Source of the DNA: Anaeromusa acidaminophila DSM 3853 | GTDB lineage: Bacteria; Bacillota; Negativicutes; Anaeromusales; Anaeromusaceae | NCBI RefSeq assembly: GCF_000374545.1 | Contig: NZ_KB894583.1 | Coordinates: forward strand, 62,001-126,000 | Length of the DNA stretch: 64,000 bases | Reading direction: 5' to 3' | Shown here: piece after piece, positions 1 to 64,000 of the stretch | How the letters are laid out: each line of letters begins with the position of its first letter | How positions within the stretch are numbered: the stretch's first letter is position 1 | Translations under genes and position numbers: made by a program | The notes under the pieces: model-generated | What the model saw: the letters and a program-made list of their open reading frames with translations, nothing else | What the model was told of the DNA's origin: nothing | The model's database searches: none

Positions 1-732
1 GGCTTGGGGCAGGTTGCCGCCCGCAATGAGCAATGGACCCGTTTGACAACCGGTTTGCTTCATTACTACGGCGTATTATCAACAGAAGAAATAAAGACGT
101 TTTTAGAGGCTCTTACAGGCAAGGAAGTAGTGGAAGAAGAAGTATTGGGAGTTTTATCCTGGTACCGTTTATATAGTGACGGCGATATTGCTTGCGGAGA
201 AGGTTTATGGTGGGACTGGCGCGTTGATGACGTGGAATCGGTTCGACAAGAGCAGGAATTGCGTAGTTCTTTGCCTTTTGCGACTTTTTCGTATGAGCAA
301 TTGTATGCGGCGGGGAAAGCGGACTTTGTGGAAGACTATCCGGCGTTCCAAGAGCTGCTGGAAGTATTTCAGAGCAATTGGGAGTTGGATCGGCAAGTGG
401 CCCGAGAATTGGCCGCATATAGTGTAGAAATGATTCGCAACGACAAAGATGTGTCCTTGTTACTGCAGGAACTGGGCGAAGCCTTGGAATTTCCTAACAT
501 GGAAGTCGTACAGGGGCTTACAAAAGCATTGATTTCCCTGCATAACGAAACGCCGTTGTGGGTGCTGAAAGGCCATGCTCCGCAGGAATTGCGTCTTCAA
601 GGAGTTGAAGATCCTCACTTGGAGCTGATCAAGAAGAAGCAGCCTGTTGTGAATACCAATAAAATTGGAAGAAACGAATTATGCCCTTGCGGCAGCGGCA
701 AGAAATATAAAAAGTGCTGCGGCGCAAACTAA
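1..732 (+). CDS. SEC-C metal-binding protein, 5' end outside window
   Basis: The reading frame is open to the left edge, so the start is probably outside the window; a TTG at 4 is possible but has no visible ribosome binding site. The visible 243 residues are acidic and helical without a recognised enzyme domain until the last 20, which form a SEC-C motif ([13 protein letters not shown]), a small zinc-binding tail known from SecA and from many uncharacterised bacterial proteins. Zinc binding is expected from the motif; the role of the rest is unknown. The stop lies 46 bp before comB on the same strand. Confidence 0.8.
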
Positions 733-778
733 GGAACAAGTGAAAACCTCAAAAGAGGAAACTGGCGGAGGAACTAGG

Positions 779-1507
779 ATGAAACTGGATGTGTGTTTTC
801 GGCCAGCAGAAGTACAGGGGATGGATTTGAAGGAGACGCTCTGTATTGTGCTGGATATTTTCAGGGCGACGACTTGTATGACTACAGGCATGAAAAATGG
901 CTGTAAAGCGATTATTCCGGTTCTTTCCTTGGAAGACGCCCGGCAGGTGGCGAAAGAGCAGAAGGAACCGGTTCTTTTAGCCGGCGAGCGGCAGTCGCTG
1001 CGTTTGGAAGGCTGTGAGCTGGGGAATTCTCCTTTTGATTATGCAGCGGAAGTTGTAAACGGACGTGTTGTTGTAGCTACGACGAGTAATGGTACTGTGG
1101 CTATTAAATCGACGGATGGCGCGTACCGGACGCTGATCGGCTCTTTTCTAAATGCCTCGGCGGTTTGCGAGGAGGCTGCACAAGCCGGCAAGGATGTACT
1201 TGTGGTTTGCGCCGGGACGGATGGGTTGTTTTCTTTGGAAGATTCCTTATGCGCCGGCCTGCTGTTGCAGCGTTTAGCCCAACTGCAGCCGGAGGCGGAG
1301 CTGACTGATGCAGCTCGAGCGGCCATGATGTTATACGCAGGCGCGGCGGCTTGTCTTTTGGAAACAGCGGTTGTTAGCCGCAACGGTCAGCGGCTGCAGG
1401 ATATTAACCGCATGGAGGATGTACGTCGTTGCTTTGAAATTGATGCAGTTCCGGTAGTGCCGGAATACCGTGACGGCGTGATACGCTGTATAGGGTCTGG
1501 AAACTAG
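779..1507 (+). CDS. comB: 2-phosphosulfolactate phosphatase family protein (ComB)
   Basis: This 242-residue protein resembles ComB, the magnesium-dependent enzyme that dephosphorylates 2-phosphosulfolactate to sulfolactate. It was named from coenzyme M synthesis in methanogens but is widespread in bacteria that do not make coenzyme M. Family landmarks visible are the N-terminal VLDIFRATT segment (residues about 22-31), CELGNSPFDY near residue 80, and ATTSNGT near residue 100. I chose ATG 779 because GGAGGAAC lies just upstream; the open frame extends further back but overlaps the preceding gene. A clear terminator follows. The real substrate in this organism cannot be told from sequence. Confidence 0.88.
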   Translation: MKLDVCFRPAEVQGMDLKETLCIVLDIFRATTCMTTGMKNGCKAIIPVLSLEDARQVAKEQKEPVLLAGERQSLRLEGCELGNSPFDYAAEVVNGRVVVATTSNGTVAIKSTDGAYRTLIGSFLNASAVCEEAAQAGKDVLVVCAGTDGLFSLEDSLCAGLLLQRLAQLQPEAELTDAARAAMMLYAGAAACLLETAVVSRNGQRLQDINRMEDVRRCFEIDAVPVVPEYRDGVIRCIGSGN

Positions 1508-1548
1508 TACAAGCTGATTTTTGGATTTGAACAATGAAATAGCAAAGG

Positions 1549-1582
1549 GCTGTCCGCATACAACTGCCTGGACAGCTTTTTT
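1549..1582 (+). terminator. Intrinsic terminator after comB
   Basis: A perfect 7-bp stem, gctgtcc with ggacagc, is followed by six T residues. It separates comB from the sigma-factor gene that starts 26 bp later. Confidence 0.85.
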
Positions 1583-1607
1583 GCTATACATAGAAGGAGG
1601 TGAGCTA

Positions 1608-2180
1608 GTGCAGGAAGAAGCGATTTTGATTGATAAGGCACAGGCGGGAGACCGTGAGGCGGTGAACGCTTTAGTGGCGCTGCACTGGCAGCCTTTATAT
1701 CGTTATTTGGCCTACAAGTTGGGCGATATGGAGGAAGCCAAAGAGTTGTCGCAGGAAACCTGGCTGCGTCTTGTCCGCGCTTTGCCTCAATATCGGCAGA
1801 ATGGAGCTTCGTTCAAAACCTTTTTGTACCGGATCGCAGGTAACTTAGTGGTGGATCATTGGCGTAAGAATGGCCGCAAGCCGGTGGTGCTAGAGCTGGA
1901 AGAATGCGAGCGCCAGTTAGCGGTTGAAGAGGGGCCGGAAGCTTGGACTTTAAGGCAAGAGAGGCAAAGAGTTTTACAAGAAGTGATGGGGGAGCTGCCG
2001 CTGGAACAGCGACAGACCTTAGAGTGGAGGTTGCTGGCAGGAGTTTCGGTTAAGGACACGGCGGCGGCGCTGGGGAAGTCCGAAGGAGCCGTTAAGATGC
2101 TGCAGCTGCGAGCATTGGAGCAGGTGCGGAAGCGGTTGGCGGCGAGAGGATTTTTAAATTCTGAGGGGGTGAGGAAATGA
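1608..2180 (+). CDS. ECF-type RNA polymerase sigma factor
   Basis: A sigma-70 family factor of 190 residues with only regions 2 and 4, the layout of extracytoplasmic-function sigma factors. Region 2 runs over residues about 20-90 (LYRYLAYKLGDMEEAKELSQETW, FLYRIAGNLVVDHWR) and region 4 over about 125-180 (LPLEQRQTLEWRLLAGVSVKDTAAALG, then a KSEGAVK recognition helix). The start is GTG 1608, behind AAGGAGGTGA; the longer open frame upstream would run through the terminator. It overlaps the next gene by 4 bp (ATGA), which points to translational coupling with a partner that probably controls it. Confidence 0.9.
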   Translation: MQEEAILIDKAQAGDREAVNALVALHWQPLYRYLAYKLGDMEEAKELSQETWLRLVRALPQYRQNGASFKTFLYRIAGNLVVDHWRKNGRKPVVLELEECERQLAVEEGPEAWTLRQERQRVLQEVMGELPLEQRQTLEWRLLAGVSVKDTAAALGKSEGAVKMLQLRALEQVRKRLAARGFLNSEGVRK

Positions 2181-3106
2181 ACCGGCAGCTAGAACAAGAT
2201 GCTGAGAAGAAACAAGAAGCATTATCTGCGGCGTTGGATCGTCTAAATGCCGGAGAAGAAAAGCTGCAGGAATCAGAGGATTTGGCGGGCTTTTTAGAGA
2301 CGGCGTGCTGGGTGCGGCAAAGCGTTGAACCCCCTCCGCAGTTGTTGCAAGAAACGCTGGAACGTTTGGAAGCGCAAGCTTCGTTGCCGGAGGATTCTTT
2401 GCCAGAGAAGACCGGATTGTTGCCGCCAAGGAAGCGGAGTTGGTTGTATGCGGGCGCGCTGGGCTTGGCGGCATCGGTGCTGCTGGCGTTGCAATTGCTT
2501 CCTTCCTCGCCTTTGCCGGTGGCGGTTGCGCCGGAAGAGGCCCAGCAAGCAGCGACTCCTGTGGCGTTAGCGCCGTTGCGCGACAAAGATGTGATGGTAG
2601 AACGGAAAGCGGAGCCTGTGCAGGAATCTATCCCCAAAGCAAGAGAAGAAGCGGCTGTAATGTCGGCAGCGCCGATTCTCGCGGCTGCGGCAGAGGTTGC
2701 CGAACAGGCTGCTCCCGATAGCGGTGAAGTCTTGATGGCTCGGGCGGAACCATTAGTGTCGTCACGGCGCGCTAAACTTTATGAAATGCGGGCTGTACGG
2801 CTGTTTGAAGGGCTGGAGCCATTGGTGTTGCCTGGAGAAGCGGCAGATGTAGTTTGGCATGACGGGCGGAACACCATATGGCGTCATGTATACCGCCAAG
2901 ACACGCCGCAAGAAGTAGCCGTGACACAGTGGCGGCCGGAACGGCTGCAAGAAAAGGAAGCGCTGCAGCGAGCGGCCTCTGTCTTGGGAGGGAATCGCCT
3001 GGTGTTATTTCGTGAAGAGCGCGTGTTGGTGTTGGAAGGACAGGGCGGTGAAGCGGAACTGCGCAAAATTGCTGCGGCCTTAGTAGGACCGGGAGCTGAG
3101 AAGTGA
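2177..3106 (+). CDS. Probable anti-sigma factor, single-pass membrane protein
   Basis: A 309-residue protein translationally coupled to the ECF sigma factor. Residues 1-85 are charged and predicted cytoplasmic, a hydrophobic segment follows near residues 90-110 (GALGLAASVLLALQLL), and the rest is an Ala/Pro/Glu-rich linker leading to an external domain of about 120 residues. This topology is that of membrane anti-sigma factors. No zinc-binding HxxxCxxC motif of the ZAS family is visible, so the assignment rests on gene position and topology. The external domain is not one I recognise; the signal sensed is unknown. Confidence 0.65.
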   Translation: MNRQLEQDAEKKQEALSAALDRLNAGEEKLQESEDLAGFLETACWVRQSVEPPPQLLQETLERLEAQASLPEDSLPEKTGLLPPRKRSWLYAGALGLAASVLLALQLLPSSPLPVAVAPEEAQQAATPVALAPLRDKDVMVERKAEPVQESIPKAREEAAVMSAAPILAAAAEVAEQAAPDSGEVLMARAEPLVSSRRAKLYEMRAVRLFEGLEPLVLPGEAADVVWHDGRNTIWRHVYRQDTPQEVAVTQWRPERLQEKEALQRAASVLGGNRLVLFREERVLVLEGQGGEAELRKIAAALVGPGAEK

Positions 3107-3226
3107 GCTTCGGGATCGTGTAAAGCTCACGTTAAATACAGATCGCCAGGGAAGGCATTTGCAGGCGTATGGCGAAATATATGACAAGCGTTCTTTACGG
3201 TTAATGCAAAAAAGGAGGCGGCGACT

Positions 3227-3481
3227 ATGGACTACCGTTATCAAGAGACCGTTGACTGGGGTATTATCAAACGGGAGTGGGTTGGCGAGGAAGCGGGATA
3301 TAGCGTCATTTTGGAGCGGCACGAAGAAGGGCGCTTTACCGTTGAAGTTAAGGAGCAAGGCGGTTGGGAGTATTATTCCTATTGGAAAGCCAGCGGTCAA
3401 GTGACCTATGCGACCTTGGAAGAAGCGCAGCAGGCGGCGGCAGAAATAATTAGGCAGCATCAGTCCGCAGGCGCAAAATAA
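3227..3481 (+). CDS. Conserved-looking small protein, unknown function
   Basis: An 84-residue soluble protein rich in Tyr, Trp and Glu, with no cysteines and no signal peptide. AAAGGAGGCGG before ATG 3227 is a strong ribosome binding site, and spacing to the thioesterase gene downstream (21 bp) suggests co-transcription. The C-terminal third is helical (LEEAQQAAAEIIRQH). I do not recognise the family. An overlapping open frame at 3159-3404 is rejected because it lacks a ribosome binding site. Confidence 0.7.
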   Translation: MDYRYQETVDWGIIKREWVGEEAGYSVILERHEEGRFTVEVKEQGGWEYYSYWKASGQVTYATLEEAQQAAAEIIRQHQSAGAK

Positions 3482-3502
3482 AGGGATTAGAGGAGGCAGT
3501 TT

Positions 3503-3979
3503 ATGAGCAGCAAGAAAACATCCAGTGAATCGCAGTTGGTGATCAGTGAAGTAATGATGCCTAGTCAGGCTAATGTAGCCGGTAATATTCACGGCGGCGA
3601 GATTATGAAATTGATGGACTCCACGGCGTATGCCGCCGCCAGGCGTTATGCCCGTTCTAATGTGGTGACGGCCCGTGTGGATGAGCTCGAGTTTCACCTG
3701 CCGATTTTCATTGGCGATTTGGTGATTTGTACGGCGCAAGTTGTTTTTGCCGGCAAATCTTCGATGGAAGTTGCGGTCAATGTGGAAGTCGAAGACTTGG
3801 AGTGCGAGGGCCGCAAGAAGGCGCTCTCCGCTTACTTTACAATGGTTTCCTTGGACAAGAAGGCTCGGCCTAATATGGTGCCGGAGCTGATTTTGGAGAC
3901 GCCCGAAGAAGAGGCGGCTTTTGGCGAAGGAAAACGCCGCTATGAAGAGTATAAGGCGAGGAAAAAGAAAAAAGGATGA
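3503..3979 (+). CDS. Acyl-CoA thioesterase, hotdog fold
   Basis: A 158-residue single-hotdog protein of the cytosolic acyl-CoA hydrolase type (YkhA/YciA-like), which splits acyl-CoA into fatty acid and CoA. Visible hallmarks are NVAGNIHGGEIMKLMD at residues about 21-36 with the conserved Asn/His-Gly-Gly and Asp, the ARVDELEFHLPIFIGDLV strand pair, and the SSMEV turn. ATG 3503 follows AGGAGGCAG. It overlaps the MATE gene by 4 bp. Chain-length preference cannot be read from the sequence. Confidence 0.88.
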   Translation: MSSKKTSSESQLVISEVMMPSQANVAGNIHGGEIMKLMDSTAYAAARRYARSNVVTARVDELEFHLPIFIGDLVICTAQVVFAGKSSMEVAVNVEVEDLECEGRKKALSAYFTMVSLDKKARPNMVPELILETPEEEAAFGEGKRRYEEYKARKKKKG

Positions 3980-5328
3980 AACAAACCTTTACCTGGAAGC
4001 AAAAGCTGCGGCAATTGCTGTCAGTCATGCTGCCGGTGCTAATTACCCAGATTTCTTTGAGTGCGATGAATTTTTTTGATACAACGATGTCGGGTCACGC
4101 CAGTCGGCAAGACTTGGCTGGCGTGGCTATTGGCAGCAACTTATGGCTTCCTGTTTATACAGGGCTTACAGGTGTGCTGATGGCAGTTATGCCCATGGTG
4201 GCGCAACTGCACGGCGCTAGACGGCCCCAGGACATGCCGGCGGTTATTATCCAGGGGTTGTATGTAGCAGTGATGTTGGCTGCTTTGACGCTGCTGGCAG
4301 GGGGGCTGATTCTACCGGCGGTATTGCAGTCGATGGGGCTGGAAGCGGCAGTAGAACGGATTGCCTTTGATTTTTTAGCTGCGATTTCGCTGGGGATGGC
4401 GCCGTTGTTTATGGGGACGGTGTTACGCTCGTTTATTGATGCGCTAGGGTATACGAGAATTACGATGTTGGTGACCCTGGGAGCATTGCCATTTAATATT
4501 GCTTTAAATTATGCTTTGATTTTTGGGAATTTTGGCTTCCCGAAATTGGGCGGCGTTGGAGCTGGTTATGCTTCGGCGGCTACGTATTGGCTTATTTTTT
4601 TAGTGGCTGTCTGGGTAGTGCGTCGGCTGCCGCCGTTTTCTCTATACGGAATTTTTGCCCAATGGCAGGCGCCGTCGCTAAAGATGTGGAAGGAACAGCT
4701 GCGTTTGGGGATTCCCCTGGGAACGGCTATCTTTTTTGAAACTAGTATTTTCGGCGTTGTCGCCGTGCTTATGGCGTCGTTTGGCACGCTAACCATTGCC
4801 GCGCATCAAGCGGCTATTAATTTTGCCGGTTTGGTGTACATGCTGCCTTTGAGTATGAGTATGGCTCTGACGATCGTTGTCGGTTTTGAGGCGGGGGCGA
4901 AACGCTGGATTGACGCTAAGCAGTATGGCCTGATGGGTATCGCGGTGGCGTTGGCGGCCGCGTTGCTTTGCGCGCTAGGGCTTTGGCTTGGCAATGAACA
5001 AGTGGCCGCTTTGTACACGCAGGACGAGAGCGTGCTGCAATTAACGCGCGAATTTTTGCTGTACGCGGCGTTTTTTCAGCTTTCCGATGCGGTAGCGGCG
5101 CCGATTCAGGGGATTTTGCGCGGGTACAAAGATATGGCAGCTCCTTTTGTAGTGGCGTTGATTTCCTACTGGGGGATTGCGTTGCCAGTAGGAATTTGGT
5201 TATCGAAGATGTCTTGGGGGCCATTTGGCTACTGGGTTGGCTTTATTCTAGGTTTGGCGGCCGGAGCGGTGGCGTTGGCCTTGCGGCTGCGGCAACTGCA
5301 AAAAAAGAAGGCAGTTTTGGGGGAATAG
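3976..5328 (+). CDS. MATE family multidrug/metabolite exporter
   Basis: A 450-residue integral membrane protein with about twelve hydrophobic segments in two related halves, the layout of MATE antiporters that expel cationic compounds in exchange for sodium or protons. The first helix carries PVLITQISLSAMNFFDTTMSGHAS, matching the family N-terminus of the NorM/DinF type. Length is usual for the family. The start codon overlaps the thioesterase stop (ATGA), so the two are translated together. Substrate is unknown. Confidence 0.92.
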   Translation: MKQTFTWKQKLRQLLSVMLPVLITQISLSAMNFFDTTMSGHASRQDLAGVAIGSNLWLPVYTGLTGVLMAVMPMVAQLHGARRPQDMPAVIIQGLYVAVMLAALTLLAGGLILPAVLQSMGLEAAVERIAFDFLAAISLGMAPLFMGTVLRSFIDALGYTRITMLVTLGALPFNIALNYALIFGNFGFPKLGGVGAGYASAATYWLIFLVAVWVVRRLPPFSLYGIFAQWQAPSLKMWKEQLRLGIPLGTAIFFETSIFGVVAVLMASFGTLTIAAHQAAINFAGLVYMLPLSMSMALTIVVGFEAGAKRWIDAKQYGLMGIAVALAAALLCALGLWLGNEQVAALYTQDESVLQLTREFLLYAAFFQLSDAVAAPIQGILRGYKDMAAPFVVALISYWGIALPVGIWLSKMSWGPFGYWVGFILGLAAGAVALALRLRQLQKKKAVLGE

Positions 5329-5354
5329 TCAAGCTGATGCAAGGGGGAGTGAGC

Positions 5355-6506
5355 ATGGCAATTCGGTTAGAGCGGCTTTTTAAGCAAACTCGTAAGTTGT
5401 ATCAGATGGAATTAGTAGCCGGGGCTGGAAATCTAGATAACTTAGTAAATTGGGTTCATATGATTGAAGATGTGGAAGTAGCAGATTTTTTGCATGGCAG
5501 TGAGCTTGTTTTTACTACCGGTATTGCCCAACGGCGTGAGGGCTGGCTTAATGAATTTGTGCAAGGCCTTGTAGAGCGTCATGCCAGCGGCTTAGTAGTG
5601 AACGTGGGGCCGTACATAGAAAAAGTGCCGCCGGAAACGAGCGCTTATTGTGACAAGGTAGGGTTGCCGCTTTTTACAGTGCCCTGGAATGTGCGCTTAG
5701 TGGATGTGACAAGAGATATTTGTCGGCGCATTTTCCAAAGCGAGCAAACGGAAATAACTGTTTCCGCTGCGTTGAAACAGGCCATCTTTTTTCCGGAAGA
5801 CAGCGAGAAGTATCTGGCGCAATTAGAACGCCAGGGGTTTTCAGGGAAAGCGGATTATTGCGCCGTTGTTTTGGCGGAGGAAGAAGCAGGCGGAGAAGAG
5901 AGCCTTTCTTTTTGGCGCTTTACAGTAGAGAATACAATCAGTCGTTTGGCGGAAACCTACAGCATTTTTAAACATGGCGGACAGTTGGTGCTTGTTTTAT
6001 CCGCTTTATCGGAGCAGGAGCAAGAGATTTGTGCGCAAAGCCTGGCGGCTTTGGGAACAAAACCAAGCTATGGACGATTGCATGTAGGAGTGGGACGCAA
6101 TCAACATGGAATTGTGAATTTGGCGCGCAGCTATCAGCAAGCGCTGGCGGCTGTGAAAATGGCTAAACAACGTCATTGGTCCAAAGCGTTTTATCGAGAA
6201 TTGGGGATTTATAAGCTGCTCTTGGCGGGTGAGCAAAGAATCGTGCTGCAGGAGATGTAGGAGGAGACCCTGGGACGGCTGGCTGCTTATGATGCGGCGC
6301 ATGGTACGGATTATCTTGAAATATTGCGTTGCTATTTGGAGCAAGACGGCAGCGTGCAAGCAGTGGCCAAGCTAACCTATGTGCATCGCAATACTATCAA
6401 TTATAAGTTAAAAAAGATCCGCGAACTTACAGGGTGTGATCTCGCCAGAAGCGAAGAGCGGCTGCAGCTCATGCTGGCGCTTAAAATAGGAGAAGTCTTG
6501 TTTTGA
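5355..6506 (+). pseudogene. PucR-family regulator interrupted by an in-frame TAG
   Basis: From ATG 5355 the frame encodes a PucR N-terminal sensor domain (residues about 8-120) and the middle GGDEF-like region, then stops at TAG 6258-6260 after 301 residues. The same frame continues without another stop to 6506 and encodes the missing C-terminal part: EETLGRLAAYDAAHGTDYL, then an HTH_30 helix-turn-helix (VHRNTINYKLKKIRELTG). Joined, the product would be 383 residues, normal for the family. Other members usually have an aromatic residue before EETLG, so a Tyr codon changed to amber is the simplest explanation. A nonsense mutation, a sequencing error or, less likely, readthrough remain possible. 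AGGAGGAG overlaps the stop. It probably controlled the downstream dehydrogenase/aminotransferase pair. Confidence 0.85.
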
Positions 6507-6561
6507 TTTTGGGATGCAAGCGGAATGTGCTGGAGCACAAATAACCTTGTGTCAAGGATGA

Positions 6562-6590
6562 TTGAAGGAGCTTGTTTGCAATGGTATACT
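6562..6590 (+). promoter_or_regulatory. Putative sigma-A promoter of the dehydrogenase/aminotransferase operon
   Basis: TTGAAG and TATACT are separated by exactly 17 bp, about 105 bp upstream of the dehydrogenase start and just after the PucR gene. The fit is good but not consensus; no start-site data. Confidence 0.5.
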
Positions 6591-6695
6591 CCAACTAAAG
6601 AAGCGTTCGAAAAGGAATGCAACGTAAGCGCTGAGGCTTTGCTCGTAGGAGTGAAGCTTTTTCTTTTTTGCGCTTCAGGTTGGGAGGGATGCCGG

Positions 6696-7817
6696 ATGGA
6701 TACGTCTTTGTTTTTATGTACCCCGAAAGTGCTCTACGGAGAGGGTTCATTGCATAATTTGGCGCCACAATTGGCGCTTTTGGGGAAAAAGCCGTTGGTT
6801 TTAATCGGCGGCGGTTCATTTCGGCGCAGCGGGGCTTTGGAGGTACTGCTTGCTTCGCTGCCAGGAGATTATGGGTTGTTTGAGGGGATACCGTCGGATC
6901 CGGACGTGGCGACTGTGGAATTAGGAGCGCAAGAGTATCGGCGTTCCAGTTGCGATTATTTGATCGCTGCGGGCGGCGGGAGTGTTCTGGACGCAGCGAA
7001 AGCCATAGGGCTTCTGGCGGCCAATGGAGGCAGAATAGAAGATTACGAGGCGAAGATGCCCGAAAAAGCCATTCCGCCGTTGGTGGCCATTCCCACGACA
7101 GCGGGAACTGGCAGTGAAGTAACAAAATGGACGATTATTACAGACCCAAAACGAAAAAAGAAAATGGCTATTGGCCATGAATATTTGATGCCGGCATTGG
7201 CGGTATTAGACGCATCTTTAACGAGTTCCATGCCTCCGACAGTTACTGCGGCTACAGGCATGGATGCGCTGACTCATGCGATGGAAGCGTACCTGTCGGA
7301 TAAGGCGACGCTGTTGAGCGATATTTGGAGTCTAAAGGCGATCGGCTTGCTGGCTGGAAACTTGCTTATTGCCGCAGCAGAACCGCAAAACAGCAAAGCG
7401 AGGGAAGCAATGCTGTTGGGACAGTTCTATGCAGGACTGGCGTTTAACAATGCCTCAGTGGCCTTAGTACATGCCATGTCGCGTCCGCTAGGAGCGTACT
7501 ACGGAGTGCCTCATGGCGAGGCAAACGCCATGCTGCTGCCGACCGTGCTGGAGTATAACAGCTGTGTGAAAAAAGACCGCTATGCCGATATGGCAAAGGA
7601 AATCAGGCTCGGAAGCGAGGAACCGTCCGCTCTTGTAGCGTATGTGTCCGAATTATTAGCGAAGCTGCCCTTGAAAAAAAGCTTGCGTGAGTATGGCGTT
7701 CAAGAAGATGGCCTAGCGCAAATGGCAAAGGATGCGTATGAGAACGGCAGCGCGAAGGTGAATCCGCGAAAACCTTTGGAAGCGGAAGTGCTGGCATTGT
7801 ATAAAAGCATATATTAA
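6696..7817 (+). CDS. Iron-containing alcohol dehydrogenase (group III)
   Basis: A 373-residue enzyme of the iron-dependent ADH family, which reduces aldehydes or oxidises alcohols with NAD(P)H. The nucleotide-binding GGGSVLDAAKAIG lies near residue 95, the PTTAGTGSE motif near 134, and the metal ligands in DALTHAMEAY and in HAMSRPLGAYYGVPHGEAN. ATG 6696 sits behind GGGAGGGATGCC; an in-frame extension to 6525 crosses the promoter and is not used. It is 13 bp before a class III aminotransferase, so the likely job is reducing the aldehyde released by transamination, as sulfoacetaldehyde, succinate-semialdehyde and malonate-semialdehyde reductases of this family do. Which aldehyde is not decidable here. 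Confidence 0.9.
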   Translation: MDTSLFLCTPKVLYGEGSLHNLAPQLALLGKKPLVLIGGGSFRRSGALEVLLASLPGDYGLFEGIPSDPDVATVELGAQEYRRSSCDYLIAAGGGSVLDAAKAIGLLAANGGRIEDYEAKMPEKAIPPLVAIPTTAGTGSEVTKWTIITDPKRKKKMAIGHEYLMPALAVLDASLTSSMPPTVTAATGMDALTHAMEAYLSDKATLLSDIWSLKAIGLLAGNLLIAAAEPQNSKAREAMLLGQFYAGLAFNNASVALVHAMSRPLGAYYGVPHGEANAMLLPTVLEYNSCVKKDRYADMAKEIRLGSEEPSALVAYVSELLAKLPLKKSLREYGVQEDGLAQMAKDAYENGSAKVNPRKPLEAEVLALYKSIY

Positions 7818-7830
7818 GGAGTGAGTAGAT

Positions 7831-9165
7831 ATGATGACGGGGACGATGATCAAAGAACAGGATTTGAAGTATAATTTGCACTCCTGGTCCAAGCAAGGAG
7901 CGTTAAATCCGATTCCGATTGCTAAAAGTGAAGGGATTTATTTTTGGGATTATGATGGCAAGCGCTACACTGACATGTCGTCGCAGTTAGTCAATATGAA
8001 TCTAGGCCACGGAAATGCGGCGATTGTCGCCGCGATCCAAAGGCAAGCGGAACAGTTGGCCTTTATTGCGCCTAGCTATGCGGTGGAATCTCGCTCGATT
8101 TTAGCCAAAATGATTATCGATTTGATGCCGGATACTATGGGGAAAGTGTTTTTTACCAACGGCGGCGCGGATGCGAATGAGAACGCTGTTAAGATGGCGC
8201 GAATGTTTACGGGACGAAATAAAGTGTTTAGTCGTTATCGCAGCTACCACGGATCTACTTACGGCGCAGGCAATTTGACAGGAGAGCCTAGACGTTATCC
8301 CTTAGAGCCAGGCATTCCCGGATTTGTGAAATTTTTTGATCCGTATATATATCGTGAGGGAATTTCCTTTGCCAGTGAAAAACAAGGCGCTGCCTACTAT
8401 GTATCCAAGCTGCGCGAGCAAGTAGAATACGAAGGCCCTCAGAATGTAGCAGCTATTGTTTTGGAGACGGTAACAGGATCTAATGGCGTCATTATTCCTC
8501 CAGACGGGTATCTTAAAGGTGTACGGGAGATTTGTGATGATTACGGTATTATGCTGATTTGTGATGAAGTAATGGCTGGCTTTGGTCGAACTGGGAAAAT
8601 GTTTGCCTTTGAACATTGGGATGTCAAACCGGATTTGGTTTCTTTTGCGAAAGGAGTTACTTGCGGGTACGTTCCGCTGGGCGGCGTAGTGGCGAGCAAG
8701 GAAATAGCCTCCTATTTTGATGAAAACACGCTTTTGTGCGGCTTGACCTATAGCGGGCATCCGCTGGCATGTGCGGCCGGCGTAGCGACGTTGCAGCAAT
8801 ATCAAGAATTGGACATTTTGGGAAAAGTAGAAAAAACGGGCGCGGTTCTCGGAGTGTTATTGGAAGAACTGTTGGAGAAACACGCCTGTGTAGGAGATGT
8901 TCGTTATATAGGCTTATTTTCCGCTATCGAACTTGTGAAAAGCAAGGAAACAAAAGAGCCCTTAGTTGCATACGGAAAAGATCCCCAAGGCTTCATGGGA
9001 CGCATTGTAAAAATGTTGGCAGCGAAAGGCTTTATGACGTATTCTCATGAAAACATGATTTTAGTAGCGCCGCCTCTGATTATTACGGAAGAGCAGCTGC
9101 GAGAAAACATGGCTATTATGGATGAGGTGCTGACAACGGTAGATGCTGAATTTATAAGTAAGTAA
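7831..9165 (+). CDS. Class III PLP aminotransferase, probable omega-amine type
   Basis: A 444-residue fold-type I aminotransferase that moves a terminal amino group to a 2-oxoacid, giving an aldehyde. Landmarks are the N-terminal HSWSKQGALNPIPI, the PLP-contacting FTNGGADANENAVKMAR (about residues 108-124), DEVMAGFGRTGK (about 246-257) and FAKGVTCGYVPLGG with the PLP lysine near residue 274. The closest families I recall are aspartate aminotransferase family proteins that include taurine:pyruvate and 4-aminobutyrate enzymes. Pairing with an iron ADH suggests amine to aldehyde to alcohol. AAGGAG precedes ATG 7831; a strong terminator follows. Confidence 0.9.
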   Translation: MMTGTMIKEQDLKYNLHSWSKQGALNPIPIAKSEGIYFWDYDGKRYTDMSSQLVNMNLGHGNAAIVAAIQRQAEQLAFIAPSYAVESRSILAKMIIDLMPDTMGKVFFTNGGADANENAVKMARMFTGRNKVFSRYRSYHGSTYGAGNLTGEPRRYPLEPGIPGFVKFFDPYIYREGISFASEKQGAAYYVSKLREQVEYEGPQNVAAIVLETVTGSNGVIIPPDGYLKGVREICDDYGIMLICDEVMAGFGRTGKMFAFEHWDVKPDLVSFAKGVTCGYVPLGGVVASKEIASYFDENTLLCGLTYSGHPLACAAGVATLQQYQELDILGKVEKTGAVLGVLLEELLEKHACVGDVRYIGLFSAIELVKSKETKEPLVAYGKDPQGFMGRIVKMLAAKGFMTYSHENMILVAPPLIITEEQLRENMAIMDEVLTTVDAEFISK

Positions 9166-9193
9166 AAACATTAAAAATCGGAATCGGCTGGCA

Positions 9194-9234
9194 ATGACGC
9201 CCCAAGACCCTTTGCGGTCTTGGGGCGTCATTTT
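9194..9234 (+). terminator. Strong intrinsic terminator
   Basis: A perfect 15-bp stem beginning tgacgccccaagacc and closing ggtcttggggcgtca is followed by TTTT. It ends the dehydrogenase/aminotransferase operon. Confidence 0.9.
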
Positions 9235-9326
9235 GCATAAGCGAAGAAGTTTCTAGTAATGGTGGTGGTGAAGCGGTATTGCAGGCGGAGGCGCAAAAAC
9301 GGTATAGAGACGAGGAGGGGTTAGAC

Positions 9327-10475
9327 ATGTTGAAAAAATGGCTTGGTATTTCATTATTGAGTATGGCTATTTTAGCCGCTGGCTGCGGCGGACCGGGAAA
9401 CTCGAAAGAAATCAAAATCGGCGGGAACCTGGAAATGACAGGTAATACGGCGAGTTATGGGCAGTCAATGGCCAACGGTATTAAATTGGCGCTGAAAGAA
9501 GTTAATGCCGCAGGGGGCGTGTTGGGAAAACAAGTAACATTTGTGGTTGCCGACAATAAATCGGAGCCATCCGAGTCTGCTAATGCCGTGACCAAATTGT
9601 TGACGCAAGATAAGGTATCCCTGGTGTTGGGCGCTGGCGCTAGTTCGAATACGATTGCCGGAGCGCAGATTGCTGTCAGCAATAAAACGCCTTTCATTAC
9701 TCCGTTTTCTACGAATCCGAAAGTAACGGTTGATAATGGCAAAGTGAATGATTTCGCTTTTCGGGCCTGTTTTATCGATCCGTTCCAAGGTACGGTGATG
9801 GCGACCTTTGCTACCCAAACGTTAAAAGCTAAAAAAGCGGCTATTTATATTGACAACAGCGCGGATTATTCGAAAGGTCTGGCGCAGTTTTTTGAAGAAA
9901 GTTTTGTAAAGGCCGGCGGTCAAATTATTGCGAAAGAGGCTTACTTGCAGAAAGACCAAGACTTTAAAGCAACGTTGACGAAATTGAAAGCGTCTAATCC
10001 GGATGTGCTCTTTGTACCTGGCTATTATGAAGATGTAGGAAAAATTATCAAACAAGCCAGAGAAATGGGGATTATGGTTCCAATTATTGGCGGTGATGGC
10101 TGGGATTCGTCCAAACTGGTAGACATTGCAGGTGCGGAAGCGTTAAATAACACCTTTTTTTCCAATCATTACGCTACCGATGACAAAAGCCCGCAGATTG
10201 TAAAATTTATTGAAGCGTACACCAAAGAATACGGCCAAGCCCCAGACGCTCCCGCTGTTTTGGGTTATGATGCGGCATATATGGCGATTGACGCCATCAA
10301 ACGCGCTAATAGCGCTGAACCTATGAAAATCCGCGATGCGTTGGCGCAAACAAAAGATCTGCAGTTAGTAACCGGAAAAATTACGCTGGATGCACAGCAT
10401 AATCCAGTGAAAAGCGCTGTGGTTATCGAATTTAAGAACGGCAAACAAACTTATAACACGACGATAAACCCATAA
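9327..10475 (+). CDS. Branched-chain amino acid-type ABC binding lipoprotein (LivJ-like)
   Basis: A 382-residue periplasmic-binding-fold type I protein for amino acid uptake. The first 20 residues form a lipoprotein signal with lipobox LAAGC, Cys20 being the expected lipidated residue. The mature part starts KIGGNLEMTGNTASYGQSM, typical of LivJ/LivK. ATG 9327 follows GAGGAGGGG. No permease or ATPase gene lies next to it, so it must feed a transporter encoded elsewhere. It is clearly paralogous to the protein at 13864-15027 (shared YLQKDQDFK, GGDGWDS, ADYSKGLA-type segments). The ligand cannot be assigned. Confidence 0.93.
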   Translation: MLKKWLGISLLSMAILAAGCGGPGNSKEIKIGGNLEMTGNTASYGQSMANGIKLALKEVNAAGGVLGKQVTFVVADNKSEPSESANAVTKLLTQDKVSLVLGAGASSNTIAGAQIAVSNKTPFITPFSTNPKVTVDNGKVNDFAFRACFIDPFQGTVMATFATQTLKAKKAAIYIDNSADYSKGLAQFFEESFVKAGGQIIAKEAYLQKDQDFKATLTKLKASNPDVLFVPGYYEDVGKIIKQAREMGIMVPIIGGDGWDSSKLVDIAGAEALNNTFFSNHYATDDKSPQIVKFIEAYTKEYGQAPDAPAVLGYDAAYMAIDAIKRANSAEPMKIRDALAQTKDLQLVTGKITLDAQHNPVKSAVVIEFKNGKQTYNTTINP

Positions 10476-10504
10476 AATACGATCTCTCAACTTATTCTAT
10501 ATAG

Positions 10505-10546
10505 AAAAAGAACAGCCGTCCGCTTTGGCGAAGGGCTGTTCTTTTT
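10505..10546. terminator. Bidirectional terminator between convergent genes
   Basis: aaaaagaacagcc pairs with ggctgttcttttt, giving A-rich and T-rich flanks on both strands. It serves both the binding-protein gene (+) and nudC (-). Confidence 0.9.
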
Positions 10547-10576
10547 CGTATGAGCATAAATGACGTAAAATATATT

Positions 10577-11389
10577 TTAGCTAAACTTGGCCAAATAAGC
10601 GTCAATCAATCTTCTGGCGATACTTTCTTGGCCGGGGAGATTCGGAGGCAGGTTGTGCGGGGAGTACCAGCCTGCGTCTAAAATTTCGTTATTATCAATG
10701 GTGATTTCGCTGGATACAGCGGTGGCGGTAAACGCAACCATTAAAGAATCGGGGAAAGGCCAAGGTTGATTGCCAAAGTAGCGGATGTCTGTGACTTCAA
10801 TACCTACTTCTTCAGCCAACTCGCGGCGCACGCATTCCTCTAAGGTTTCGCCTGGTTCTACAAAACCGGCAATGACGCTGTAACGTCCGGGGGGAAGGCG
10901 GTTGGAATGGGCCAGTAAAATTTCATCTCCTTTGGTAACAGCTACAATAATGGCCGGAGAAATTCTCGGATACGCAATATGACCGCATTGCGGGCAGCGA
11001 ACCGCCAGTTCTTCCGTCATCGGCTGCGTGGCTTGTCCGCAAGCGCCGCAAAAACGATTGTTTTTGAGCCAAGTGCGGACATGGTACGAACGGAAGGCCA
11101 AACGAAAAGCGTCGTCATCGACAAGACCATACACGCCGCGTAATTTTTGCAATGCAAAGCCAGGAGGTACGTCTTCGCTGGAGATGGTAGCGGCAAAGCA
11201 AGCGTTGGAATCAAGCGAGCCTATATATTGGGCATGCTTGGCTGACAGATAGGGGAGGTCGCTCAAGTCTTCCTGCGAAGGCAGAATAAGACCATCGGCG
11301 GTTTCTTTCATAAGGAGCTCGTCTCTGTGGAAAAGAAACCAGTAAGCATGTTCGGAGATTGTTTTTAGCTTTTCATTCATTTGATCCAT
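10577..11389 (-). CDS. nudC: NAD(+)/NADH pyrophosphatase NudC
   Basis: A 270-residue Nudix hydrolase that splits NADH (and NAD caps on RNA) into mononucleotides. It has the NudC layout: variable N-terminal domain, a four-cysteine zinc ribbon (FCGACG ... RCPQCGHIAYP, middle of the protein), the Nudix box GFVEPGETLEECVRRELAEEVG, and the NudC-specific signature QPWPFPDS after it. A Nudix box plus QPWPFP is diagnostic. The start is taken as the ATG at 11389, 9 bp after AAAGGTG; a GTG at 11401 touches that site and is less likely. Confidence 0.93.
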   Translation of the reverse strand: MDQMNEKLKTISEHAYWFLFHRDELLMKETADGLILPSQEDLSDLPYLSAKHAQYIGSLDSNACFAATISSEDVPPGFALQKLRGVYGLVDDDAFRLAFRSYHVRTWLKNNRFCGACGQATQPMTEELAVRCPQCGHIAYPRISPAIIVAVTKGDEILLAHSNRLPPGRYSVIAGFVEPGETLEECVRRELAEEVGIEVTDIRYFGNQPWPFPDSLMVAFTATAVSSEITIDNNEILDAGWYSPHNLPPNLPGQESIARRLIDAYLAKFS

Positions 11390-11632
11390 AACAGCGCACA
11401 CCTTTTATTCTTGATTTTTTCCTATTTTATTATCATAACACAAAAAAAAGAAAGCGACGAAAAAAGTGAGGCGATGGAGAGTCTTTGACAAAATGCAGGC
11501 TATAAGTCGTGCTTTTGAGGGGACCAAAGAAGTTAAGTTGATTTTTTTGTAGATTCAAGAAAATAAAATTACGATATATATCTATATGTGTATTTTCCAG
11601 AGATGTATAAAATAAAAAGACGGAGGAATGAA

Positions 11633-11839
11633 ATGACAGGAGAAGAGCTATCGTTGCGAATTCGGATGCTGCTTTTGCGCGAAGGCGGTATGACCGAAGC
11701 GCAGGCTGCGGAATTGCTAGGCGTGAGAACGCAAGATTTTCATGCCAAAATGAAGACGGGCAGTTTTTCTTATTTGGAGGTAGCAAAGCTTTTATCTGGT
11801 TTAGAGTATAAAATACGTTGGGAAAAAGAGACTACATAG
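11633..11839 (+). CDS. Small helix-turn-helix protein
   Basis: A 68-residue protein with a predicted HTH over residues about 20-50 (MTEAQAAELLGVRTQDFHAKMKTGSFSYLEVAKLL) and the C-terminal LEYKIRWEKE seen in small Xre-like phage and plasmid regulators. ATG 11633 follows CGGAGGAATGAA; the frame also extends to 11588 without a better start. It stands alone upstream of an inverted repeat at 11851 that may be its operator. Target genes are unknown. Confidence 0.7.
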   Translation: MTGEELSLRIRMLLLREGGMTEAQAAELLGVRTQDFHAKMKTGSFSYLEVAKLLSGLEYKIRWEKETT

Positions 11840-11850
11840 AATTTTGGTAT

Positions 11851-11877
11851 CAGTTCCATGATTTTTCCATGGAACTG
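11851..11877. promoter_or_regulatory. Inverted repeat, possible operator
   Basis: cagttccatg is repeated inverted as catggaactg with a 7-base spacer. No T-run follows, so it looks more like a protein-binding site than a terminator; it sits between the HTH gene and the small secreted protein gene. Confidence 0.45.
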
Positions 11878-11918
11878 TAACACTCCTTCGCTATACTGAG
11901 GCAAAGGAGTTGATGAAT

Positions 11919-12176
11919 ATGAAAAAAATCACCATGTTTTTAGTAGCGGTATTTATGGTTGTCTTGACAGGAACAGCGGCAGTTCAGGCTAACCCGGCAG
12001 CCGCTCCGGCCTGGGAGGCATTGGAAGCAGGAGATCCGCCGCCACCGCCAGATTCGGACCCGCATAAACATAGAAAACATAAAGAGGAGCCGCCTAAACC
12101 GCCGCAAGAACCTCCGCATGCAGATGCTCCTAAGGATCAACCGGATCCAGGGCGGTCGGAACAACCGCGTCCATAA
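11919..12176 (+). CDS. Small exported proline-rich protein
   Basis: An 85-residue protein with a clear signal peptide (MKKITMFLVAVFMVVLTGTAAVQA, cleavage expected near residue 24) and a mature part made almost wholly of Pro, Asp, Glu, Lys and His (PPPPPDSDPHKHRKHKEEPPKPP). The mature part looks disordered; a His/acid pattern could bind metal, which is speculation. ATG 11919 gives the best spacing to AAAGGAG; ATG 11913 and TTG 11910 are alternatives. A terminator follows closely, so it is a single-gene unit. Confidence 0.7.
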   Translation: MKKITMFLVAVFMVVLTGTAAVQANPAAAPAWEALEAGDPPPPPDSDPHKHRKHKEEPPKPPQEPPHADAPKDQPDPGRSEQPRP

Positions 12177-12191
12177 TGATCGTATATAAAG

Positions 12192-12223
12192 AAACATCCT
12201 GTCGTTGAGGCAGGATGTTTTTA
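12192..12223 (+). terminator. Intrinsic terminator
   Basis: aaacatcctg pairs with caggatgttt, followed by further T residues. Ends the small exported protein gene. Confidence 0.85.
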
Positions 12224-12272
12224 TTATGGCAAAGAAAATAGTTAAAACAAAATACGCGCAAGGAGAAGGAAA

Positions 12273-12485
12273 ATGCAAAAAGGAATTTATCGGCACTTCA
12301 AAGGCGGTAAATATGAAGTGTTAGGGGTGGCAAAACATAGTGAATCCGGTGAAGAATTAGTAGTTTACAGGGCGTTATACGGTGAAGGAGGCCTGTGGGT
12401 GCGCCCCTTGCCCATGTTTCTTGAAGAGGTGGAATGGGAGGGGAAACGGCAGCCGCGGTTTGCGCTGGAAACAAGCACAGAGTAA
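12273..12485 (+). CDS. DUF1653 family protein
   Basis: A 70-residue protein matching the DUF1653 pattern: GIYRHFKGGKYEVLGVAKHSESGEELVVYRALYG, then a Trp-containing RPLPMFLEEV. The family is common in bacteria, often as a stand-alone small beta protein, and has no established function. CAAGGAGAAGG precedes ATG 12273. It lies 61 bp upstream of the exported prephenate dehydratase on the same strand and may share its transcript. Confidence 0.88.
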   Translation: MQKGIYRHFKGGKYEVLGVAKHSESGEELVVYRALYGEGGLWVRPLPMFLEEVEWEGKRQPRFALETSTE

Positions 12486-12546
12486 GAGAAGCGTATATCT
12501 AGTGCGATTAGAACGGAGATACTGCAGACAAAGAAAGGGTGGAATT

Positions 12547-13416
12547 ATGAAACGTACTTATTGGAGCTTGCTTTTAGTTTTATGTATATGCTTGCTTGCC
12601 CAGACTGCTTGGGCCAGTGTGAGTTATCTAGGACCTGCCGGAACCTATACGGAAGAAGCTACCATTCAATTTTTTGGCGCGCAGGAAGAAATGACACCGG
12701 TGAAAACAGTGGCGGAATCCCTGGCCTTGCTAAAAGCTGGTACATGCGCTTACGCAGTAGTGCCGGTGGAAAATACCATCGGAGGTCCAGTGTATCCGTA
12801 TGTAGACGCGGTATTAACGGATGCTGATTTCGCTATAGTGGGCGAGGTAAATTTGCCGATTCGGCAGACGCTGCTGGGGCTGCCAGGAACCTCTCTGCAG
12901 CAAGTGAAGACGGTTCTGTCTCATCCGCAGGGGATTGCCCAGAGTAAGGCTTGGTTGAAGGCCAACTTGCCGGAGGCTAAGGTGGCGGAAGTAAGCAGCA
13001 CCGCCGAAGGGGCTAAAAAAGTAGCCGAAGCGCAAGATCCTTCTGTGGCGGCGATTGCCGCTTCGCGCACTGCTGATGTGTATCATCTGGATATTCTAGC
13101 GCGTGATTTGCAATACACGGATACAAATGTGACCCGTTTTTGGGTTGTGGCGCTTAAAGGGAAAGCACTGCCTGCAGGAAAAAAAGGAGCCTTGGAGCTG
13201 CGCGGTTCTGCTGCTGATCTAGGAAAACTTTTGGTACGGTTAGAGAATGCGGGTTACCAAGCTGAGTTTGTACATGACAGGCCCTTGAAAACCAAGTTGG
13301 GAGAATATTTATTTGTGCTGGAGGTGAAAGCGGTTCAGACGAAGACGACCTTAGCGCAGGCTGTGCGGGGAACTGGCGGACAAGTACGAATTTTAGGCAC
13401 ATATGACGAAAAATAG
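12547..13416 (+). CDS. Prephenate dehydratase with ACT domain and an N-terminal signal peptide
   Basis: A 289-residue PheA-type dehydratase, which turns prephenate into phenylpyruvate on the route to phenylalanine. The catalytic domain spans residues about 25-205: SYLGPAGTYTEEA at its start, VPVENTIGG, and the TRF motif near residue 197. An ACT-like regulatory domain follows (about 210-289, with RPLKTKLGEYLFVLEV and VRILGTYDE). Unusually, the first 24 residues (KRTYWSLLLVLCICLLAQTAWA) are a classic signal peptide directly before the enzyme's normal start. ATG 12547 follows AAAGGGTGG, and no alternative start would remove the signal. Export is therefore predicted; activity outside the cytoplasm is inference. 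Confidence 0.88.
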   Translation: MKRTYWSLLLVLCICLLAQTAWASVSYLGPAGTYTEEATIQFFGAQEEMTPVKTVAESLALLKAGTCAYAVVPVENTIGGPVYPYVDAVLTDADFAIVGEVNLPIRQTLLGLPGTSLQQVKTVLSHPQGIAQSKAWLKANLPEAKVAEVSSTAEGAKKVAEAQDPSVAAIAASRTADVYHLDILARDLQYTDTNVTRFWVVALKGKALPAGKKGALELRGSAADLGKLLVRLENAGYQAEFVHDRPLKTKLGEYLFVLEVKAVQTKTTLAQAVRGTGGQVRILGTYDEK

Positions 13417-13454
13417 AAATGAGAGTACTAAACAACAAAATTTATGACAAAGAC

Positions 13455-13483
13455 TTGACAAAAAATAGACAGGTTAGTATAAT
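13455..13483 (+). promoter_or_regulatory. Consensus sigma-A promoter of the riboswitch unit
   Basis: TTGACA and TATAAT, both perfect, are separated by 17 bp. Transcription would start near 13490 and run through the glycine riboswitch below. Confidence 0.85.
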
Positions 13484-13580
13484 CTAGACAATGTATTGAA
13501 AATTTAATACTCGTGTCCGTGTGAAGTTTGCGGGAGAAAGCAGTTTTGTTAGAAAATTCGCCAAACCGTAAATGGATGGA

Positions 13581-13708
13581 ACTCTGGAGAGCCCCTGCAG
13601 CAGCAGGGCGCCGAAGGGGCAAGTCGGCCGATTGCGACCGATGAAACTCTCAGGCAAAAGGACAGAGCCATAAGTGCATTTTTTTGGGGAACTAAAAATC
13701 TGCAACTT
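13581..13708 (+). ncRNA. Glycine riboswitch (single aptamer with 3' ghost stem)
   Basis: The stretch has the conserved glycine-aptamer pieces in order: ctctggagagcc, ggcgccgaaggggcaag, and aactctcaggcaaaaggacagag, with ctctg (13582-13586) and cagag (13663-13667) closing the P1 stem. Only one aptamer is present. Directly 3' of it, aagtgca (13672-13678) can pair with tgcaactt (13701-13708), as in the ghost stem of type-1 singlets. An intrinsic terminator follows at 13721, so control is probably by transcription termination. The regulated gene is an amino-acid-binding lipoprotein. Confidence 0.92.
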
Positions 13709-13720
13709 TGTGTGCTTTTC

Positions 13721-13752
13721 AGAGTCAAACGAGATGTTTGGCTCTTTTTCTT
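13721..13752 (+). terminator. Riboswitch expression-platform terminator
   Basis: agagtcaaac pairs over 10 bp with gtttggctct, followed by a T-rich run. It lies between the aptamer and the coding region, 110 bp before the start codon, as expected of an attenuator. Confidence 0.85.
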
Positions 13753-13863
13753 TTGGGAGAGCCGGAGAAGTCTGTTTTGCAGTGTCGCAAAAACGCTGAT
13801 GAAATAGGAATAAGCATAGGAACGGCTGAAGAAATCAGTGGTTTCGAGAGGGAGAGATGGTTT

Positions 13864-15027
13864 GTGAAGAACAAGGGAATCAAATGGATGGCCATAGTGA
13901 TGGCGGTACTCATGGTAGGTTTGGTCGCCGGCTGTGGCGATTCTAATTCCAAAGACGTTAAAATCGGTTTGTTAAATGAGATGACAGGCGGCAATGCCAC
14001 GTTGGGAACTTCCATTACCAACGGCGCTAAATTGGCCATCAAAGAAGCGAATGCTAAAGGCGGCGTTTTAGGCAAACAGATTCAAGGGATTGTTGCAGAT
14101 AATAAAAGTGAAGCCTCTGAGTCGGCTAATGCGATGACGAAATTGGCTTCGCAGGATAAAGTGGTCGCTGTGACCGGTACCTTCTCCAGCTCAAGCGCTA
14201 TTGCGGCTTCGAGCGTGGCGGAAGCTTCTAAAGTACCGTATCTGGCAGTCGGCGCTACGAACCCCAAAGTAACGGTAGATGAAAAAAGCGGCAAAGTGAA
14301 GCAATATACCTACCGCATGTGTTTTATCGACCCCTTCCAGGGAACTGTGGGCGCTAATTTTGCGTTGAACACGTTGAAAGTAAAAAGCGCCATTATGCTG
14401 ATCGACAACAGCAGCGATTACAGCAAAGGTCTGGCTGCTTTCTTTAAAGACGCCTTTACCAAAGGCGGCGGCAACATTCTGGCGGAAGAGTCCTATTTGC
14501 AGAAAGACCAGGATTTCAAAACCATTTTGACCAAGATTAAATCCTTGAATGCGGAAGTTATCTATGTGCCTGGTTACTATGAAGAAGTGGGTAAAATTGT
14601 TAAACAGGCTCGGGAACTTGGCATTACGGCTCCGATCCTTGGCGGCGACGGCTGGGATTCGCCTAAATTGGTAGAATTGGGTACTGCCGAAGCGCTGAAT
14701 AACACATATTTCACCAATCATTATTCTGTGGAAGATACTTCTCCGGCTTGCAAAACCTTTGTAGAAGCCTATAAAAAGGAATATGGCCAGATGCCGGATG
14801 CAATGGCTGTTCTCGGTTATGACGCAGCTAACGCTCTGATTGATGCGATTAAACGCGCCAATAGCTTAGAGCCGGATAAAATCCGCGCTGCCTTGGCTGA
14901 AACGAAAGACTTCCCGGCTATTACCGGCTCTACTACCTTGAATGCTACGCATGACGCGGTGAAGAGCGCAGTTATTATTGAAATGAAAGACGGCAAGCAA
15001 GTATTTAAAGCCAGCGTGAAGCCTTAA
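13864..15027 (+). CDS. LivJ-like ABC binding lipoprotein under glycine riboswitch control
   Basis: A 387-residue amino acid-binding protein of the branched-chain amino acid type. The lipobox is LVAGC with the lipidated Cys at residue 24; the mature part opens KIGLLNEMTGGNATLGTSI. The GTG at 13864 is chosen for its spacing to AGGGAGAG; ATG 13885 would shorten the signal. It is a close paralogue of the protein at 9327-10475. No membrane or ATPase subunits are encoded nearby. The leader's glycine riboswitch suggests that the transporter handles glycine or is tuned to glycine supply, although this family more often binds branched-chain or other amino acids. Confidence 0.93.
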   Translation: MKNKGIKWMAIVMAVLMVGLVAGCGDSNSKDVKIGLLNEMTGGNATLGTSITNGAKLAIKEANAKGGVLGKQIQGIVADNKSEASESANAMTKLASQDKVVAVTGTFSSSSAIAASSVAEASKVPYLAVGATNPKVTVDEKSGKVKQYTYRMCFIDPFQGTVGANFALNTLKVKSAIMLIDNSSDYSKGLAAFFKDAFTKGGGNILAEESYLQKDQDFKTILTKIKSLNAEVIYVPGYYEEVGKIVKQARELGITAPILGGDGWDSPKLVELGTAEALNNTYFTNHYSVEDTSPACKTFVEAYKKEYGQMPDAMAVLGYDAANALIDAIKRANSLEPDKIRAALAETKDFPAITGSTTLNATHDAVKSAVIIEMKDGKQVFKASVKP

Positions 15028-15051
15028 AAAATAAAGAACTGGCTGGTTTTA

Positions 15052-15100
15052 GAAGAGCTGTCTGCCAAGGTTAAAACCTTTGGCGGACAGCTCTTCTTGT
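15052..15100 (+). terminator. Terminator-like hairpin
   Basis: gaagagctgtctgccaagg pairs with cctttggcggacagctcttc. The stem is long but the following T-run is short (ttcttgt). Confidence 0.75.
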
Positions 15101-15393
15101 ATGTTTATACAAGGAATACAATGTGCCTTTGGAAAAAGCAAGGCGGCAAGACTAGAATCCTAGGAAATGAAAGAAAAAGTAGTCCTTTATTCCTGAATTG
15201 TTAGTGCGAATCTAAAAAATAACATACAAAAAATATGCAAGTAGGAATTTTGCAAAAAAGAGAGAATTCCACTATGTGGAATAAAATAAATAAATAAAAA
15301 ACAAAGAAATAGATAAAATAAGGGCGAAGCAAAGACGCTTGTGCTAAGGCGTTGCAGATATACTAAAGAGACTTTGCAAAGAGGAGGAGCCGC
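15101..15393. other. AT-rich gene-free leader region
   Basis: No supported gene, riboswitch or repeat was seen. The stretch is clearly more AT-rich than its neighbours, especially 15180-15330, and probably holds the promoter of the GGDEF-EAL gene; a good ribosome binding site (AGAGGAGGAG) is at its end. Confidence 0.5.
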
Positions 15394-18300
15394 ATGACAA
15401 TATTTGGCACAATTCGCAGCCAACTCGTTTTGTTTACCTCAGTTATTGTCGTATTGACGCTGGCTTCCACTTTGTATTTGAGCTACTATTTTATGGCCGA
15501 AGAGTATGAGAGCACTATGCAGCAGACCAATTATCAAATGGCTCATAGCTTGGCCGATAATATTGGGTTGTTTATGCAAAATGCCTATAATGTTAACTCT
15601 TTATTGGCAAAATCTCCAACGGTGCTTGACGGGAATAGGGAAAAGCAGAAGCAGCTGCTCCAAGAAACGACAAGACAGTATCCGTTTTTCCAGCTTTTGG
15701 CGGTGACAAGTCTGGAAGGAGAGCAACTGGCTCGTTCGAGCGGACCGTCGGCGAATCGAGCGGAACGGCCATGGTTTAAAAAATTTATGGCGCAAAAACA
15801 GCCCTATGTGTCGGACACGTATTACTCGTTAACGACCGAGGCGCCCATTACCACTATTGTGCACGGCATTTCTCAGGACGGGCAATTGCGAGCGATTTTA
15901 ATGGCGGACATAGAAGTGTCTAAACTGCAAGATTTAGTGGAGTCCTTCAATTCCGGCGCGGGCAGCTACGCCTATCTTTTGGACGGAAACGGCGGAGTAA
16001 TTGCTCACCCGGATCGGCGGCAGGTGAATGAACTCTACAATTATCGGACGCAGCGCAAATCAGAGCTGGTACGAGATGGTACCGGGAGACTGATTACAGA
16101 CGCAAAAAATAATGAGGTTGTGAGTGAAGAATCCTTTGTACTGCCTGCGGGCTTAGAAAGCATTGTGAACACAGTATTGCAAGGGGAAAGCGGCGTAGCT
16201 TCTTATGAGGAAAAAGATGGAGACGAATATCTCTGTGCGTATCGCAGCATTCCCATGCCTGGCTTATCAGCTCCGTGGAGTTTGATTGTAGTTCAGAAGA
16301 AAAGCGCCGCCATGGCGTTTATCAAAGATGTATCTCTCAGAAACTTGCTCCTCGGAAGCTGGGTGTTGCTTCTTTCTTTGTGGCTTACCTGGTGGCTTGC
16401 AAGAAAGTTTAGCCGTCCGATTAAAAAGTTGGTTGAGGCGACAAGGCAAGTTAGCGGCGGGGACTTATCGGTGCGTCTGCCGGTACATAAAGGAAACGAA
16501 TTGGGAGAAATGGCGGGGAATTTTAACCGCATGATTGATTCGTTGGCGCAGTATCAGGGGCAGCTGGAAGTGTTGGTAGAACGGCGTACTCAGGACTTAG
16601 GGGCGGCCAACCAAGAACTTTTGGCCATGAACGAAGAGGCTCTTGAACATAATGAGCGTCTGGCGCTGTTAAATGACAGCTTAGCAGAGGAAGTGGCGGT
16701 GCGTAAAAAGGCGGAAGAAGAGGTGCTGCGGCGGGAGCGGCAATACCGAGCGGTGACGGCCCTTTTAACTCGGCCTTTAACAGACGTGCAAGAACTGTTT
16801 GAAGTTATATTGGATAACGCTATGTACTTGGTAGATTCGCCGGACGGTTATATTTCTCTTTATGAAGAAAAAACGCCGGGCTTTCGCATGTGTCATAGCC
16901 GAGGTGCATACTTGCCATTTCTCCATGAGGTTCAGCCCTTAGCAACCGGCATGGAAGGCTTGGTGCATGATCAGAAAGAATTGCTGTATGTTCCGGATTA
17001 TGCCTCATTTACCGGTCGAGTGGACGACCCGCGACTGATGGATTTGAAAAGCGTGATCATGCTGCCGCTGATTCAAGACGGAGAAGTACGAGGGGTTTTG
17101 ACAATCAGTTGGCGGCAGGAGCATATTGTACATAAGGAAGATGTGGCAACGCTGCAGCAATTTGCAGATTTGGCATTGGTAGCGTTAGAACGCTTAAAGG
17201 TGCAGGAGAAAATGCATCGGTTGGCTTATTTTGACGGGCTGACAGGTCTGCCGAATCGAGAAAATCTCAAAGAAAAGCTGACCCAGTGCCTCTTGGAAGA
17301 ACCTCAAATGGGAGCGCTCTTTTTCATCGATATGGATGAACTGAAAGATATTAATGATCATTTTGGACATTCTATTGGTGATGAAGTGATCTGCGCTGCC
17401 AGCCGCCAAGTATATGAGGCATTGAAGAGAGATTGCTACATAGCGCGTATTGGCGGCGATGAATTTGTGGCGGTCGTTCCTGGGGCCAATATGAATGCCG
17501 CGGTTAAGATGGCGGAAGACCTTGTGAGCAATCTATACCGTGATTATGAAGTGAGTACGGGTAAATTGCGTCTTTCCGCCAGTGTAGGGGTTGTTTTATA
17601 TCCTGAAGACGGAGAAAATATGGAAGAACTGCTGCGTAAAGGGGATTTGGCCATGTATGCGGCCAAACGCGCTGGGCGCAACTGCTGGTGTTTTTATGAA
17701 AGAATGCTGTTGGAACAAACCGATCAGAAAATTTGGCTGGCAGCCGGGCTGCGACAGGCGTTGGAAGCGGGCGAATTGCGGTTGTTTTATCAGCAACAGG
17801 TTCGGGTTAGTGATGGTGAAATAATCGGATTTGAGGCCTTGCTGCGCTGGATTCATCCTGAAAAGGGAGTGATTGCGCCGGACGTATTTATTCCCTTTGC
17901 AGAGCAAAGCGGGTGGATTGTGCCTATTGGCCGCTGGGTGCTGAAGGAAGCTTGCGCGTTTGCCGCTCGTTTAGCGGCGAGCGGGCGAGGGAATGTGCGG
18001 GTGGCCGTCAATATTTCGGCGCGTCAATTGATGGAATACGGCTTTGTAGAATTCGTGGACGAATGCATTGCTGAGGCTGGTATCAGTGTCAAACAATTGG
18101 AATTGGAAATCACGGAAAGCGTTTTAATTGAAGAAATGGCCGAAAATATCGAAAAGCTGTGGCGCTTGCGGGCGCATGGCCTGCTGTTGTCTCTGGATGA
18201 CTTCGGTACTGGATATTCTTCGTTGACCTATTTGAACAATCTGCCGGTTCATACGCTGAAAATTGACAAGACCTTTATTAAAACCTTGGGCGAAGACGGC

Positions 18301-18501
18301 GAGCGGACGCAGCTTGTTAATTCTATCATTCACTTGGCGCATTCCATGGGCTTATTGGTAGTGGCGGAAGGCGTGGAGTTGGCTGAACAGCGTCAGTGCT
18401 TGCTGGAAATGGGCTGCGATTACCTGCAGGGCTATCTCTTCAGTAAGCCTGTGCCGGAAGCAGAGGCCCTGGCTTTGCTGCCAGGAAGCACGGAAGGTTG
18501 A
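15394..18501 (+). CDS. Membrane sensor with HAMP, GAF, GGDEF and EAL domains
   Basis: A 1035-residue cyclic-di-GMP enzyme. Order of parts: transmembrane helix (about 9-30), extracellular double-Cache-like sensor (about 35-300), second helix (about 313-332), HAMP (about 333-385), coiled coil (about 388-450), GAF (about 455-610), GGDEF (about 620-770, with RIGGDEF intact) and EAL (about 790-1030). The EAL domain keeps EALLRW, LDDFGTGYSSL and KIDKTF. Both catalytic sites look intact, so it could make and break cyclic-di-GMP; which activity dominates is unknown. AGGAGGAGCCGC precedes the ATG. It is monocistronic. The signal is probably a small molecule at the Cache domain. Confidence 0.93.
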   Translation: MTIFGTIRSQLVLFTSVIVVLTLASTLYLSYYFMAEEYESTMQQTNYQMAHSLADNIGLFMQNAYNVNSLLAKSPTVLDGNREKQKQLLQETTRQYPFFQLLAVTSLEGEQLARSSGPSANRAERPWFKKFMAQKQPYVSDTYYSLTTEAPITTIVHGISQDGQLRAILMADIEVSKLQDLVESFNSGAGSYAYLLDGNGGVIAHPDRRQVNELYNYRTQRKSELVRDGTGRLITDAKNNEVVSEESFVLPAGLESIVNTVLQGESGVASYEEKDGDEYLCAYRSIPMPGLSAPWSLIVVQKKSAAMAFIKDVSLRNLLLGSWVLLLSLWLTWWLARKFSRPIKKLVEATRQVSGGDLSVRLPVHKGNELGEMAGNFNRMIDSLAQYQGQLEVLVERRTQDLGAANQELLAMNEEALEHNERLALLNDSLAEEVAVRKKAEEEVLRRERQYRAVTALLTRPLTDVQELFEVILDNAMYLVDSPDGYISLYEEKTPGFRMCHSRGAYLPFLHEVQPLATGMEGLVHDQKELLYVPDYASFTGRVDDPRLMDLKSVIMLPLIQDGEVRGVLTISWRQEHIVHKEDVATLQQFADLALVALERLKVQEKMHRLAYFDGLTGLPNRENLKEKLTQCLLEEPQMGALFFIDMDELKDINDHFGHSIGDEVICAASRQVYEALKRDCYIARIGGDEFVAVVPGANMNAAVKMAEDLVSNLYRDYEVSTGKLRLSASVGVVLYPEDGENMEELLRKGDLAMYAAKRAGRNCWCFYERMLLEQTDQKIWLAAGLRQALEAGELRLFYQQQVRVSDGEIIGFEALLRWIHPEKGVIAPDVFIPFAEQSGWIVPIGRWVLKEACAFAARLAASGRGNVRVAVNISARQLMEYGFVEFVDECIAEAGISVKQLELEITESVLIEEMAENIEKLWRLRAHGLLLSLDDFGTGYSSLTYLNNLPVHTLKIDKTFIKTLGEDGERTQLVNSIIHLAHSMGLLVVAEGVELAEQRQCLLEMGCDYLQGYLFSKPVPEAEALALLPGSTEG

Positions 18502-18533
18502 ACAGGAATACGACACCGCTGGACGCGGTTAGG

Positions 18534-18566
18534 GTCGGTTGCGCCATGGACGGCATGGCAACCGAC
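18534..18566 (+). repeat. Bulged inverted repeat after the GGDEF-EAL gene
   Basis: gtcggtt pairs with aaccgac and, inside a two-base bulge, gccatg pairs with catggc. No T-run follows; it may be part of an inefficient terminator or an RNA end-stabilising hairpin. Confidence 0.5.
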
Positions 18567-18599
18567 GTCTGCTGTTTAAAGGGAGGGCCCGATGGTTTT

Positions 18600-18632
18600 T
18601 TGAACAAGAGAACCGGAGAATCGGAGGGGCCG
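18600..18632 (+). repeat. gaacaggagaatcggag-type repeat, copy 1
   Basis: ttgaacaagagaaccggagaatcggag matches the dispersed family also seen at 18758, 27996, 35811, 49908, 53434 and 58628. Here it lies about 100 bp beyond the stop of the upstream gene, in the same orientation. Confidence 0.65.
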
Positions 18633-18670
18633 CAAGAGGGTAGAAAACGGTATTTAGTGTAACGTAAAAT

Positions 18671-18713
18671 AAGCCGGTGAAATCCTTTGGTATCAGGATT
18701 TCACCGGCTTTTA
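18671..18713 (+). terminator. Intrinsic terminator between convergent genes
   Basis: aagccggtgaaatcc pairs with ggatttcaccggctt, with TTTT after it. It is the best candidate for the end of the GGDEF-EAL transcript. Confidence 0.85.
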
Positions 18714-18757
18714 GTATTTTATGTGTTGAGGTTCAATTTCATATTTCCCAGCCTCAA

Positions 18758-18857
18758 CGTACCCTCACTCTACTCCATCTACTCCTGTTCAAAATCGTTG
18801 CCCCAGTACTCCTCTTGTGTACCCTCACGTGACTCCGATTCTCTTGTTCAATCCTCG
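18758..18857 (-). repeat. gaacaggagaatcggag-type repeat, copy 2 (two units)
   Basis: On the minus strand, immediately after the exonuclease stop codon, there is gattgaacaagagaatcggag..gagggta, followed by a second, looser unit ending gaacaggagtaga..gagggta. Same family as copy 1. Confidence 0.65.
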
Positions 18858-19610
18858 TTACTTCAGTTCTAGCCCTACCGGGCAGTGATCGCTGCCTAGG
18901 ATTTCGGAGTAAATCATCGCTTCTTTGATTTGAGCCTGCAAGCGGTTGGAGACGAGAAAATAGTCAATACGCCAACCGACGTTGCGGTCGCGAGCTTTCA
19001 TCATATAGGACCACCAAGTATAAGCGTTTTCACGGGCCGGATAGAGGTAGCGGAAGGTATCTGTGAATCCTTCCATTAGCAGTTCGCTCATTTTGCCGCG
19101 CTCTTCATCGGTGAAGCCGGCATTACGTCGATTGCTTTTAGGATTCTTAATGTCGATTTCTTGGTGGGCGACGTTGATGTCGCCGCATAAAATGACTGCT
19201 TTTTCGGCATCCAGCGAAGCTAGGTAGCGCCGGAAATCGTCTTCCCATTGCATGCGGTAATCTAACCGCGCCAATTCGCGCTGTGAGTTGGGCGTGTAGA
19301 CATTGACCAGGAAAAAATCCGGGTATTCCAAGGTGAGTAGGCGGCCTTCCTGATCATGCTCTTCCTTATTCATCCCTAAGCGCACGGAAAGCGGCGTATG
19401 ACGAGTAAAGACGGCCGTGCCGGAATAGCCTTTTTTGACGGCGCTGTTCCAATATTGCTCGTACCCAGGGAAATCCAGTTCCGCTTGATGGGGCTGCATT
19501 TTTGTTTCTTGCACGCAGAAGAAGTCGGCGTCGCTTTGCTGAAAAAATTCGCTAAAGCCTTTGCCGAGGCAGGCGCGCAGACCGTTTACATTCCAAGAGA
19601 TGAATTTCAT
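18858..19610 (-). CDS. xthA: Exodeoxyribonuclease III
   Basis: A 250-residue endonuclease/exonuclease/phosphatase-fold enzyme for base-excision repair: AP endonuclease and 3'-5' exonuclease. All signature segments are present: MKFISWNVNGLRA at the N-terminus, CVQETKM (catalytic Glu near residue 36), CGDINVAHQEIDIKNPKSN in the middle, and GSDHCPVGLEL at the C-terminus with the catalytic Asp-His. Length is that of the bacterial ExoA group. ATG is preceded by AAGGAG. An OsmC gene lies just upstream (10 bp) on the same strand, so the two likely share a transcript. Confidence 0.95.
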   Translation of the reverse strand: MKFISWNVNGLRACLGKGFSEFFQQSDADFFCVQETKMQPHQAELDFPGYEQYWNSAVKKGYSGTAVFTRHTPLSVRLGMNKEEHDQEGRLLTLEYPDFFLVNVYTPNSQRELARLDYRMQWEDDFRRYLASLDAEKAVILCGDINVAHQEIDIKNPKSNRRNAGFTDEERGKMSELLMEGFTDTFRYLYPARENAYTWWSYMMKARDRNVGWRIDYFLVSNRLQAQIKEAMIYSEILGSDHCPVGLELK

Positions 19611-19620
19611 AACAGGCTCC

Positions 19621-20034
19621 TTAGGCTTCGGTATAAACGAAGGTAATAGATTTTTTCAATTCTGGATGAAGGCTGTTGAAAACGGGGCATTCTTTTGCGG
19701 TTAATTCCAGAATTTTACGCTCTTTCGGGCTGTATTGATTGTGGGGCAGCGTGATGGTTGTGATCAATTCCACTACGCGGCGGGGATTGACGCCCATCAC
19801 CTTTGTGGTTTCGATTTGCGCGCCTTCCACGGTAAAACCATGTGTCTGCGCGGCGATGCCCATAATGGTTAAAACGCAGCAACCGTAGGCGGTGGCTAAG
19901 AGATCGGTTGGCGAGAAAGCTTCCCCTTTGCCATGGTTGTCTACGGGGGCGTCCGTGAGAATTTTGGCGCCGGATTGAAGATGCGTTGATTCGGTACGCA
20001 GACCGCCGAGATAGGTGGTTTTTACAGTTGCCAT
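19621..20034 (-). CDS. OsmC family peroxiredoxin-like protein
   Basis: A 137-residue OsmC/Ohr-type protein, a thiol peroxidase fold that reduces organic hydroperoxides. The conserved cysteines are in AYGCCVLTIMG (near residue 51-52) and in AKECPVFNSL (near residue 116); GKGEAFSPTDLLA precedes the first. This is the YhfA-like branch of OsmC proteins. ATG 20034 lies 11 bp after GGAGG; a TTG three codons upstream is too close to the site. It is divergent from an old yellow enzyme gene, and both may respond to electrophile or peroxide stress. Confidence 0.9.
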   Translation of the reverse strand: MATVKTTYLGGLRTESTHLQSGAKILTDAPVDNHGKGEAFSPTDLLATAYGCCVLTIMGIAAQTHGFTVEGAQIETTKVMGVNPRRVVELITTITLPHNQYSPKERKILELTAKECPVFNSLHPELKKSITFVYTEA

Positions 20035-20075
20035 AGGTAACAAAGCCTCCTCAAAATAAAAATGACTCTGAAAAG

Positions 20076-20104
20076 AGGTATTCTATCTGCAATGGAGAAT
20101 ACCT
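20076..20104. promoter_or_regulatory. Palindrome in the divergent osmC/namA intergenic region
   Basis: aggtattct and agaatacct form a perfect 9-bp inverted repeat with an 11-bp spacer, located between two divergent stress-type genes. A shared operator for a dimeric regulator is likely; tattct recurs near 20133. Confidence 0.55.
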
Positions 20105-20168
20105 GCAAGAAAGAGAAGAATAAGTATTCTTTGATTATTAATATTGGAACGCTCAAGGAGGGGATTTT

Positions 20169-21182
20169 ATGTTATTTACACCGTATGCTCTTGCTAATTT
20201 AGAGCTGAAAAATCGTATCGTCATGCCGCCTATGTGCATGTATAAAGCCGCTGCGGACGGCAAAGTAACCGACTGGCACCTTATACATTACGCCAGCCGG
20301 GCCGTTGGTCAAGTGGGCTTGATTATCGTAGAAGCTACGGCAGTAGAAGGGCGGGGGCGCATTTCTGCGCAAGATTTGGGCCTTTGGGAGGACGGACAGA
20401 TTGAGGGGATGAAGAAGCTGACTGCTGCCGTCCATGCTCAGGGAGGAAAAATCGGCGTGCAGCTGGCTCATGCAGGCCGTAAAAGCACAGTGCCCAACAG
20501 TGTGCCTGTGGCTCCGTCAACGCTGCGTTTTGATGAAAGCTGCCAATGCCCGCAGGCGTTAACAGCTGAAGAAATTGGCGAGGTCGTCACCGCTTTTGGA
20601 GCGGCTGCGCGGCGCGCCATAGAAGCTGGTTTTGATTTGATTGAAGTGCACGGAGCTCATGGGTATTTGATCAATGAATTCCTGTCGCCTTTGACCAATT
20701 TGCGGACCGACGCCTATGGAGGGAGCGTGCTGAAACGGGCCAAACTTCTCCAAGACGTATTGGCGGAAGTCCGACGGGCGGCACCGGCCGGGTATCCGGT
20801 AGCAGTGCGGGTTTCTGCCGAGGAATACCATCCGTTGGGAAATACGCCGTCGGTAGTGGCGGACATGCTTAATTTGGTAAAAGACATAGGGATTGATTTG
20901 GTCAATGTCAGTTCCGGAGGCGTGATTCCTGTCCAGCCTAGAGCGTATGCGTCGTACCAAATTCCCCTAGCGTTGACTATTAAAGAGCAGACTTCTTTGC
21001 CTTTATTAGCTGGGGGGCTGGTGACACAGGCTGTGCAGGCCCAGCAAATTTTAAAGGCTGGCGCGGATTTGGTGTATCTGGGACGAGCGCTGCTGCGGCA
21101 GCCCTATTGGGCGCTTCAGGCGGCGCATGAGTTGCAGCAAGAAATTGAATGGCCGGAACCGTATGTGAGAGGGAAATTTTAG
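20169..21182 (+). CDS. namA: NADPH dehydrogenase, old yellow enzyme family (YqjM/NamA-like)
   Basis: A 337-residue FMN enzyme that reduces the C=C bond of unsaturated carbonyl compounds using NADPH. It is of the short, YqjM-like class: MPPMCMY (with the active-site Cys near residue 23), GLIIVEATAVEGRGRIS, QLAHAGRK, EVHGAHGYLINEFLSPLTNLRTDAYGGS and the C-terminal DLVYLGRALLRQPYW for FMN phosphate. AAGGAGGGG precedes ATG 20169. It is divergent from the osmC-xthA pair and ends in a hairpin shared with the convergent peptidase gene. Confidence 0.93.
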   Translation: MLFTPYALANLELKNRIVMPPMCMYKAAADGKVTDWHLIHYASRAVGQVGLIIVEATAVEGRGRISAQDLGLWEDGQIEGMKKLTAAVHAQGGKIGVQLAHAGRKSTVPNSVPVAPSTLRFDESCQCPQALTAEEIGEVVTAFGAAARRAIEAGFDLIEVHGAHGYLINEFLSPLTNLRTDAYGGSVLKRAKLLQDVLAEVRRAAPAGYPVAVRVSAEEYHPLGNTPSVVADMLNLVKDIGIDLVNVSSGGVIPVQPRAYASYQIPLALTIKEQTSLPLLAGGLVTQAVQAQQILKAGADLVYLGRALLRQPYWALQAAHELQQEIEWPEPYVRGKF

Positions 21183-21195
21183 AAAAGCGAATTAT

Positions 21196-21229
21196 AAAAA
21201 CGACCATGCTGCTTAGCATGGTCGTTTTT
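21196..21229. terminator. Bidirectional terminator overlapping a coding end
   Basis: aaaaacgaccatgct pairs perfectly with agcatggtcgttttt. On the minus strand it overlaps the last codons and stop of the M20 peptidase gene (stop at 21213-21215), so the same bases are coding and terminator. Confidence 0.88.
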
Positions 21230-22349
21230 GGTTACTTAGAACATCCCAGGCGCTCATAGCCATGGCTTTGGCGCCTACAAGGGCTCGTTTTTGGGCTGTA
21301 GCGGAACCGGCGGCTGCGGCGAAAGCGGTCGTGTGGGCGGTTAAGCCGTCCCCGATAGATAGTTCCGGGTGCAGTGTCGGCGCTACATGGCTGACGTTGC
21401 CTACATCGGTAGAGCCGCCAGCGTCGTTGGCCGGCAGATGCCGGACAGGCTCGCCTAGAAGACGCAGATTTTCCGCAAAATAAGCCGCAAGGTTAGCATC
21501 CTGGATAAGCTCCTTAAACAGCGGTTCATAGTGCTCTAGTGTTACGGTTGCGCCGGTGCCTGCGGCTATGCCGGATGCCAGGGCGCGAACGGCAGGGAGC
21601 ACTTCTTCTTCTAGGTAGTTGCTGGTAAGAGAACGGACCGTGCATTTCATCTCCGCTAGAGCGGGTACGATGTTAGGCGCGGCGCCGCCAGCGGTAATGA
21701 TGCCGGCAATGAGAGCCTGCTCGCCAAAGCGCAGCCGCAGTCCCTGCAGGCCCTGATAAAAAAGTACCAGCGTATCTAGGGCGTTGATGCCGCGTTCGAT
21801 GCGGCTGGCTACATGCGCTTCGCGGCCATGAAAGCGTACGCATAAGGGATGCGAAGCCAGCGACGTGCCGCCTAAGGTGGTTTCGTCGCTGGGATGAACA
21901 ATGAAAACGGCGTCAAAGTCGTTGAATACGCCAGCGTCAGTCAAAGCGATCTTGCCGCCTTGGGTTTCTTCCGCCGGGCAGCCGATAAAATAGGTTTGCG
22001 CGTGGTCTGTCGTTAACGCGGCGAAGGCAGTGGCTGCGCCAAAGCTCATGGAAGCGATTAAATTGTGCCCGCAGGCGTGGCCAAGACCAGGCAGTGCGTC
22101 GTATTCGGCTAAAAAAGCGATTTTGGGACCGCGGTCGCCTCGTTTGGCAATAAACGCCGTGGAGAGACCGGCGACGCCTTGGGTTACGTGAAAGCCTTGT
22201 TTCTGGCTGGCGGCGGTCAAAAGACGCGCCGCTTCGTACTCTTCATTTCCCAGTTCCGGCCGTGCGTGCAAAGCCAGGCTGAGTCGGGTCATTTCCGCTT
22301 CCAGAGCGTCGACTTTTTGGCAAAGACGTTTTTTTTCTTCAGTAACCAT
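21213..22349 (-). CDS. M20 family amidohydrolase/peptidase
   Basis: A 378-residue zinc amidohydrolase of the M20D group, which includes aminoacyl- and p-aminobenzoyl-glutamate hydrolases and acyl-amino-acid amidases. Visible are HARPELGNEEYEAA (N-terminus), LAEYDALPGLGHACGHN with metal ligands near residue 92, CPAEETQGGK with the catalytic Glu pair near residue 127, and HPSDETT where a further ligand sits. It starts inside the end of the S66 peptidase gene (11-bp overlap) and is the last gene of the peptide-uptake operon, so it probably splits an imported peptide or amide in the cytoplasm. Exact substrate unknown. Confidence 0.88.
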   Translation of the reverse strand: MVTEEKKRLCQKVDALEAEMTRLSLALHARPELGNEEYEAARLLTAASQKQGFHVTQGVAGLSTAFIAKRGDRGPKIAFLAEYDALPGLGHACGHNLIASMSFGAATAFAALTTDHAQTYFIGCPAEETQGGKIALTDAGVFNDFDAVFIVHPSDETTLGGTSLASHPLCVRFHGREAHVASRIERGINALDTLVLFYQGLQGLRLRFGEQALIAGIITAGGAAPNIVPALAEMKCTVRSLTSNYLEEEVLPAVRALASGIAAGTGATVTLEHYEPLFKELIQDANLAAYFAENLRLLGEPVRHLPANDAGGSTDVGNVSHVAPTLHPELSIGDGLTAHTTAFAAAAGSATAQKRALVGAKAMAMSAWDVLSNQKRPC

Positions 22350-23301
22350 TAGCAGGGGCCTCCTCTAAAGCGGCTTCCGTTAGGACCAGGCCGGCTTGCG
22401 GCGACATCGTAGCTTGGACGCCCAAAGGCAGCGTAAGTTTGTCCGGCGTATGTCCAAAGGAAACGTCGCACAGTACCGGCTTGCTTAAAGAGCCAAGGCG
22501 TTCGCGCAGCACATCGGCGGTGCGCTGACCAGGAGGGTCGTCTTCGCTGTCGCAGTTGCTGCAGACGCCCATGACAATGGCTGCCGCCGCCTGCAGCTTG
22601 CCTGCCAGGTGCAACTGCGTCAGTAGCCGGTCCAGACGGTATGGCGCTTCGCCTACTTCTTCCAAACAAAGAATACGTCCGGCAGTATCCAGCTCATACG
22701 GCGTGCCCAAGGTGGCGGCGATCAGGCTTAAATTGCCCCCGCATAGAGGGCCGGACGCTTCGCCGGGAACCAGAAAAAAAGGAGCTGCTCCGGCAGTTGG
22801 CTCAGGCAGCTGGCCGAGCGGTCTCGTGCTGCTGAGAGCCTGGAGGGCGTGTTTGCAAGTGAATGGAGACCGTGGCTCTCGGCCAAAATCTGAAGCCGCC
22901 ATAGGGCCGTGAAAGGTCACCAGGCCGCAACGCTGTTGCAGCACTGTGTGCAGCGCGGTAATGTCGCTGTAGCCCATGAATACCTTGGAATGGCGGCTGA
23001 TCAGTTCGTAATCTAGCTGCGGCAAAAGGCGCATACTGCCATAGCCGCCGCGTACGCAGAGAATGCCTGCAATGCTAGGATCGGCAAAAAACGCATGCAA
23101 ATCGGCAACGCGTACAACATCATCACCGGCGCAGATGCCCTCGGTATAGGCTGCGCTTTTTCCCAGGCGGACCGCAAAGCCCTGCGACTGCAGCCAGCGT
23201 ACGCCCTGCTCCAATTCCTCTGCGTTTCCGGGACTGGCCGGCGCCAAAAGCCCGATCGTATCGCCCGGGCGCAATGGTTTGGGTTTGATTAGTGATTTCA
23301 T
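22339..23301 (-). CDS. S66 family LD-carboxypeptidase (LdcA/YkfA/MccF type)
   Basis: A 320-residue serine peptidase of family S66, which removes the terminal D-alanine from cytoplasmic muropeptides or, in MccF, cleaves microcin C. Landmarks: LRPGDTIGLLAPAS (N-terminus), GILCVRGGYGSMRLLPQLDY with the nucleophile Ser about residue 108, FMGYSDITALH, and GGNLSLIAATLGTPYEL. The catalytic Glu and His lie in LCLEEVGEAPYRLDR and in SFGHTPDKLTLPLG. No signal peptide, so cytoplasmic. In Bacillus subtilis the homologue YkfA sits in a dipeptide-transport operon used for cell-wall peptides; the context here is similar. Confidence 0.9.
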   Translation of the reverse strand: MKSLIKPKPLRPGDTIGLLAPASPGNAEELEQGVRWLQSQGFAVRLGKSAAYTEGICAGDDVVRVADLHAFFADPSIAGILCVRGGYGSMRLLPQLDYELISRHSKVFMGYSDITALHTVLQQRCGLVTFHGPMAASDFGREPRSPFTCKHALQALSSTRPLGQLPEPTAGAAPFFLVPGEASGPLCGGNLSLIAATLGTPYELDTAGRILCLEEVGEAPYRLDRLLTQLHLAGKLQAAAAIVMGVCSNCDSEDDPPGQRTADVLRERLGSLSKPVLCDVSFGHTPDKLTLPLGVQATMSPQAGLVLTEAALEEAPANGY

Positions 23302-23422
23302 CGTTTTAAACCTTTCTATAGGTAAATGGTTATGGAAAATATGGTGACGATCACGCGGAGTAACGGAGAACGACCAGAGAAAAATATTACTTCTATTCTA
23401 ATTTGTGCCCCAAGAAAGCCGA

Positions 23423-23561
23423 AAATTTAATGAGTGCTCTGCTCAAATGAGGATTATTTTCGGCAGGCGAGGAAGAAAACACAGGCATAGCGGCGCTCTG
23501 CCGAGGATTTCTGACGATGTATGACGGAAAAAAGACCATTTTAGCGTGAGATACGAATAAA
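23423..23561 (+). mobile_element. MITE-like dispersed element, copy 1 of 3
   Basis: About 140 bp shared with 30088-30234 (inverted) and 49986-50132. The best-conserved core is aggcatagcggcgctctgccgag followed by tttctgac and ggaaaaa; the outer ends (aatttaatgagtgctctgc on the left, gcgtgagatacgaataaac on the right) form a weak inverted repeat. It carries no gene. It lies inside the peptide-uptake operon, between the binding-protein and LD-carboxypeptidase genes, and may affect read-through. Confidence 0.7.
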
Positions 23562-25154
23562 CTAGCGGTTTTCTAAGTAAGCATTTTTAAAGTCCGCTAG
23601 GCCCAGCACTGACCAGGAGACGCCTTGCAGGCGGGGGCTGGCTACATAGGGCTGGGTGGTGTAGTAAATAGGCAGGATGACAGCATCATCAAGGAGAATC
23701 TGCTCCGCTTCGTGCATGGCCGCCATGCGGCGCGCCGGATCAAGGGCGCTTTGCGCTTCTTCAATCAATGCATTGTAGCGGGGATTTTGGTATTTGGCGT
23801 CATTCGTGGCGTCCTTAAAAACGTCCAAAAAGGTCATGGGGTCGGCGTAGTCGCCAATCCAGGAAGCTCGGGCGATTTGGAACTCGCCGCGCGTGCGGGA
23901 CGCCAGAAAGACTTTGGATTCCTGATTGGTCAGGGTGACAGTGACGTCCAAGCTTTGCTTCCACATTTCTTGAGCGGCTTCGGCAATGGCTTTATGCATT
24001 TCGCCGGTGTTGAAAAGGAGCGTGACTGGCGGCATCGCATTTCCATAGCCTGCTTTTTGCAGCGCTGTTTTGGCGGCGGCTGCGTCTTCGCGGATTAGGT
24101 CGCCGCCTTCTTGGCGAAAATCAAGGCCGGTAGCCGGATTGGTCAGGCCCGGAGGAACCCAGGCGTAGGCCGGGAGTTTGCCTCCTTTGACTACTTGGGT
24201 AATGAGAGCTTGCCGCTGGAAGGAAAGCGCAAAGGCGCGGCGCACTTCCACACGATCAAAAGGCGGGGCCTGGGTATTGAACACATAATAATACAGGCCC
24301 AGATAAGGGGCGATGCGCAAGAGGCCTTCTTTTTGCAGGCGATCATGCTCTACAACCGGCGGTTCGACCATCATGTCCGCTTGGCCGGTTTCCACCAGCG
24401 TCAGGCGGGTGGCCTGGGCGTCCACGATGGGCCAGTACATGCCGTCCAGACGAATGGAGACGGCATCGCGATAGTAGGGGTTTTTGGCGAAGGACAAGCT
24501 GCCGTGATGCACCCAGCCGGTCAGGCGGAAGGGGCCGTTACCGATAAGCGTTTCCGCTTGGGAAGACCAGCTTTCCGGCGCCTTTTCGATGCTGGCGCGG
24601 TGGACGGGATAAAAAGCATGGAACGAAGCCAAGCTGAGAAAGTAAGCCGTAGGTTTTTCCAAGGTGACTTCCAGCGTGTGCTCATCCAAAGCGCGGACTC
24701 CGACTTCTTCCGGGGCCGCTTCTTTCTCATTGAAGGCTTGCCCGTTCTTCAGCGCGTACAGCATGTAGGCGTTTTCTGAAGCCGTCTCCGGGTCCAAAGC
24801 GCGTCGCCAGGCATAGACGAAATCGTGAGCACTTAGCGCTTCTCCATTGGACCAGCGGGCATCCGGGCGCAGATGAAAGGTGTACCGCAGGCCGTCAGCG
24901 GAAATTTCCCATTGCGTTGCCACGCCGGGAAGAGGCCGGTCTTTGGCGTCGAGACGGGTCAAACCTTCAAAAAGCTGCAGCTCGGCCAAGGATTCCGGGA
25001 TGGCCGTAGATTTAGCCGGATCTAAAGTGGCCGGCTCGGCTTCTAATACATAGCGCAGGGTATTTTCTGATTGCTGCGGTTGGCGGCTGCAGCCGGTTGC
25101 GGTTAAAGCGAACAGCAGCAGAAGTACAGCAAGAAGGCGCAAGGAGATAGGCAT
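23562..25154 (-). CDS. Peptide ABC transporter substrate-binding lipoprotein (OppA-like)
   Basis: A 530-residue family-5 solute-binding protein. The signal ends in the lipobox TATGC (Cys near residue 22), and the mature part carries LRYVLEAEPATLDPAKS, then the family pattern GLTRLD, WSNGEALSAHDFVYAWRRALDP near residue 100. Such proteins bind oligopeptides of two to about five residues. The start ATG shares one base with the stop of the upstream serine hydrolase (taATG). Permease genes lie two and three genes upstream. The ligand is unknown, but the operon partners suggest D-amino-acid-containing peptides. Confidence 0.92.
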   Translation of the reverse strand: MPISLRLLAVLLLLFALTATGCSRQPQQSENTLRYVLEAEPATLDPAKSTAIPESLAELQLFEGLTRLDAKDRPLPGVATQWEISADGLRYTFHLRPDARWSNGEALSAHDFVYAWRRALDPETASENAYMLYALKNGQAFNEKEAAPEEVGVRALDEHTLEVTLEKPTAYFLSLASFHAFYPVHRASIEKAPESWSSQAETLIGNGPFRLTGWVHHGSLSFAKNPYYRDAVSIRLDGMYWPIVDAQATRLTLVETGQADMMVEPPVVEHDRLQKEGLLRIAPYLGLYYYVFNTQAPPFDRVEVRRAFALSFQRQALITQVVKGGKLPAYAWVPPGLTNPATGLDFRQEGGDLIREDAAAAKTALQKAGYGNAMPPVTLLFNTGEMHKAIAEAAQEMWKQSLDVTVTLTNQESKVFLASRTRGEFQIARASWIGDYADPMTFLDVFKDATNDAKYQNPRYNALIEEAQSALDPARRMAAMHEAEQILLDDAVILPIYYTTQPYVASPRLQGVSWSVLGLADFKNAYLENR

Positions 25155-25942
25155 TAGCATTCCTCCTGCAGCAGGGCGTCGTAGATAGCGCGGCCCATCT
25201 GGGCGATAAGCTGCAGCCCGTGGGCGTTGCTTTGCAGGCCGTCAGCGAAAATGCAGACAATATAGGGACCTGCAGGCAGGTACAAAACACCGCCGTCATG
25301 CTCGACGCCATCCAAGGTACCGGTTTTGTGGGCTAAAGATACGCTTTCCGGCAGATAGAAGGGGATTTTGTCGCGAACCTGCTGGGTTTTGAGAATGTTT
25401 AAAGCCAGCGCGGCGTAAGCAGGGGGTAGCCCTTGCGCATTAAGCAGAAGCTGATACAGCTTGGCCACGTCGGCTGCGGTCGTTTCATTTTGCAGACCTG
25501 CTTCGGCAGCGGCAAAATCCATCATGCGTCGCTGCAGGCGGGTATGGGAGAGGCCCAAGTCGCTCATCGTTTGGTTTACCGCCGCCATGCCTACTCGTTC
25601 AATGAGTGTGTTTGTAGCGGTATTGTCGCTGAGGGAGATCATCAATACGCACAAATCGCGGATGTTCAGGGGCAGAGACGGGTTCAACTCTTTTAAAATG
25701 CCGGCGCCGCCAACGCGGCAGGATGCGGAAGGAGCCAGCGGATCTTGCAGGCATAAGGTCCCTGCAGCCGCTTGGCGCAGAATTTCAAATAGGATGGGTA
25801 CTTTGATCATGCTGGCCGAAGGATAGATGAGATCCGGACGAAGTGAATAGACATTGCGTCCGTCGCCGTCGGTAACGACAACGCTCCAGCGGCAAGGACA
25901 GCTTGCGGCAAGTTGTTCTAGCTTTGTATGTAAGTGCTTCAT
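25154..25942 (-). CDS. Serine hydrolase, class A beta-lactamase fold, no signal peptide
   Basis: A 262-residue protein of the beta-lactamase2 family. The three catalytic motifs are present: SMIK (SxxK, near residue 44), SDN (near residue 105) and KTG (near residue 211). There is no signal peptide, so it should act in the cytoplasm, unlike true beta-lactamases and penicillin-binding proteins. The omega-loop Glu is not in the canonical ExxLN form. Sitting between permease and binding-protein genes, a role as an amidase or D-peptidase for imported peptides is more likely than antibiotic resistance. AGGAGG precedes the ATG. Confidence 0.85.
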   Translation of the reverse strand: MKHLHTKLEQLAASCPCRWSVVVTDGDGRNVYSLRPDLIYPSASMIKVPILFEILRQAAAGTLCLQDPLAPSASCRVGGAGILKELNPSLPLNIRDLCVLMISLSDNTATNTLIERVGMAAVNQTMSDLGLSHTRLQRRMMDFAAAEAGLQNETTAADVAKLYQLLLNAQGLPPAYAALALNILKTQQVRDKIPFYLPESVSLAHKTGTLDGVEHDGGVLYLPAGPYIVCIFADGLQSNAHGLQLIAQMGRAIYDALLQEEC

Positions 25943-25954
25943 GAAGAAAGCCTC

Positions 25955-26824
25955 CTAACGTTTGCTGTGAGGATCCAAGGCGTCGCGCAACCCGTCGCCG
26001 AGGAAGTTGAAGGCCAGCATGGTAAGGCTGATGGCCAAAGACGGAAAAAGAAGCTGGTAAGGATAGGAGCGGACGCTTGTCAGCCCTTCGGACGCCAGAA
26101 CGCCCCAGCTAGCCATGGGAGCGGCGACGCCCAAGCCAATAAAGCTCAAAAAGGCCTCGGCAAAAATGGCTTCCGGAATGGCCAGCGTCATTGTTACCAG
26201 GATGGGGCCGCTGCAGTTGGGCAGCAGATGGCGGAAAAGAATGCGCCAGGGGCTTAGTCCCAAGGAACGAGCCGCCAGAACGAATTCCCGCTCTTTTAAA
26301 GTCAGAATCTGGCTGCGGACAATGCGCGCCATGCCCAGCCAGTAAGCAATGCCCAATGCCAGAAACAGATTGGTCAATCCCGGCTTGAGCAGCACCATCA
26401 GCAAAATGACATAGAGCAGCATGGGAATGCCGTAAAGAATGTCCACTAAGTGCATCATGATGCGGTCGGTGCGTCCGCCGAAGAAACCGGCGATGCCGCC
26501 GTACGTAACGCCGATCAACAGGTTAATGACGCTGGCGGCGACGCCGATGGCTAAAGAAATGCGAGCGCCGTAAAGAACGCGGATAAAGAGATCCCTTCCC
26601 AGCGAGTCGGTGCCGAACCAATGCGCGGCGCTAGGACCGGCGTTGGCCTCCCAAAGGTTTTGATCCGCATAGGAAAGAGAAGACATCATAGGGAAAAACA
26701 AGCAAATCAAAAATAGAGCGCCAAGAAAATACAAGCCTGCCATAGCCGCCTTATGGCGCTGGAGGCGCTGCCAAGGCGAAGCCGGAGGCGGTAAAAGATT
26801 TTGGGCGCATTCAGGCTGGTTCAT
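25955..26824 (-). CDS. Peptide ABC transporter permease (OppC/DppC-like)
   Basis: A 289-residue membrane subunit with an N-terminal helix (about 31-52), a DSLGRDLFIRVLYGARISLAIGV segment typical of DppC, and the EAA loop in EFVLAARSLGLSPWRILFRHLLPNCSGPI (near residue 200), which contacts the ATPase. About six helices. Its ATG shares one base with the stop of the OppB-like gene. ATPase genes (DppD/F type) are missing from this operon. Confidence 0.93.
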   Translation of the reverse strand: MNQPECAQNLLPPPASPWQRLQRHKAAMAGLYFLGALFLICLFFPMMSSLSYADQNLWEANAGPSAAHWFGTDSLGRDLFIRVLYGARISLAIGVAASVINLLIGVTYGGIAGFFGGRTDRIMMHLVDILYGIPMLLYVILLMVLLKPGLTNLFLALGIAYWLGMARIVRSQILTLKEREFVLAARSLGLSPWRILFRHLLPNCSGPILVTMTLAIPEAIFAEAFLSFIGLGVAAPMASWGVLASEGLTSVRSYPYQLLFPSLAISLTMLAFNFLGDGLRDALDPHSKR

Positions 26825-27756
26825 CAGTTACCACCTTTCTCAAAGCGCTTAATGCGAGGGTCTAATAGCGGATATAAAAGATCAACTACTAAATTAAACA
26901 CAATCACAAGAACGCTATAAAATACGGTTACCCCGAGAATGACCGTATAATCGCGGTTATAAATGCTGGTGATGAAATGGCGGCCTAAACCGGGCAGGGC
27001 GAAAATGGTTTCCACAACAAAGCTGCCTGTAAGGATGGAAGCCGCCATGGGGCCGAGGTAGGTTACTACCGGCAAGAGGGCGTTTTTTAAAGCATGCCGG
27101 TACACGGTGGCCCAAAGGCTCAGACCTTTGGCGCGGGCTGTGCGGATGTAGTCCTGAGACAGCACCTCCAGCATGGAACTTCGCGTTAAGCGGGCGATAA
27201 AGGCCAACGGGTAGGCGGCCAAGGAAAGCGCCGGCAAGATGAGGGAGGCGGGGCTTTCCCAGAGCGCCGCAGGCAGCCAGCCCAATTGTACCGCGAAAAC
27301 CTGCACAAGCAAGGTGGCCAGTACAAAGGAGGGGACAGACATGCCGATAATCGCGACGGCCATCGCCCCGTGATCCTGCCAGCGGTTTTTGCGCAAAGCA
27401 CCCAAGCAGCCCAAAGGAATGCCTGCGCCCAAAGCCAGCACCAGCGCGCTAGCGCCGAGCTGCAGAGACACCGGAAAGCTTTCGGCAATAATCTGGTTAA
27501 CGCTGCGGCCTTCATATTTAAAGGAAGGCCCTAAATCCAGCTGTGCTAAATTCAGCAGGTAATCCGCATACTGTTTCCACAAAGGGTCTTGCAGATGGTA
27601 ATGCGCCTCCAGATGGGCTAAAACCACCGGAGGAAGATTCTTTTCCCCTGTGAACGGCCCGCCTGGAATGGCGTGCATTAGAAAAAATGTAAAAGTAACA
27701 ATAGCCAGCAGCACCAGGCAGGACCCTGCGCAGCGCTGCAAAACATCACGTAGCAA
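26824..27756 (-). CDS. Peptide ABC transporter permease (OppB/DppB-like)
   Basis: A 310-residue membrane subunit. N-terminal FTFFLMHAIPGGPF and the EAA loop LSQDYIRTARAKGLSLWATVYRHALKNALLPVVTYLG (near residue 200) identify it as the OppB/DppB partner; the C-terminus DLLYPLLDPRI is also typical. The start is a TTG at 27756, 9 bp after AAGGAGG, and no ATG in the right place exists. First gene of the operon running to 21213. The missing ATPases must come from another locus. Confidence 0.92.
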   Translation of the reverse strand: MLRDVLQRCAGSCLVLLAIVTFTFFLMHAIPGGPFTGEKNLPPVVLAHLEAHYHLQDPLWKQYADYLLNLAQLDLGPSFKYEGRSVNQIIAESFPVSLQLGASALVLALGAGIPLGCLGALRKNRWQDHGAMAVAIIGMSVPSFVLATLLVQVFAVQLGWLPAALWESPASLILPALSLAAYPLAFIARLTRSSMLEVLSQDYIRTARAKGLSLWATVYRHALKNALLPVVTYLGPMAASILTGSFVVETIFALPGLGRHFITSIYNRDYTVILGVTVFYSVLVIVFNLVVDLLYPLLDPRIKRFEKGGN

Positions 27757-27812
27757 TAGGTAAACCTCCTTTTTTAGGAGCTAGATTTTTTAGAAAAACA
27801 CATCTCCTTTTG

Positions 27813-27925
27813 AATCCCTCCGCCGCTGTGGCGGCACCTCCCTTTGACAAGGGCGGCAGGAACTGGAGCGGAGACCAAGAAGTCCCCCTTACTAAAGGGG
27901 GATGGCCCGCAGGGACAGGGGGATT
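27813..27925. repeat. Palindromic intergenic repeat of about 113 bp
   Basis: The left end aatccctccgcc and right end gacagggggatt are inverted relatives, and inside them cctccctttgacaaggg and cccccttactaaaggggg are hairpins. The layout resembles small non-coding elements that are common in clostridia and their relatives. Only this copy is in the window. Confidence 0.55.
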
Positions 27926-27995
27926 GGCCGGAGCGCGCCTAAAAGCACTGGCTCCTTGGAACGGCAAGAATTATATCTAAAGAAATGCTTTCTTA

Positions 27996-28082
27996 TATCC
28001 CTCGTTCGTGTCCTCCGATTCTCCGATTCTCTTGTTCAAGCCACGTATTTCGTAGCCCTCCCTTTACTCACTCTACTCCTGT
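27996..28082 (-). repeat. gaacaggagaatcggag-type repeat, copy 3 (two units)
   Basis: On the minus strand it begins at the stop codon of the aminotransferase: aacaggagtagagtgagtaa..gagggcta, then ttgaacaagagaatcggagaatcggagga. The second unit keeps the family core exactly. Confidence 0.65.
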
Positions 28083-29285
28083 TTAAAATTCTGCCTGCCG
28101 TCTTTCTAATGCCTTGCGGATACGCGCCAGCCCTTCGCGGATGGTCTCCGGTGAAGTCGCATAGGAAAAGCGCAGATATTCCTCCGTCTCAAAAGAGTGG
28201 CGTTGGCCGAAGGAGGTCCGAGGCAAGACCGCCACATGGCCTTCATACAGCAAATACTGCTGCAGCTCCTTGGCGTCATGGAAGCCGTAGAGACGGCAAG
28301 CTTCGGTCACGTTAGGAAACGCGTAAAACGCGCCGCCCGGAGCGCGGCAGCGAAAGCCGGGGATGGCGTTGAGGCCTTCGACAATCAAAGCGCGGCGCTC
28401 GCGCAGCTCCTGCACCATAGAATCCACCGCTTCTTGAGGACCCGTTAAAGCCGCAACAGCGGCGTCTTGAATGAACGTGTTCGTGCAGGATTCGCAGTTG
28501 GTAACAAGACGGCTTACGAGTTCCGCCAAGTCCTTGTTCATAACGCCGTAGCCCAGACGCCAGCCTGTCATAGCATAGGTTTTGGAAAAGCCGTCTAGAA
28601 TGATGGTTCGCTCCTGCATGCCGGGGAGAGAGGCGATGCTGGCAAACTCTCCTTCGTAGATGAGGCGGCTGTAGACTTCGTCGGAAAGAACCCAAAGGTC
28701 GTGGCGAATGGCTAACTCGGCGATGCGTTTTAAATCGTCAAGGGGGATGAGGCCGCCGGTGGGATTTTGGGGGCTGTTGAGGATGATCAATTTGGTCTTC
28801 GGTGTAATCAGCGTTTCCAGATGCGACACATCCAGAGAAAAGCCTTTTTCTTCTAAAAGCGGCGCCGGTACCGGCACGCCGCCGACAAAGCGAATCACCG
28901 ACTCGTAAATGGGGAAACCGGGGTTGGGGTAAATGACCTCGTCCCCGGGATCGACCAAGGCATGAATGCTGTAATAAATAATCGGCTTGCCCCCAGGTGT
29001 GACTACCACGTTTTCCGGCGCGACTGAAAGCTGCCGCGTGCGGCCGATATAGTCGGCAATGGCCTGGCGTAGGGGCAAAATGCCTGCGGAAGGGCTGTAG
29101 TGGGTGCGATTATGGCGGAGCGCCTGAACGCAGGCTTCCTTAATATGCTCCGGCGTGTCAAAATCAGGTTCGCCGATGGCAAAGCTGATGATTTGTTTTC
29201 CTTGGGATTCCAGCTTTTGAACTTCTTTTAAAACCTCAAAGGCATTCTCAATGCCCAGACGATTAACCCGCTCTGCTGTTTTCAT
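28083..29285 (-). CDS. Aminotransferase class I/II (aspartate aminotransferase-like)
   Basis: A 400-residue fold-type I PLP enzyme. Landmarks: IISFAIGEPDFDTPEHI near residue 33, HYSPSAGILPLRQAIADY, NSPQNPTGG (near 172), SDEVYSRLIYEG (near 204), and the PLP lysine in DGFSKTYAMTGWRLGY (near 238). It would exchange the amino group between an amino acid and a 2-oxoacid; Asp, Ala or aromatic substrates are all possible. The second in-frame ATG (29285) has proper spacing to AGGAGG and is preferred over 29291. It has no operon partner. Confidence 0.92.
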   Translation of the reverse strand: MKTAERVNRLGIENAFEVLKEVQKLESQGKQIISFAIGEPDFDTPEHIKEACVQALRHNRTHYSPSAGILPLRQAIADYIGRTRQLSVAPENVVVTPGGKPIIYYSIHALVDPGDEVIYPNPGFPIYESVIRFVGGVPVPAPLLEEKGFSLDVSHLETLITPKTKLIILNSPQNPTGGLIPLDDLKRIAELAIRHDLWVLSDEVYSRLIYEGEFASIASLPGMQERTIILDGFSKTYAMTGWRLGYGVMNKDLAELVSRLVTNCESCTNTFIQDAAVAALTGPQEAVDSMVQELRERRALIVEGLNAIPGFRCRAPGGAFYAFPNVTEACRLYGFHDAKELQQYLLYEGHVAVLPRTSFGQRHSFETEEYLRFSYATSPETIREGLARIRKALERRQAEF

Positions 29286-29408
29286 GCGCATCCTCCTGGC
29301 AATGTAAAATCTGTAAAGTCGCTATGCCCTGTATTCCACGATGCGGCGGCGGATTCCTGCCCGCGAAGCGAGTTGTATAGCTTCTGAAAAAGTAATGGAA
29401 AATAATTA

Positions 29409-29437
29409 TTGATTAAGGCAATCCCTAGTGCTATAGT
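29409..29437 (+). promoter_or_regulatory. Putative sigma-A promoter of the nitroreductase gene
   Basis: TTGATT and TATAGT with a 17-bp spacer, about 39 bp before the nitroreductase ATG. Confidence 0.6.
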
Positions 29438-29475
29438 ATGGTTAAAGACAAACATCGTTCAAGGAGGGATTTAGT

Positions 29476-30075
29476 ATGATCCGAGATTTTTGGCAAGCCG
29501 TAAAAGGAAGAAGAACTTACTATAGTCTGGCAAAAGAAAGTCCGATTAGTGAGGAACGGCTGCGCAGTATTATCGAGAATGCCGTGCTCCATACGCCAAC
29601 GGCTTTTAATTCCCAAAGCGGGCGTGTTTTGGTTGTGACTGGAGAGCAACAAAATGCGCTTTGGGATATTGTTGAAGCGGCGCTGCGCAAGATTGTGCCG
29701 GCTGATTCTTTTGGTCCGACGGAAGAGAAAATCGCCGCTTTCCGTAAAGCTTACGGTTCGGTTCTCTTCTTTGAGGACCAAACAGTTGTAAAAGGGTTGC
29801 AAGAAAGATTCCCGCTGTATCAGGAAAACTTTCCAATTTGGTCGCAGCATGCGTCGGGCATGCTGCAGTTCGTGGTCTGGACGGCGTTGGAGGAAGCGGG
29901 CTTTGGCGCATCGCTGCAGCATTACGGTTCGTTGATTGAAGACGAAGTGCGTCAGCGTTGGAGCCTTCCCGAAAGTTGGAGTCTTATCGCACAGATGCCA
30001 TTTGGCAAACCGTCGGCTCAGCCCAACGAAAAAGAATTCCAGCCACTGGATGGACGGGTGCGGTTTTCTAGCTAG
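29476..30075 (+). CDS. Nitroreductase family protein
   Basis: A 199-residue FMN-dependent nitroreductase of the short branch related to yeast Hbn1 and YdgI-type proteins. RRTYYSLAKESPIS at the N-terminus gives the FMN-phosphate arginine pair; TPTAFNSQSGRVLVV is the second FMN contact, and the C-terminal region carries GFGASLQHYGSLIEDEVRQ and MPFGKP. Such proteins reduce nitro or quinone compounds with NAD(P)H. AAGGAGG precedes ATG 29476. A long frame on the other strand (29431-30102) is its shadow. Confidence 0.9.
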   Translation: MIRDFWQAVKGRRTYYSLAKESPISEERLRSIIENAVLHTPTAFNSQSGRVLVVTGEQQNALWDIVEAALRKIVPADSFGPTEEKIAAFRKAYGSVLFFEDQTVVKGLQERFPLYQENFPIWSQHASGMLQFVVWTALEEAGFGASLQHYGSLIEDEVRQRWSLPESWSLIAQMPFGKPSAQPNEKEFQPLDGRVRFSS

Positions 30076-30087
30076 AGTATAGAGAAC

Positions 30088-30234
30088 TGCTGACTTACTC
30101 ACATCTCATGCTAAAATGGTCTTTTTCCCGTTAGACTTTGTCAGAAAGCCTCGGCAGAGCGCCGCTATGCCTGCGTTTTCTTTCGCGTCTTACGAAAAAA
30201 ACTCTCATTTTTGCAGAGCGTTCGTTAAATAAGC
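30088..30234 (-). mobile_element. MITE-like dispersed element, copy 2 of 3 (inverted)
   Basis: Read on the minus strand, this copy matches the 23423 element almost base for base from gaaagaaaacgcaggcatagcg through the tttctgac and ggaaaaagaccattttagc segments. It lies directly after the nitroreductase stop. The 30235-30323 remainder is AT-rich and empty. Confidence 0.75.
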
Positions 30235-30323
30235 AGCTCTCTTGAAAAAATTGACTTATTGGCGTTTTGCGTTAAAATGTTAAACCTTTTCAGAATAGCT
30301 AGATAGCAATTAACTCATTGTAG

Positions 30324-30363
30324 AATGGCCCTTTCCGTGGAACGTCGCACGGAAAGGGCCATG
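30324..30363. terminator. Long perfect hairpin, terminator-like
   Basis: atggccctttccgtg pairs with cacggaaagggccat over 15 bp. No good T-run follows on either strand, so termination is possible but not certain. The rest of the gap up to 30473 shows no gene. Confidence 0.6.
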
Positions 30364-30473
30364 TTGGCGTTAGCAGGAAAAATACCGCTCTAAGGCGAAA
30401 TAATCCATGGTTTCCAATTTATAACTTTGCTAATTAGGGACTGATTATAATCAACGGTAAGGAGTGTGGACAG

Positions 30474-31517
30474 ATGAATTGGTATTTAAGCCATGAAGGT
30501 CAGACATTTGGCCCTTTTGACGAGGAGCAGGCGAAGCAGGAAGCGAGAAAATATCCCCAGGGTATGGCCTGGAAGGAAGGCTTTACAGGCTGGGTGCCGA
30601 TTGGCAGTTTAGCGGAACTGAATCAAGGAATAGGAGTTCCGCCGACTCCAGGTCAAGTAGCGCCTCCGCCTCCGCCGTCGCGGGCGCGGATGGCGGATGA
30701 AATCGATTACCAGGTCATGGGTGCAGAAATGCAGTTTGTTGAAATCGAACTGGATCCGGGAGAAAGCGTTATTGCTGAAGCCGGCGCGATGATGTACAAA
30801 GACCCTTCGATTGAAATGAACACTATTTTTGGCGATGGCTCCTCCTCATCCGGCGGCGGTTTTTTTGACAAGTTGATTGGCGCAGGCAAACGCGTGCTGA
30901 CCGGTGAAAGCTTGTTTATGACCGTATTTACCCATCAAGGCGGCGGTAAGGCGCGCGCTGCCTTTGCCTCACCCTACCCCGGCAATATTATTCCCGTGAA
31001 CTTGGCGGACATGGGCGGTACAATTATTTGCCAAAAAGACAGCTTTTTGTGCGCTGCCAAAGGCGTTGCGGTGGGGATTTATTTTCAGCGCAAAATTCTG
31101 ACAGGCCTTTTTGGCGGCGAAGGATTCATCATGCAGAAGCTGGACGGTGACGGCATGGCGTTTCTTCACGCTGGCGGCACCATCGTTGAACGGCGTTTGG
31201 CTCCGGGAGAAACTCTGCATGTGGATACCGGCTGCGTCGTAGCCTTTGAGCCCAGCGTGAATTTTGATATCCAGCAGGCTGGCGGTATCAAGACGGCTCT
31301 CTTCGGCGGCGAAGGTCTCTTCTTTGCCACCCTCCAGGGTCCAGGCCGCATCTGGCTCCAGTCCTTGCCCTTCTCGCGCCTGGCGGGCCGTATGCTTGCC
31401 GCCGCGCCGTCGCAGGGAGGCAGTCGTGAAGAAGGCAGCGTCCTCGGCAAAACCGTTCTCGGCGCTGGCGTCTTAGGCGGTCTCGGCGGCCTCTTCGGCG
31501 GAGATGACGACGACTAA
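30474..31517 (+). CDS. AIM24 family protein with N-terminal GYF_2 domain
   Basis: A 347-residue protein with two parts. Residues 1-50 are a GYF_2 domain ([17 protein letters not shown] ... [14 protein letters not shown]), a proline-peptide binding module; a PPPPPS linker follows; residues about 78-320 form an AIM24/TIGR00266 beta-fold ([23 protein letters not shown] at its start). The C-terminus is Gly-rich ending in GGDDDD. AIM24 proteins are trimeric beta-prism proteins of unclear role in bacteria. The domain pairing suggests protein interaction. AAGGAGTGTGG precedes the ATG; single gene. Confidence 0.88.
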
Positions 31518-31535
31518 AATAGGTGAATAAGAACG

Positions 31536-31574
31536 AAAGCCCCTGTCGGCGCGAAAGCGCTGACGGGGGCTTTA
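31536..31574 (+). terminator. Intrinsic terminator
   Basis: aaagcccctgtcggcgc pairs with gcgctgacgggggcttt, ending in a short T-run. Closes the AIM24 gene. Confidence 0.82.
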
Positions 31575-31716
31575 TTCTGCCATAGCTCTCTGTAAAATGT
31601 GTTTGGAATTTGCAGGAGTGTTGGGCTTTTATGGTAAATTAAATAGTAATAGTTTGTTCGAAATAGTATAGATCGAAAAAAAGAAAACCGTCTTGGTGCG
31701 TTTTGGAGGAAGCCGC

Positions 31717-32274
31717 ATGCAGAACATTATTGAATCTGTTGCAACACAACGAGTTATACTTAGAGCGCCTAGCTTAGCGTATAGGGAAATGCTGCATAGC
31801 GCGGTGGAAGAGTCTATCGAAGATCTTAAATTATGGTTGAAATGGGCGCAGAAAGTTCCTTCGCTGGATGAATGTGCAGAAACCATAAATCAATCCATAG
31901 ATGCATTTACTAGCAAAAAAGAATTGCAATTTTATATTTTTACCAAAGAAAGAAACTTTTTTATAGGATGTGCAGGGTTGCAGCGAATTGATTGGTCTGT
32001 TCCTAAAGCTGAAATCGGCTACTGGATTAGGACATCCTGTCAAGGACAAGGGTATGCAACAGAAGTATCCAAAGCGGTAGCAGAAGTGGCTTTTACTAAA
32101 CTAGAAATGAATAGGGTTGAAATAAGGTGTGACTATCATAATTTAAGAAGTAAGTCCGTAGCGAAAAAGGCGGGGTTTGTATTAAAAGGAGTTCTTCGAA
32201 ATGACTCTCTTACCCCAAATGGAATACTAAGAGATACTGCCGTGTTTTCAAGAATTAAAAATGAATATATATAA
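31717..32274 (+). CDS. GNAT acetyltransferase, RimJ/RimL type
   Basis: A 185-residue N-acetyltransferase. The fold is visible from RVILRAPSLAYREML (strand 1), FIGCAGLQRID and EIGYWIRTSCQGQGYATEVSKAVAEVAF, where QGQGYATE is the acetyl-CoA pyrophosphate loop (near residue 112), and FTKLEMNRVEIRCDYHNLRSKSVAKKAGF. Members acetylate ribosomal protein N-termini or small amines. ATG 31717 follows TTGGAGGAAG. Coding sequence is more AT-rich than the neighbours, which might reflect recent acquisition. Confidence 0.9.
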   Translation: MQNIIESVATQRVILRAPSLAYREMLHSAVEESIEDLKLWLKWAQKVPSLDECAETINQSIDAFTSKKELQFYIFTKERNFFIGCAGLQRIDWSVPKAEIGYWIRTSCQGQGYATEVSKAVAEVAFTKLEMNRVEIRCDYHNLRSKSVAKKAGFVLKGVLRNDSLTPNGILRDTAVFSRIKNEYI

Positions 32275-32331
32275 TGGTGCGGAAGTGGTGGTGGCTCCGT
32301 TTTCATTAGGACGGCAAAAGAATGAAAGGCT

Positions 32332-32373
32332 AAGCCCCTCGTTAAGGCAAATGCGCTGGCGAGGGCTTTTTCT
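32332..32373 (+). terminator. Intrinsic terminator
   Basis: aagcccctcg pairs with cgagggctt around an 18-base loop and is followed by a T-rich run. Ends the GNAT gene. Confidence 0.7.
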
Positions 32374-32557
32374 ATTTTCAGTGGAGATTTTCTCGCTAAC
32401 TCTTTCAGAAGATCCGTTTGAAAATTGCATATTCTGGCAGGAGTTGGTTATGTTTAAATAGAATTTAATTTTAATAAATTGAAAATAAAGCTGCTTTTTC
32501 GTTGGAAACAGAGCAGCGTAGGGGAACGAAGGTTTTTCCAAAAGAAGTGGAGCGTGC

Positions 32558-34120
32558 ATGAAAAACACTACCAGTATTCCCAAAAGAGTTGCGATTCGAT
32601 ATTTGCAATTGATCTTACCGGTGTTATTGATCGTATTTGTAGGCTTGGCGAGTGCGATTTTTTATTTAGACAGTCATAACCAGATGCGAATTAACCGCGA
32701 TGTTAGCCATAAAATTCTCGATCAGGCGAATAAAACGCTCCAGACTTGGCTTGACGATCAGTTGGTGGTTTTAGCGATGCTTGCCGAGGATGCAAGGGTT
32801 ATTGAAGCTTGCGCTCAGCCTGCGGATGTCGCAGCGGTGGCGCGCGCTAATGACTTCTTGCATTCTTTTCATGAAAAGAATGGTTTCTATGAAAATATTG
32901 CCTTGTCGGCTAATTTGCGCCCGGATTTTAGTTTTGAATTGACGGCTGTGAACGGTAGGCAACATGTCATTAAACGCGGGGTGTTCTTTGCAGATTCGAC
33001 CAGAGGCGATTCGATTGGAAAATCAAATGTAGAGCATCCTATGGCGAAGTCAATCTATGATGAAGGCAAGCCCAATGTGATTACTCATGTATATCGCAGC
33101 TTGATTTATGGAAACCCTGCTTTTATTATTTCCTTGCCGGTTCGGAAGGATGGAGTCTTTGTAGGCGCCATACACGTGGCAATGCCTATGCGGCATTTTA
33201 CGGATAAATTTGTCAATGGCGTCAAAATGGGGCAAACCGGCTATATGTTTATGGTAGATGAGAAAGGTTTGCCTATTTCTCACCCTGAAAAGTCCTTTAT
33301 TCTTAGTGAAGAAATAACCAAGAAATATGAGCTGGTACGATCTCGCATTGTAAATGGCGAGGAGCATTTTGAGCTGTTTGTGGATGATGTCGATAAAACC
33401 TATCATGTGATGAAGTTTGATTTTCATGGCCTTAATCATGTGAGTGATTGGTATTTGATTTTGGTCCAGGATACAGACGAGATTCTCGCTTCGTCCTTTC
33501 GGTTTGTTTGGCTGACTAGCGTATTTTTAGTTATGGCCTTTTTGTTAGTCATCGCGGTTGTTTACGTATCCACAGTAAAACTATTGCAGATTGGTTTTCG
33601 TGATGCTCTGACAGGTTTATATAATCGCAATTACTTGGAGCATGAACTTTTACGTCTGGCCACAGGACGTTTCAATCCCATCGGATTTATTTCCATTGAC
33701 GTGGATGGGCTCAAATTGGTCAATGATACTTGCGGACATGATGCGGGGGATGTCTTACTGGCGGCTGTAGGTAGAGAGATCAAAGAGTGTTTCAATCGCA
33801 ATGATCTGGTTATACGTCTAGGGGGCGACGAATTTGCCGTTGTCATGCATATGGCAGAGGAGGTTGCTGTTCAAGAAGCCTGCCAGCGGGTTCGTGACAG
33901 GATTGCAGCGCACAATCGAGAGCATGGCGCTGTTCCTGTGAGCGTTTCCATTGGTTGGTCGATCGGCCAGGCTACTGATGTTACTAGTACTAACGCAATC
34001 ATCAAAGAAGCCGACACGTTGATGTATAAGGAAAAGGAAGAGAATCGCTTGAAATATGCAGAGCTTTTTGCAAAACGCTTAAGCCAATATGGGCAAAAGC
34101 TTTTTCAAGTGAATAAATGA
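32558..34120 (+). CDS. Membrane diguanylate cyclase with Cache-type sensor
   Basis: A 520-residue protein. A first helix spans about residues 17-38, then an extracytoplasmic Cache-like sensor domain to about 310, a second helix (about 314-337), and a GGDEF domain (about 345-500) with an intact RLGGDEF active site and the RDALTGLYNRNYLEHE entry. It should synthesise cyclic-di-GMP in response to an external ligand. No EAL domain and no HAMP segment are present. GGAGCGTGC precedes the ATG. It lies 42 bp before the Ntn hydrolase gene on the same strand. Confidence 0.92.
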   Translation: MKNTTSIPKRVAIRYLQLILPVLLIVFVGLASAIFYLDSHNQMRINRDVSHKILDQANKTLQTWLDDQLVVLAMLAEDARVIEACAQPADVAAVARANDFLHSFHEKNGFYENIALSANLRPDFSFELTAVNGRQHVIKRGVFFADSTRGDSIGKSNVEHPMAKSIYDEGKPNVITHVYRSLIYGNPAFIISLPVRKDGVFVGAIHVAMPMRHFTDKFVNGVKMGQTGYMFMVDEKGLPISHPEKSFILSEEITKKYELVRSRIVNGEEHFELFVDDVDKTYHVMKFDFHGLNHVSDWYLILVQDTDEILASSFRFVWLTSVFLVMAFLLVIAVVYVSTVKLLQIGFRDALTGLYNRNYLEHELLRLATGRFNPIGFISIDVDGLKLVNDTCGHDAGDVLLAAVGREIKECFNRNDLVIRLGGDEFAVVMHMAEEVAVQEACQRVRDRIAAHNREHGAVPVSVSIGWSIGQATDVTSTNAIIKEADTLMYKEKEENRLKYAELFAKRLSQYGQKLFQVNK

Positions 34121-34162
34121 AGGGTGTATTAGAAGGAACTGAAACCCCGGGAGGCCAGGCGC

Positions 34163-35017
34163 ATGAGAACGATTAAGACTTTTTTCATAAGTATCTGTGT
34201 CGCTTTTAGTGCGTTAGGGGCGGCTCAGGCCTGTACCTTGTATGGCGCTAGCGGCGGTTGGGTAGAGGATGGAGGCTTTTTAGTTGCTAAAAATCGTGAT
34301 TGGACGCCGCAGTACCAGGAACTACGTTTGGTTCAACCGGAAGACGGCTATGCATATTATGGCTGGTTTAAAGGGGCTAGCGAAGCAAATTCGCTAGCTG
34401 GAGGGCTGAACAAGCAAGGGGGCGCTGTATTTAGCGCTACGGCGGGGACGATTAAAAGGGCGGATCGCCTCGCCATGCCGCATTACAAAGGCGGCATATT
34501 GAAACCATTATTGACAAAATGCAGCAGCGTTGACGAGGCGTTGGCCCTGAGGGACTTGTTTGTGGGGCCTCAGTATTTGATTTTGGCGGATAAACGCAAG
34601 GTGGCGTATGTAGAGATTGTCCCCGAAGGAAACATTGCCGTTAGGCAGACTTCGGATGGTGCTTTATTTCATACTAATCACTATGTAGAAGAAGCAATGC
34701 AAGGGGCTAATTACCTGCAGCCAGGAGCTTCGAGCATGGCGCGGTATGAACGGATTTCTCAGCTGTTAGACGGAACTGGCAAGCCGTATTCTATGCAGAA
34801 TTTTATCGATTTCAGTAATGACCAAACCAACGGTCCTGATAAAAGCATCTGGCGTAGCGGCAGCACGGACACAATAACGCAAACGTTGGGGGCTATGATA
34901 ATTCATTTTTCGCAGCAAGGACAGGTGGCGCTTTACGTTAAAATACGAGAAACACCTTGGGGACGAGGTAATGAACAAACGATGCGGCTTTCGGAAAAGG
35001 ATATATTTAAAGAATAA
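34163..35017 (+). CDS. Exported Ntn-hydrolase, choloylglycine/linear amide C-N hydrolase family
   Basis: A 284-residue protein whose signal peptide (residues 1-23, ending GAAQA) is cut directly before Cys24. In this family a Cys freed at the N-terminus is the nucleophile, so export and activation coincide. The following KNRDWTPQYQE segment carries the Asn-Arg-Asp usually found near the active site, and FHTNHYV and SMARYERI later match the family. Substrates are bile-salt, penicillin V or acyl-homoserine-lactone-like amides. Distance and position to the preceding cyclase gene suggest co-transcription. Exact amide unknown. Confidence 0.87.
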   Translation: MRTIKTFFISICVAFSALGAAQACTLYGASGGWVEDGGFLVAKNRDWTPQYQELRLVQPEDGYAYYGWFKGASEANSLAGGLNKQGGAVFSATAGTIKRADRLAMPHYKGGILKPLLTKCSSVDEALALRDLFVGPQYLILADKRKVAYVEIVPEGNIAVRQTSDGALFHTNHYVEEAMQGANYLQPGASSMARYERISQLLDGTGKPYSMQNFIDFSNDQTNGPDKSIWRSGSTDTITQTLGAMIIHFSQQGQVALYVKIRETPWGRGNEQTMRLSEKDIFKE

Positions 35018-35100
35018 GGATGGAGAAGAGGGGTGCAGTTGCTTCTTTGGCAGGAAAACGGTCTCTTGCGCCGAATGTACTCTTCTTGGGAGGGATGAAT

Positions 35101-35613
35101 ATGAAATCATTATTTCGTGGCGTGCTGCTGGGCTGCCTAGTTTGTTTGCTGGCGCTTCCAGCGCAGGCTGCGCCTAAAGACGATAAAACGGTGAAAGCGG
35201 TCAAGGATCTTACGGTAGCGTTTTCCGTGCTTCCAGCGGAGGAGCTTCAGGATAATACGCTGCTGGCGGCGGATTTAAACAAAGCGATTTTAGCCGAGTT
35301 TGGATTGCAGAAAAATGACGCCAATGCGGCTACTGTAGTTGAAGTGAAAAAGGTGACCGGCGAAGTAGTGCAAATGCCCGGCTTTTTAGCGGGGAAAGAT
35401 GCAGTTCAGTATCATCTTAGTGCGACTGTACTGATTCGGGATGCAAAAACAGGCGTGCTGCAGCAGAAAAAGCTGCTTGACTGTCGGGCTACGGTGCAGA
35501 CTGAGGCGGAAGCGTATAAGCTGGCTCTTTCTAAAGCGGCCAAGCAGATTCGGTTGTATGTGCGCGGCGATGAAACGAAAACCGCGACAACGACGAAAAC
35601 AGCGGCCGAATAA
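35101..35613 (+). CDS. Exported protein of unknown function
   Basis: A 170-residue protein with a signal peptide (MKSLFRGVLLGCLVCLLALPAQA, cleavage near residue 23) and a mature domain of mixed helices and strands ending in a Thr/Lys-rich tail. I do not recognise the domain. ATG 35101 is 7 bases after GGGAGGG. It lies about 80 bp after the exported Ntn hydrolase, on the same strand and with the same compartment, so a partner role is possible. A terminator follows. Confidence 0.7.
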   Translation: MKSLFRGVLLGCLVCLLALPAQAAPKDDKTVKAVKDLTVAFSVLPAEELQDNTLLAADLNKAILAEFGLQKNDANAATVVEVKKVTGEVVQMPGFLAGKDAVQYHLSATVLIRDAKTGVLQQKKLLDCRATVQTEAEAYKLALSKAAKQIRLYVRGDETKTATTTKTAAE

Positions 35614-35637
35614 AGTTCATAAACGATGCTCATTAAA

Positions 35638-35679
35638 AAAGTCCGTACCACATTTAACTGTGATACGGACTTGCTTTTT
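35638..35679 (+). terminator. Intrinsic terminator
   Basis: aagtccgtaccaca pairs with tgtgatacggactt (small mismatch), followed by gcttttt. It ends the secreted-protein transcript. Confidence 0.82.
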
Positions 35680-35698
35680 GATACGGAAGTATAATTTT

Positions 35699-35788
35699 GT
35701 GCTTTTCGCGATTTTCGCGGTTGGATAATAAATCCGAGAGATGTTGCTAACGAACCGCGAAATACACGAAAGACGCGAAAAGGTTTTC
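35699..35788. repeat. cgcgaaa-unit repeat, inverted pair
   Basis: The right arm (35753-35788) reads aaccgcgaaatacacgaaag then acgcgaaaaggtttt; the left arm (35699-35722) is the same motif inverted (cttttcgcgattttcgcggtt). Same family as 40677, 58548 and 63503. The two arms could form a cruciform or a stable RNA hairpin. Confidence 0.7.
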
Positions 35789-35810
35789 TTATTTCGGTGA
35801 GCTTTTGTGA

Positions 35811-35867
35811 CTTTCCGTAGCCCTCCTGCAAACCCTCCGATTCTCCTGTTCGGTTCCCTGTCTCTCG
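35811..35867 (-). repeat. gaacaggagaatcggag-type repeat, copy 4
   Basis: On the minus strand, a few bases after the amidohydrolase stop codon: gaaccgaacaggagaatcgg then agggtttgcaggagggctac. Matches the family core exactly. Confidence 0.7.
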
Positions 35868-37235
35868 TTAAATCTGGTAATCGTAAGCAGGGCATTGGCA
35901 GCGGATGCTGCGGCCGGCTTTGTTGTCTCGGATGATGCCATGCTCCAGTGCTAAGCGGCCGTTGACAATGACATAGTCAATGCCGGTAGGAGCTGCGTCG
36001 GGAGTGAAGAAGGTGGCCTTGTCGCTGAGTGAGCGGATGTCGAATACGACGATATCCGCGTCCATGCCTTCTTCGAGACGCCCTTTTTGTAATAGTCCTA
36101 GGGTATCCGCCGGAAGCAGGGTAGCTTTGCGGATGGCTTCCATGAGGCTGAGATCGTAACGGTCTGCAACCATCTTTTTGAAGTATCGGGGAAAGCTGCC
36201 GGCAATCTGCGGATGTCCCTCGCCGGGATCGTAAGCTCCGGTATCGGTAGAGGGCATAGCCGAAGGATGCAGCAGCGCCTGGTAGATTTCTTCTTCAATG
36301 CCTGTCAGTACGACGACGGACGTAGTAGGGGCTTCGGCGCGCAGGTGGGCGTAAAGCTCTCGCGTCAGACGCTGGCCGTGATGCGGTCCGGTGATGACAA
36401 TGATGTCTTCCAGCTTCCACTCTTCGCGGGCTAGGGCTTCTTCATTAAAGAGAACGGTGCCGATATGGGTGGCCCATTCCGTGTACATGCCGCTGTCAAA
36501 GCGGATGTCCAGGCCGTCCTGGATGGCTTTGGAGATGACGGTCAGCGCTTCTTTGACCATGCCGGTGCCGTATTGATAGACAAGGTGAGAAATTTGCATG
36601 CGCGCGCCGGTCTGGCGGGCAATGGTGATGGCTTCTACTAGAGAGTAAAGGTCGTTGTTACTGAGAAGCCGGGTGTCGATGGAAATAAGGCGGCCAAAGC
36701 GAGCGGCTAGGCGGCTGAGACGCAGCACTTCTTCCGTAGAGCTGCCGGGAACATAGGCAAGGCCTAAAGAAAGTCCGCAAGCGCCAGCTTCCAGCGCTTG
36801 GGATGATAGACGCTCCATGGCGAGAATCTGTTCATTGGTGGCGGGCTGCAGCGGATCTTCGACGCCGACAGTGCGGCGTAGTGTTGAATGGCCGATGAAT
36901 TCCGCCTGGTGCAGGGGGAAACCGGTTTCGTCTTGTTGCCGGAAGAATTCTTCCAGGTCTAAGGGGCTGGCGCCGCAGTTGCCTCCGACAGTAGTTGTGA
37001 TGCCCTGGCGCAGCGAAAGTTCTGCGCAGTAGGGGGCGGCGTCGATATGGCCGTGCATATCGATAAAACCGGGGCAGACAATATGACCGGCGGCATCCAG
37101 CTGCTGTTTTCCTGCAAAAGGTTCCTCGCTGCGGATGGCGGCAATGCGACCTTCTTTTATGGCTACATGCCCTTGCAGGCGCAATTGACGCGCTGGGTCG
37201 AAGAGAATTCCATTGTTAATGACAAGATCATACAT
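35868..37235 (-). CDS. Amidohydrolase of the D-aminoacylase/N-acyl-D-amino acid deacylase type
   Basis: A 455-residue TIM-barrel metal hydrolase. The N-terminal beta-sandwich strand LVINNGILFDPARQ is followed by the metal motif PGFIDMHGHID (near residue 58) and GNCGASPL, the cysteine-containing metal ligand pattern of D-aminoacylases; the C-terminal GTDADIVVFD-type strand (GMDADIVVFDI) closes the sandwich. Several proteins of this group deacylate N-acyl-D-amino acids or D-glutamate derivatives; substrate here is uncertain. A YczE-like membrane gene lies 29 bp upstream on the same strand and is likely co-transcribed. Confidence 0.87.
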   Translation of the reverse strand: MYDLVINNGILFDPARQLRLQGHVAIKEGRIAAIRSEEPFAGKQQLDAAGHIVCPGFIDMHGHIDAAPYCAELSLRQGITTTVGGNCGASPLDLEEFFRQQDETGFPLHQAEFIGHSTLRRTVGVEDPLQPATNEQILAMERLSSQALEAGACGLSLGLAYVPGSSTEEVLRLSRLAARFGRLISIDTRLLSNNDLYSLVEAITIARQTGARMQISHLVYQYGTGMVKEALTVISKAIQDGLDIRFDSGMYTEWATHIGTVLFNEEALAREEWKLEDIIVITGPHHGQRLTRELYAHLRAEAPTTSVVVLTGIEEEIYQALLHPSAMPSTDTGAYDPGEGHPQIAGSFPRYFKKMVADRYDLSLMEAIRKATLLPADTLGLLQKGRLEEGMDADIVVFDIRSLSDKATFFTPDAAPTGIDYVIVNGRLALEHGIIRDNKAGRSIRCQCPAYDYQI

Positions 37236-37263
37236 AATGCGATTGACTCCTGTTTGGCTTCAT

Positions 37264-37911
37264 TTATTCATTGCTGGCTTTGGCCAGCGGTTTGACAGCG
37301 GTTTTGAAAAAACTGCGATGTTGAATGTCTTCGGGGCGTTCGTTACGAATTCGGAAGGCCCACTGAATGGAGGGGCCCAAGGTCAAGGCGATAATAATGG
37401 TGCCAAGTCCAATAGGACCGCCTAAAAAATACCCCCCAATTGCGACGCTGCTTTCCAGCAGGGTGCGGATGAGCCATACCGGTTGGCCGGTTTTCGCCAC
37501 GGCGCCGACCATAAAACTGTCCCGCGGACCGGCTCCGAAGGCGGCGGTTAGGTAAAAGTAGCTAGCCCAACCAATGATCCAGATGCCCAATAGGAGCATG
37601 AAGAGCTGGTAGGGAAGCGCTGTCGGCGAAGGCAGGAAAGGCAGCCACATGAAAAAATCAATGTAAAAGCCGATGAAAATCATATTCGCTAGGCTGCCCC
37701 AGCCAGGCTTGATGCCTAGAAGCCAGCTCAAGGCGATTACCAGAGCGCCGCAGCCTTGCGAAACTTGTCCTAGCGTCAGCGGCAGATAGTTGGTGAGGCC
37801 CAGGTGCAGTACGTCCCAAGGGGCGGTACCGAGATTGCTTTTTACAGTCAGTACAATCCCGAACCCGAACAGGCAGAGACCCCACATTAAAAAGACGATA
37901 CGCTTACCCAT
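37264..37911 (-). CDS. YczE/YyaS/YitT family membrane protein
   Basis: A 215-residue membrane protein with five to six hydrophobic segments. The first helix and loop (LMWGLCLFGFGIVLTVKSNLGTAPWDVLHLGL) and the later AAFGAGPRDSFMVG form the duplicated GxxPWD/GPRD pattern of the family; function is not established. The start is the ATG at 37911, 6 bp after GGGAGGAG, not the 15-codon longer frame. It is the first gene of a two-gene unit with the amidohydrolase. Confidence 0.88.
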   Translation of the reverse strand: MGKRIVFLMWGLCLFGFGIVLTVKSNLGTAPWDVLHLGLTNYLPLTLGQVSQGCGALVIALSWLLGIKPGWGSLANMIFIGFYIDFFMWLPFLPSPTALPYQLFMLLLGIWIIGWASYFYLTAAFGAGPRDSFMVGAVAKTGQPVWLIRTLLESSVAIGGYFLGGPIGLGTIIIALTLGPSIQWAFRIRNERPEDIQHRSFFKTAVKPLAKASNE

Positions 37912-38100
37912 AGAATCTCCTCCCTGTATTTTGTGTTTCCTTCTATCATAACACAAGAATAAGGTTACATCACTTCTTTGTTGCGGCGAATGTTAGCCGG
38001 AAAAGTGTACTAAATAAGCGGAGAGATTGGTTTTTTGAGGTGCTTATGGTAGGATAGAGAAACAGTAGTTTCCTAAGTGTGCGAAATAAGGAGAAATGAC

Positions 38101-39297
38101 ATGAGTAAATCCTTTGAAGAATTAGGGGTGCAGCCGGTTCTGGTCCAGGCTTTGGCCGCTCAGCAGCTGCAGGTTCCGACGCAGATACAAGAAGAGATGA
38201 TACCCCGGGTGTTGGCCGGAGAAAACGTGGCGGCCCGTTCCGCCACGGGGACGGGGAAAACACTGGCGTATTTGCTGCCGCTGTTGCAGCGCATTGACCC
38301 AGCGAAGAAAGAAGTGCAAGCGGTGATTTTGGCGCCGACCTATGAGCTGGCCATGCAAATTTACCGCGTTCTGGGCGCGTTAGCGCAAGAAGCGGCTTTG
38401 GATGTGAAGGCGGCGTCTCTGATTGGCGGCGCGGCGCTAACGCGGCAGATTGACGCGCTCAAGAAAAAACCGCAAATTGTGGTTGGTTCGGCGGGGCGCA
38501 TACTGGAGCTGCTGCGTAAACGCAAGCTGGCTTTGAATAGTGTGCATACCCTTGTGTTGGATGAAGTGGATCGGCTGCTGGACGAACAAAATGCGCCGAC
38601 CGTGGAAATTGTGGTCAAAGAGATTCCGGCGCAGCGGCAATTGCTGATGGTGTCGGCGACGCTGCCGGCGCGGACGCAAAAAGTGATTGAACGCTTGGAA
38701 AAGAAGGTCAATTGGGTTGAAGCGGCGGCGGACGTGAAGCTGCCGGAGCAGTTGGTTCATTGCTATGTGAAAGTAGAACATCGGGAAAAACTGGACGAGC
38801 TGCGCAAAGTGCTGCATGCGTTAGACGTCAAACGGGCATTGCTTTTTGTAGAGCAGCAGGGACGGCTGGAAATGGTGCTGGAGAAATTGCAGCATCACGG
38901 CGTAAAGGTAGGGGGTCTGCGCAAGGATGCAGGCAAGCAGGAACGTAAGGAAGCGCTGGAGTCAATTAGTAAAGGGAAAATTTCCTTGCTGGTAGCGACG
39001 GATTTAGCGGCTCGAGGCCTTGATATTCCGGGCGTTACCCATGTGATCAATTTGGATTTCCCTGATGAGCCGCAGACCTATCTGCATCGCGCCGGGCGAA
39101 CAGGCCGGGCCGGACAGGAAGGCATGGTAATTTCCTTGGTGACATCGGGAGAAATGGCCAGGCTGGAGCGCTGTCGGCGCAGCTTGCAAGCGGATATGCA
39201 CGAGTATTTCCTCAATAAAGGTCGTTTCTTGCAGCGCCAGGCGCGTAAGCAAGAGCCTGTGAAGCGGAGCAAGCCAATCAAACCTGTAAAAAAATAA
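38101..39297 (+). CDS. DEAD-box ATP-dependent RNA helicase
   Basis: A 398-residue RNA helicase. Q-motif FEELGVQPVLVQALAAQQLQVPTQIQ, Walker A SATGTGKT (residues about 46-53), PTYELAMQ (variant of PTRELA), DEVD in place of DEAD (about 157-160), SAT (about 188), and HRAGRTGRAG near residue 336 are all in order. It ends in a short basic tail (PVKRSKPIKPVKK) rather than a folded RNA-binding domain. Likely roles are ribosome assembly and mRNA turnover. AAGGAGAAATGAC precedes ATG 38101. Confidence 0.95.
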   Translation: MSKSFEELGVQPVLVQALAAQQLQVPTQIQEEMIPRVLAGENVAARSATGTGKTLAYLLPLLQRIDPAKKEVQAVILAPTYELAMQIYRVLGALAQEAALDVKAASLIGGAALTRQIDALKKKPQIVVGSAGRILELLRKRKLALNSVHTLVLDEVDRLLDEQNAPTVEIVVKEIPAQRQLLMVSATLPARTQKVIERLEKKVNWVEAAADVKLPEQLVHCYVKVEHREKLDELRKVLHALDVKRALLFVEQQGRLEMVLEKLQHHGVKVGGLRKDAGKQERKEALESISKGKISLLVATDLAARGLDIPGVTHVINLDFPDEPQTYLHRAGRTGRAGQEGMVISLVTSGEMARLERCRRSLQADMHEYFLNKGRFLQRQARKQEPVKRSKPIKPVKK

Positions 39298-39304
39298 GTG
39301 ATAA

Positions 39305-39342
39305 CCAAAAGACACCTGTGAGCGACTCACAGGTGTCTTTTG
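39305..39342. terminator. Strong bidirectional hairpin
   Basis: ccaaaagacacctgtgag pairs perfectly with ctcacaggtgtcttttgg around a 3-base loop, ending in TTTT on the plus strand and on the minus strand. It closes the helicase gene and could serve the convergent small gene. Confidence 0.85.
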
Positions 39343-39434
39343 GCTTGTTGGGTTCCGCCGGTCTGCGGGTGGAAGCGTTCAGCCGGCAGATTTCGGTTAG
39401 TAGGCAAAGCTGCTTTGCTCTTACTCGGTGGGTG

Positions 39435-39587
39435 TTAGAGCGATTGGTACAACAAGGTGGAAACGACAGCGAGCGCCAGAAAGAGTACGGTACTGAATAC
39501 GCCCATGCTTAAGGCGACGAAGTTGCTGTCAGGCATACTTTCAAAAGGTATAGCTTTCGAAGAAATCGTTCCTGCACGTTGAGTCAT
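39435..39587 (-). CDS. Small single-pass membrane protein
   Basis: A 50-residue protein. Residues 1-24 are polar (MTQRAGTISSKAIPFESMPD) and about 26-48 form one hydrophobic helix (FVALSMGVFSTVLFLALAVVSTLLY). AAGGAGGG sits 7 bases before ATG 39587, which supports real translation. It starts 14 bp after the LysR stop on the same strand and may share its transcript. Function unknown. Confidence 0.6.
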   Translation of the reverse strand: MTQRAGTISSKAIPFESMPDSNFVALSMGVFSTVLFLALAVVSTLLYQSL

Positions 39588-39600
39588 AGCAAATCCCTCC

Positions 39601-40530
39601 TTATGAATTATCATGATGTTCCGCCATGTTGAAAACCTGGTGCTGGATGCCGAAAATTTGAAAAGCGTATTCAAGCCAGGCTCGCGTAGCCTGATGAAGA
39701 TTTGTGTTTTTCCAGGCGAAAGCCAAATGCCAAGGCTTGACTTCGCTAATCAAGGGCAGCGTTTGAATATTATCATTGTGGATTTTTAGGCAAACGCTGC
39801 GTGGTAAAAAAGCAATTCCTAGTTTGGAAGCGACGATATCGACCATGAAGTCCCATTGGGCGGTTTCGCAGACAATTTTGGGCGTAAAGCCGTGAGTACG
39901 GCAGGTATCCATGATGTGATCGCGCAGAGCAAAGTCATCCCGGTAGAGGACAAAGGATTCTTCGCGCAGGTTGCCTATGTCGGCGGCCGGTCGTTGCGCT
40001 AGGGGATGCTCTTTGTGCACGATAAGCTGCAGCGGTTCTTGCAGAAAGGAGACTAATTCCAGTTCCGCTTCCGCCTTGGTCGGGAGAACAACGATGCCGA
40101 CATCCAATTCGCCGTTGTCGATCTTGCGTTCTACCATGCGGGAGCCGACTTCAATCAGGCTTAGCTGAATCAGCGGGTGCAGCATTTTAAATTCCGCGAC
40201 AATGCGGGGCAGGTTGTCCAGCGTTTGTACCAGCGGCGGAATGCCGATGCGCAAGCGGCCCCGGGGCGTACTGGTAAAGACGGACAGGTCGTCATGGATG
40301 CCGTGAAACGTATCCAAAATGACTTTGGCCTTTTCAAAGAGGCGGACGCCTCCTTCTGTCAAACAGACGCCGCGCGGCGTACGGTCAAACAGGGGCAGGC
40401 CCAATTCGCTTTCCAGGTTTTTAATGAGTTTGCTGATGCTGGATTGGGAAACGAAAAGAGTTTCCGAAGCTTTGGTAAAGCTTTCTTGCTTCGCCACTTC
40501 TACAAAATAGGTCAAATGCAAAATGTCCAA
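39601..40530 (-). CDS. LysR family transcriptional regulator
   Basis: A 309-residue regulator with the winged HTH at residues 1-60 (DILHLTYFVEVAKQESFTKASETLFVSQSSISKLIKNLE) and a periplasmic-binding-like effector domain over residues about 90-290. The TTG at 40530 gives the usual MDILHL N-terminus and is 10 bases after AAAGG; GTG 40539 is an alternative. The long open frame upstream contains repeat sequence and is not coding. The target operon is not obvious; amt starts beyond the repeat in the same direction. Effector unknown. Confidence 0.87.
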   Translation of the reverse strand: MDILHLTYFVEVAKQESFTKASETLFVSQSSISKLIKNLESELGLPLFDRTPRGVCLTEGGVRLFEKAKVILDTFHGIHDDLSVFTSTPRGRLRIGIPPLVQTLDNLPRIVAEFKMLHPLIQLSLIEVGSRMVERKIDNGELDVGIVVLPTKAEAELELVSFLQEPLQLIVHKEHPLAQRPAADIGNLREESFVLYRDDFALRDHIMDTCRTHGFTPKIVCETAQWDFMVDIVASKLGIAFLPRSVCLKIHNDNIQTLPLISEVKPWHLAFAWKNTNLHQATRAWLEYAFQIFGIQHQVFNMAEHHDNS

Positions 40531-40676
40531 GGGGTTCACGCCTTTCGAAAAGTAGGATTTTTCTTCCCACTTGCATTGTACTGCACTTGGCGGCGGAAAG
40601 AAAATTCTTCTTGGGAATGAGCGGTATGCCGCAAAGAGATGGAGAGAGGAAAACCCGGAGTACTTTGTATAATTCA

Positions 40677-40712
40677 AAACCCCTTTCGCGTATTTCGTGT
40701 ATTTCGCGGTTC
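40677..40712 (-). repeat. cgcgaaa-unit repeat, copy between amt and LysR genes
   Basis: Minus strand: aaccgcgaaatacacgaaat then acgcgaaaggggtttt. It matches the right arm of the 35699 repeat closely. The gap 40531-40817 shows no gene otherwise. Confidence 0.7.
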
Positions 40713-40817
40713 GTTTTATAAACTCTGGTATAGAAAAATAAACGACCTGCGCGCTATGCACAGGCCGTTTCGTATGTTTAATCCTCATTTTCTCTTGTTT
40801 GTTCCATTTTTCCAATA

Positions 40818-42134
40818 TTAGACGGAACGGATTTCTTCTTCTTTAGCAGCGAGGGGAGTCGGGCGCAGGATGGGGTGGTGCAGCGGCTTTAAAGCGCCAT
40901 ATTCCAGTTCGCTGTAGGCAGTGATGCCATGCTCGCTGAGATCTAGGCCTTCGTGTTCGTCTTCGACGGAAACGCGAATGCCGCAGATGGCCTTAAGAGC
41001 GCTGAAAGCGGCGTAAGTAGAGCCGAAGCCCCAAAGAGAAACAGCCGTTACGCCGAGGAGCTGGATGAGAAGCAGATCCGTACTGCCGCCATAGAGAAGG
41101 CCGCCATTTTCGGCAAAAATACCAACGGCAACGGTGCCGAAGGTGCCGCAGACGCCGTGTACGGCGATAGCGCCCACCGGATCGTCCGCGCGCAGAGAGT
41201 CAAAGAAGGGAACCGCGGCGACAATGAGTACGCCTGCAATGGCGCCGATAACCATGGAGCTGATAGGCTCTACATATGCACAGCCAGCAGTGATAGCCAC
41301 AAGACCGCCCAGGGCCCCATTGATAGCCATACTGGGATCGGCTTTGCCGTAACGGAAAAGCGTTAAAAGCGTAGCGGCCATGCCGCCTGCGGCAGCTGCC
41401 AGGTTGGTGTTGACGGCGATGCGGGCAATGTTGGTATCAAGACCGGAAAGGGTGCTGCCCGGATTGAAGCCGAACCAGCCAAACCAGAGAATGAAAGCGC
41501 CCAGCGCGGCCAAAGGCAGATTGTGACCGGGCATGACATTGGCGCTGCCGTCTTTGTTAAAACGACCGCTGCGAGGGCCAAGCACCCAAACCGCAGCCAG
41601 AGCGGACCAGCCTCCTAAAGCATGGATAGCCGCAGAACCGGCAAAATCGAGCATGCCCAGTTGGTTCAGCCAGCCTTCGCTGCTCCAGACCCAGTGGCCA
41701 GCCAGGGGGTAGATGAAAACAGTAGCCACAAAAGAGAAGACAATGTACGGGGCAAACTTCATGCGTTCCGCCACAGCGCCGGAAACAATGGTCGCCATGG
41801 CGATGGCAAAAGCAGCCTGGAAGAGCCAGAAGGCGTAGACCGGAATCCTCAGATTCAAATGGGATAGGTCGCCGCTGACCCAGAAGCCGTTTGTGCCAAT
41901 GAGGCCTGCGGCATCAGCGCCATACATGAGGGCGAAGCCGGCGGCAAAATATCCAAGCATGCCGGCAGCGCAGTCTACCAGCACTTTCATAATAATGTTA
42001 AGGGAATTACGGCTTTGAATAAAGCCCGCTTCCAGCATGGCGAAGCCTGCTTCCATTAGAAAAACAAGGGCGGCGCAAAGAAGCACCCATACAGTGTCTA
42101 AACCTACTGCCAGAGAATGTACTGAGATTTCCAT
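40818..42134 (-). CDS. amt: Ammonium transporter (Amt family)
   Basis: A 438-residue ammonium channel with 11 expected helices. FLMEAGFAMLEAGFIQSRNSLNIIMK, FWLFQAAFAIAMATIVSGAVAERMKF, AGSAAIHALGGWSALAAVWVLGPR (first pore His) and AVHGVCGTFGTVAVGIFA (second pore His) are typical. The start is the ATG at 42134, 7 bp after AAGGAGG, not the longer frame. The preceding gene encodes a PII protein, which blocks Amt when nitrogen is plentiful; a terminator-like hairpin lies between the two. Confidence 0.95.
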   Translation of the reverse strand: MEISVHSLAVGLDTVWVLLCAALVFLMEAGFAMLEAGFIQSRNSLNIIMKVLVDCAAGMLGYFAAGFALMYGADAAGLIGTNGFWVSGDLSHLNLRIPVYAFWLFQAAFAIAMATIVSGAVAERMKFAPYIVFSFVATVFIYPLAGHWVWSSEGWLNQLGMLDFAGSAAIHALGGWSALAAVWVLGPRSGRFNKDGSANVMPGHNLPLAALGAFILWFGWFGFNPGSTLSGLDTNIARIAVNTNLAAAAGGMAATLLTLFRYGKADPSMAINGALGGLVAITAGCAYVEPISSMVIGAIAGVLIVAAVPFFDSLRADDPVGAIAVHGVCGTFGTVAVGIFAENGGLLYGGSTDLLLIQLLGVTAVSLWGFGSTYAAFSALKAICGIRVSVEDEHEGLDLSEHGITAYSELEYGALKPLHHPILRPTPLAAKEEEIRSV

Positions 42135-42164
42135 GTTTTGTCCTCCTTGATTAATGTATACAAT

Positions 42165-42230
42165 AAAAACAAAAAAACCAGTAACAAACACGAAGCTTCC
42201 GCAAGGGAATTTCTTCGTGTTTATTACTGG
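42165..42230 (-). terminator. Terminator/attenuator between glnK and amt
   Basis: On the minus strand an 18-bp stem (ccagtaataaacacgaag with cttcgtgtttgttactgg) is followed by TTTTTTTGTTTTT. It sits upstream of amt, so it either separates two units or works as a nitrogen-dependent attenuator. No known antiterminator motif was recognised in the 70 bases before it. Confidence 0.75.
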
Positions 42231-42304
42231 CTACGTCGCCACTATGTCGGCATGTAACAACTATATCATGAATAACTAGTTTTGCCTAGATGATTTGTAA
42301 AAAA

Positions 42305-42670
42305 TTAAGAAGGAGTAGGGTCTTTGATGGCGTCTGGTCCTTCTTCGCCTGTGCGGATGCGGACCGCATTGATTAGGGGGTGAATGAAAATTTTTCCATC
42401 GCCGATTTCGCCGGTGCGAAGAACGCGTTTCGCTGTTTCAACTACGCGCTCGACAGGAACTTCACAAACAACGGTTTCCACTTTGATTTTAGGCAGCAGA
42501 TTAATGGCGTATTCATGACCGCGATATACTTCAGTATGGCCTTTTGTGGAGCCATAGCCAAAAACTTGACTGACGGTCATGCCGGTAACGCCAATGGCGT
42601 TAAGCGCTTCTTTTAATTCATCAAGCTTATGAGGGCGGGTAATGATTTCTATTTTGGTGATGGATTCCAT
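42305..42670 (-). CDS. glnK: Nitrogen regulatory protein PII
   Basis: A 121-residue PII signal protein that reads 2-oxoglutarate, ATP and ADP and controls Amt. KIEIITRPHKLDELKEALNAIGVTGMTVSQVFGYG, the T-loop GHTEVYRGHEY with the usual modification site Tyr54, and the C-terminal GDGKIFIHPLINAVRIRTGEEG are complete. The symbol is chosen because it precedes amt. GGAGGGACTTAT precedes the ATG. No sigma-54-type promoter was seen upstream. Confidence 0.95.
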   Translation of the reverse strand: MESITKIEIITRPHKLDELKEALNAIGVTGMTVSQVFGYGSTKGHTEVYRGHEYAINLLPKIKVETVVCEVPVERVVETAKRVLRTGEIGDGKIFIHPLINAVRIRTGEEGPDAIKDPTPS

Positions 42671-42906
42671 ATAAGTCCCTCCATTATTTTATATTGCATC
42701 TAGCGTATTCTGTTTGAAAAAAAAGCTAAGAGCGTCGATGAAGCATGTACCTTCTTAGTGTAAACGATTTTGGAGGCGGAAGCAATTAGGAAACGTGCGT
42801 TAAAAGCAGGAAAGACTGGCATGAAAGCCGTTCTTCATGTACAATGAGAAAGGCATCGGTTCTTTAGCGCGGTGCTGGAAGAAAACAATCAATGGGAGAC
42901 GGTAGA

Positions 42907-43560
42907 ATGGAATATATTTTGAATATCGTTGGACCGATGCTGGAAGGCACGGTTGTTACGCTGGAAATGTTTTTTGTCACGATTGTGCTTTCCCTGCCTT
43001 TAGGGTTGGGGCTGGCTTTGGGGCGCATTTCCCGCTACAGTTGGCTGCAGCGGTTTATCGGCATGTATATCTGGCTTTTCCGCGGCACGCCTTTAATGCT
43101 GCAGCTCTTGTTTGTCTATTTTGCGCTGCCGCTGATTCCCTATGTGGGCGTGAAGCTGTCTGATTTTTCGGCTGCCATGCTGGCCTTTGTGCTGAATTAT
43201 GCAGCGTATTTTGCGGAGATTTTCCGCGCGGGCATTCAGTCTATTGAGAAGGGCCAGTATGAAGGCGCTAAAGTGCTGGGTATGAACTATGTGCAAACGA
43301 TGCGCCGCATTGTTTTGCCGCAGGTTATACGCCGCGTGCTGCCTCCGATTAGTAATGAAACGATCACCTTGGTTAAGGATACTTCTTTGATTTATGTGTT
43401 GGCTATGGATGATTTGCTGCGTACGGCGCGGGCCTTGGTGCAGCGAGATTTCAGTACGACGCCGTTTCTGGTGGCGGCTGTGTTTTATCTGGTCATGACC
43501 TTGGTGCTTACCTGGGGCTTCCAATGGCTGGAAAAACGCTATAACACCTACGAAGAATAG
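42907..43560 (+). CDS. Polar amino acid ABC transporter permease
   Basis: A 217-residue membrane subunit of the His/Gln/Arg class. MLEGTVVTLEMFFVTIVLSLPLGLGLAL begins the family domain; YIWLFRGTPLMLQLLFVYFALP and the EAA loop AKVLGMNYVQTMRRIVLPQVIRRVLPPISNE (near residue 140) are conserved. ATG 42907 is spaced 8 bases after GGGAG; ATG 42892 lies too early. The ATPase follows 13 bp later. No binding-protein gene is present in the unit, so one is recruited from elsewhere. Confidence 0.93.
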   Translation: MEYILNIVGPMLEGTVVTLEMFFVTIVLSLPLGLGLALGRISRYSWLQRFIGMYIWLFRGTPLMLQLLFVYFALPLIPYVGVKLSDFSAAMLAFVLNYAAYFAEIFRAGIQSIEKGQYEGAKVLGMNYVQTMRRIVLPQVIRRVLPPISNETITLVKDTSLIYVLAMDDLLRTARALVQRDFSTTPFLVAAVFYLVMTLVLTWGFQWLEKRYNTYEE

Positions 43561-43573
43561 GCGGTGACAAGGA

Positions 43574-44332
43574 ATGAAAATGATTCGAGCGATTGATATA
43601 CATAAGCAATTTTCCGGCGTAGAAGTGCTTAAAGGCATTTCGCTGGAGGTGGAAAAAGGCGAGGTTGTCGCGATCATCGGACCGTCCGGTTCGGGGAAAA
43701 GTACGTTTTTGCGTTGCCTCAACCGGTTGGAACACATTGACAGCGGCTTGATTGAGATCGAAGGGGAGCAGTTAGCAGGCCCGGGTTCTAACGGCGCTTG
43801 CCAATACGCGGATGAAGGACGGGCCAGACAGATATGCAGCAAAATGGGCATGGTGTTCCAGCATTTTAATTTATTTCCGCATTTGACGGTGCTGCAGAAC
43901 CTGCTCGAAGCGCCGATGACAGTAAAGGGCATGAAGAGAGAAGAGATTTTGCCGTTGGCGGAAGAGCTGTTGAACAAAGTGGGCTTGCTGGTGAAAAAAG
44001 ATAGCTATCCTTCCAGCTTGTCCGGCGGTCAAAAACAGCGTGTAGCCATTGCACGGGCGTTGGCGATGCAGCCGGATATTATGCTGTTTGACGAACCGAC
44101 GTCGGCGCTGGATCCGGAACTGACCGGGGAAGTACTGAAAGCCATGCGCCAGCTGGCGGAAGAGCACATGACCATGGTGGTTGTTACCCATGAAATGGGT
44201 TTTGCGCGGGAAGTAGCCAATCGGGTTATTTTTATGGATCAAGGGGAAATCGTGGAAGAAGGCTTGCCAGAGCAGATTTTCCGTGCGCCGCAGCAAGAGC
44301 GGACACGCGAATTTTTGGATAAGATACTGTAG
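43574..44332 (+). CDS. Polar amino acid ABC transporter ATP-binding protein
   Basis: A 252-residue ATPase of the GlnQ/HisP class. Walker [10 protein letters not shown] (residues about 36-44), Q-loop [14 protein letters not shown], signature LSGGQKQR (about 152) and Walker [14 protein letters not shown] (about 173) are intact, as are the D-loop and switch His ([15 protein letters not shown]). A modest extra stretch (about residues 66-90, [19 protein letters not shown]) lies between strand and Q-loop. ATG is preceded by GGCGGTGACAAGGA. Translated after the permease. Confidence 0.95.
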
Positions 44333-44355
44333 TTTTGTCAGCAAGGAGGTGCGCC

Positions 44356-45129
44356 ATGGCCGGTGAAAAAGAGGGAATTTATTCAGTGGATCGGGCGTTG
44401 GAATTGCTGCTTCTGCTGCAAAATCAAGGACAGGAAATGGGCGTCACGCAAATTGCGGCAGCCATGGGATTGCATAAAAGCACGGTGCATCGTACGTTGG
44501 CCACGTTGGAACAAAAAGGCTTTGTACAACAAAACATGCAAACCGGAAGATATTGGCTGGGGTTGAAATTGTATTCTATCGCCATGACGATGAAGGAAAA
44601 ATTGCCTATTAATCGTATCGCCAGACCCTATGCGCAAGAACTTGCAGACGCCTTTAACGAGGGCGTACATTTAGCGGTTTTAGACCGCAGCAGTGAAGAA
44701 TATCCGCGGCAAATTGTCATTGATAAAATAGAGAGTCAAAAAATTCTCAGCCTGACGCCGCCTGTGGGTTCGACAACGCCGGCGCATTGTTCGGCCTTAG
44801 GGAAATGTTTGCTGGCGTATGCGGGGGAAGAGTTTTTGAGTCGGTTTGTAGAGCAGCCGCTGCCAGCTTTTACTGAAAAGACCATTACGTCTTGGTCTGT
44901 GCTGCAGGAGGAATTAGCGGAGATTCGCCGTGAAGGCTATGGTACGGATAAAGACGAGCTGGAATGGGGGCTTACTTGTATTGCCGCTCCCATTTTAGGG
45001 GCTTCCGGGGAAATTGTAGCGGCCATTAGTCTTTCAGGGCCGTCTGCTCGCATCCAGGGCGAGCAGAAAGCCCAAGTAATTGCTGGCGTTCGCCGGACAG
45101 CGGCAGCTATCTCCCAAGCGATGCGCTAA
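44356..45129 (+). CDS. IclR family transcriptional regulator
   Basis: A 257-residue regulator: winged HTH at residues about 8-70 (YSVDRALELLLLLQNQG, MGLHKSTVHRTLATLEQKGFVQQ), then an effector-binding GAF-like domain with ALGKCLLAYAGEEF and LTCIAAPILGASGEIVAAISLSG. AAGGAGGTG precedes ATG 44356. It lies 23 bp after the amino acid ATPase gene and about 190 bp before the buk operon, on the same strand. Control of either is plausible; effector unknown. Confidence 0.92.
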   Translation: MAGEKEGIYSVDRALELLLLLQNQGQEMGVTQIAAAMGLHKSTVHRTLATLEQKGFVQQNMQTGRYWLGLKLYSIAMTMKEKLPINRIARPYAQELADAFNEGVHLAVLDRSSEEYPRQIVIDKIESQKILSLTPPVGSTTPAHCSALGKCLLAYAGEEFLSRFVEQPLPAFTEKTITSWSVLQEELAEIRREGYGTDKDELEWGLTCIAAPILGASGEIVAAISLSGPSARIQGEQKAQVIAGVRRTAAAISQAMR

Positions 45130-45179
45130 GACTAGGCTTGCTGGTTTGTTTATCTCTTCCACAAAAAGTATTTTGGGGA

Positions 45180-45208
45180 TTGAGATTCTCTGACGGCTCT
45201 GCTACAAT
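45180..45208 (+). promoter_or_regulatory. Putative sigma-A promoter of the buk operon
   Basis: TTGAGA and TACAAT with a 17-bp spacer. A start near 45215 would put the 45232 hairpin in the leader. Confidence 0.6.
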
Positions 45209-45231
45209 ATAGACAAGTTAATTCTGACAAT

Positions 45232-45278
45232 AAGAAAAGCGTTCTTAGATTGCATTCTAAAAGCGCTTTCTTTTTACA
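45232..45278 (+). terminator. Possible attenuator hairpin in the buk leader
   Basis: aagaaaagcg and the cgctttctttt part pair imperfectly, with an inner ttcttaga/tctaaaa stem and a T-rich tail. If the promoter above is right, it would terminate before buk unless relieved. Confidence 0.4.
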
Positions 45279-45322
45279 AGAAAAAAGGAACAGTGTTCCG
45301 ATGAGTGGAACGAGGAGGGCGT

Positions 45323-46387
45323 ATGGAGCATATTTTAGCAATCAATCCAGGAGCGACATCTACTAAATTTGCCTTGTTTCAAGGGGAAACGCTTTGTTTC
45401 AAAGAGACCGTAGAGCACAAGGCGGAAGACTTGGCGCATTTTGCGACCGTGTTTTCGCAGCATGGGTATCGGTTGAAGCTGATCGTGGATATGTTAGAAC
45501 AAAATGGCTTTTCCTTGGAACAACTGCAGGCGGTGGTGGCTCGCGGCGGGTTGCTCAAGCCTCTTTTGGGCGGAACTTATGCGGTCAACGAAGCGATGCT
45601 GGCGGATTTGCAGCAGGCGCAGCGAGGAGAGCACGCTTCTAATCTTGGCGCGGCTATGGCGCAGGATCTAGCGGAGAAACTTGGCATACCGGCGTATATT
45701 GTTGATCCGGTATCTGTGGACGAGTTAGAGCCGGTGGCGCGTATATCCGGTTTGGCGGAGCTGCCGAGGGTGAGCCTGTCGCATGCACTGAACAGCAAGG
45801 CTGTAGGGCGGAAGGTGGCGTCTCTTCTCGGAAGGGAATACGGGGAAGTTCGTTTGATTGTGGCCCATTTGGGGACGGGCGTTTCCGTATCGGCCCAGCG
45901 CTATGGGCGGACGATTGATGTGAACAATGCAATGGACGAGGGGCCGTTTTCGCCGGATCGCTGCGGTACGCTGCCTGCGAATCAATTGGTGCGTCTGTGC
46001 TATAGCGGTCGCTATAGCGAGGCGGAAATGCGGGCTAAGGTGACCAACCAAGGCGGTATGTATTCGTACTTGGGGACGAAGGATGTGCGGGAAGCGAAAA
46101 AAATGGCGGAAGCAGGGGACGAGCAAGCTGCGCTGGTTCTGGAGGCTCTTCCCTATCAGATCGCAAAAGATATTGGCGCTATGGCAGCCGTGCTGGAGGG
46201 CCAGGTGGACGCCATTGCCCTTACCGGCGGTATTGCTTATTCAGAAGCCATTGTGGCGGACATCCGTCGGCGGGTGGAGTTCATTGCGCCGGTATATGTA
46301 GTACCCGGCGAAGAAGAACTAGAGTCGCTGGCGTTGGGCGCTTTGCGAGTGTTGCGCGGGGAAGAGGAAGCGCGCTGTTACGAATAA
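45323..46387 (+). CDS. buk: Butyrate/branched-chain fatty acid kinase
   Basis: A 354-residue acetokinase-family enzyme: butyryl (or isobutyryl, isovaleryl) phosphate + ADP to the acid + ATP. LAINPGATSTKFALF opens the ASKHA fold; ARGGLLKPLLGGTYAVNEAML, AHLGTGVSVSAQRYGRTIDVNNAMDEGPFSPDRCG and ALTGGIAYSE follow. CGAGGAGGGCGT lies before ATG 45323. The length is that of Buk, shorter than acetate kinase. First gene of the operon with ptb and the oxidoreductase, which points to branched-chain acyl phosphates. Confidence 0.93.
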   Translation: MEHILAINPGATSTKFALFQGETLCFKETVEHKAEDLAHFATVFSQHGYRLKLIVDMLEQNGFSLEQLQAVVARGGLLKPLLGGTYAVNEAMLADLQQAQRGEHASNLGAAMAQDLAEKLGIPAYIVDPVSVDELEPVARISGLAELPRVSLSHALNSKAVGRKVASLLGREYGEVRLIVAHLGTGVSVSAQRYGRTIDVNNAMDEGPFSPDRCGTLPANQLVRLCYSGRYSEAEMRAKVTNQGGMYSYLGTKDVREAKKMAEAGDEQAALVLEALPYQIAKDIGAMAAVLEGQVDAIALTGGIAYSEAIVADIRRRVEFIAPVYVVPGEEELESLALGALRVLRGEEEARCYE

Positions 46388-46412
46388 AAGCGGCGGTTAA
46401 GGAGGAAAAACC

Positions 46413-47318
46413 ATGCTTGAAAACTTTGCTCACGCCTTGGCGGAAGCTAAAAAGTCAGGGGCGCAAACGGTAGCGGTGGCGGTGGCGCAGGATAAAGACG
46501 TGTTGCAAGCGCTGAAGCTGGCTCAGGATACAGGTATTGCGAAAGCCGTCTTAGTGGGAGATGCTGCGGAAATCAGACCGTTGTTGCAGGAAGTGGGCTT
46601 GCCTGCGGATACGACGCTTATTGATGAGAAAGATCCGGCGCAAGCGGCGTTAAAAGCGGTGTCTTTAGTACGGCAAGGTCAGGCGCAAGTCGTGATGAAA
46701 GGCATGCTTAATACCAGTGATTTTCTCAAGGCGGTGCTGCATCCGGAGCAGGGACTGCGCAGCGGCAGCTTGCTTAGCCATTTAGCGGTGTTCGAAGTGC
46801 CTGGAGAGAATCGGCTTTTATACCATACCGATGGAGGCATGAACATTGCGCCGGATCTGGAGACGAAAAAGGGAATTTTGAAAAACGCCTTGGCGGCGCT
46901 GCGGGCGCTGGGGTTGGCGAAACCTAAAGTAGCGGTTCTGACAGCTAATGAGCAAGTGCATCCGAAGATGCAAGCTACCGTAGACGCGCAAGCTTTAGTG
47001 GCGGCGGCTGCGGCGGGAGAATTTTCACCGTGCGTCATAGAAGGGCCGATCGCTCTGGATGTGGCTCTCAATCCGGAAGCGGCTCATCATAAAGGCATTA
47101 CCAGTCATATATCCGGACAAGTGGACTTATTCCTGATGCCTAATATCGAAACCGGCAATGTGCTGGGAAAATCGCTTTTATATTATGCAGGCGCGCAGAT
47201 GGCGGGACTGGTGCTGGGAGCGACGCATCCTATTGTACTGACATCCCGTGCGGAAACGCCGGAAGGAAAGCTGCATTCCATTTGTTTGGCCTGTTTGGCT
47301 GCGAGAAGGGGGAATTGA
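46413..47318 (+). CDS. ptb: Phosphate butyryltransferase
   Basis: A 301-residue phosphate acyltransferase: acyl-CoA + phosphate to acyl phosphate + CoA. Typical are VVMKGMLNTSDFLKAVLHPEQGLRSG (near residue 92), YHTDGGMNIAPDLETKKGILKNA (near 130) and VLTANEQVHPKMQATVDA. GTTAAGGAGGAA precedes ATG 46413. Its product goes to Buk; its substrate comes from the oxidoreductase encoded next. In the operon order buk-ptb-oxidoreductase, isobutyryl-, 2-methylbutyryl- or isovaleryl-CoA is likelier than butyryl-CoA. Confidence 0.93.
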   Translation: MLENFAHALAEAKKSGAQTVAVAVAQDKDVLQALKLAQDTGIAKAVLVGDAAEIRPLLQEVGLPADTTLIDEKDPAQAALKAVSLVRQGQAQVVMKGMLNTSDFLKAVLHPEQGLRSGSLLSHLAVFEVPGENRLLYHTDGGMNIAPDLETKKGILKNALAALRALGLAKPKVAVLTANEQVHPKMQATVDAQALVAAAAAGEFSPCVIEGPIALDVALNPEAAHHKGITSHISGQVDLFLMPNIETGNVLGKSLLYYAGAQMAGLVLGATHPIVLTSRAETPEGKLHSICLACLAARRGN

Positions 47319-47320
47319 GT

Positions 47321-47524
47321 ATGGCAAAAATTGTGGTGCTTCCGGAATACTGTAAAAGTTGCGGTTTATGTATTGAGGCGTGTCCCAAGCAAGTTTTGGC
47401 GCAAGGGGAGAAGACCAATGCCAAAGGGTATTTTCCTGTGACGCCAGTAAAGCCGGAGGCCTGTGTCGGCTGCGGCCTATGCGCCACGATGTGTCCGGAT
47501 ATTGCAATTGAAATCTATCGGTAG
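47321..47524 (+). CDS. 2-oxoacid oxidoreductase ferredoxin-like (delta) subunit
   Basis: A 67-residue protein with two four-cysteine motifs, C11-x2-C14-x2-C17-x3-C21-P and C48-x2-C51-x2-C54-x3-C58-P, binding two [4Fe-4S] clusters. It passes electrons from the thiamine centre to ferredoxin. ATG 47321 lies 2 bases after the ptb stop. Small delta subunits of this kind belong to the four-subunit oxidoreductase group that includes 2-ketoisovalerate and 2-oxoglutarate enzymes. Confidence 0.92.
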   Translation: MAKIVVLPEYCKSCGLCIEACPKQVLAQGEKTNAKGYFPVTPVKPEACVGCGLCATMCPDIAIEIYR

Positions 47525-47536
47525 GAGGCGGCGAAC

Positions 47537-48607
47537 ATGGAGAAGAGACTCATTAAAGGCAATGAAGCTATAGCGGAAGCAGCCATTCGAGCGGGATGCA
47601 AGCTGTTTTTTGGATACCCCATTACGCCTTCCACGGAAATTGTGGAATATTTGTCGAAGCATTTGCCGGAGGCAGGCGGTCTGGTGTTGCAGGGCGAAGA
47701 CGAGGTGGCCTCCATCAATATGTGTTATGGCGCTGCGGCTACGGGAACGCGGGTTATGACGGCTTCTTCCAGCCCCGGTTTCAGCTTGAAGCAGGAAGGA
47801 CTTTCGTATTTGGCGGCGACGGAGCTGCCGGTTGTTGTAGTTAATATTAATCGCGCCGGCCCAGGCTTGGGCGGATTGGGCCCTTCGCAGGCTGACTATT
47901 TCCAGTGCACTAAAGGGGGCGGCCATGGCGATTATCGCCTGATCGTGCTGGCGCCGTCCAAAGGGCAGGAAATGTATGATTTGACCATGGAGGCCTTTGA
48001 TTTGGCCGATAAATACCGTACGCCGGTGTTGGTGATGGGTGACGGATTTTTAGGGCAGATGATGGAGCCTGTGGCTTGTCATCCGTATCAGACTAAGGAG
48101 CTGCCTCCGAAGGATTGGGCGGTCGGCGGTTGCCGAGGGCGGGAAAAACGGAAGCTTGTCAGCTACAGCTTGACGAATGAAGCGGGAGAAGCGAACTGCT
48201 TGCGCTGGCAGGAAAAGTTTACCGCCATTGCGGAGAAGGAGCAGCGCTGGGAAGCTTTTTGCACGGACGATGCAGACTATTTGATTGTCGGGTATGGCAC
48301 TTGCGGACGTATTGCGAAAAGCGTGGTGCTGGCGGCGCGGCAGCAGGGCGTAAAGCTGGGTCTGATCCGGCCGATTACGCTTTGGCCGTTTCCTCAAAAA
48401 GCGTTCGACGGTTTAGCCGGTAAGATAAAAGGGATTATGACGCTGGAACTTAATGCCGGACAAATGATCGAGGACGTAAAGCTGGCGGTGTCTTGCGCTA
48501 TGCCTGTTGAACTGTATAGCCGCCAAGGCGGCATGCTGCCGTCGGAAAACGAAGTGCTGCAGCATTTTATGCGCACCTTCATGCCGGAACTTCGGAAGGA
48601 GGCCTAA
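47537..48607 (+). CDS. vorB: 2-oxoacid:ferredoxin oxidoreductase alpha subunit, VorB-like
   Basis: A 356-residue subunit carrying the pyrimidine-side of the thiamine site: GNEAIAEAAIRAGCKLFFGYPITPSTEIVEYL at the start, QGEDEVASINMCYGAAATGTRVMTASSSPGFSL near residue 55, then a C-terminal transketolase-like domain. The four-subunit layout fits 3-methyl-2-oxobutanoate (2-ketoisovalerate) oxidoreductase: oxoacid + CoA + ferredoxin(ox) to acyl-CoA + CO2 + ferredoxin(red). TAGGAGGCGG precedes ATG 47537. Oxoglutarate specificity cannot be excluded, but the kinase pair upstream favours branched oxoacids. Confidence 0.88.
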   Translation: MEKRLIKGNEAIAEAAIRAGCKLFFGYPITPSTEIVEYLSKHLPEAGGLVLQGEDEVASINMCYGAAATGTRVMTASSSPGFSLKQEGLSYLAATELPVVVVNINRAGPGLGGLGPSQADYFQCTKGGGHGDYRLIVLAPSKGQEMYDLTMEAFDLADKYRTPVLVMGDGFLGQMMEPVACHPYQTKELPPKDWAVGGCRGREKRKLVSYSLTNEAGEANCLRWQEKFTAIAEKEQRWEAFCTDDADYLIVGYGTCGRIAKSVVLAARQQGVKLGLIRPITLWPFPQKAFDGLAGKIKGIMTLELNAGQMIEDVKLAVSCAMPVELYSRQGGMLPSENEVLQHFMRTFMPELRKEA

Positions 48608-48611
48608 CGAT

Positions 48612-49364
48612 ATGGAAAGAGTATTTGGCAGACCCCAGGGCTTGACGGAATTGCCCTTTCATTACTGCCCTGGATGTACGCATGGCATTATTCATCGTCT
48701 GATCGGCGAAGTACTGGAAGAACTGGATATTGTCGGCGATACCATCGGTGTAGCGCCAGTGGGCTGTGCGGGCTTCTCTCTGGACTTTTTCAGCTGCGAT
48801 TTTGTCGGCGCCGCTCACGGGCGGGCGCAGGCGGTAGCTACCGGGATTAAACGTTCCAAGCCGGAACAGATGGTCTTTACGTACCAAGGGGACGGAGATA
48901 TCGCGGCTATTGGCACAAGCCACGCCATTCATGTTGCGGCGCGGGGGGAAAAGATTACTTCCATTATGGTGAACAACGCCGTGTTCGGCATGACTGGCGG
49001 CCAGATGGCCCCGACGACGCTGGACGGGCAAATTACGACTACGAGCCCCAAAGGGAGAGACGCTTCGGTTGTGGGCGAACCGATTGATTTGCCAAAAGTG
49101 ATGGCGGCCCTTTCGGGCGCTGCCTATGTAGCGGCGGTATCGGTGGATTCGCCGCAAAATATTCGCAAGGCGAAAGAAGTGATTCGTCGGGCCTTTAAGG
49201 TACAACAGGCCGGTTTGGGCTTCTCCTTTGTCAGTATTCTATCTACTTGCCCGACCAATTGGGGATTGTCTCCGAAAGACAGCCTGGAATGGCTGCGGCA
49301 GAACATGCTGCCTGTCTATGAAATGGGCGAATTGAAAATGGCCGAGGGGGTGGCGGAGCTATGA
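48612..49364 (+). CDS. 2-oxoacid:ferredoxin oxidoreductase beta subunit (thiamine-binding)
   Basis: A 250-residue subunit with the thiamine diphosphate fold: FHYCPGCTHGIIHRL at residues about 16-30, VGCAGFSLDFF, the GDGD...G magnesium motif (TYQGDGDIAAIGTSHAI near residue 97) and NNAVFGMTGGQMAPTT. ATG 48612 follows GGAGGCC; the longer open frame covers the end of the alpha gene. It overlaps the gamma gene by 4 bp. Works with the alpha subunit above. Confidence 0.92.
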   Translation: MERVFGRPQGLTELPFHYCPGCTHGIIHRLIGEVLEELDIVGDTIGVAPVGCAGFSLDFFSCDFVGAAHGRAQAVATGIKRSKPEQMVFTYQGDGDIAAIGTSHAIHVAARGEKITSIMVNNAVFGMTGGQMAPTTLDGQITTTSPKGRDASVVGEPIDLPKVMAALSGAAYVAAVSVDSPQNIRKAKEVIRRAFKVQQAGLGFSFVSILSTCPTNWGLSPKDSLEWLRQNMLPVYEMGELKMAEGVAEL

Positions 49365-49900
49365 TGGATAAAATCTTACTGGCCGGTTTTGGCGGCCAAG
49401 GCGTTATGTTTGTCGGTAAGATTTTGGCGTATGCAGGTATGCTGGATGAGCAAGAGATCTGTTGGATTCCTTCGTACGGTCCGGAAATGCGCGGCGGCAC
49501 GGCCAATTGTTCGGTCATTGTTTCCTCGGCTGAAATTCATTCGCCAGTGATTGAACAGGCTGACGCGGGGATTGTGCTTAATCAGCCTTCCTATGAAGCG
49601 TTTTTGGGACGTATTCGTCCTGGCGGGGCCTTGGTGGTCAATTCATCCATTATCGATACCTCTGCTAAACGGCGCGAGGATATCGAATTGGTTGAGGTGC
49701 CTGCGACCGATTTGGCTTACGATCTGGGACGACCGGCGTTGGCCAACATGGTGTGCTTGGGAGCGCTGCTGTCCAAGCTGCAACTGGTGGACGAAGCATC
49801 GGTGTCCAAAGCGGTTCAGGCGGTGGTCGGCAAGAAAAAACCGGAGATGTTCGACCTCAACATGAAGGCGGTCCAGCAAGGGTTAGCGGGGCGGAGCTAG
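49361..49900 (+). CDS. 2-oxoacid:ferredoxin oxidoreductase gamma subunit
   Basis: A 179-residue subunit of the family: LLAGFGGQGVMFVGKILAYAG (Rossmann-like start), IPSYGPEMRGGTANCSVI near residue 40 and NMVCLGALL near 127. ATGATG start overlaps the beta stop by 4 bp. Last gene of the buk-ptb-oxidoreductase operon. A gaacaggagaatcggag repeat begins 8 bp after its stop codon. Confidence 0.92.
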   Translation: MMDKILLAGFGGQGVMFVGKILAYAGMLDEQEICWIPSYGPEMRGGTANCSVIVSSAEIHSPVIEQADAGIVLNQPSYEAFLGRIRPGGALVVNSSIIDTSAKRREDIELVEVPATDLAYDLGRPALANMVCLGALLSKLQLVDEASVSKAVQAVVGKKKPEMFDLNMKAVQQGLAGRS

Positions 49901-49907
49901 GAACGAG

Positions 49908-49940
49908 GGTTGAACAGGAGAATCGGAGAACCAGAGGGTT
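49908..49940 (+). repeat. gaacaggagaatcggag-type repeat, copy 5
   Basis: gttgaacaggagaatcggag then aaccagagggttcg, lying within a few bases of the gamma-subunit stop, same orientation as the gene. Confidence 0.7.
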
Positions 49941-49985
49941 CGAATGAGGACGCGGGTAACGGAATAGTAAGAGAAGATAAGGAGG

Positions 49986-50132
49986 CAATGATTTAATGAA
50001 TGCTCCGGCAGGGCGAGATGGTTTTTCGCCAGGCGAGGAAGAAAATGCAGGAATAGCAGCGCTCTGCCGAGTCTTTCTGACAAAGTCTGGTGGAAAAAAA
50101 TCCGTTCTGCCGGAGTGATGAATAAATCATTG
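49986..50132 (+). mobile_element. MITE-like element, copy 3 of 3, with clear terminal inverted repeats
   Basis: The left end caatgatttaatgaatgctc continues ccggcag; the right end ctgccggagtgatgaataaatcattg is its imperfect inverse over about 26 bp. Inside, aggaatagcagcgctctgccgag and tttctgac match the other copies (23423, 30088). No coding capacity. It lies between the oxidoreductase operon and a convergent zinc-ribbon gene. Confidence 0.78.
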
Positions 50133-50147
50133 GTTCCTAAAAAAGGA

Positions 50148-50183
50148 ATAAAAAAAAGCTCCTGCATAAGCAGGAGCTTTTTG
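50148..50183. terminator. Bidirectional intrinsic terminator
   Basis: aaaaaaagctcctgc pairs with gcaggagcttttt, with an A-run on one side and a T-run on the other. It ends the minus-strand zinc-ribbon gene. Confidence 0.88.
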
Positions 50184-50190
50184 ATTGCTC

Positions 50191-50493
50191 TTAGTAGCGG
50201 GGATTGTTTTTCTGGAAGCAGTCGCGGCAATAAACCGGACGGTCATTGCTCGGACGGAAAGGAACTTGGGTTTCTACGCCACAAGACGCGCAAGTTACGT
50301 CGAACATTTCGCGCTGTTGACGAGCACCGCCGCCGAAACCACCACGGTTGTTCTGCTGTTTGCGAGCAGCGCGGCATTCGGGGCAACGGCCTGGCTCATT
50401 GGTGAAGCCTTTTTGAGCATAAAATTCTTGCTCGGATGCGGTGAATACGAACTCTACGCCGCAATCGCGGCAAGTCAGGTTTTTGTCTTCCAT
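50191..50493 (-). CDS. Small zinc-ribbon protein
   Basis: A 100-residue protein with two zinc-ribbon-like units: C8-x2-C11 with C37-x2-C40 (TCRDCG ... RCPECR), and C68-x2-C71 with C89-x2-C92 (TCASCG ... YCRDCF). A Gly/Asn/Arg-rich linker (NNRGGFGGGARQQR) joins them. This is the CxxC-x(n)-CxxC zinc-ribbon family common in Firmicutes; nucleic acid binding is suspected, not shown. ATG 50493 follows GAGGAGG; the longer frame has no start support. Confidence 0.87.
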   Translation of the reverse strand: MEDKNLTCRDCGVEFVFTASEQEFYAQKGFTNEPGRCPECRAARKQQNNRGGFGGGARQQREMFDVTCASCGVETQVPFRPSNDRPVYCRDCFQKNNPRY

Positions 50494-50721
50494 TTGTGAA
50501 GACCTCCTCAAATCAATTACCCTAATAGTTAGCAAATCAATCATTAAGCTTCTCGATTTGAAAGAGGCCATGACGTTTTAACGATCTATTAGTGGGCTAC
50601 TTAAATATACTATGGAGGGAGAAAAATGTAAAGAATATTTTTGAAAGAAATGAGGAGATTTTTGCTTCTTTACAAAGTGAGTTGAATTTAAAGCTCTTTA
50701 AGCCAGTATTTTCAAGGTTTT

Positions 50722-51495
50722 TCAGGTATGACCCAGGATTTTGGATAAGAGAGCCGTGCGCTCCAGTAAGGGGGCGACAATGTTATTTTCAATATGTTCT
50801 CGCGAAAAACGGGTGGATAAGCCGGAAATACTGATGGCGGCCACGGCATGACCATTTTGGTCGAAAATCGGCGCGCCGATGCAGCGCCCGTCTAGTTCGC
50901 TTTCCCGATCGTCCAGAGCGTAGCCGCAGCGACGTACTTGAGCCATTTCTTGCAAATAGGACTCCGGCGTTGTTAAAGTGTAAGCCGTGCGTCGTTCCAT
51001 ACCGTGCTTTTCTAAAATCTCTTTGATTTTTACATCCGGATAATGAATGAGCAGCGCTTTGCCTAGCGCCGTGCAGTGAACAGAATTGGTAGAGCCTAGT
51101 TTGGCTACCAGACGCAAAGCATGAGGACTTTCTACTGTGTCGATATACAGCACCCGTTGTTGATCTAAAATAGCAAGATGTACGGTTTCCTTGCTTAACT
51201 CGTTCAGATATTCCAAATGCTTACGGGCGAGCTGTTTGATTTCAAAGTCGCGCTCCGCCCAGCGACTGAGTGTGAGGAATTGCGTTCCTAGGCGGTAATG
51301 GCCGTTGCTGTCGCAGGAGACGTATTTGCGGTCCTCCAGATTACGCAGCAATCGATAGACAGTGGGCTTGGGGAGTTCGGTTTTCTCCGTCAGTTGGCGC
51401 AACGTAATCGGCGTGGGATGATTGCCGACGGTTTCTAATATTGTTAAGGCGCGGTGCAGGGATTGAACGGATAAGCTTCCGCCGCTTGTTGCCAT
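50722..51495 (-). CDS. IclR family regulator of the hexuronate cluster
   Basis: A 257-residue IclR-type regulator with the winged HTH at residues about 10-72 (LHRALTILETVGNHPTPITLRQLTEKTELPKPTVYRLLRNLEDR) and the effector domain with LGKALLIHY and GRCIGAPIFDQNGHAVAAISISGL. It is divergent from kduI; an inverted repeat in the shared 286-bp region is its probable binding site. By context it resembles KdgR-type repressors that sense 2-keto-3-deoxygluconate; effector identity is inference. Start ATG at 51495. Confidence 0.9.
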   Translation of the reverse strand: MATSGGSLSVQSLHRALTILETVGNHPTPITLRQLTEKTELPKPTVYRLLRNLEDRKYVSCDSNGHYRLGTQFLTLSRWAERDFEIKQLARKHLEYLNELSKETVHLAILDQQRVLYIDTVESPHALRLVAKLGSTNSVHCTALGKALLIHYPDVKIKEILEKHGMERRTAYTLTTPESYLQEMAQVRRCGYALDDRESELDGRCIGAPIFDQNGHAVAAISISGLSTRFSREHIENNIVAPLLERTALLSKILGHT

Positions 51496-51639
51496 AGTGT
51501 TTCACCTCGTGAAATGATCATTTTATATGATTCCTATGCTAAAGCAAATCAGACCAAAAGGCAAACTAAAAAAACGGCGTATAAGCGAGGAATAACAAGG
51601 TTGGTAAGTAATGTCGAGACACATAAGCCTAAACACATA

Positions 51640-51661
51640 TTGTGAAACAATTGTCTCACAA
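51640..51661. promoter_or_regulatory. Probable IclR operator upstream of kduI
   Basis: ttgtgaaac and gtctcacaa flank a 4-base aatt centre, a near-perfect palindrome. Related half-sites (cgtgagacg near 51755, cgtgaaat near 51511) lie in the same divergent region, and the palindrome is about 35 bp upstream of the kduI promoter. Confidence 0.6.
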
Positions 51662-51695
51662 TGTGAAAATAATTAATAAGAACGATAAAACAGTA

Positions 51696-51724
51696 TTGTC
51701 AGAGCATTTTGAGAGCAGTATAAT
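51696..51724 (+). promoter_or_regulatory. Putative sigma-A promoter of kduI-kduD
   Basis: TTGTCA and TATAAT separated by 17 bp, about 58 bp before the kduI start codon. Confidence 0.75.
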
Positions 51725-51781
51725 GACCTTGAAAAATGATACTGCAAGTCGTATCGTGAGACGAAAAGGGGGAACTAGAGA

Positions 51782-52609
51782 ATGGAAGTACGTTATAGCG
51801 GTCATCCAGAGGATGTGAAACGGTACACAACGGAAGAATTGCGGAAAGAGTTCTTGATTCAGGACTTGTTTCAAGTGAATGTCTGCAAAATGGTCTACAG
51901 TCATGTAGATCGTATGATTACCGGAGGGGTTGTGCCTGTGGCACCTCAGAAATTAGAGGCAGGGAAAGGCTTGGGCGTGGATTATTTCCTGGAGCGTCGC
52001 GAATTAGGGGTTATCAACATTGGCGGCGCAGGAAAGGTCACTGTAGACGGAACCGAGTATGCTTTGCAGTTTACGGACGGTCTATATGTAGGCATGGGTG
52101 CTAAGGATGTAGTTTTTTCAAGCGACGATGCAAAAAATCCCGCCAAATTTTATTTTACCAGCAGCCCAGCGCATAAAACGTATCCGACTGTAAAAATTGA
52201 GCGCAAAGACATTGTTCCCAATCATTTAGGTGCATTAACGAACTCCAATGATCGCAATATTTACAAGTACATTCATCCCCAAGGAGTGCAAAGCTGTCAA
52301 TTGGTTATGGGCATGACGGCATTAGAACCGGGAAATATGTGGAACAGCATGCCTTGTCATACTCATGAACGTCGTATGGAAGTGTATTTATACTTCCAGG
52401 TTCCGGAAGATGCCGTGGTTTTCCACTTTATGGGGCAGCCTACGGAAACACGTCATGTAGTGATGCATAATGAAGAAGCAATTATTTCGCCGAGCTGGTC
52501 CATTCATTCCGGAGTGGCCACTCATAATTACACCTTCATCTGGGCGATGGCTGGAGAAAACCAGACCTTTGACGACATGGACGGCGTAGCTATGCAGGAT
52601 ATCCGCTAA
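51782..52609 (+). CDS. kduI: 5-dehydro-4-deoxy-D-glucuronate isomerase
   Basis: A 275-residue cupin that converts 5-keto-4-deoxyuronate to 2,5-diketo-3-deoxygluconate, the first cytoplasmic step for unsaturated uronates from pectin or glycosaminoglycans. [25 protein letters not shown] is the family N-terminus; the metal His are in [16 protein letters not shown] (near residue 190) and the C-terminal [35 protein letters not shown] precedes the ATG. kduD follows 23 bp later. Confidence 0.96.
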
Positions 52610-52632
52610 GAATTTGAAAAGGAGCGAAAAGA

Positions 52633-53388
52633 ATGAGTATGTTTGATTTGCAGGGAAAAGTAGCAATTGTTACCGGAGGGGTAACTGGTTTGGGACAAGG
52701 GATGGCTGTAGGTTTGGCGCAAGCCGGCGCAGATATCGTCAGCGTAGGCATTGGCGATCACAGTGAAACCGAAAGCAAGGTAAAAGCGTTGGGACGCCGT
52801 TTCTTAGGAATTGACGCTAACTTGATGAGCATTGAACCGATTCAGGGCGTTGTGGACAAAGTGGTAGAAACTTTCGGCAAAGTCGATATTTTGGTAAATA
52901 ACGCCGGTATTATTCGTCGCGCTGACGCTGTGGATTTTACGGAAAAAGATTGGGACGACGTTATGAATATCAACATCAAAACCGTCTTCTTTTTCTCCCA
53001 GGCAGTGGCCAAGCAGATGATTAAACAAGGTCATGGCGGAAAAATCATCAGCGTTGCCTCGATGCTTTCCTTCCAAGGCGGCATCCGCGTTCCCTCTTAT
53101 ACGGCCAGCAAAAGCGGCGTCATGGGCGTAACTCGCTTGATGGCCAATGAATGGGCCAAGTACAATATCAATGTTAACGCCATCGCTCCCGGTTACATGG
53201 CTACGGCTAACACCGCAGCGCTGCGGGCGGACGAAGCGCGCAATGCGGAAATCGTCGGCCGTATCCCCGCAGGACGATGGGGCACGCCGGAAGATCTCGC
53301 CGGTCCGGTGGTATTCCTCGCTTCAGCAGCATCCGACTATGTAAGCGGCTATACCGTAGCGGTTGACGGTGGCTGGCTGGCACGGTAA
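52633..53388 (+). CDS. kduD: 2-dehydro-3-deoxy-D-gluconate 5-dehydrogenase
   Basis: A 251-residue short-chain dehydrogenase that reduces 2,5-diketo-3-deoxygluconate to KDG. Cofactor motif TGGVTGLGQGMA (residues about 14-25), NNAGI (near 90), catalytic Ser and Tyr-x3-Lys in SVASML and PSYTASKSG (near 155), C-terminal YVSGYTVAVDGGWLAR. GGAGCGAAAAG precedes ATG 52633. Ends at a compact terminator. Confidence 0.95.
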   Translation: MSMFDLQGKVAIVTGGVTGLGQGMAVGLAQAGADIVSVGIGDHSETESKVKALGRRFLGIDANLMSIEPIQGVVDKVVETFGKVDILVNNAGIIRRADAVDFTEKDWDDVMNINIKTVFFFSQAVAKQMIKQGHGGKIISVASMLSFQGGIRVPSYTASKSGVMGVTRLMANEWAKYNINVNAIAPGYMATANTAALRADEARNAEIVGRIPAGRWGTPEDLAGPVVFLASAASDYVSGYTVAVDGGWLAR

Positions 53389-53392
53389 AACC

Positions 53393-53420
53393 TAAAAAAA
53401 GCCGCGAAAGCGGCTTTTTT
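53393..53420 (+). terminator. Intrinsic terminator after kduD
   Basis: aaaaaaagccgc pairs with gcggctttttt around a 4-base gaaa loop. The flanks would also allow termination on the minus strand. Confidence 0.88.
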
Positions 53421-53433
53421 GCTGCCTGTAGAT

Positions 53434-53500
53434 CTTGTTCTAACCCTCAGGCGAGCCCTCCCTTTACTCCCTTTACTCCTTATACTCTTGTTACTGTTCC
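53434..53500 (-). repeat. gaacaggagaatcggag-type repeat, copy 6 (divergent)
   Basis: Minus strand gtaacaagagtataaggagt then aaagggagtaaagggagggc; it resembles the looser units at 18758 and 27996. Orientation is opposite to the flanking genes. Confidence 0.45.
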
Positions 53501-53566
53501 GTTTTCCCGTGATTTTACTCTGTTACCATGTGTTCCGTATTTAAAATCACAAAGGAGAGATGCCGA

Positions 53567-54322
53567 GTGTCAAGAAAACTGGTTGTTAACTTACTGGTTT
53601 ATGCCGACTTGGTCAAAGAAGGCGCTAAACAGGCTGAACTGCTGCCGCGCGTTGCGAAAGCGCAGGCGCAGGCCGCCGAAGTTCGTCGTGAGTGGATTCA
53701 AGATCTGTCCGCAGAGCTGCCTGAACTGGCTCAAGGGGCTAAAGAAAACGGACTGGAATTATTTTATTCGATTCCGTTACCGCTTTTTGCAGCAGGACGT
53801 TTGGATGAAACGTTGCTGCGCAACGTCTACGCTGAAGCGCGGCAGATGGGGGCAACGCGGGTCAAGTTCGCCGTAGGAGATTTTGCAGCAGCAAACAAAG
53901 AAGAAATGAAAACATTAACCGTCTTGGTTAAAGAAAATGAAGATATTTTATTGACTGTAGAAGGAGATCAGTCCGAGGCTAATGGCCGTATCGAAGTACT
54001 GCTGGGCTTGCTGGAAGCTTGCCGAGCTTGCGGCGCATCGGTCTATGCGACTTATGATGTAGGGAATTTTGTTTGGGTGGGACAGGAGCCTTTGTATAAT
54101 GCGGTTAAGCTGGCGCCGTTCGTTCGTTACATTCATTTGAAAGATGTGGCGATGACTGCGGCAGGTCCGCAAGTACGGGAATTGGATGACGGCAGCATTG
54201 ATTGGAGAAGCGCCCTGGAATTGTTGCCTCAAGACGTACCTGTGGCCTTGGAGTTTCCTTGTGCAGCGCCTGTTGATGAGCGGGTAACGGCTATGCTCAA
54301 AAAAGTGAAAAATTTAACATAA
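53567..54322 (+). CDS. Sugar phosphate isomerase/epimerase family protein
   Basis: A 251-residue xylose-isomerase-like TIM barrel. The metal site residues are visible as Glu in LTVEGDQ (near residue 139), Asp in ATYDVGNF (near 164), His in YIHLKDV (near 190) and Glu in VALEFP (near 230). GTG 53567 follows AAAGGAGAG, and no ATG is available at the right place. Between kduD and kdgT, it may interconvert a uronate or keto-sugar before KDG; its substrate is not known. Confidence 0.85.
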   Translation: MSRKLVVNLLVYADLVKEGAKQAELLPRVAKAQAQAAEVRREWIQDLSAELPELAQGAKENGLELFYSIPLPLFAAGRLDETLLRNVYAEARQMGATRVKFAVGDFAAANKEEMKTLTVLVKENEDILLTVEGDQSEANGRIEVLLGLLEACRACGASVYATYDVGNFVWVGQEPLYNAVKLAPFVRYIHLKDVAMTAAGPQVRELDDGSIDWRSALELLPQDVPVALEFPCAAPVDERVTAMLKKVKNLT

Positions 54323-54328
54323 AACTAT

Positions 54329-54357
54329 TAGACAAATTTGAATTTATCGATTAAAAT
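54329..54357 (+). promoter_or_regulatory. Putative promoter of kdgT-kdgK
   Basis: TAGACA and TAAAAT with a 17-bp spacer. The palindrome at 54374 would cover the region just after the start site. Confidence 0.5.
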
Positions 54358-54373
54358 AGAGACATAAATTTAA

Positions 54374-54385
54374 GAAACCGGTTTC
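54374..54385. promoter_or_regulatory. LacI-type operator upstream of kdgT
   Basis: gaaaccggtttc is a perfect 12-bp palindrome with the central CG pair of LacI-family sites, located just downstream of the proposed promoter. The LacI-type regulator gene lies 2.3 kb away. Confidence 0.65.
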
Positions 54386-54461
54386 GTAGGCGGCTTTATT
54401 ATTTGTGAGAAAGGAGTATTTGAAAAAAAGAGGCAATCGTTTTTTATTTTTTTATCTTGCA

Positions 54462-54489
54462 AACCGGTACACTAAAACGGTACACTAGA
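54462..54489 (+). promoter_or_regulatory. Direct repeat of a ccggtacacta half-site
   Basis: accggtacacta (54463-54474) and aacggtacacta (54477-54488) repeat at 14 bp. A similar pair stands before kdgA at 57782, so a common regulator site is likely. Confidence 0.5.
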
Positions 54490-54535
54490 AAGGTCCTTTT
54501 TGGCAGAGAGATGAGTTAAGAAAGGATGAAATCAT

Positions 54536-55519
54536 ATGAAAATCAAACAAGCGGTTGATCGAATTCCTGGTGGTTTAATGCTGGTTCCTTTGTTCCTGGG
54601 GGCGTTGTGCCATACCTTCTTTCCGGGAGCCGGAAAGTACTTTGGCTCTTTTACTAACGGTTTAATTACGGGTACGGTGCCGATTTTGGCCGTTTGGTTC
54701 TTTTGCATGGGCGCTGGCATTGATGTGCGTGCGACCGGTACGGTGCTGCGTAAATCGGGCACCTTGGTTTTGACAAAAATTGCTGTAGCCTGGGTTGTAG
54801 CGATGATAGCCGTGAACATGCTGCCGGTAGAAGGCATTACGAAAGGCTTCTTTGCAGGACTTTCCACTTTGGCGCTTGTAGCGGCCATGGATATGACCAA
54901 TGGCGGATTGTATGCAGCATTGATGAAGCAGTATGGCAGCGATGATGAAGCAGGCGCTTTCGTGCTGATGTCCATCGAATCGGGGCCGTTGGTTTCGATG
55001 ATTATTCTGGGCAGTTCGGGTGCGGCCAGCTTTGAACCACAGTTGTTTGTTGGTGCTGTGCTGCCCTTCTTGATTGGCTTTGTATTGGGCAATTTGGATA
55101 CGGAACTGCGTGAATTCTTTGGTCAGGCGACCCAGACGATGATTCCTTTCTTCGCATTTGCCTTGGGGAACACGATTGATTTGTTTGTTATCGGCAAGAC
55201 CGGCTTCTTGGGTATCGGCCTTGGCGTAGTGGTTATTATCATTACCGGTATTCCGCTCATTCTGGCGGACAAATTTATTGGCGGCGGCAACGGCACAGCT
55301 GGGATTGCCGCATCCAGTACTGCTGGAGCGGCTGTGTCCAATCCAGTGATTATTGCTACGATGAAACCGGAATTTGCAGCTATTGCTCCGGCGGCAACGG
55401 CGCTGGTGGCAACTTCGGTTATTGTCACTTCTGTGTTGGTGCCGATGTTAACGGCTTGGTGGAGCAAGCGTTCCGCTTCCGGCGGCGAGGGTAACGGCTC
55501 TTTGGCTAAAGGAGCTTAA
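54536..55519 (+). CDS. kdgT: 2-keto-3-deoxygluconate permease
   Basis: A 327-residue membrane transporter of the KdgT family with about ten hydrophobic segments; imports 2-keto-3-deoxygluconate with protons. [29 protein letters not shown] is the family N-terminus, and [17 protein letters not shown] (near residue 120) and [15 protein letters not shown] (near 258) are conserved. AAAGGATG and an ATG at 54536; kdgK starts 34 bp after the stop. Confidence 0.95.
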
Positions 55520-55553
55520 GTAGGTACGGATTCCGGGGTATGGGGGTAAAACA

Positions 55554-56525
55554 ATGAGCAATATTTTGACCGTTGGCGAGGCTATGGCCTTGTTTGTATC
55601 AGAAAAAACAGGCTCGCTGGATGTGGCGGAACGGTTTCTCCGTTTTGTTGCCGGCGCGGAAGTCAATTTTTCCATTGGCATGACGCGGCTGGGACATACG
55701 GTAACGTACTTGAGCCAGGCAGGGGAGGACCCTTTTGGCCGCGGTATTGTGCACTTTTTGAAAGAAAACGGTGTAGACACCAGTTTAATTCGGCTGCTTC
55801 CCGGTGAATTTACCGGTATGCAGTGGAAGGAAAAAGTGGCCGTTGGCGATCCGGAGGTGTATTCGTTGCGGCGCGGTTCGGCCGCCTCGAAGATGGATGC
55901 ATCCTTAGTGCAGACAGTGCAGTGGGGAAAATACAACCACATGCATTTAACCGGTATTCCTCCGGCGTTGTCCGCAGGTTGTCGCGAACTGCTGGGCGCT
56001 CTTTTGCAAGAGGCTAAGAAGCAAGGCCTTTCCATTTCCTATGATCCGAATCTGCGGCCTGGGTTGTGGCCGGATAAGACGGAGATGGTGCGGGTTATTA
56101 ACGAACTTTCTTTCCAGGCGGATATCGTTTTCCCCGGAATTTCGGAAGCGCGGCAATTGACCGGTCAAGAGACGCCCGAAGCCATGGCGGCGTTTTATCA
56201 TCGCCAAGGAGTGCCTAAGGTAGTCATTAAATTGGGCACTAAAGGAGCGTATGCCAGCTTTAACGGGGAAACGGCGTTTTATACGCCCGCATTCCCGGTG
56301 GCGAAGGTAGTGGATACGGTTGGCGCCGGAGACGGTTTTGCCGTAGGCGTTGTTAGCGGCTTGTTGGAAGGCTTAGCTCCGCAGGATGCAGTGCGGCGCG
56401 GCGCAGCCATCGGCGCGTTGGCAGTCATGTCGCCTGGCGATAATGACGGTTTGCCGGATCGAGACGGCCTTGCATCCTATATGGAAAAAGCGTCAAGACA
56501 ATTATCCGCCGCTGCCGGTGATTGA
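55554..56525 (+). CDS. kdgK: 2-keto-3-deoxygluconate kinase
   Basis: A 323-residue PfkB/ribokinase-fold kinase: KDG + ATP to KDPG. ILTVGEAMALFV opens it; FVAGAEVNFSIGMTRLG (near residue 31) is the sugar-binding start, YDPNLRPGLW (near 163) and VDTVGAGDGFAVGVVSGLL (near 257, catalytic Asp) are the signatures. ATG 55554 follows GGGGTAAAAC, a weak site. Its product goes to KdgA. Confidence 0.93.
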   Translation: MSNILTVGEAMALFVSEKTGSLDVAERFLRFVAGAEVNFSIGMTRLGHTVTYLSQAGEDPFGRGIVHFLKENGVDTSLIRLLPGEFTGMQWKEKVAVGDPEVYSLRRGSAASKMDASLVQTVQWGKYNHMHLTGIPPALSAGCRELLGALLQEAKKQGLSISYDPNLRPGLWPDKTEMVRVINELSFQADIVFPGISEARQLTGQETPEAMAAFYHRQGVPKVVIKLGTKGAYASFNGETAFYTPAFPVAKVVDTVGAGDGFAVGVVSGLLEGLAPQDAVRRGAAIGALAVMSPGDNDGLPDRDGLASYMEKASRQLSAAAGD

Positions 56526-56609
56526 AGAGAAGGGGGATTCCCGTCAGGGCGTCTCCCTTTTCTTTCCTATTATATGCATGAAATGAATTGTGACTCTCTA
56601 GACAGCCCA

Positions 56610-56626
56610 TAAACCGATGCGGTAAA
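56610..56626. promoter_or_regulatory. Candidate operator before the LacI-type regulator gene
   Basis: taaaccgatgcggtaaa is an inverted pair of accg/cggt half-sites with a 3-base centre, about 90 bp before the start codon, suggesting autoregulation. Confidence 0.4.
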
Positions 56627-56712
56627 ATGAAACAATATAGTCTTATGTACTGGCTGAAGTTTACTAAAGGACTGCTGTGGCGGCGGTTTCCTAAAGATGG
56701 GTTGAGGGTTTC

Positions 56713-57756
56713 ATGATCGAAAAAGAAAAGACAAATGAAAAAGTACGCGCAAATGTGACTATTGCCGATGTGGCGCTACGGGCTGGTTGTTCTAAAACAA
56801 CCATTTCCAGATATTTGAACGGCAAGTTCGAATTTATGTCGGCGGAATTGAAGGATCGCATTGCGGCGGTGATTGAGGAACTGAATTATCGTCCCAACAA
56901 TTTAGCGCGCAGCCTTAAATCCAGCCGCAGCCGTTTGATTGGCGTAATCATGGCGGATATCAGCAATCCTTTTTCTTCTATTTTGGTTAAGGGCATTGGC
57001 GATGCTTGTGCGGCGGCGGGCTACCATGTGATGATTGCAAACATGGATAATGATCCGGTGCGAGAAAAAGAATATATTTTGTCCATGCTGGATCAACAGG
57101 TGGATGGCTTAATTCTGAATACTACCTGTAATAACAATGAGTTTTTGCAGGAAATGGCGGATCGTCGGGTACCGATGGTTTTAGTGGACAGGGCGATTGA
57201 GCCGGTTATTTTTGATATTGTAAAAACGAATGACTTTCAGGCCACTTTGGATTTATTGACGTATGTAACAGAACAGGGCTTTAGTAAAGTGGGATTCTTC
57301 TCCCAGCCGGTAGGAAATGTCGGCCCGCGCTTAATTCGGCGTAAGGCGTACAGGCAAATGTGCGACGGGATTTGGAAACAAGCTCCGCAGGAATATGCCG
57401 TCGAAATTTCACAGCCCGAAGCGGTAAAGGAACAGGTTCTTGATTTTCTACAGCGTAATGGCGAAGAGACAAAGTTTATTTTTACTGCCAATGGCGTGGC
57501 TATGCTTAGTTTGCTGCACGTCATAAAAGAATTGGGACTACGAATTCCGGAAGATGTTGGCATTGGAGGCTTTGACGATTGGTCTTGGACCAGTTTGGTG
57601 GGGCCTGGCATTACGACAATTGCCCAGCCTTCGTACGATGTGGGCGCGAAAAGTGTGGAACGGCTGCTTTTGCGCATTCAGCGCGGCGGCAAGGCCAAAC
57701 CGAAAATTTTTGAATTGCCGAATAAGCTTATCTTGCGGGGGTCTTCAAAGCTGTAA
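56713..57756 (+). CDS. LacI family regulator (KdgR-like)
   Basis: A 347-residue repressor: HTH at residues about 16-60 (VTIADVALRAGCSKTTISRYLNGKFEFMSAELKDRIAAVIEELNYRPNNLARSLK) then a periplasmic-binding-like effector domain (LIGVIMADISNPFSSILVKGIGDAC). The LacI-type KdgR of Bacillus subtilis works on the same genes (kdgR-kdgK-kdgA-kdgT), so a KDG-type effector is plausible. Palindromes at 54374 and 56610 and the repeats at 57782 are candidate targets. It lies between kdgK and kdgA. Confidence 0.92.
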   Translation: MIEKEKTNEKVRANVTIADVALRAGCSKTTISRYLNGKFEFMSAELKDRIAAVIEELNYRPNNLARSLKSSRSRLIGVIMADISNPFSSILVKGIGDACAAAGYHVMIANMDNDPVREKEYILSMLDQQVDGLILNTTCNNNEFLQEMADRRVPMVLVDRAIEPVIFDIVKTNDFQATLDLLTYVTEQGFSKVGFFSQPVGNVGPRLIRRKAYRQMCDGIWKQAPQEYAVEISQPEAVKEQVLDFLQRNGEETKFIFTANGVAMLSLLHVIKELGLRIPEDVGIGGFDDWSWTSLVGPGITTIAQPSYDVGAKSVERLLLRIQRGGKAKPKIFELPNKLILRGSSKL

Positions 57757-57781
57757 CACCCCCCTTTCCTTTTAGAGTAGA

Positions 57782-57807
57782 AATCGGTACACGGAATCGG
57801 TAGATGA
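57782..57807 (+). promoter_or_regulatory. Direct repeat of a atcggta half-site before kdgA
   Basis: aatcggtacacgg and aatcggtagatga are repeated at 14 bp, as before kdgT (54462), about 25-50 bp ahead of the kdgA start. Confidence 0.5.
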
Positions 57808-57829
57808 ATGGAAATGAGGTAGAATCAAT

Positions 57830-58471
57830 ATGAAAAAAGAAGAGGTACTGCGTAGAGTAACCGAAGGCGGTTTGGTAGCAGTTGTGCGGGCGGCTAGCGG
57901 CGAAGAAGCCAAGCGCATTACCGACGCCTGCATTGCTGGCGGAGTGGTAGGGATTGAAATTACCTTCACCGTTCCTGGCGCACATCATGTGGTGGAAGAG
58001 TTGGCGAAAGTGTACGGTAACGGCGAAGTGGTGCTGGGCGTGGGCAGCGTGCTGGACCCGGAAACAGCTCGCATTGCCATTCTTAGCGGCGCTCAATATG
58101 TAGTAACGCCAAGTCTGAATGCGGAAACCATACGCTTGTGTAACCGTTATCGCGTGCCTGTCATGCCTGGCGTGTCTACCTTGAAGGATGTTGTTAGCGC
58201 TTTGGAACTGGGCGCTGATATTATCAAGGTTTTCCCGGGCGAACTCTTTGGGCCTAAGATCATTAAAGCCTTTCACGGACCGGTGCCACAGGCGCAACTA
58301 ATGCCTACGGGCGGCGTGACCGTAGAAAATGTCGGTGAATGGATTCACGCCGGAGCGGTGGCGGTTGGGGCTGGCGGCAGTCTGACCGGCGGCGCTAAAA
58401 CCGGCGATTATGAAGCCATTACGGCGACAGCTAAAAGATTCCTGGCAGCCATCCGCGAAGCGCGGGGCTAA
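57830..58471 (+). CDS. kdgA: 2-dehydro-3-deoxyphosphogluconate aldolase
   Basis: A 213-residue class I aldolase: KDPG to pyruvate and glyceraldehyde-3-phosphate. GLVAVVRAASGEEAKRI, GIEITFTVPGA (Glu near residue 44), GAQYVVTPSLNAETIRLCNRYRVPVMPGVST and the Schiff-base lysine in ADIIKVFPGELFG (near residue 132) are present, as is MPTGGVTVENVGEWIHAG. AATGAGGTAG precedes the ATG, a weak site. Ends at a strong terminator. Confidence 0.94.
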   Translation: MKKEEVLRRVTEGGLVAVVRAASGEEAKRITDACIAGGVVGIEITFTVPGAHHVVEELAKVYGNGEVVLGVGSVLDPETARIAILSGAQYVVTPSLNAETIRLCNRYRVPVMPGVSTLKDVVSALELGADIIKVFPGELFGPKIIKAFHGPVPQAQLMPTGGVTVENVGEWIHAGAVAVGAGGSLTGGAKTGDYEAITATAKRFLAAIREARG

Positions 58472-58482
58472 AAGCGTATATC

Positions 58483-58516
58483 AAAGGCGGTGAGCGAAAG
58501 CTTGCCGCCTTTTTTG
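58483..58516 (+). terminator. Intrinsic terminator of the kdg cluster
   Basis: aaaggcgg and ccgccttttttt form the base of a hairpin with an inner gagc/gctt stem, followed by a T-run. Confidence 0.85.
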
Positions 58517-58547
58517 TTGAATAATACATTGAATGGACGTTGATAAC

Positions 58548-58583
58548 GAACAGTGAGACTCACGAAAGACGCGAAAGGTTTTT
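58548..58583 (+). repeat. cgcgaaa-unit repeat
   Basis: aacagtgagactcacgaaag then acgcgaaaggtttttt, a divergent member of the family at 35699, 40677 and 63503. Confidence 0.6.
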
Positions 58584-58627
58584 TAAGCCTAGGAGCCTCT
58601 GTATAAACGGCGGCATACTGTTAAATT

Positions 58628-58680
58628 CCGTAATCCTCAGTCGAACCCTCCCTTGACTCCCGCGACTCTTGTTCAATCTT
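58628..58680 (-). repeat. gaacaggagaatcggag-type repeat, copy 7 (divergent)
   Basis: Minus strand gattgaacaagagtcgcggg then agtcaagggagggttcgact, the loose unit type. It overlaps the upstream open frame of the ATPase gene, evidence that the frame is not coding there. Confidence 0.5.
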
Positions 58681-58772
58681 CGCATTCTTCTTTAATTTTA
58701 AAGGGATTATTTAGGAAAAAGCGAAATTACGCCTTAAGAGAAACAGAGCGGTTTTCTAAGGGGGCTAGGCTT

Positions 58773-61331
58773 ATGCGAGACGCCTGGAATGAAGTAGAAG
58801 GATACGGTTTGACGACGGCGGAAGCGGCAAATCGTTTGGCTACAGAAGGGTCTAACGAATTGCCGGCGGAGCGCGAGAGGACCTTGGGAGCGATTGCTTT
58901 TGAAGTAGTTAAGCAGCCAATGTTCTTAATGCTTTTGGGCGGCGGCTTGATTTACCTGTGCCTGGGCGATTCGCGAGAGGCCATGCTATTGTTAGGATTT
59001 GTGGCGTTGGTTATGGGGATTACGCTGCATCAAGAGCGGCGGACGGAACAAGCGTTGGGACGTCTGCGGGACCTTTCAAGTCCTCGTGCGCTGGTGCTGC
59101 GCGACGGGCAGGCTGTGCGCATTGCCGGGCGAGAAGTGGTGCGCGGCGATGTAGTACTTTTGACCGAAGGAGATCGCGTGCCGGCTGACGGCAAACTGCT
59201 GGCGGCGACGCATTTGCTTATCGATGAAAGCCTGCTTACCGGGGAAGCCGTGCCGGTCGATAAGAAGCCTTGGACGGAGGCGGATGGAGCTCCTTGCGCG
59301 GGCGAAGAGCAGCGGTCTTGCGCTTATGCGGGAACCCTGGTTATTCAGGGGCGCGGCGCTCTGGAGATTTTGGCGACAGGCGGGCGCTCTGAGATGGGGC
59401 GCATTGGTCAATCCCTGCAAGAGGTAACGGTGTCTAAAACGCCATTGGAGCTGGAAGTATCGAGGCTTGTAGTAGTGCTTAGCTTTGTCGGGATTTCTCT
59501 ATGTCTGGTCATGGTGCTGGCTTTTGGTTTTTTCTGGGATGAATGGCTGCGGGGCATTTTAGCTGGCATTACTTTGGCCATGGCCATGTTGCCGGAGGAA
59601 TTTCCCGTAGTAATGACGGTGTTTTTGGCTTTTGGCGCATGGCGCATGTCGAAACGGCAAGTTTTGGCCAGAAGGATGGCTGCAATCGAAACGCTGGGTT
59701 CTGCCAGCGTTCTTTGCGTGGACAAAACAGGCACGCTAACGCAAAATCGCATGTCTGTACAAGCGGTGTATGCGGCAGGAGAGGTAGTTACGCTGCGAGA
59801 TGAAACGCAGCCGCTGCCGGAAGCGGTACACGAAGCTGTAGAATACGGCGTTTTGGCAAGCCGGCTGGATCCGGTGGACCCTATGGAACTAGCGTTTCGC
59901 CGTTTGGGAGAGAAGTGGCTGCCAGCAACAGAACATTGGCACGAAAACTGGGAGCTTTGCCGGGAGTATCCTTTGGCGGCGGAGTTTTTGGCGGTGACGC
60001 AGGTTTGGCTGGATGATGCCGGACGGAAAGTAGTGGCCTGTAAGGGCGCTCCCGAAGCGGTGCTGGCGGCGTGCTCGCTGACGGAAGACGAGCGTCAAGA
60101 GATTCAGGCGGCGGCGGAGCGCATGGCTGATGACGGCATGCGCCTGCTGGCGATAGCGAACGCTCTTTGGGAGGAGAAAGAACTGCCGGAACTGGCAAAA
60201 AACTTTACTTTGACGTTTGTGGGACTGGTGGGCTTACATGATCCTCTTCGCTCAGGCGTGCCGGAGGCGGTGGCGCAGTGCCGCCAGGCGGGGGTGAGGG
60301 TCATTATGATGACAGGCGATTATGCGGGAACTGCCAAGAACATTGCTCTTCAGGCAGGGCTGGCGAAGAATCCGGAGGTGCTTAACGGCGCGCAAGTAGC
60401 TGCTATGAATGAAGCGGAACTAATGGCGGCGGTGCAGCGAACGCAGGTCTTTGCACGCTTAGTTCCGGCGCAAAAGCTACGACTGGTTCGGGCGCTGCAG
60501 TCTCAGGGCGAAGTGGTGGCGATGACCGGCGACGGCGTGAATGACGCGCCGGCCCTAAAAGCGGCTCATATCGGCGTAGCCATGGGAGGTAGGGGAACGG
60601 ACGTGGCGAGAGAGGCCGCCTCGCTGGTTTTGCTGGATGATAATTTTACGTCCATTGTGGGCGCTGTGGCCATGGGGCGTCGCATTTTCGACAATTTATG
60701 CAAAGCCATGACTTATATTTTGGCTATTCATGTGCCTATTGCAGGCTTGTCTTTGGCCCCGCTGTTTTTGGAAGGGACTTCGGTGCTCTTTCCGGCGCAT
60801 GTGGCTTTTTTGGAAATGATTATTGACCCGGCTTGCGCCATCGTTTTTGAGGCGGAAGCGTCAGAGGAAAATGTGATGCAGCGACCGCCTCGGGCGACGG
60901 AGGCATCTTTGCTCAATCGGGATATGTTGGGAAGCGGGCTGCTGCAGGGGGCGGGGGTGCTCCTTTCGTTGCTAGGGCTTTTTCAGGTGGTTTTGTGGTT
61001 GGGACGCGCTGTAGAAGAGGCTCGGACGTTGACGTTTGTGGCATTGGTATTTTGCAATTTAGCCTTGATTTTCAGCAATCGCTCTTTGCAAGGGCGGCTG
61101 TTGGAAACACATGGGAAGAACAACACGTTAGGATGGATGGTGGCCGGTACGCTGTTGTTGTTGGGGATAGTCCTGTTTACGCCCGCGTTGCAGGAACTGT
61201 TTCATTTTGTACCGATCCATGCCAGCGATTTGTTGCTTTGCCTATTTGCTGGCGTGATTAGTGTTGGCTTTTCCGGATTGTTACGCCGCTGGTGGAGTTG
61301 GAGGCAGAGGCCCTGCGAAACGAAGCTGTAG
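58773..61331 (+). CDS. Cation-transporting P-type ATPase
   Basis: An 852-residue P2-type ATPase. N-terminal cation ATPase domain, actuator loop with LTGEAVPVDK (near residue 154), phosphorylation motif DKTGTLTQN (Asp near 317), the nucleotide domain, and hinge GDGVNDAPALK (near 588). TM4 has MLPEEFPVVMTVFL instead of the PEGLP of calcium pumps, and TM6 has IDPACAIVFEAE, so ion specificity is uncertain. ATG 58773 follows AAGGGGGCTAGG; upstream frame runs through repeats. It is 88 bp upstream of the polyphosphate kinase gene. Confidence 0.92.
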   Translation: MRDAWNEVEGYGLTTAEAANRLATEGSNELPAERERTLGAIAFEVVKQPMFLMLLGGGLIYLCLGDSREAMLLLGFVALVMGITLHQERRTEQALGRLRDLSSPRALVLRDGQAVRIAGREVVRGDVVLLTEGDRVPADGKLLAATHLLIDESLLTGEAVPVDKKPWTEADGAPCAGEEQRSCAYAGTLVIQGRGALEILATGGRSEMGRIGQSLQEVTVSKTPLELEVSRLVVVLSFVGISLCLVMVLAFGFFWDEWLRGILAGITLAMAMLPEEFPVVMTVFLAFGAWRMSKRQVLARRMAAIETLGSASVLCVDKTGTLTQNRMSVQAVYAAGEVVTLRDETQPLPEAVHEAVEYGVLASRLDPVDPMELAFRRLGEKWLPATEHWHENWELCREYPLAAEFLAVTQVWLDDAGRKVVACKGAPEAVLAACSLTEDERQEIQAAAERMADDGMRLLAIANALWEEKELPELAKNFTLTFVGLVGLHDPLRSGVPEAVAQCRQAGVRVIMMTGDYAGTAKNIALQAGLAKNPEVLNGAQVAAMNEAELMAAVQRTQVFARLVPAQKLRLVRALQSQGEVVAMTGDGVNDAPALKAAHIGVAMGGRGTDVAREAASLVLLDDNFTSIVGAVAMGRRIFDNLCKAMTYILAIHVPIAGLSLAPLFLEGTSVLFPAHVAFLEMIIDPACAIVFEAEASEENVMQRPPRATEASLLNRDMLGSGLLQGAGVLLSLLGLFQVVLWLGRAVEEARTLTFVALVFCNLALIFSNRSLQGRLLETHGKNNTLGWMVAGTLLLLGIVLFTPALQELFHFVPIHASDLLLCLFAGVISVGFSGLLRRWWSWRQRPCETKL

Positions 61332-61419
61332 ATGAAACTGGGGAATAAAGCAGGCATTTGCTGGATGAAAGCGAATAGAAGAAACTAACTAAAATAGCAG
61401 AAAGAGCAGGAGGGACGGC

Positions 61420-62904
61420 ATGCTGGAGAAATTGGATTTGAGCAAAAAAATAGCCAAAGACGTCTATAGCGAAAAAATGGCCGAGCTACGATTGCGTCTG
61501 GGGGAACTGCAGCGGCAGGCCAAGGATCAAGAATTGCCGGTAGTCATTGTTTTTGAAGGCTGGAGCGCTTCCGGCAAGGGGCGCTTAATTAATGAAGTGC
61601 TGCAAGCCTTAGATCCGCGCGGTTTTAGCGTTTTTGCCATGGATGAGCCAACTTTGGAAGAAAAAGCACGACCATTTTTGCGTCGTTACTGGGTGCGGCT
61701 GCCGGCGGACGGGCGTATTGCTATTTTTGATCGTTCCTGGTATCGGGCCGTTTTGACGGATCGCGTACTGGATGAGGGCAATCGGCATCATTGGCAGCAA
61801 GGGTATCAGCAGATCAATTCCTTTGAAAAACAGATTGCCGACCATGGCACGTTGGTGCTTAAATTCTTTCTGCATATCAGCAAAGACGAGCAAAAAAAAC
61901 GGTTTAAAAATATGGGAAAAAACAATGCCAATCTTTGGCGTCTTCATGAATCGGATCATTGGCAGCATGCCCATTATGACGAGCTGGGCGTGGCCATTGA
62001 AGAGATGCTGGAAAAAACCGATTTTTCGCATGCGCCCTGGACGTTGGTGGAGGCGGAGGATCAGCGCTTTGCGGCTCTGAAAATATACAATCAAGTAGTG
62101 GGCGCGTTAGATGCGGCGTTGCAAAAACCGCGACGAAAGGCGGTTGTCTCGGAGCCGCCTGAGCGCCAAGATGCTGCGGTGATGCATGATTTGGATACTT
62201 CCATTTTAGATAAGGCGGATTTGACGTTGCATGTGTCGGAAGGGGACTATAAAAAACGCACGAATGCCCTGCAAGAAGAGCTGCGGACGTTGCAGTATTC
62301 GCTGTTTGCCAAGCATGTGCCGACGGTGATTGTTTTTGAGGGCTGGGATGCTGCCGGCAAGGGCGGCTGCATTCGGAGGCTGACGCAAAAGCTGGATCCC
62401 CGCGGCTATGGAGTGGTTCCTATTGGCGCGCCCAATGATCTGGAACGGCGGCATCATTACTTGTGGCGTTTTTGGAGGGAATTTCCGAAGGCTGGAGAGA
62501 TTGCTATTTTTGACCGCTCTTGGTATGGACGGGTTTTGGTAGAGCGTGTAGAAGGATTTTGTCAGCAGGAAGAATGGAAGCGCGCCTATCATGAAATTAA
62601 TGAAATGGAAGAACAATTGGCGTTGGCAGGCGGCGTGCTGATCAAGTTTTGGCTGCATATTGACCAGGATGAGCAGTTGCGACGCTTTCAAGAGCGCCAA
62701 GAAAATGCCTATAAGCAGTGGAAGATTACGCCGGAGGATTGGCGCAACCGGGAGAAGTGGCAAACGTATCGCCAAGCCGTGGATGAAATGTTGTTTCGCA
62801 CTAGCACAGTCAAGGCGCCGTGGACGCTGGTGGAGGCCAACTCTAAAAATTATGCGCGTTTAAAGGTGCTGGAAACGGTTGTGGCGGCTTTGCGGAAGCA
62901 CTAA
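61420..62904 (+). CDS. pap: Polyphosphate kinase 2 family protein with two PPK2 domains (PAP type)
   Basis: A 494-residue tandem PPK2 protein: residues about 15-235 and about 265-490. Both halves keep Walker A (GWSASGKG near 47, GWDAAGKG near 307) and the FDRSWY Walker B-like motif. Two-domain members mainly act as polyphosphate:AMP phosphotransferases, making ADP from AMP with polyphosphate. The halves are not identical, which fits one catalytic and one structural role. AGGAGGGACGGC precedes ATG 61420. No ppk1 or ppx nearby. Confidence 0.92.
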   Translation: MLEKLDLSKKIAKDVYSEKMAELRLRLGELQRQAKDQELPVVIVFEGWSASGKGRLINEVLQALDPRGFSVFAMDEPTLEEKARPFLRRYWVRLPADGRIAIFDRSWYRAVLTDRVLDEGNRHHWQQGYQQINSFEKQIADHGTLVLKFFLHISKDEQKKRFKNMGKNNANLWRLHESDHWQHAHYDELGVAIEEMLEKTDFSHAPWTLVEAEDQRFAALKIYNQVVGALDAALQKPRRKAVVSEPPERQDAAVMHDLDTSILDKADLTLHVSEGDYKKRTNALQEELRTLQYSLFAKHVPTVIVFEGWDAAGKGGCIRRLTQKLDPRGYGVVPIGAPNDLERRHHYLWRFWREFPKAGEIAIFDRSWYGRVLVERVEGFCQQEEWKRAYHEINEMEEQLALAGGVLIKFWLHIDQDEQLRRFQERQENAYKQWKITPEDWRNREKWQTYRQAVDEMLFRTSTVKAPWTLVEANSKNYARLKVLETVVAALRKH

Positions 62905-63112
62905 TTAACTAGGTTGCGGAAAAATTTCTTTTTGCAACTTTCTGGGAGCTAGAAAAGACTTGCGCGAAAGCGTGACGCAGAGCGGTATCCTCTCCGACAA
63001 AGATAGTTTATTGCTGTGATGAAATTCGGCGTTTGTCGCCGTTAGATCATAGCTGGCGGCCCTTCCTTTTTGCAGGCCTTCCCTGTATGATGATGCATTG
63101 AGGAGGGTGAGT

Positions 63113-63379
63113 ATGAACGACGAATTGAGACAATTACTGGCGCTGTGCCATCGCTATGTCGAGGGTGAAATGGAGCTGGAAGCTTTTTCGGAGGATTTTG
63201 ATTTGTATTTAACAGAGCACGAAGGCGAACTTCTTTTGCATGAAAGCGCCTATGATCTGTTGGATGAGATCCGGGACTCTCTGATGTATATTCAACCGGA
63301 AGATGCTGGCTTTGCAGCAGAAGAAAGTGACTTGAAAGACCGGATTCGGGCAGGATTGGAACAACTGGACCGATTCTAA
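63113..63379 (+). CDS. Small acidic protein of unknown function
   Basis: An 88-residue, strongly acidic and helical protein (MNDELRQLLALCHRYVEGEMELEAFSEDFD). GAGGAGGGTGAGT precedes ATG 63113. Its charge and length recall small immunity or antitoxin-like proteins, but no partner toxin gene is visible and I do not claim one. Two hairpins follow. Confidence 0.7.
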   Translation: MNDELRQLLALCHRYVEGEMELEAFSEDFDLYLTEHEGELLLHESAYDLLDEIRDSLMYIQPEDAGFAAEESDLKDRIRAGLEQLDRF

Positions 63380-63381
63380 CA

Positions 63382-63420
63382 ACAGAGGAACTGCTGATTG
63401 TGTCGGCAGTTCCTCTGCTA
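63382..63420 (+). terminator. Hairpin downstream of the small acidic protein
   Basis: cagaggaactgc pairs perfectly with gcagttcctctg. The T-run is missing, so it is a weak terminator or an RNA end hairpin. Confidence 0.6.
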
Positions 63421-63444
63421 TCTATAAGAGAGATTAAAGATTGT

Positions 63445-63480
63445 AAAAGTCCGTATCCCTTAAGGGGTGCGGGCTTTTGT
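63445..63480 (+). terminator. Second hairpin, terminator-like
   Basis: aaaagtccgtatccc pairs with ggggtgcgggctttt (with G-U pairs), with a short T-run. Confidence 0.65.
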
Positions 63481-63502
63481 GATATTCCGGAATTTACAAA
63501 TG

Positions 63503-63538
63503 AACCGCGAAAGACGCGAAAAACGCGAAAGGGTTTTA
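63503..63538 (+). repeat. cgcgaaa-unit repeat
   Basis: aaccgcgaaagacgcgaaaa then acgcgaaagggtttt: three tandem copies of a cgcgaaa unit. The best preserved member of the family. Confidence 0.72.
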
Positions 63539-63647
63539 GGAATCAAAATTATATCTCTTTGTTTCGTTCTTGCCTTCTAGAAAATCCGTATTTCCGCAGG
63601 AATGTAGAGGCGTTGTGGCGAAATGAATTTATTTGGAGGTGTAGCGT

Positions 63648-64000
63648 GTGCGGATTGAAAAAAAAGATATAGATGCAGCTGTGCGCAGCGGTATTTTGAA
63701 TAGAGTGCAGGCGGAAGAATTGTGGCAGCTATGGCAGGAGCAGAAAGAGGATGAGCCGCGTTTAAGTCTGTCTCACTTGGCGTATTATTTGGGTGTGCTT
63801 TTGGTTATGGGCGCTATGGGCTGGTTTTTGACTAAGGCGTGGCTGGAATTAAGCGGGCTGGTGCTGTTATGCACAGCCATTTTATATGGTTTTATTTTTC
63901 TTGTGGGCGGCTTATTGTTGCGAGGCCGCCGCGGCGGGCGGCTGCCGGGAGGGCTGGCTGTAACGACGGCTGTGTGCATGACTCCTTTAGCGGTATACGG
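63648..64000 (+). CDS. DUF2157-like membrane protein, 3' end outside window
   Basis: From GTG 63648 (GGAGGTG 7 bases before) the frame is open to the window edge: VRIEKKDIDAAVRSGILNR, then EELWQLWQEQ, then a hydrophobic segment SHLAYYLGVLLVMGAMGWFL and two further helices. Such a short helical N-terminus followed by membrane helices is typical of DUF2157 proteins; function unknown. At least 117 residues are visible. Confidence 0.65.
   Translation, partial: MRIEKKDIDAAVRSGILNRVQAEELWQLWQEQKEDEPRLSLSHLAYYLGVLLVMGAMGWFLTKAWLELSGLVLLCTAILYGFIFLVGGLLLRGRRGGRLPGGLAVTTAVCMTPLAVY

Follow-up and report, generated by a model that had tools for sequence, protein, structure and literature searches.

At positions 12547-13416 on the plus strand of the window (the whole stretch of 64,000 nucleotides analysed here), a prephenate dehydratase (PDT) of the PheA type begins with what looks like a signal peptide, which raises the question whether such an enzyme is really exported and, if so, what it might do outside the membrane. 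PheC-type dehydratases and exported chorismate mutases are already known, and there is debate about why cells run the prephenate step beyond the cytoplasm (PMC10520331). The family described below adds PheA as a second enzyme type at that location. It occurs in different phyla, uses two kinds of export signal, keeps the catalytic residues and has its phenylalanine-binding motif replaced; it offers a separate system for testing the purpose of extracytoplasmic prephenate conversion.

Signal peptide and domains of the window protein

The open reading frame starts with an ATG at 12547 and its stop codon ends at 13416 (289 amino acids plus stop), the same span in which a sequence-only reading had seen a complete PDT with an ACT domain and a signal peptide, and that description was borne out in each of its parts. 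A ribosome-binding-like site, AAAGGGTGG (12534-12542, plus strand), can be read directly in the sequence ahead of the ATG. Residues 1-23 (12547-12615), MKRTYWSLLLVLCICLLAQTAWA, form a predicted Sec signal peptide: the n-region is charged, the hydrophobic core reaches a Kyte-Doolittle mean of 3.65 over its best 10 residues, and cleavage is predicted after A-W-A, between AWA and S. The peptide contains no lipobox. Export signals were assigned throughout by rules on charge, hydrophobicity, cleavage site and lipobox, together with conservation.

The signal is followed by the PDT catalytic domain (residues 25-203; 12619-13155; PF00800, E=1.1e-55), in which all catalytic invariants are present and which includes the motif ENTIGG (residues 75-80; 12769-12786), where canonical PDTs usually have ENSxEG, and the catalytic TRF triad (residues 196-198; 13132-13140). 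PF00800 was the only Pfam match at E<=0.001, with no family of the solute-binding-protein type, and the NCBIfam equivalog NF008865 scored 218.9 bits (cut-off 219). Crystal structures of PDTs aligned with the entire AlphaFold model (pLDDT 93), the best match being 2QMX (Z 29.6, 29% identity). The C-terminus gave no match to the Pfam ACT model, even at E<=1; the secondary structure of the AlphaFold model and structural alignment indicate that an ACT-type domain is present there by fold (residues 213-288; 13183-13410). Within this predicted domain, HDRP (residues 243-246; 13273-13284) stands in place of the phenylalanine-binding ESRP.

A scattered clade of exported prephenate dehydratases

A search of the Negativicutes for the same architecture, which the sequence-only reading had proposed, yielded eight further genomes. 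Their PDTs are 48-59% identical to the window protein, giving nine carriers in six genera; in the search alignments their identity is 51-61%, and the remaining PDTs of the class reach about 28-36%. All eight relatives start with a signal peptide, diverged in sequence and conserved in character, and the signals of the Negativicutes members are of the signal peptidase I type. With an alignment as query (the window protein alone retrieved nothing), a scan of named genomes retrieved the family at about 40-51% identity from spirochaetes, Coriobacteriaceae, Lachnospiraceae, Ruminococcus, Erysipelotrichaceae and others. Sporomusa malonica likewise has a relative (L110). Outside the Negativicutes most of the exported PDTs have a lipobox with a low-complexity linker behind it, and signals of the signal peptidase I type occur in a few; three further members from the Coriobacterial class were also lipoprotein-like. 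Every examined family member with a complete N-terminus has an export signal, whereas a loose rule flagged one of 157 distinct canonical sequences, and that one is doubtful. Because the relatives bear signals and canonical PDTs are practically free of them, export is best regarded as a property of the family; judged from sequence, the signal peptide of the window PDT is genuine and evolutionarily conserved.

The exported PDTs also stand apart in phylogeny. In a tree of 28 exported and 128 canonical sequences they formed a single clade (support 90, and 97 when one diverged exported sequence, L071, was added), which identifies them as one monophyletic family on the sequences compared. The family is scattered among anaerobes from at least three phyla: it occurred in 9 of 300 genomes of the Negativicutes sample (plus the diverged L071), in 5 of 197 of the Coriobacterial class (two of them known beforehand), and in one of 291 genomes of the class of G691, namely the starting genome. 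A wide score gap separated it from canonical PDTs in each class sample. Matches on plasmids were all below 60% identity, the best lying around 32-35%, which is the canonical level, and plasmid carriage of the family was accordingly set aside. The exported PheA-type family is apparently undescribed, since the titles and text passages covered, which left subscription journals mostly outside their scope, held no PheA-type PDT described as exported, periplasmic, secreted or a lipoprotein.

Catalytic residues, likely function and alternative readings

The sequence-only reading had left open whether the protein is an exported enzyme or a repurposed sensor, and had suggested a check of the active site. 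The catalytic set proved intact in all 28 exported members (E75, N76, G80, E100, S125, H126, Q132, S151, N194, T196, R197 and F198), the TRF triad being conserved in the canonical set too, and dN/dS in the catalytic domain was 0.04-0.13 for four close pairs, with synonymous sites near saturation in some, values that point to strong purifying selection on this domain. Because of these two lines of evidence the enzyme is favoured and the sensor disfavoured; the invariant residues argue for an enzyme, but they cannot name its substrate. Around this conserved core the family has residues of its own: T77 (96% of exported members) and G79 (28/28) of the ENTxGG motif, Y85, G129, H243 and D244 of HDRP, and E259. 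Three of these are fixed changes beside catalytic residues, from E79 to G, T85 to Y and A129 to G.

The ligand motifs of the ACT domain have changed as well. The E-S of ESRP is replaced by H-D in 28/28 exported members, and the glycine of GALV is retained in only 7%, whereas ES[RK]P was present in 135 of 157 canonical PDTs and HDRP in 0 of 157. ESRP and GALV are described as motifs with which ACT domains bind their ligand (PMC10845154), and both phenylalanine-binding motifs are absent from the window protein, which has HDRP for ESRP and has lost the GALV glycine. Since the ACT fold is kept and the ligand motif changed, the effector is predicted to be lost or different, and the usual inhibition by phenylalanine would not be expected. 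The window protein thus resembles PheA-type PDTs such as that of Chlorobium tepidum (2QMX; PF00800 plus ACT) in full-length fold, catalytic residues and C-terminal ACT-type domain, but the family differs from them in being exported, in HDRP, in the mostly lost GALV glycine, in ENTxGG and in forming a separate clade.

The pathway context bears on the substrate. The window genome also encodes an ordinary PDT (L002; 279 residues) that lacks a signal peptide, and nearly every other carrier likewise has a cytosolic PDT. Nine of ten Negativicutes carriers gave no match to AroQ chorismate mutase; elsewhere among the carriers the AroQ domains mostly belong to P-protein-like frames of about 370-440 residues, many with a recognisable PDT part, and AroH-type matches were mostly short frames, read without their N-termini. 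Leaving aside two AroQ frames of 125-130 residues, the search of the carriers turned up no exported chorismate mutase, and a complete exported pathway from chorismate to phenylpyruvate, which we had considered, is therefore unsupported. In view of this negative result, and since a cytosolic PDT generally accompanies the exported one, leaked prephenate is the probable substrate.

We consider it probable, on this evidence, that the window gene encodes an extracytoplasmic and, as predicted, catalytically competent PDT that lacks normal phenylalanine control and acts on leaked prephenate. The PheA-fold PDT would be periplasmic in the diderm Negativicutes and mostly a lipoprotein in Clostridia-like bacteria, Coriobacteria and spirochaetes. 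Residues 24-289, the mature protein, would most likely act beyond the inner membrane, turning prephenate into phenylpyruvate, CO2 and water; the prephenate would probably have leaked from the cell or been released by lysed neighbours. The role of the enzyme would then be to salvage a labile intermediate that has leaked, or to dispose of it, and not phenylalanine synthesis as such. To our knowledge, exported enzymes for the prephenate step have so far come only from the PheC family, and we know of no ACT domain in PheC. Like the window family, PheC and the exported CM-CDT fusions are exported enzymes for the same reaction step that occur beside a cytosolic copy, but the window enzyme is of the PheA type, has an ACT domain and was not seen together with an exported chorismate mutase. 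PheC and the fusions are reported to lack feedback control, and their purpose is a puzzle (PMC10520331). The claim that exported enzymes of this kind belong to other folds was only half right, since PheC, which is described as derived from solute-binding proteins (PMC10520331), and the catalytic domain of PDT both have a fold like that of periplasmic binding proteins (PMC8192741, PMC10520331).

An exported PDT-fold enzyme might instead have another substrate, either turning over a different cyclohexadienyl acid such as arogenate or working as an amidase/acylase in the manner of GqqA; G79, Y85 and G129, fixed in place of E, T and A so close to the catalytic motifs, would fit such a shift, but every catalytic PDT residue is invariant, and we regard the shift as unlikely. 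GqqA of Komagataeibacter europaeus (7AM0) is a PDT-family protein with an ACT domain and a close structural match to the window protein (Z 27.2), and cleavage of acyl-homoserine lactones is reported as its second activity; the text of the GqqA paper does not mention a signal peptide (PMC8192741). In the structure alignment GqqA is only about 18-26% identical to the window protein. Many carriers, moreover, are Gram-positive anaerobes, in which acyl-homoserine lactones are not usual signals, and this speaks against these compounds as substrate.

Still less probable, in our judgement, is a binding or sensor protein in which the PDT domain and the altered ACT domain would bind, but not convert, an aromatic compound or amino acid outside the membrane. 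The relation of the PDT fold to solute-binding proteins would suit it, as would the lipoprotein anchoring in monoderms, which is typical of binding proteins, and binding proteins flank the gene in the window; an amino-acid ABC transporter adjoins the gene in two carriers (L066 and L070), but it is not shared by the others, and no conserved operon, transporter or sensor partner was found across the carriers' neighbourhoods. In the exported but diverged L071 (L071:9079-10002, minus strand) the catalytic triad is lost through the changes T196 to I and R197 to K, and H126 has become T; this lone sequence, taken from a genome that is incomplete, may represent a derivative without catalysis. The TRF threonine and the other catalytic residues are, however, invariant in the other 28 members. 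Finally, a mis-annotated N-terminus with a downstream start, which would make the protein an ordinary cytosolic second PDT has very little likelihood left and was rejected. The sequence-only reading had named as its telling signs either relatives that lack the signal or a start codon conserved further downstream, and this check came out in favour of the signal peptide: a GTG codon does occur at residue 25, but the ribosome-binding-like sequence precedes the ATG and none precedes the GTG, the relatives' signals are diverged in sequence with their character conserved and are mostly of the lipobox type in other phyla, and the exported clade differs from cytosolic PDTs throughout its sequence.

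Fusions, gene loss and gene neighbourhood

Two fusions were found that involve the exported PDT. In one (L113:7089-8810), a lipoprotein, the partner is an alpha-acetolactate decarboxylase (PF03306, E=3e-76), and in the other (L118:6882-8816) it is a signal-peptide-bearing HAD-type hydrolase. Exported alpha-acetolactate decarboxylase resembles the exported PDT in being a metabolic enzyme for a labile biosynthetic intermediate that bears an export signal, but it belongs to an unrelated family and pathway. It also occurs unfused with an export signal in the window genome (L227, contig C37) and in several other carriers. The decarboxylase is not enriched in carriers (4/9 against 99/291 in the background, p=0.5), so a statistical link with the exported PDT was dropped as not significant and the L113 fusion is a single hint. 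What it hints at is a broader theme, the handling of leaked metabolites at the cell surface: as a possible, rather doubtful generalisation, patchily distributed extracytoplasmic enzymes of anaerobes that cross phylum boundaries might process leaked intermediates (prephenate to phenylpyruvate, acetolactate to acetoin) for salvage, cross-feeding or signalling, and HDRP might adapt the ACT domain to a new effector. In another lipoprotein acetolactate decarboxylase (L229), the second domain resembles, by eye, a D-Ala-D-Ala dipeptidase.

The exported PDT has been lost within the genus of the window genome. None of three sister genomes (L266, L267 and L268) has an intact gene: two are without DNA equivalent to window positions 12489-13352 and the third without 12499-13242, and all three retain a 3' remnant of the gene beside the same flanks, adjoining DUF1653. 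The remnants beside the same flanks imply that the gene was ancestral to the genus and was then deleted, with two distinct breakpoints among the three genomes. Its deletion in three sister species indicates that the exported PDT is dispensable and not generally needed.

Both neighbours named in the sequence-only reading are present, a DUF1653 gene upstream (12273-12485) and a glycine riboswitch downstream (13574-13675), but they carry no functional weight: neighbourhoods are unconserved, and genomic context therefore gives no independent support for a function. The PDT gene and the riboswitch are separated by a perfect consensus sigma-70-type promoter (13455-13483); the riboswitch therefore appears to belong to a separate downstream unit, probably independent of the PDT gene. 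Further upstream, 11919-12176 encodes a small proline-rich protein whose start resembles a signal peptide and which matched no Pfam family. Downstream, the stretch 13455-13745 comprises the promoter, a single glycine riboswitch aptamer and a terminator-like hairpin, and 3' of the riboswitch follows the gene of a solute-binding protein of the branched-chain-amino-acid type (13861-15027).
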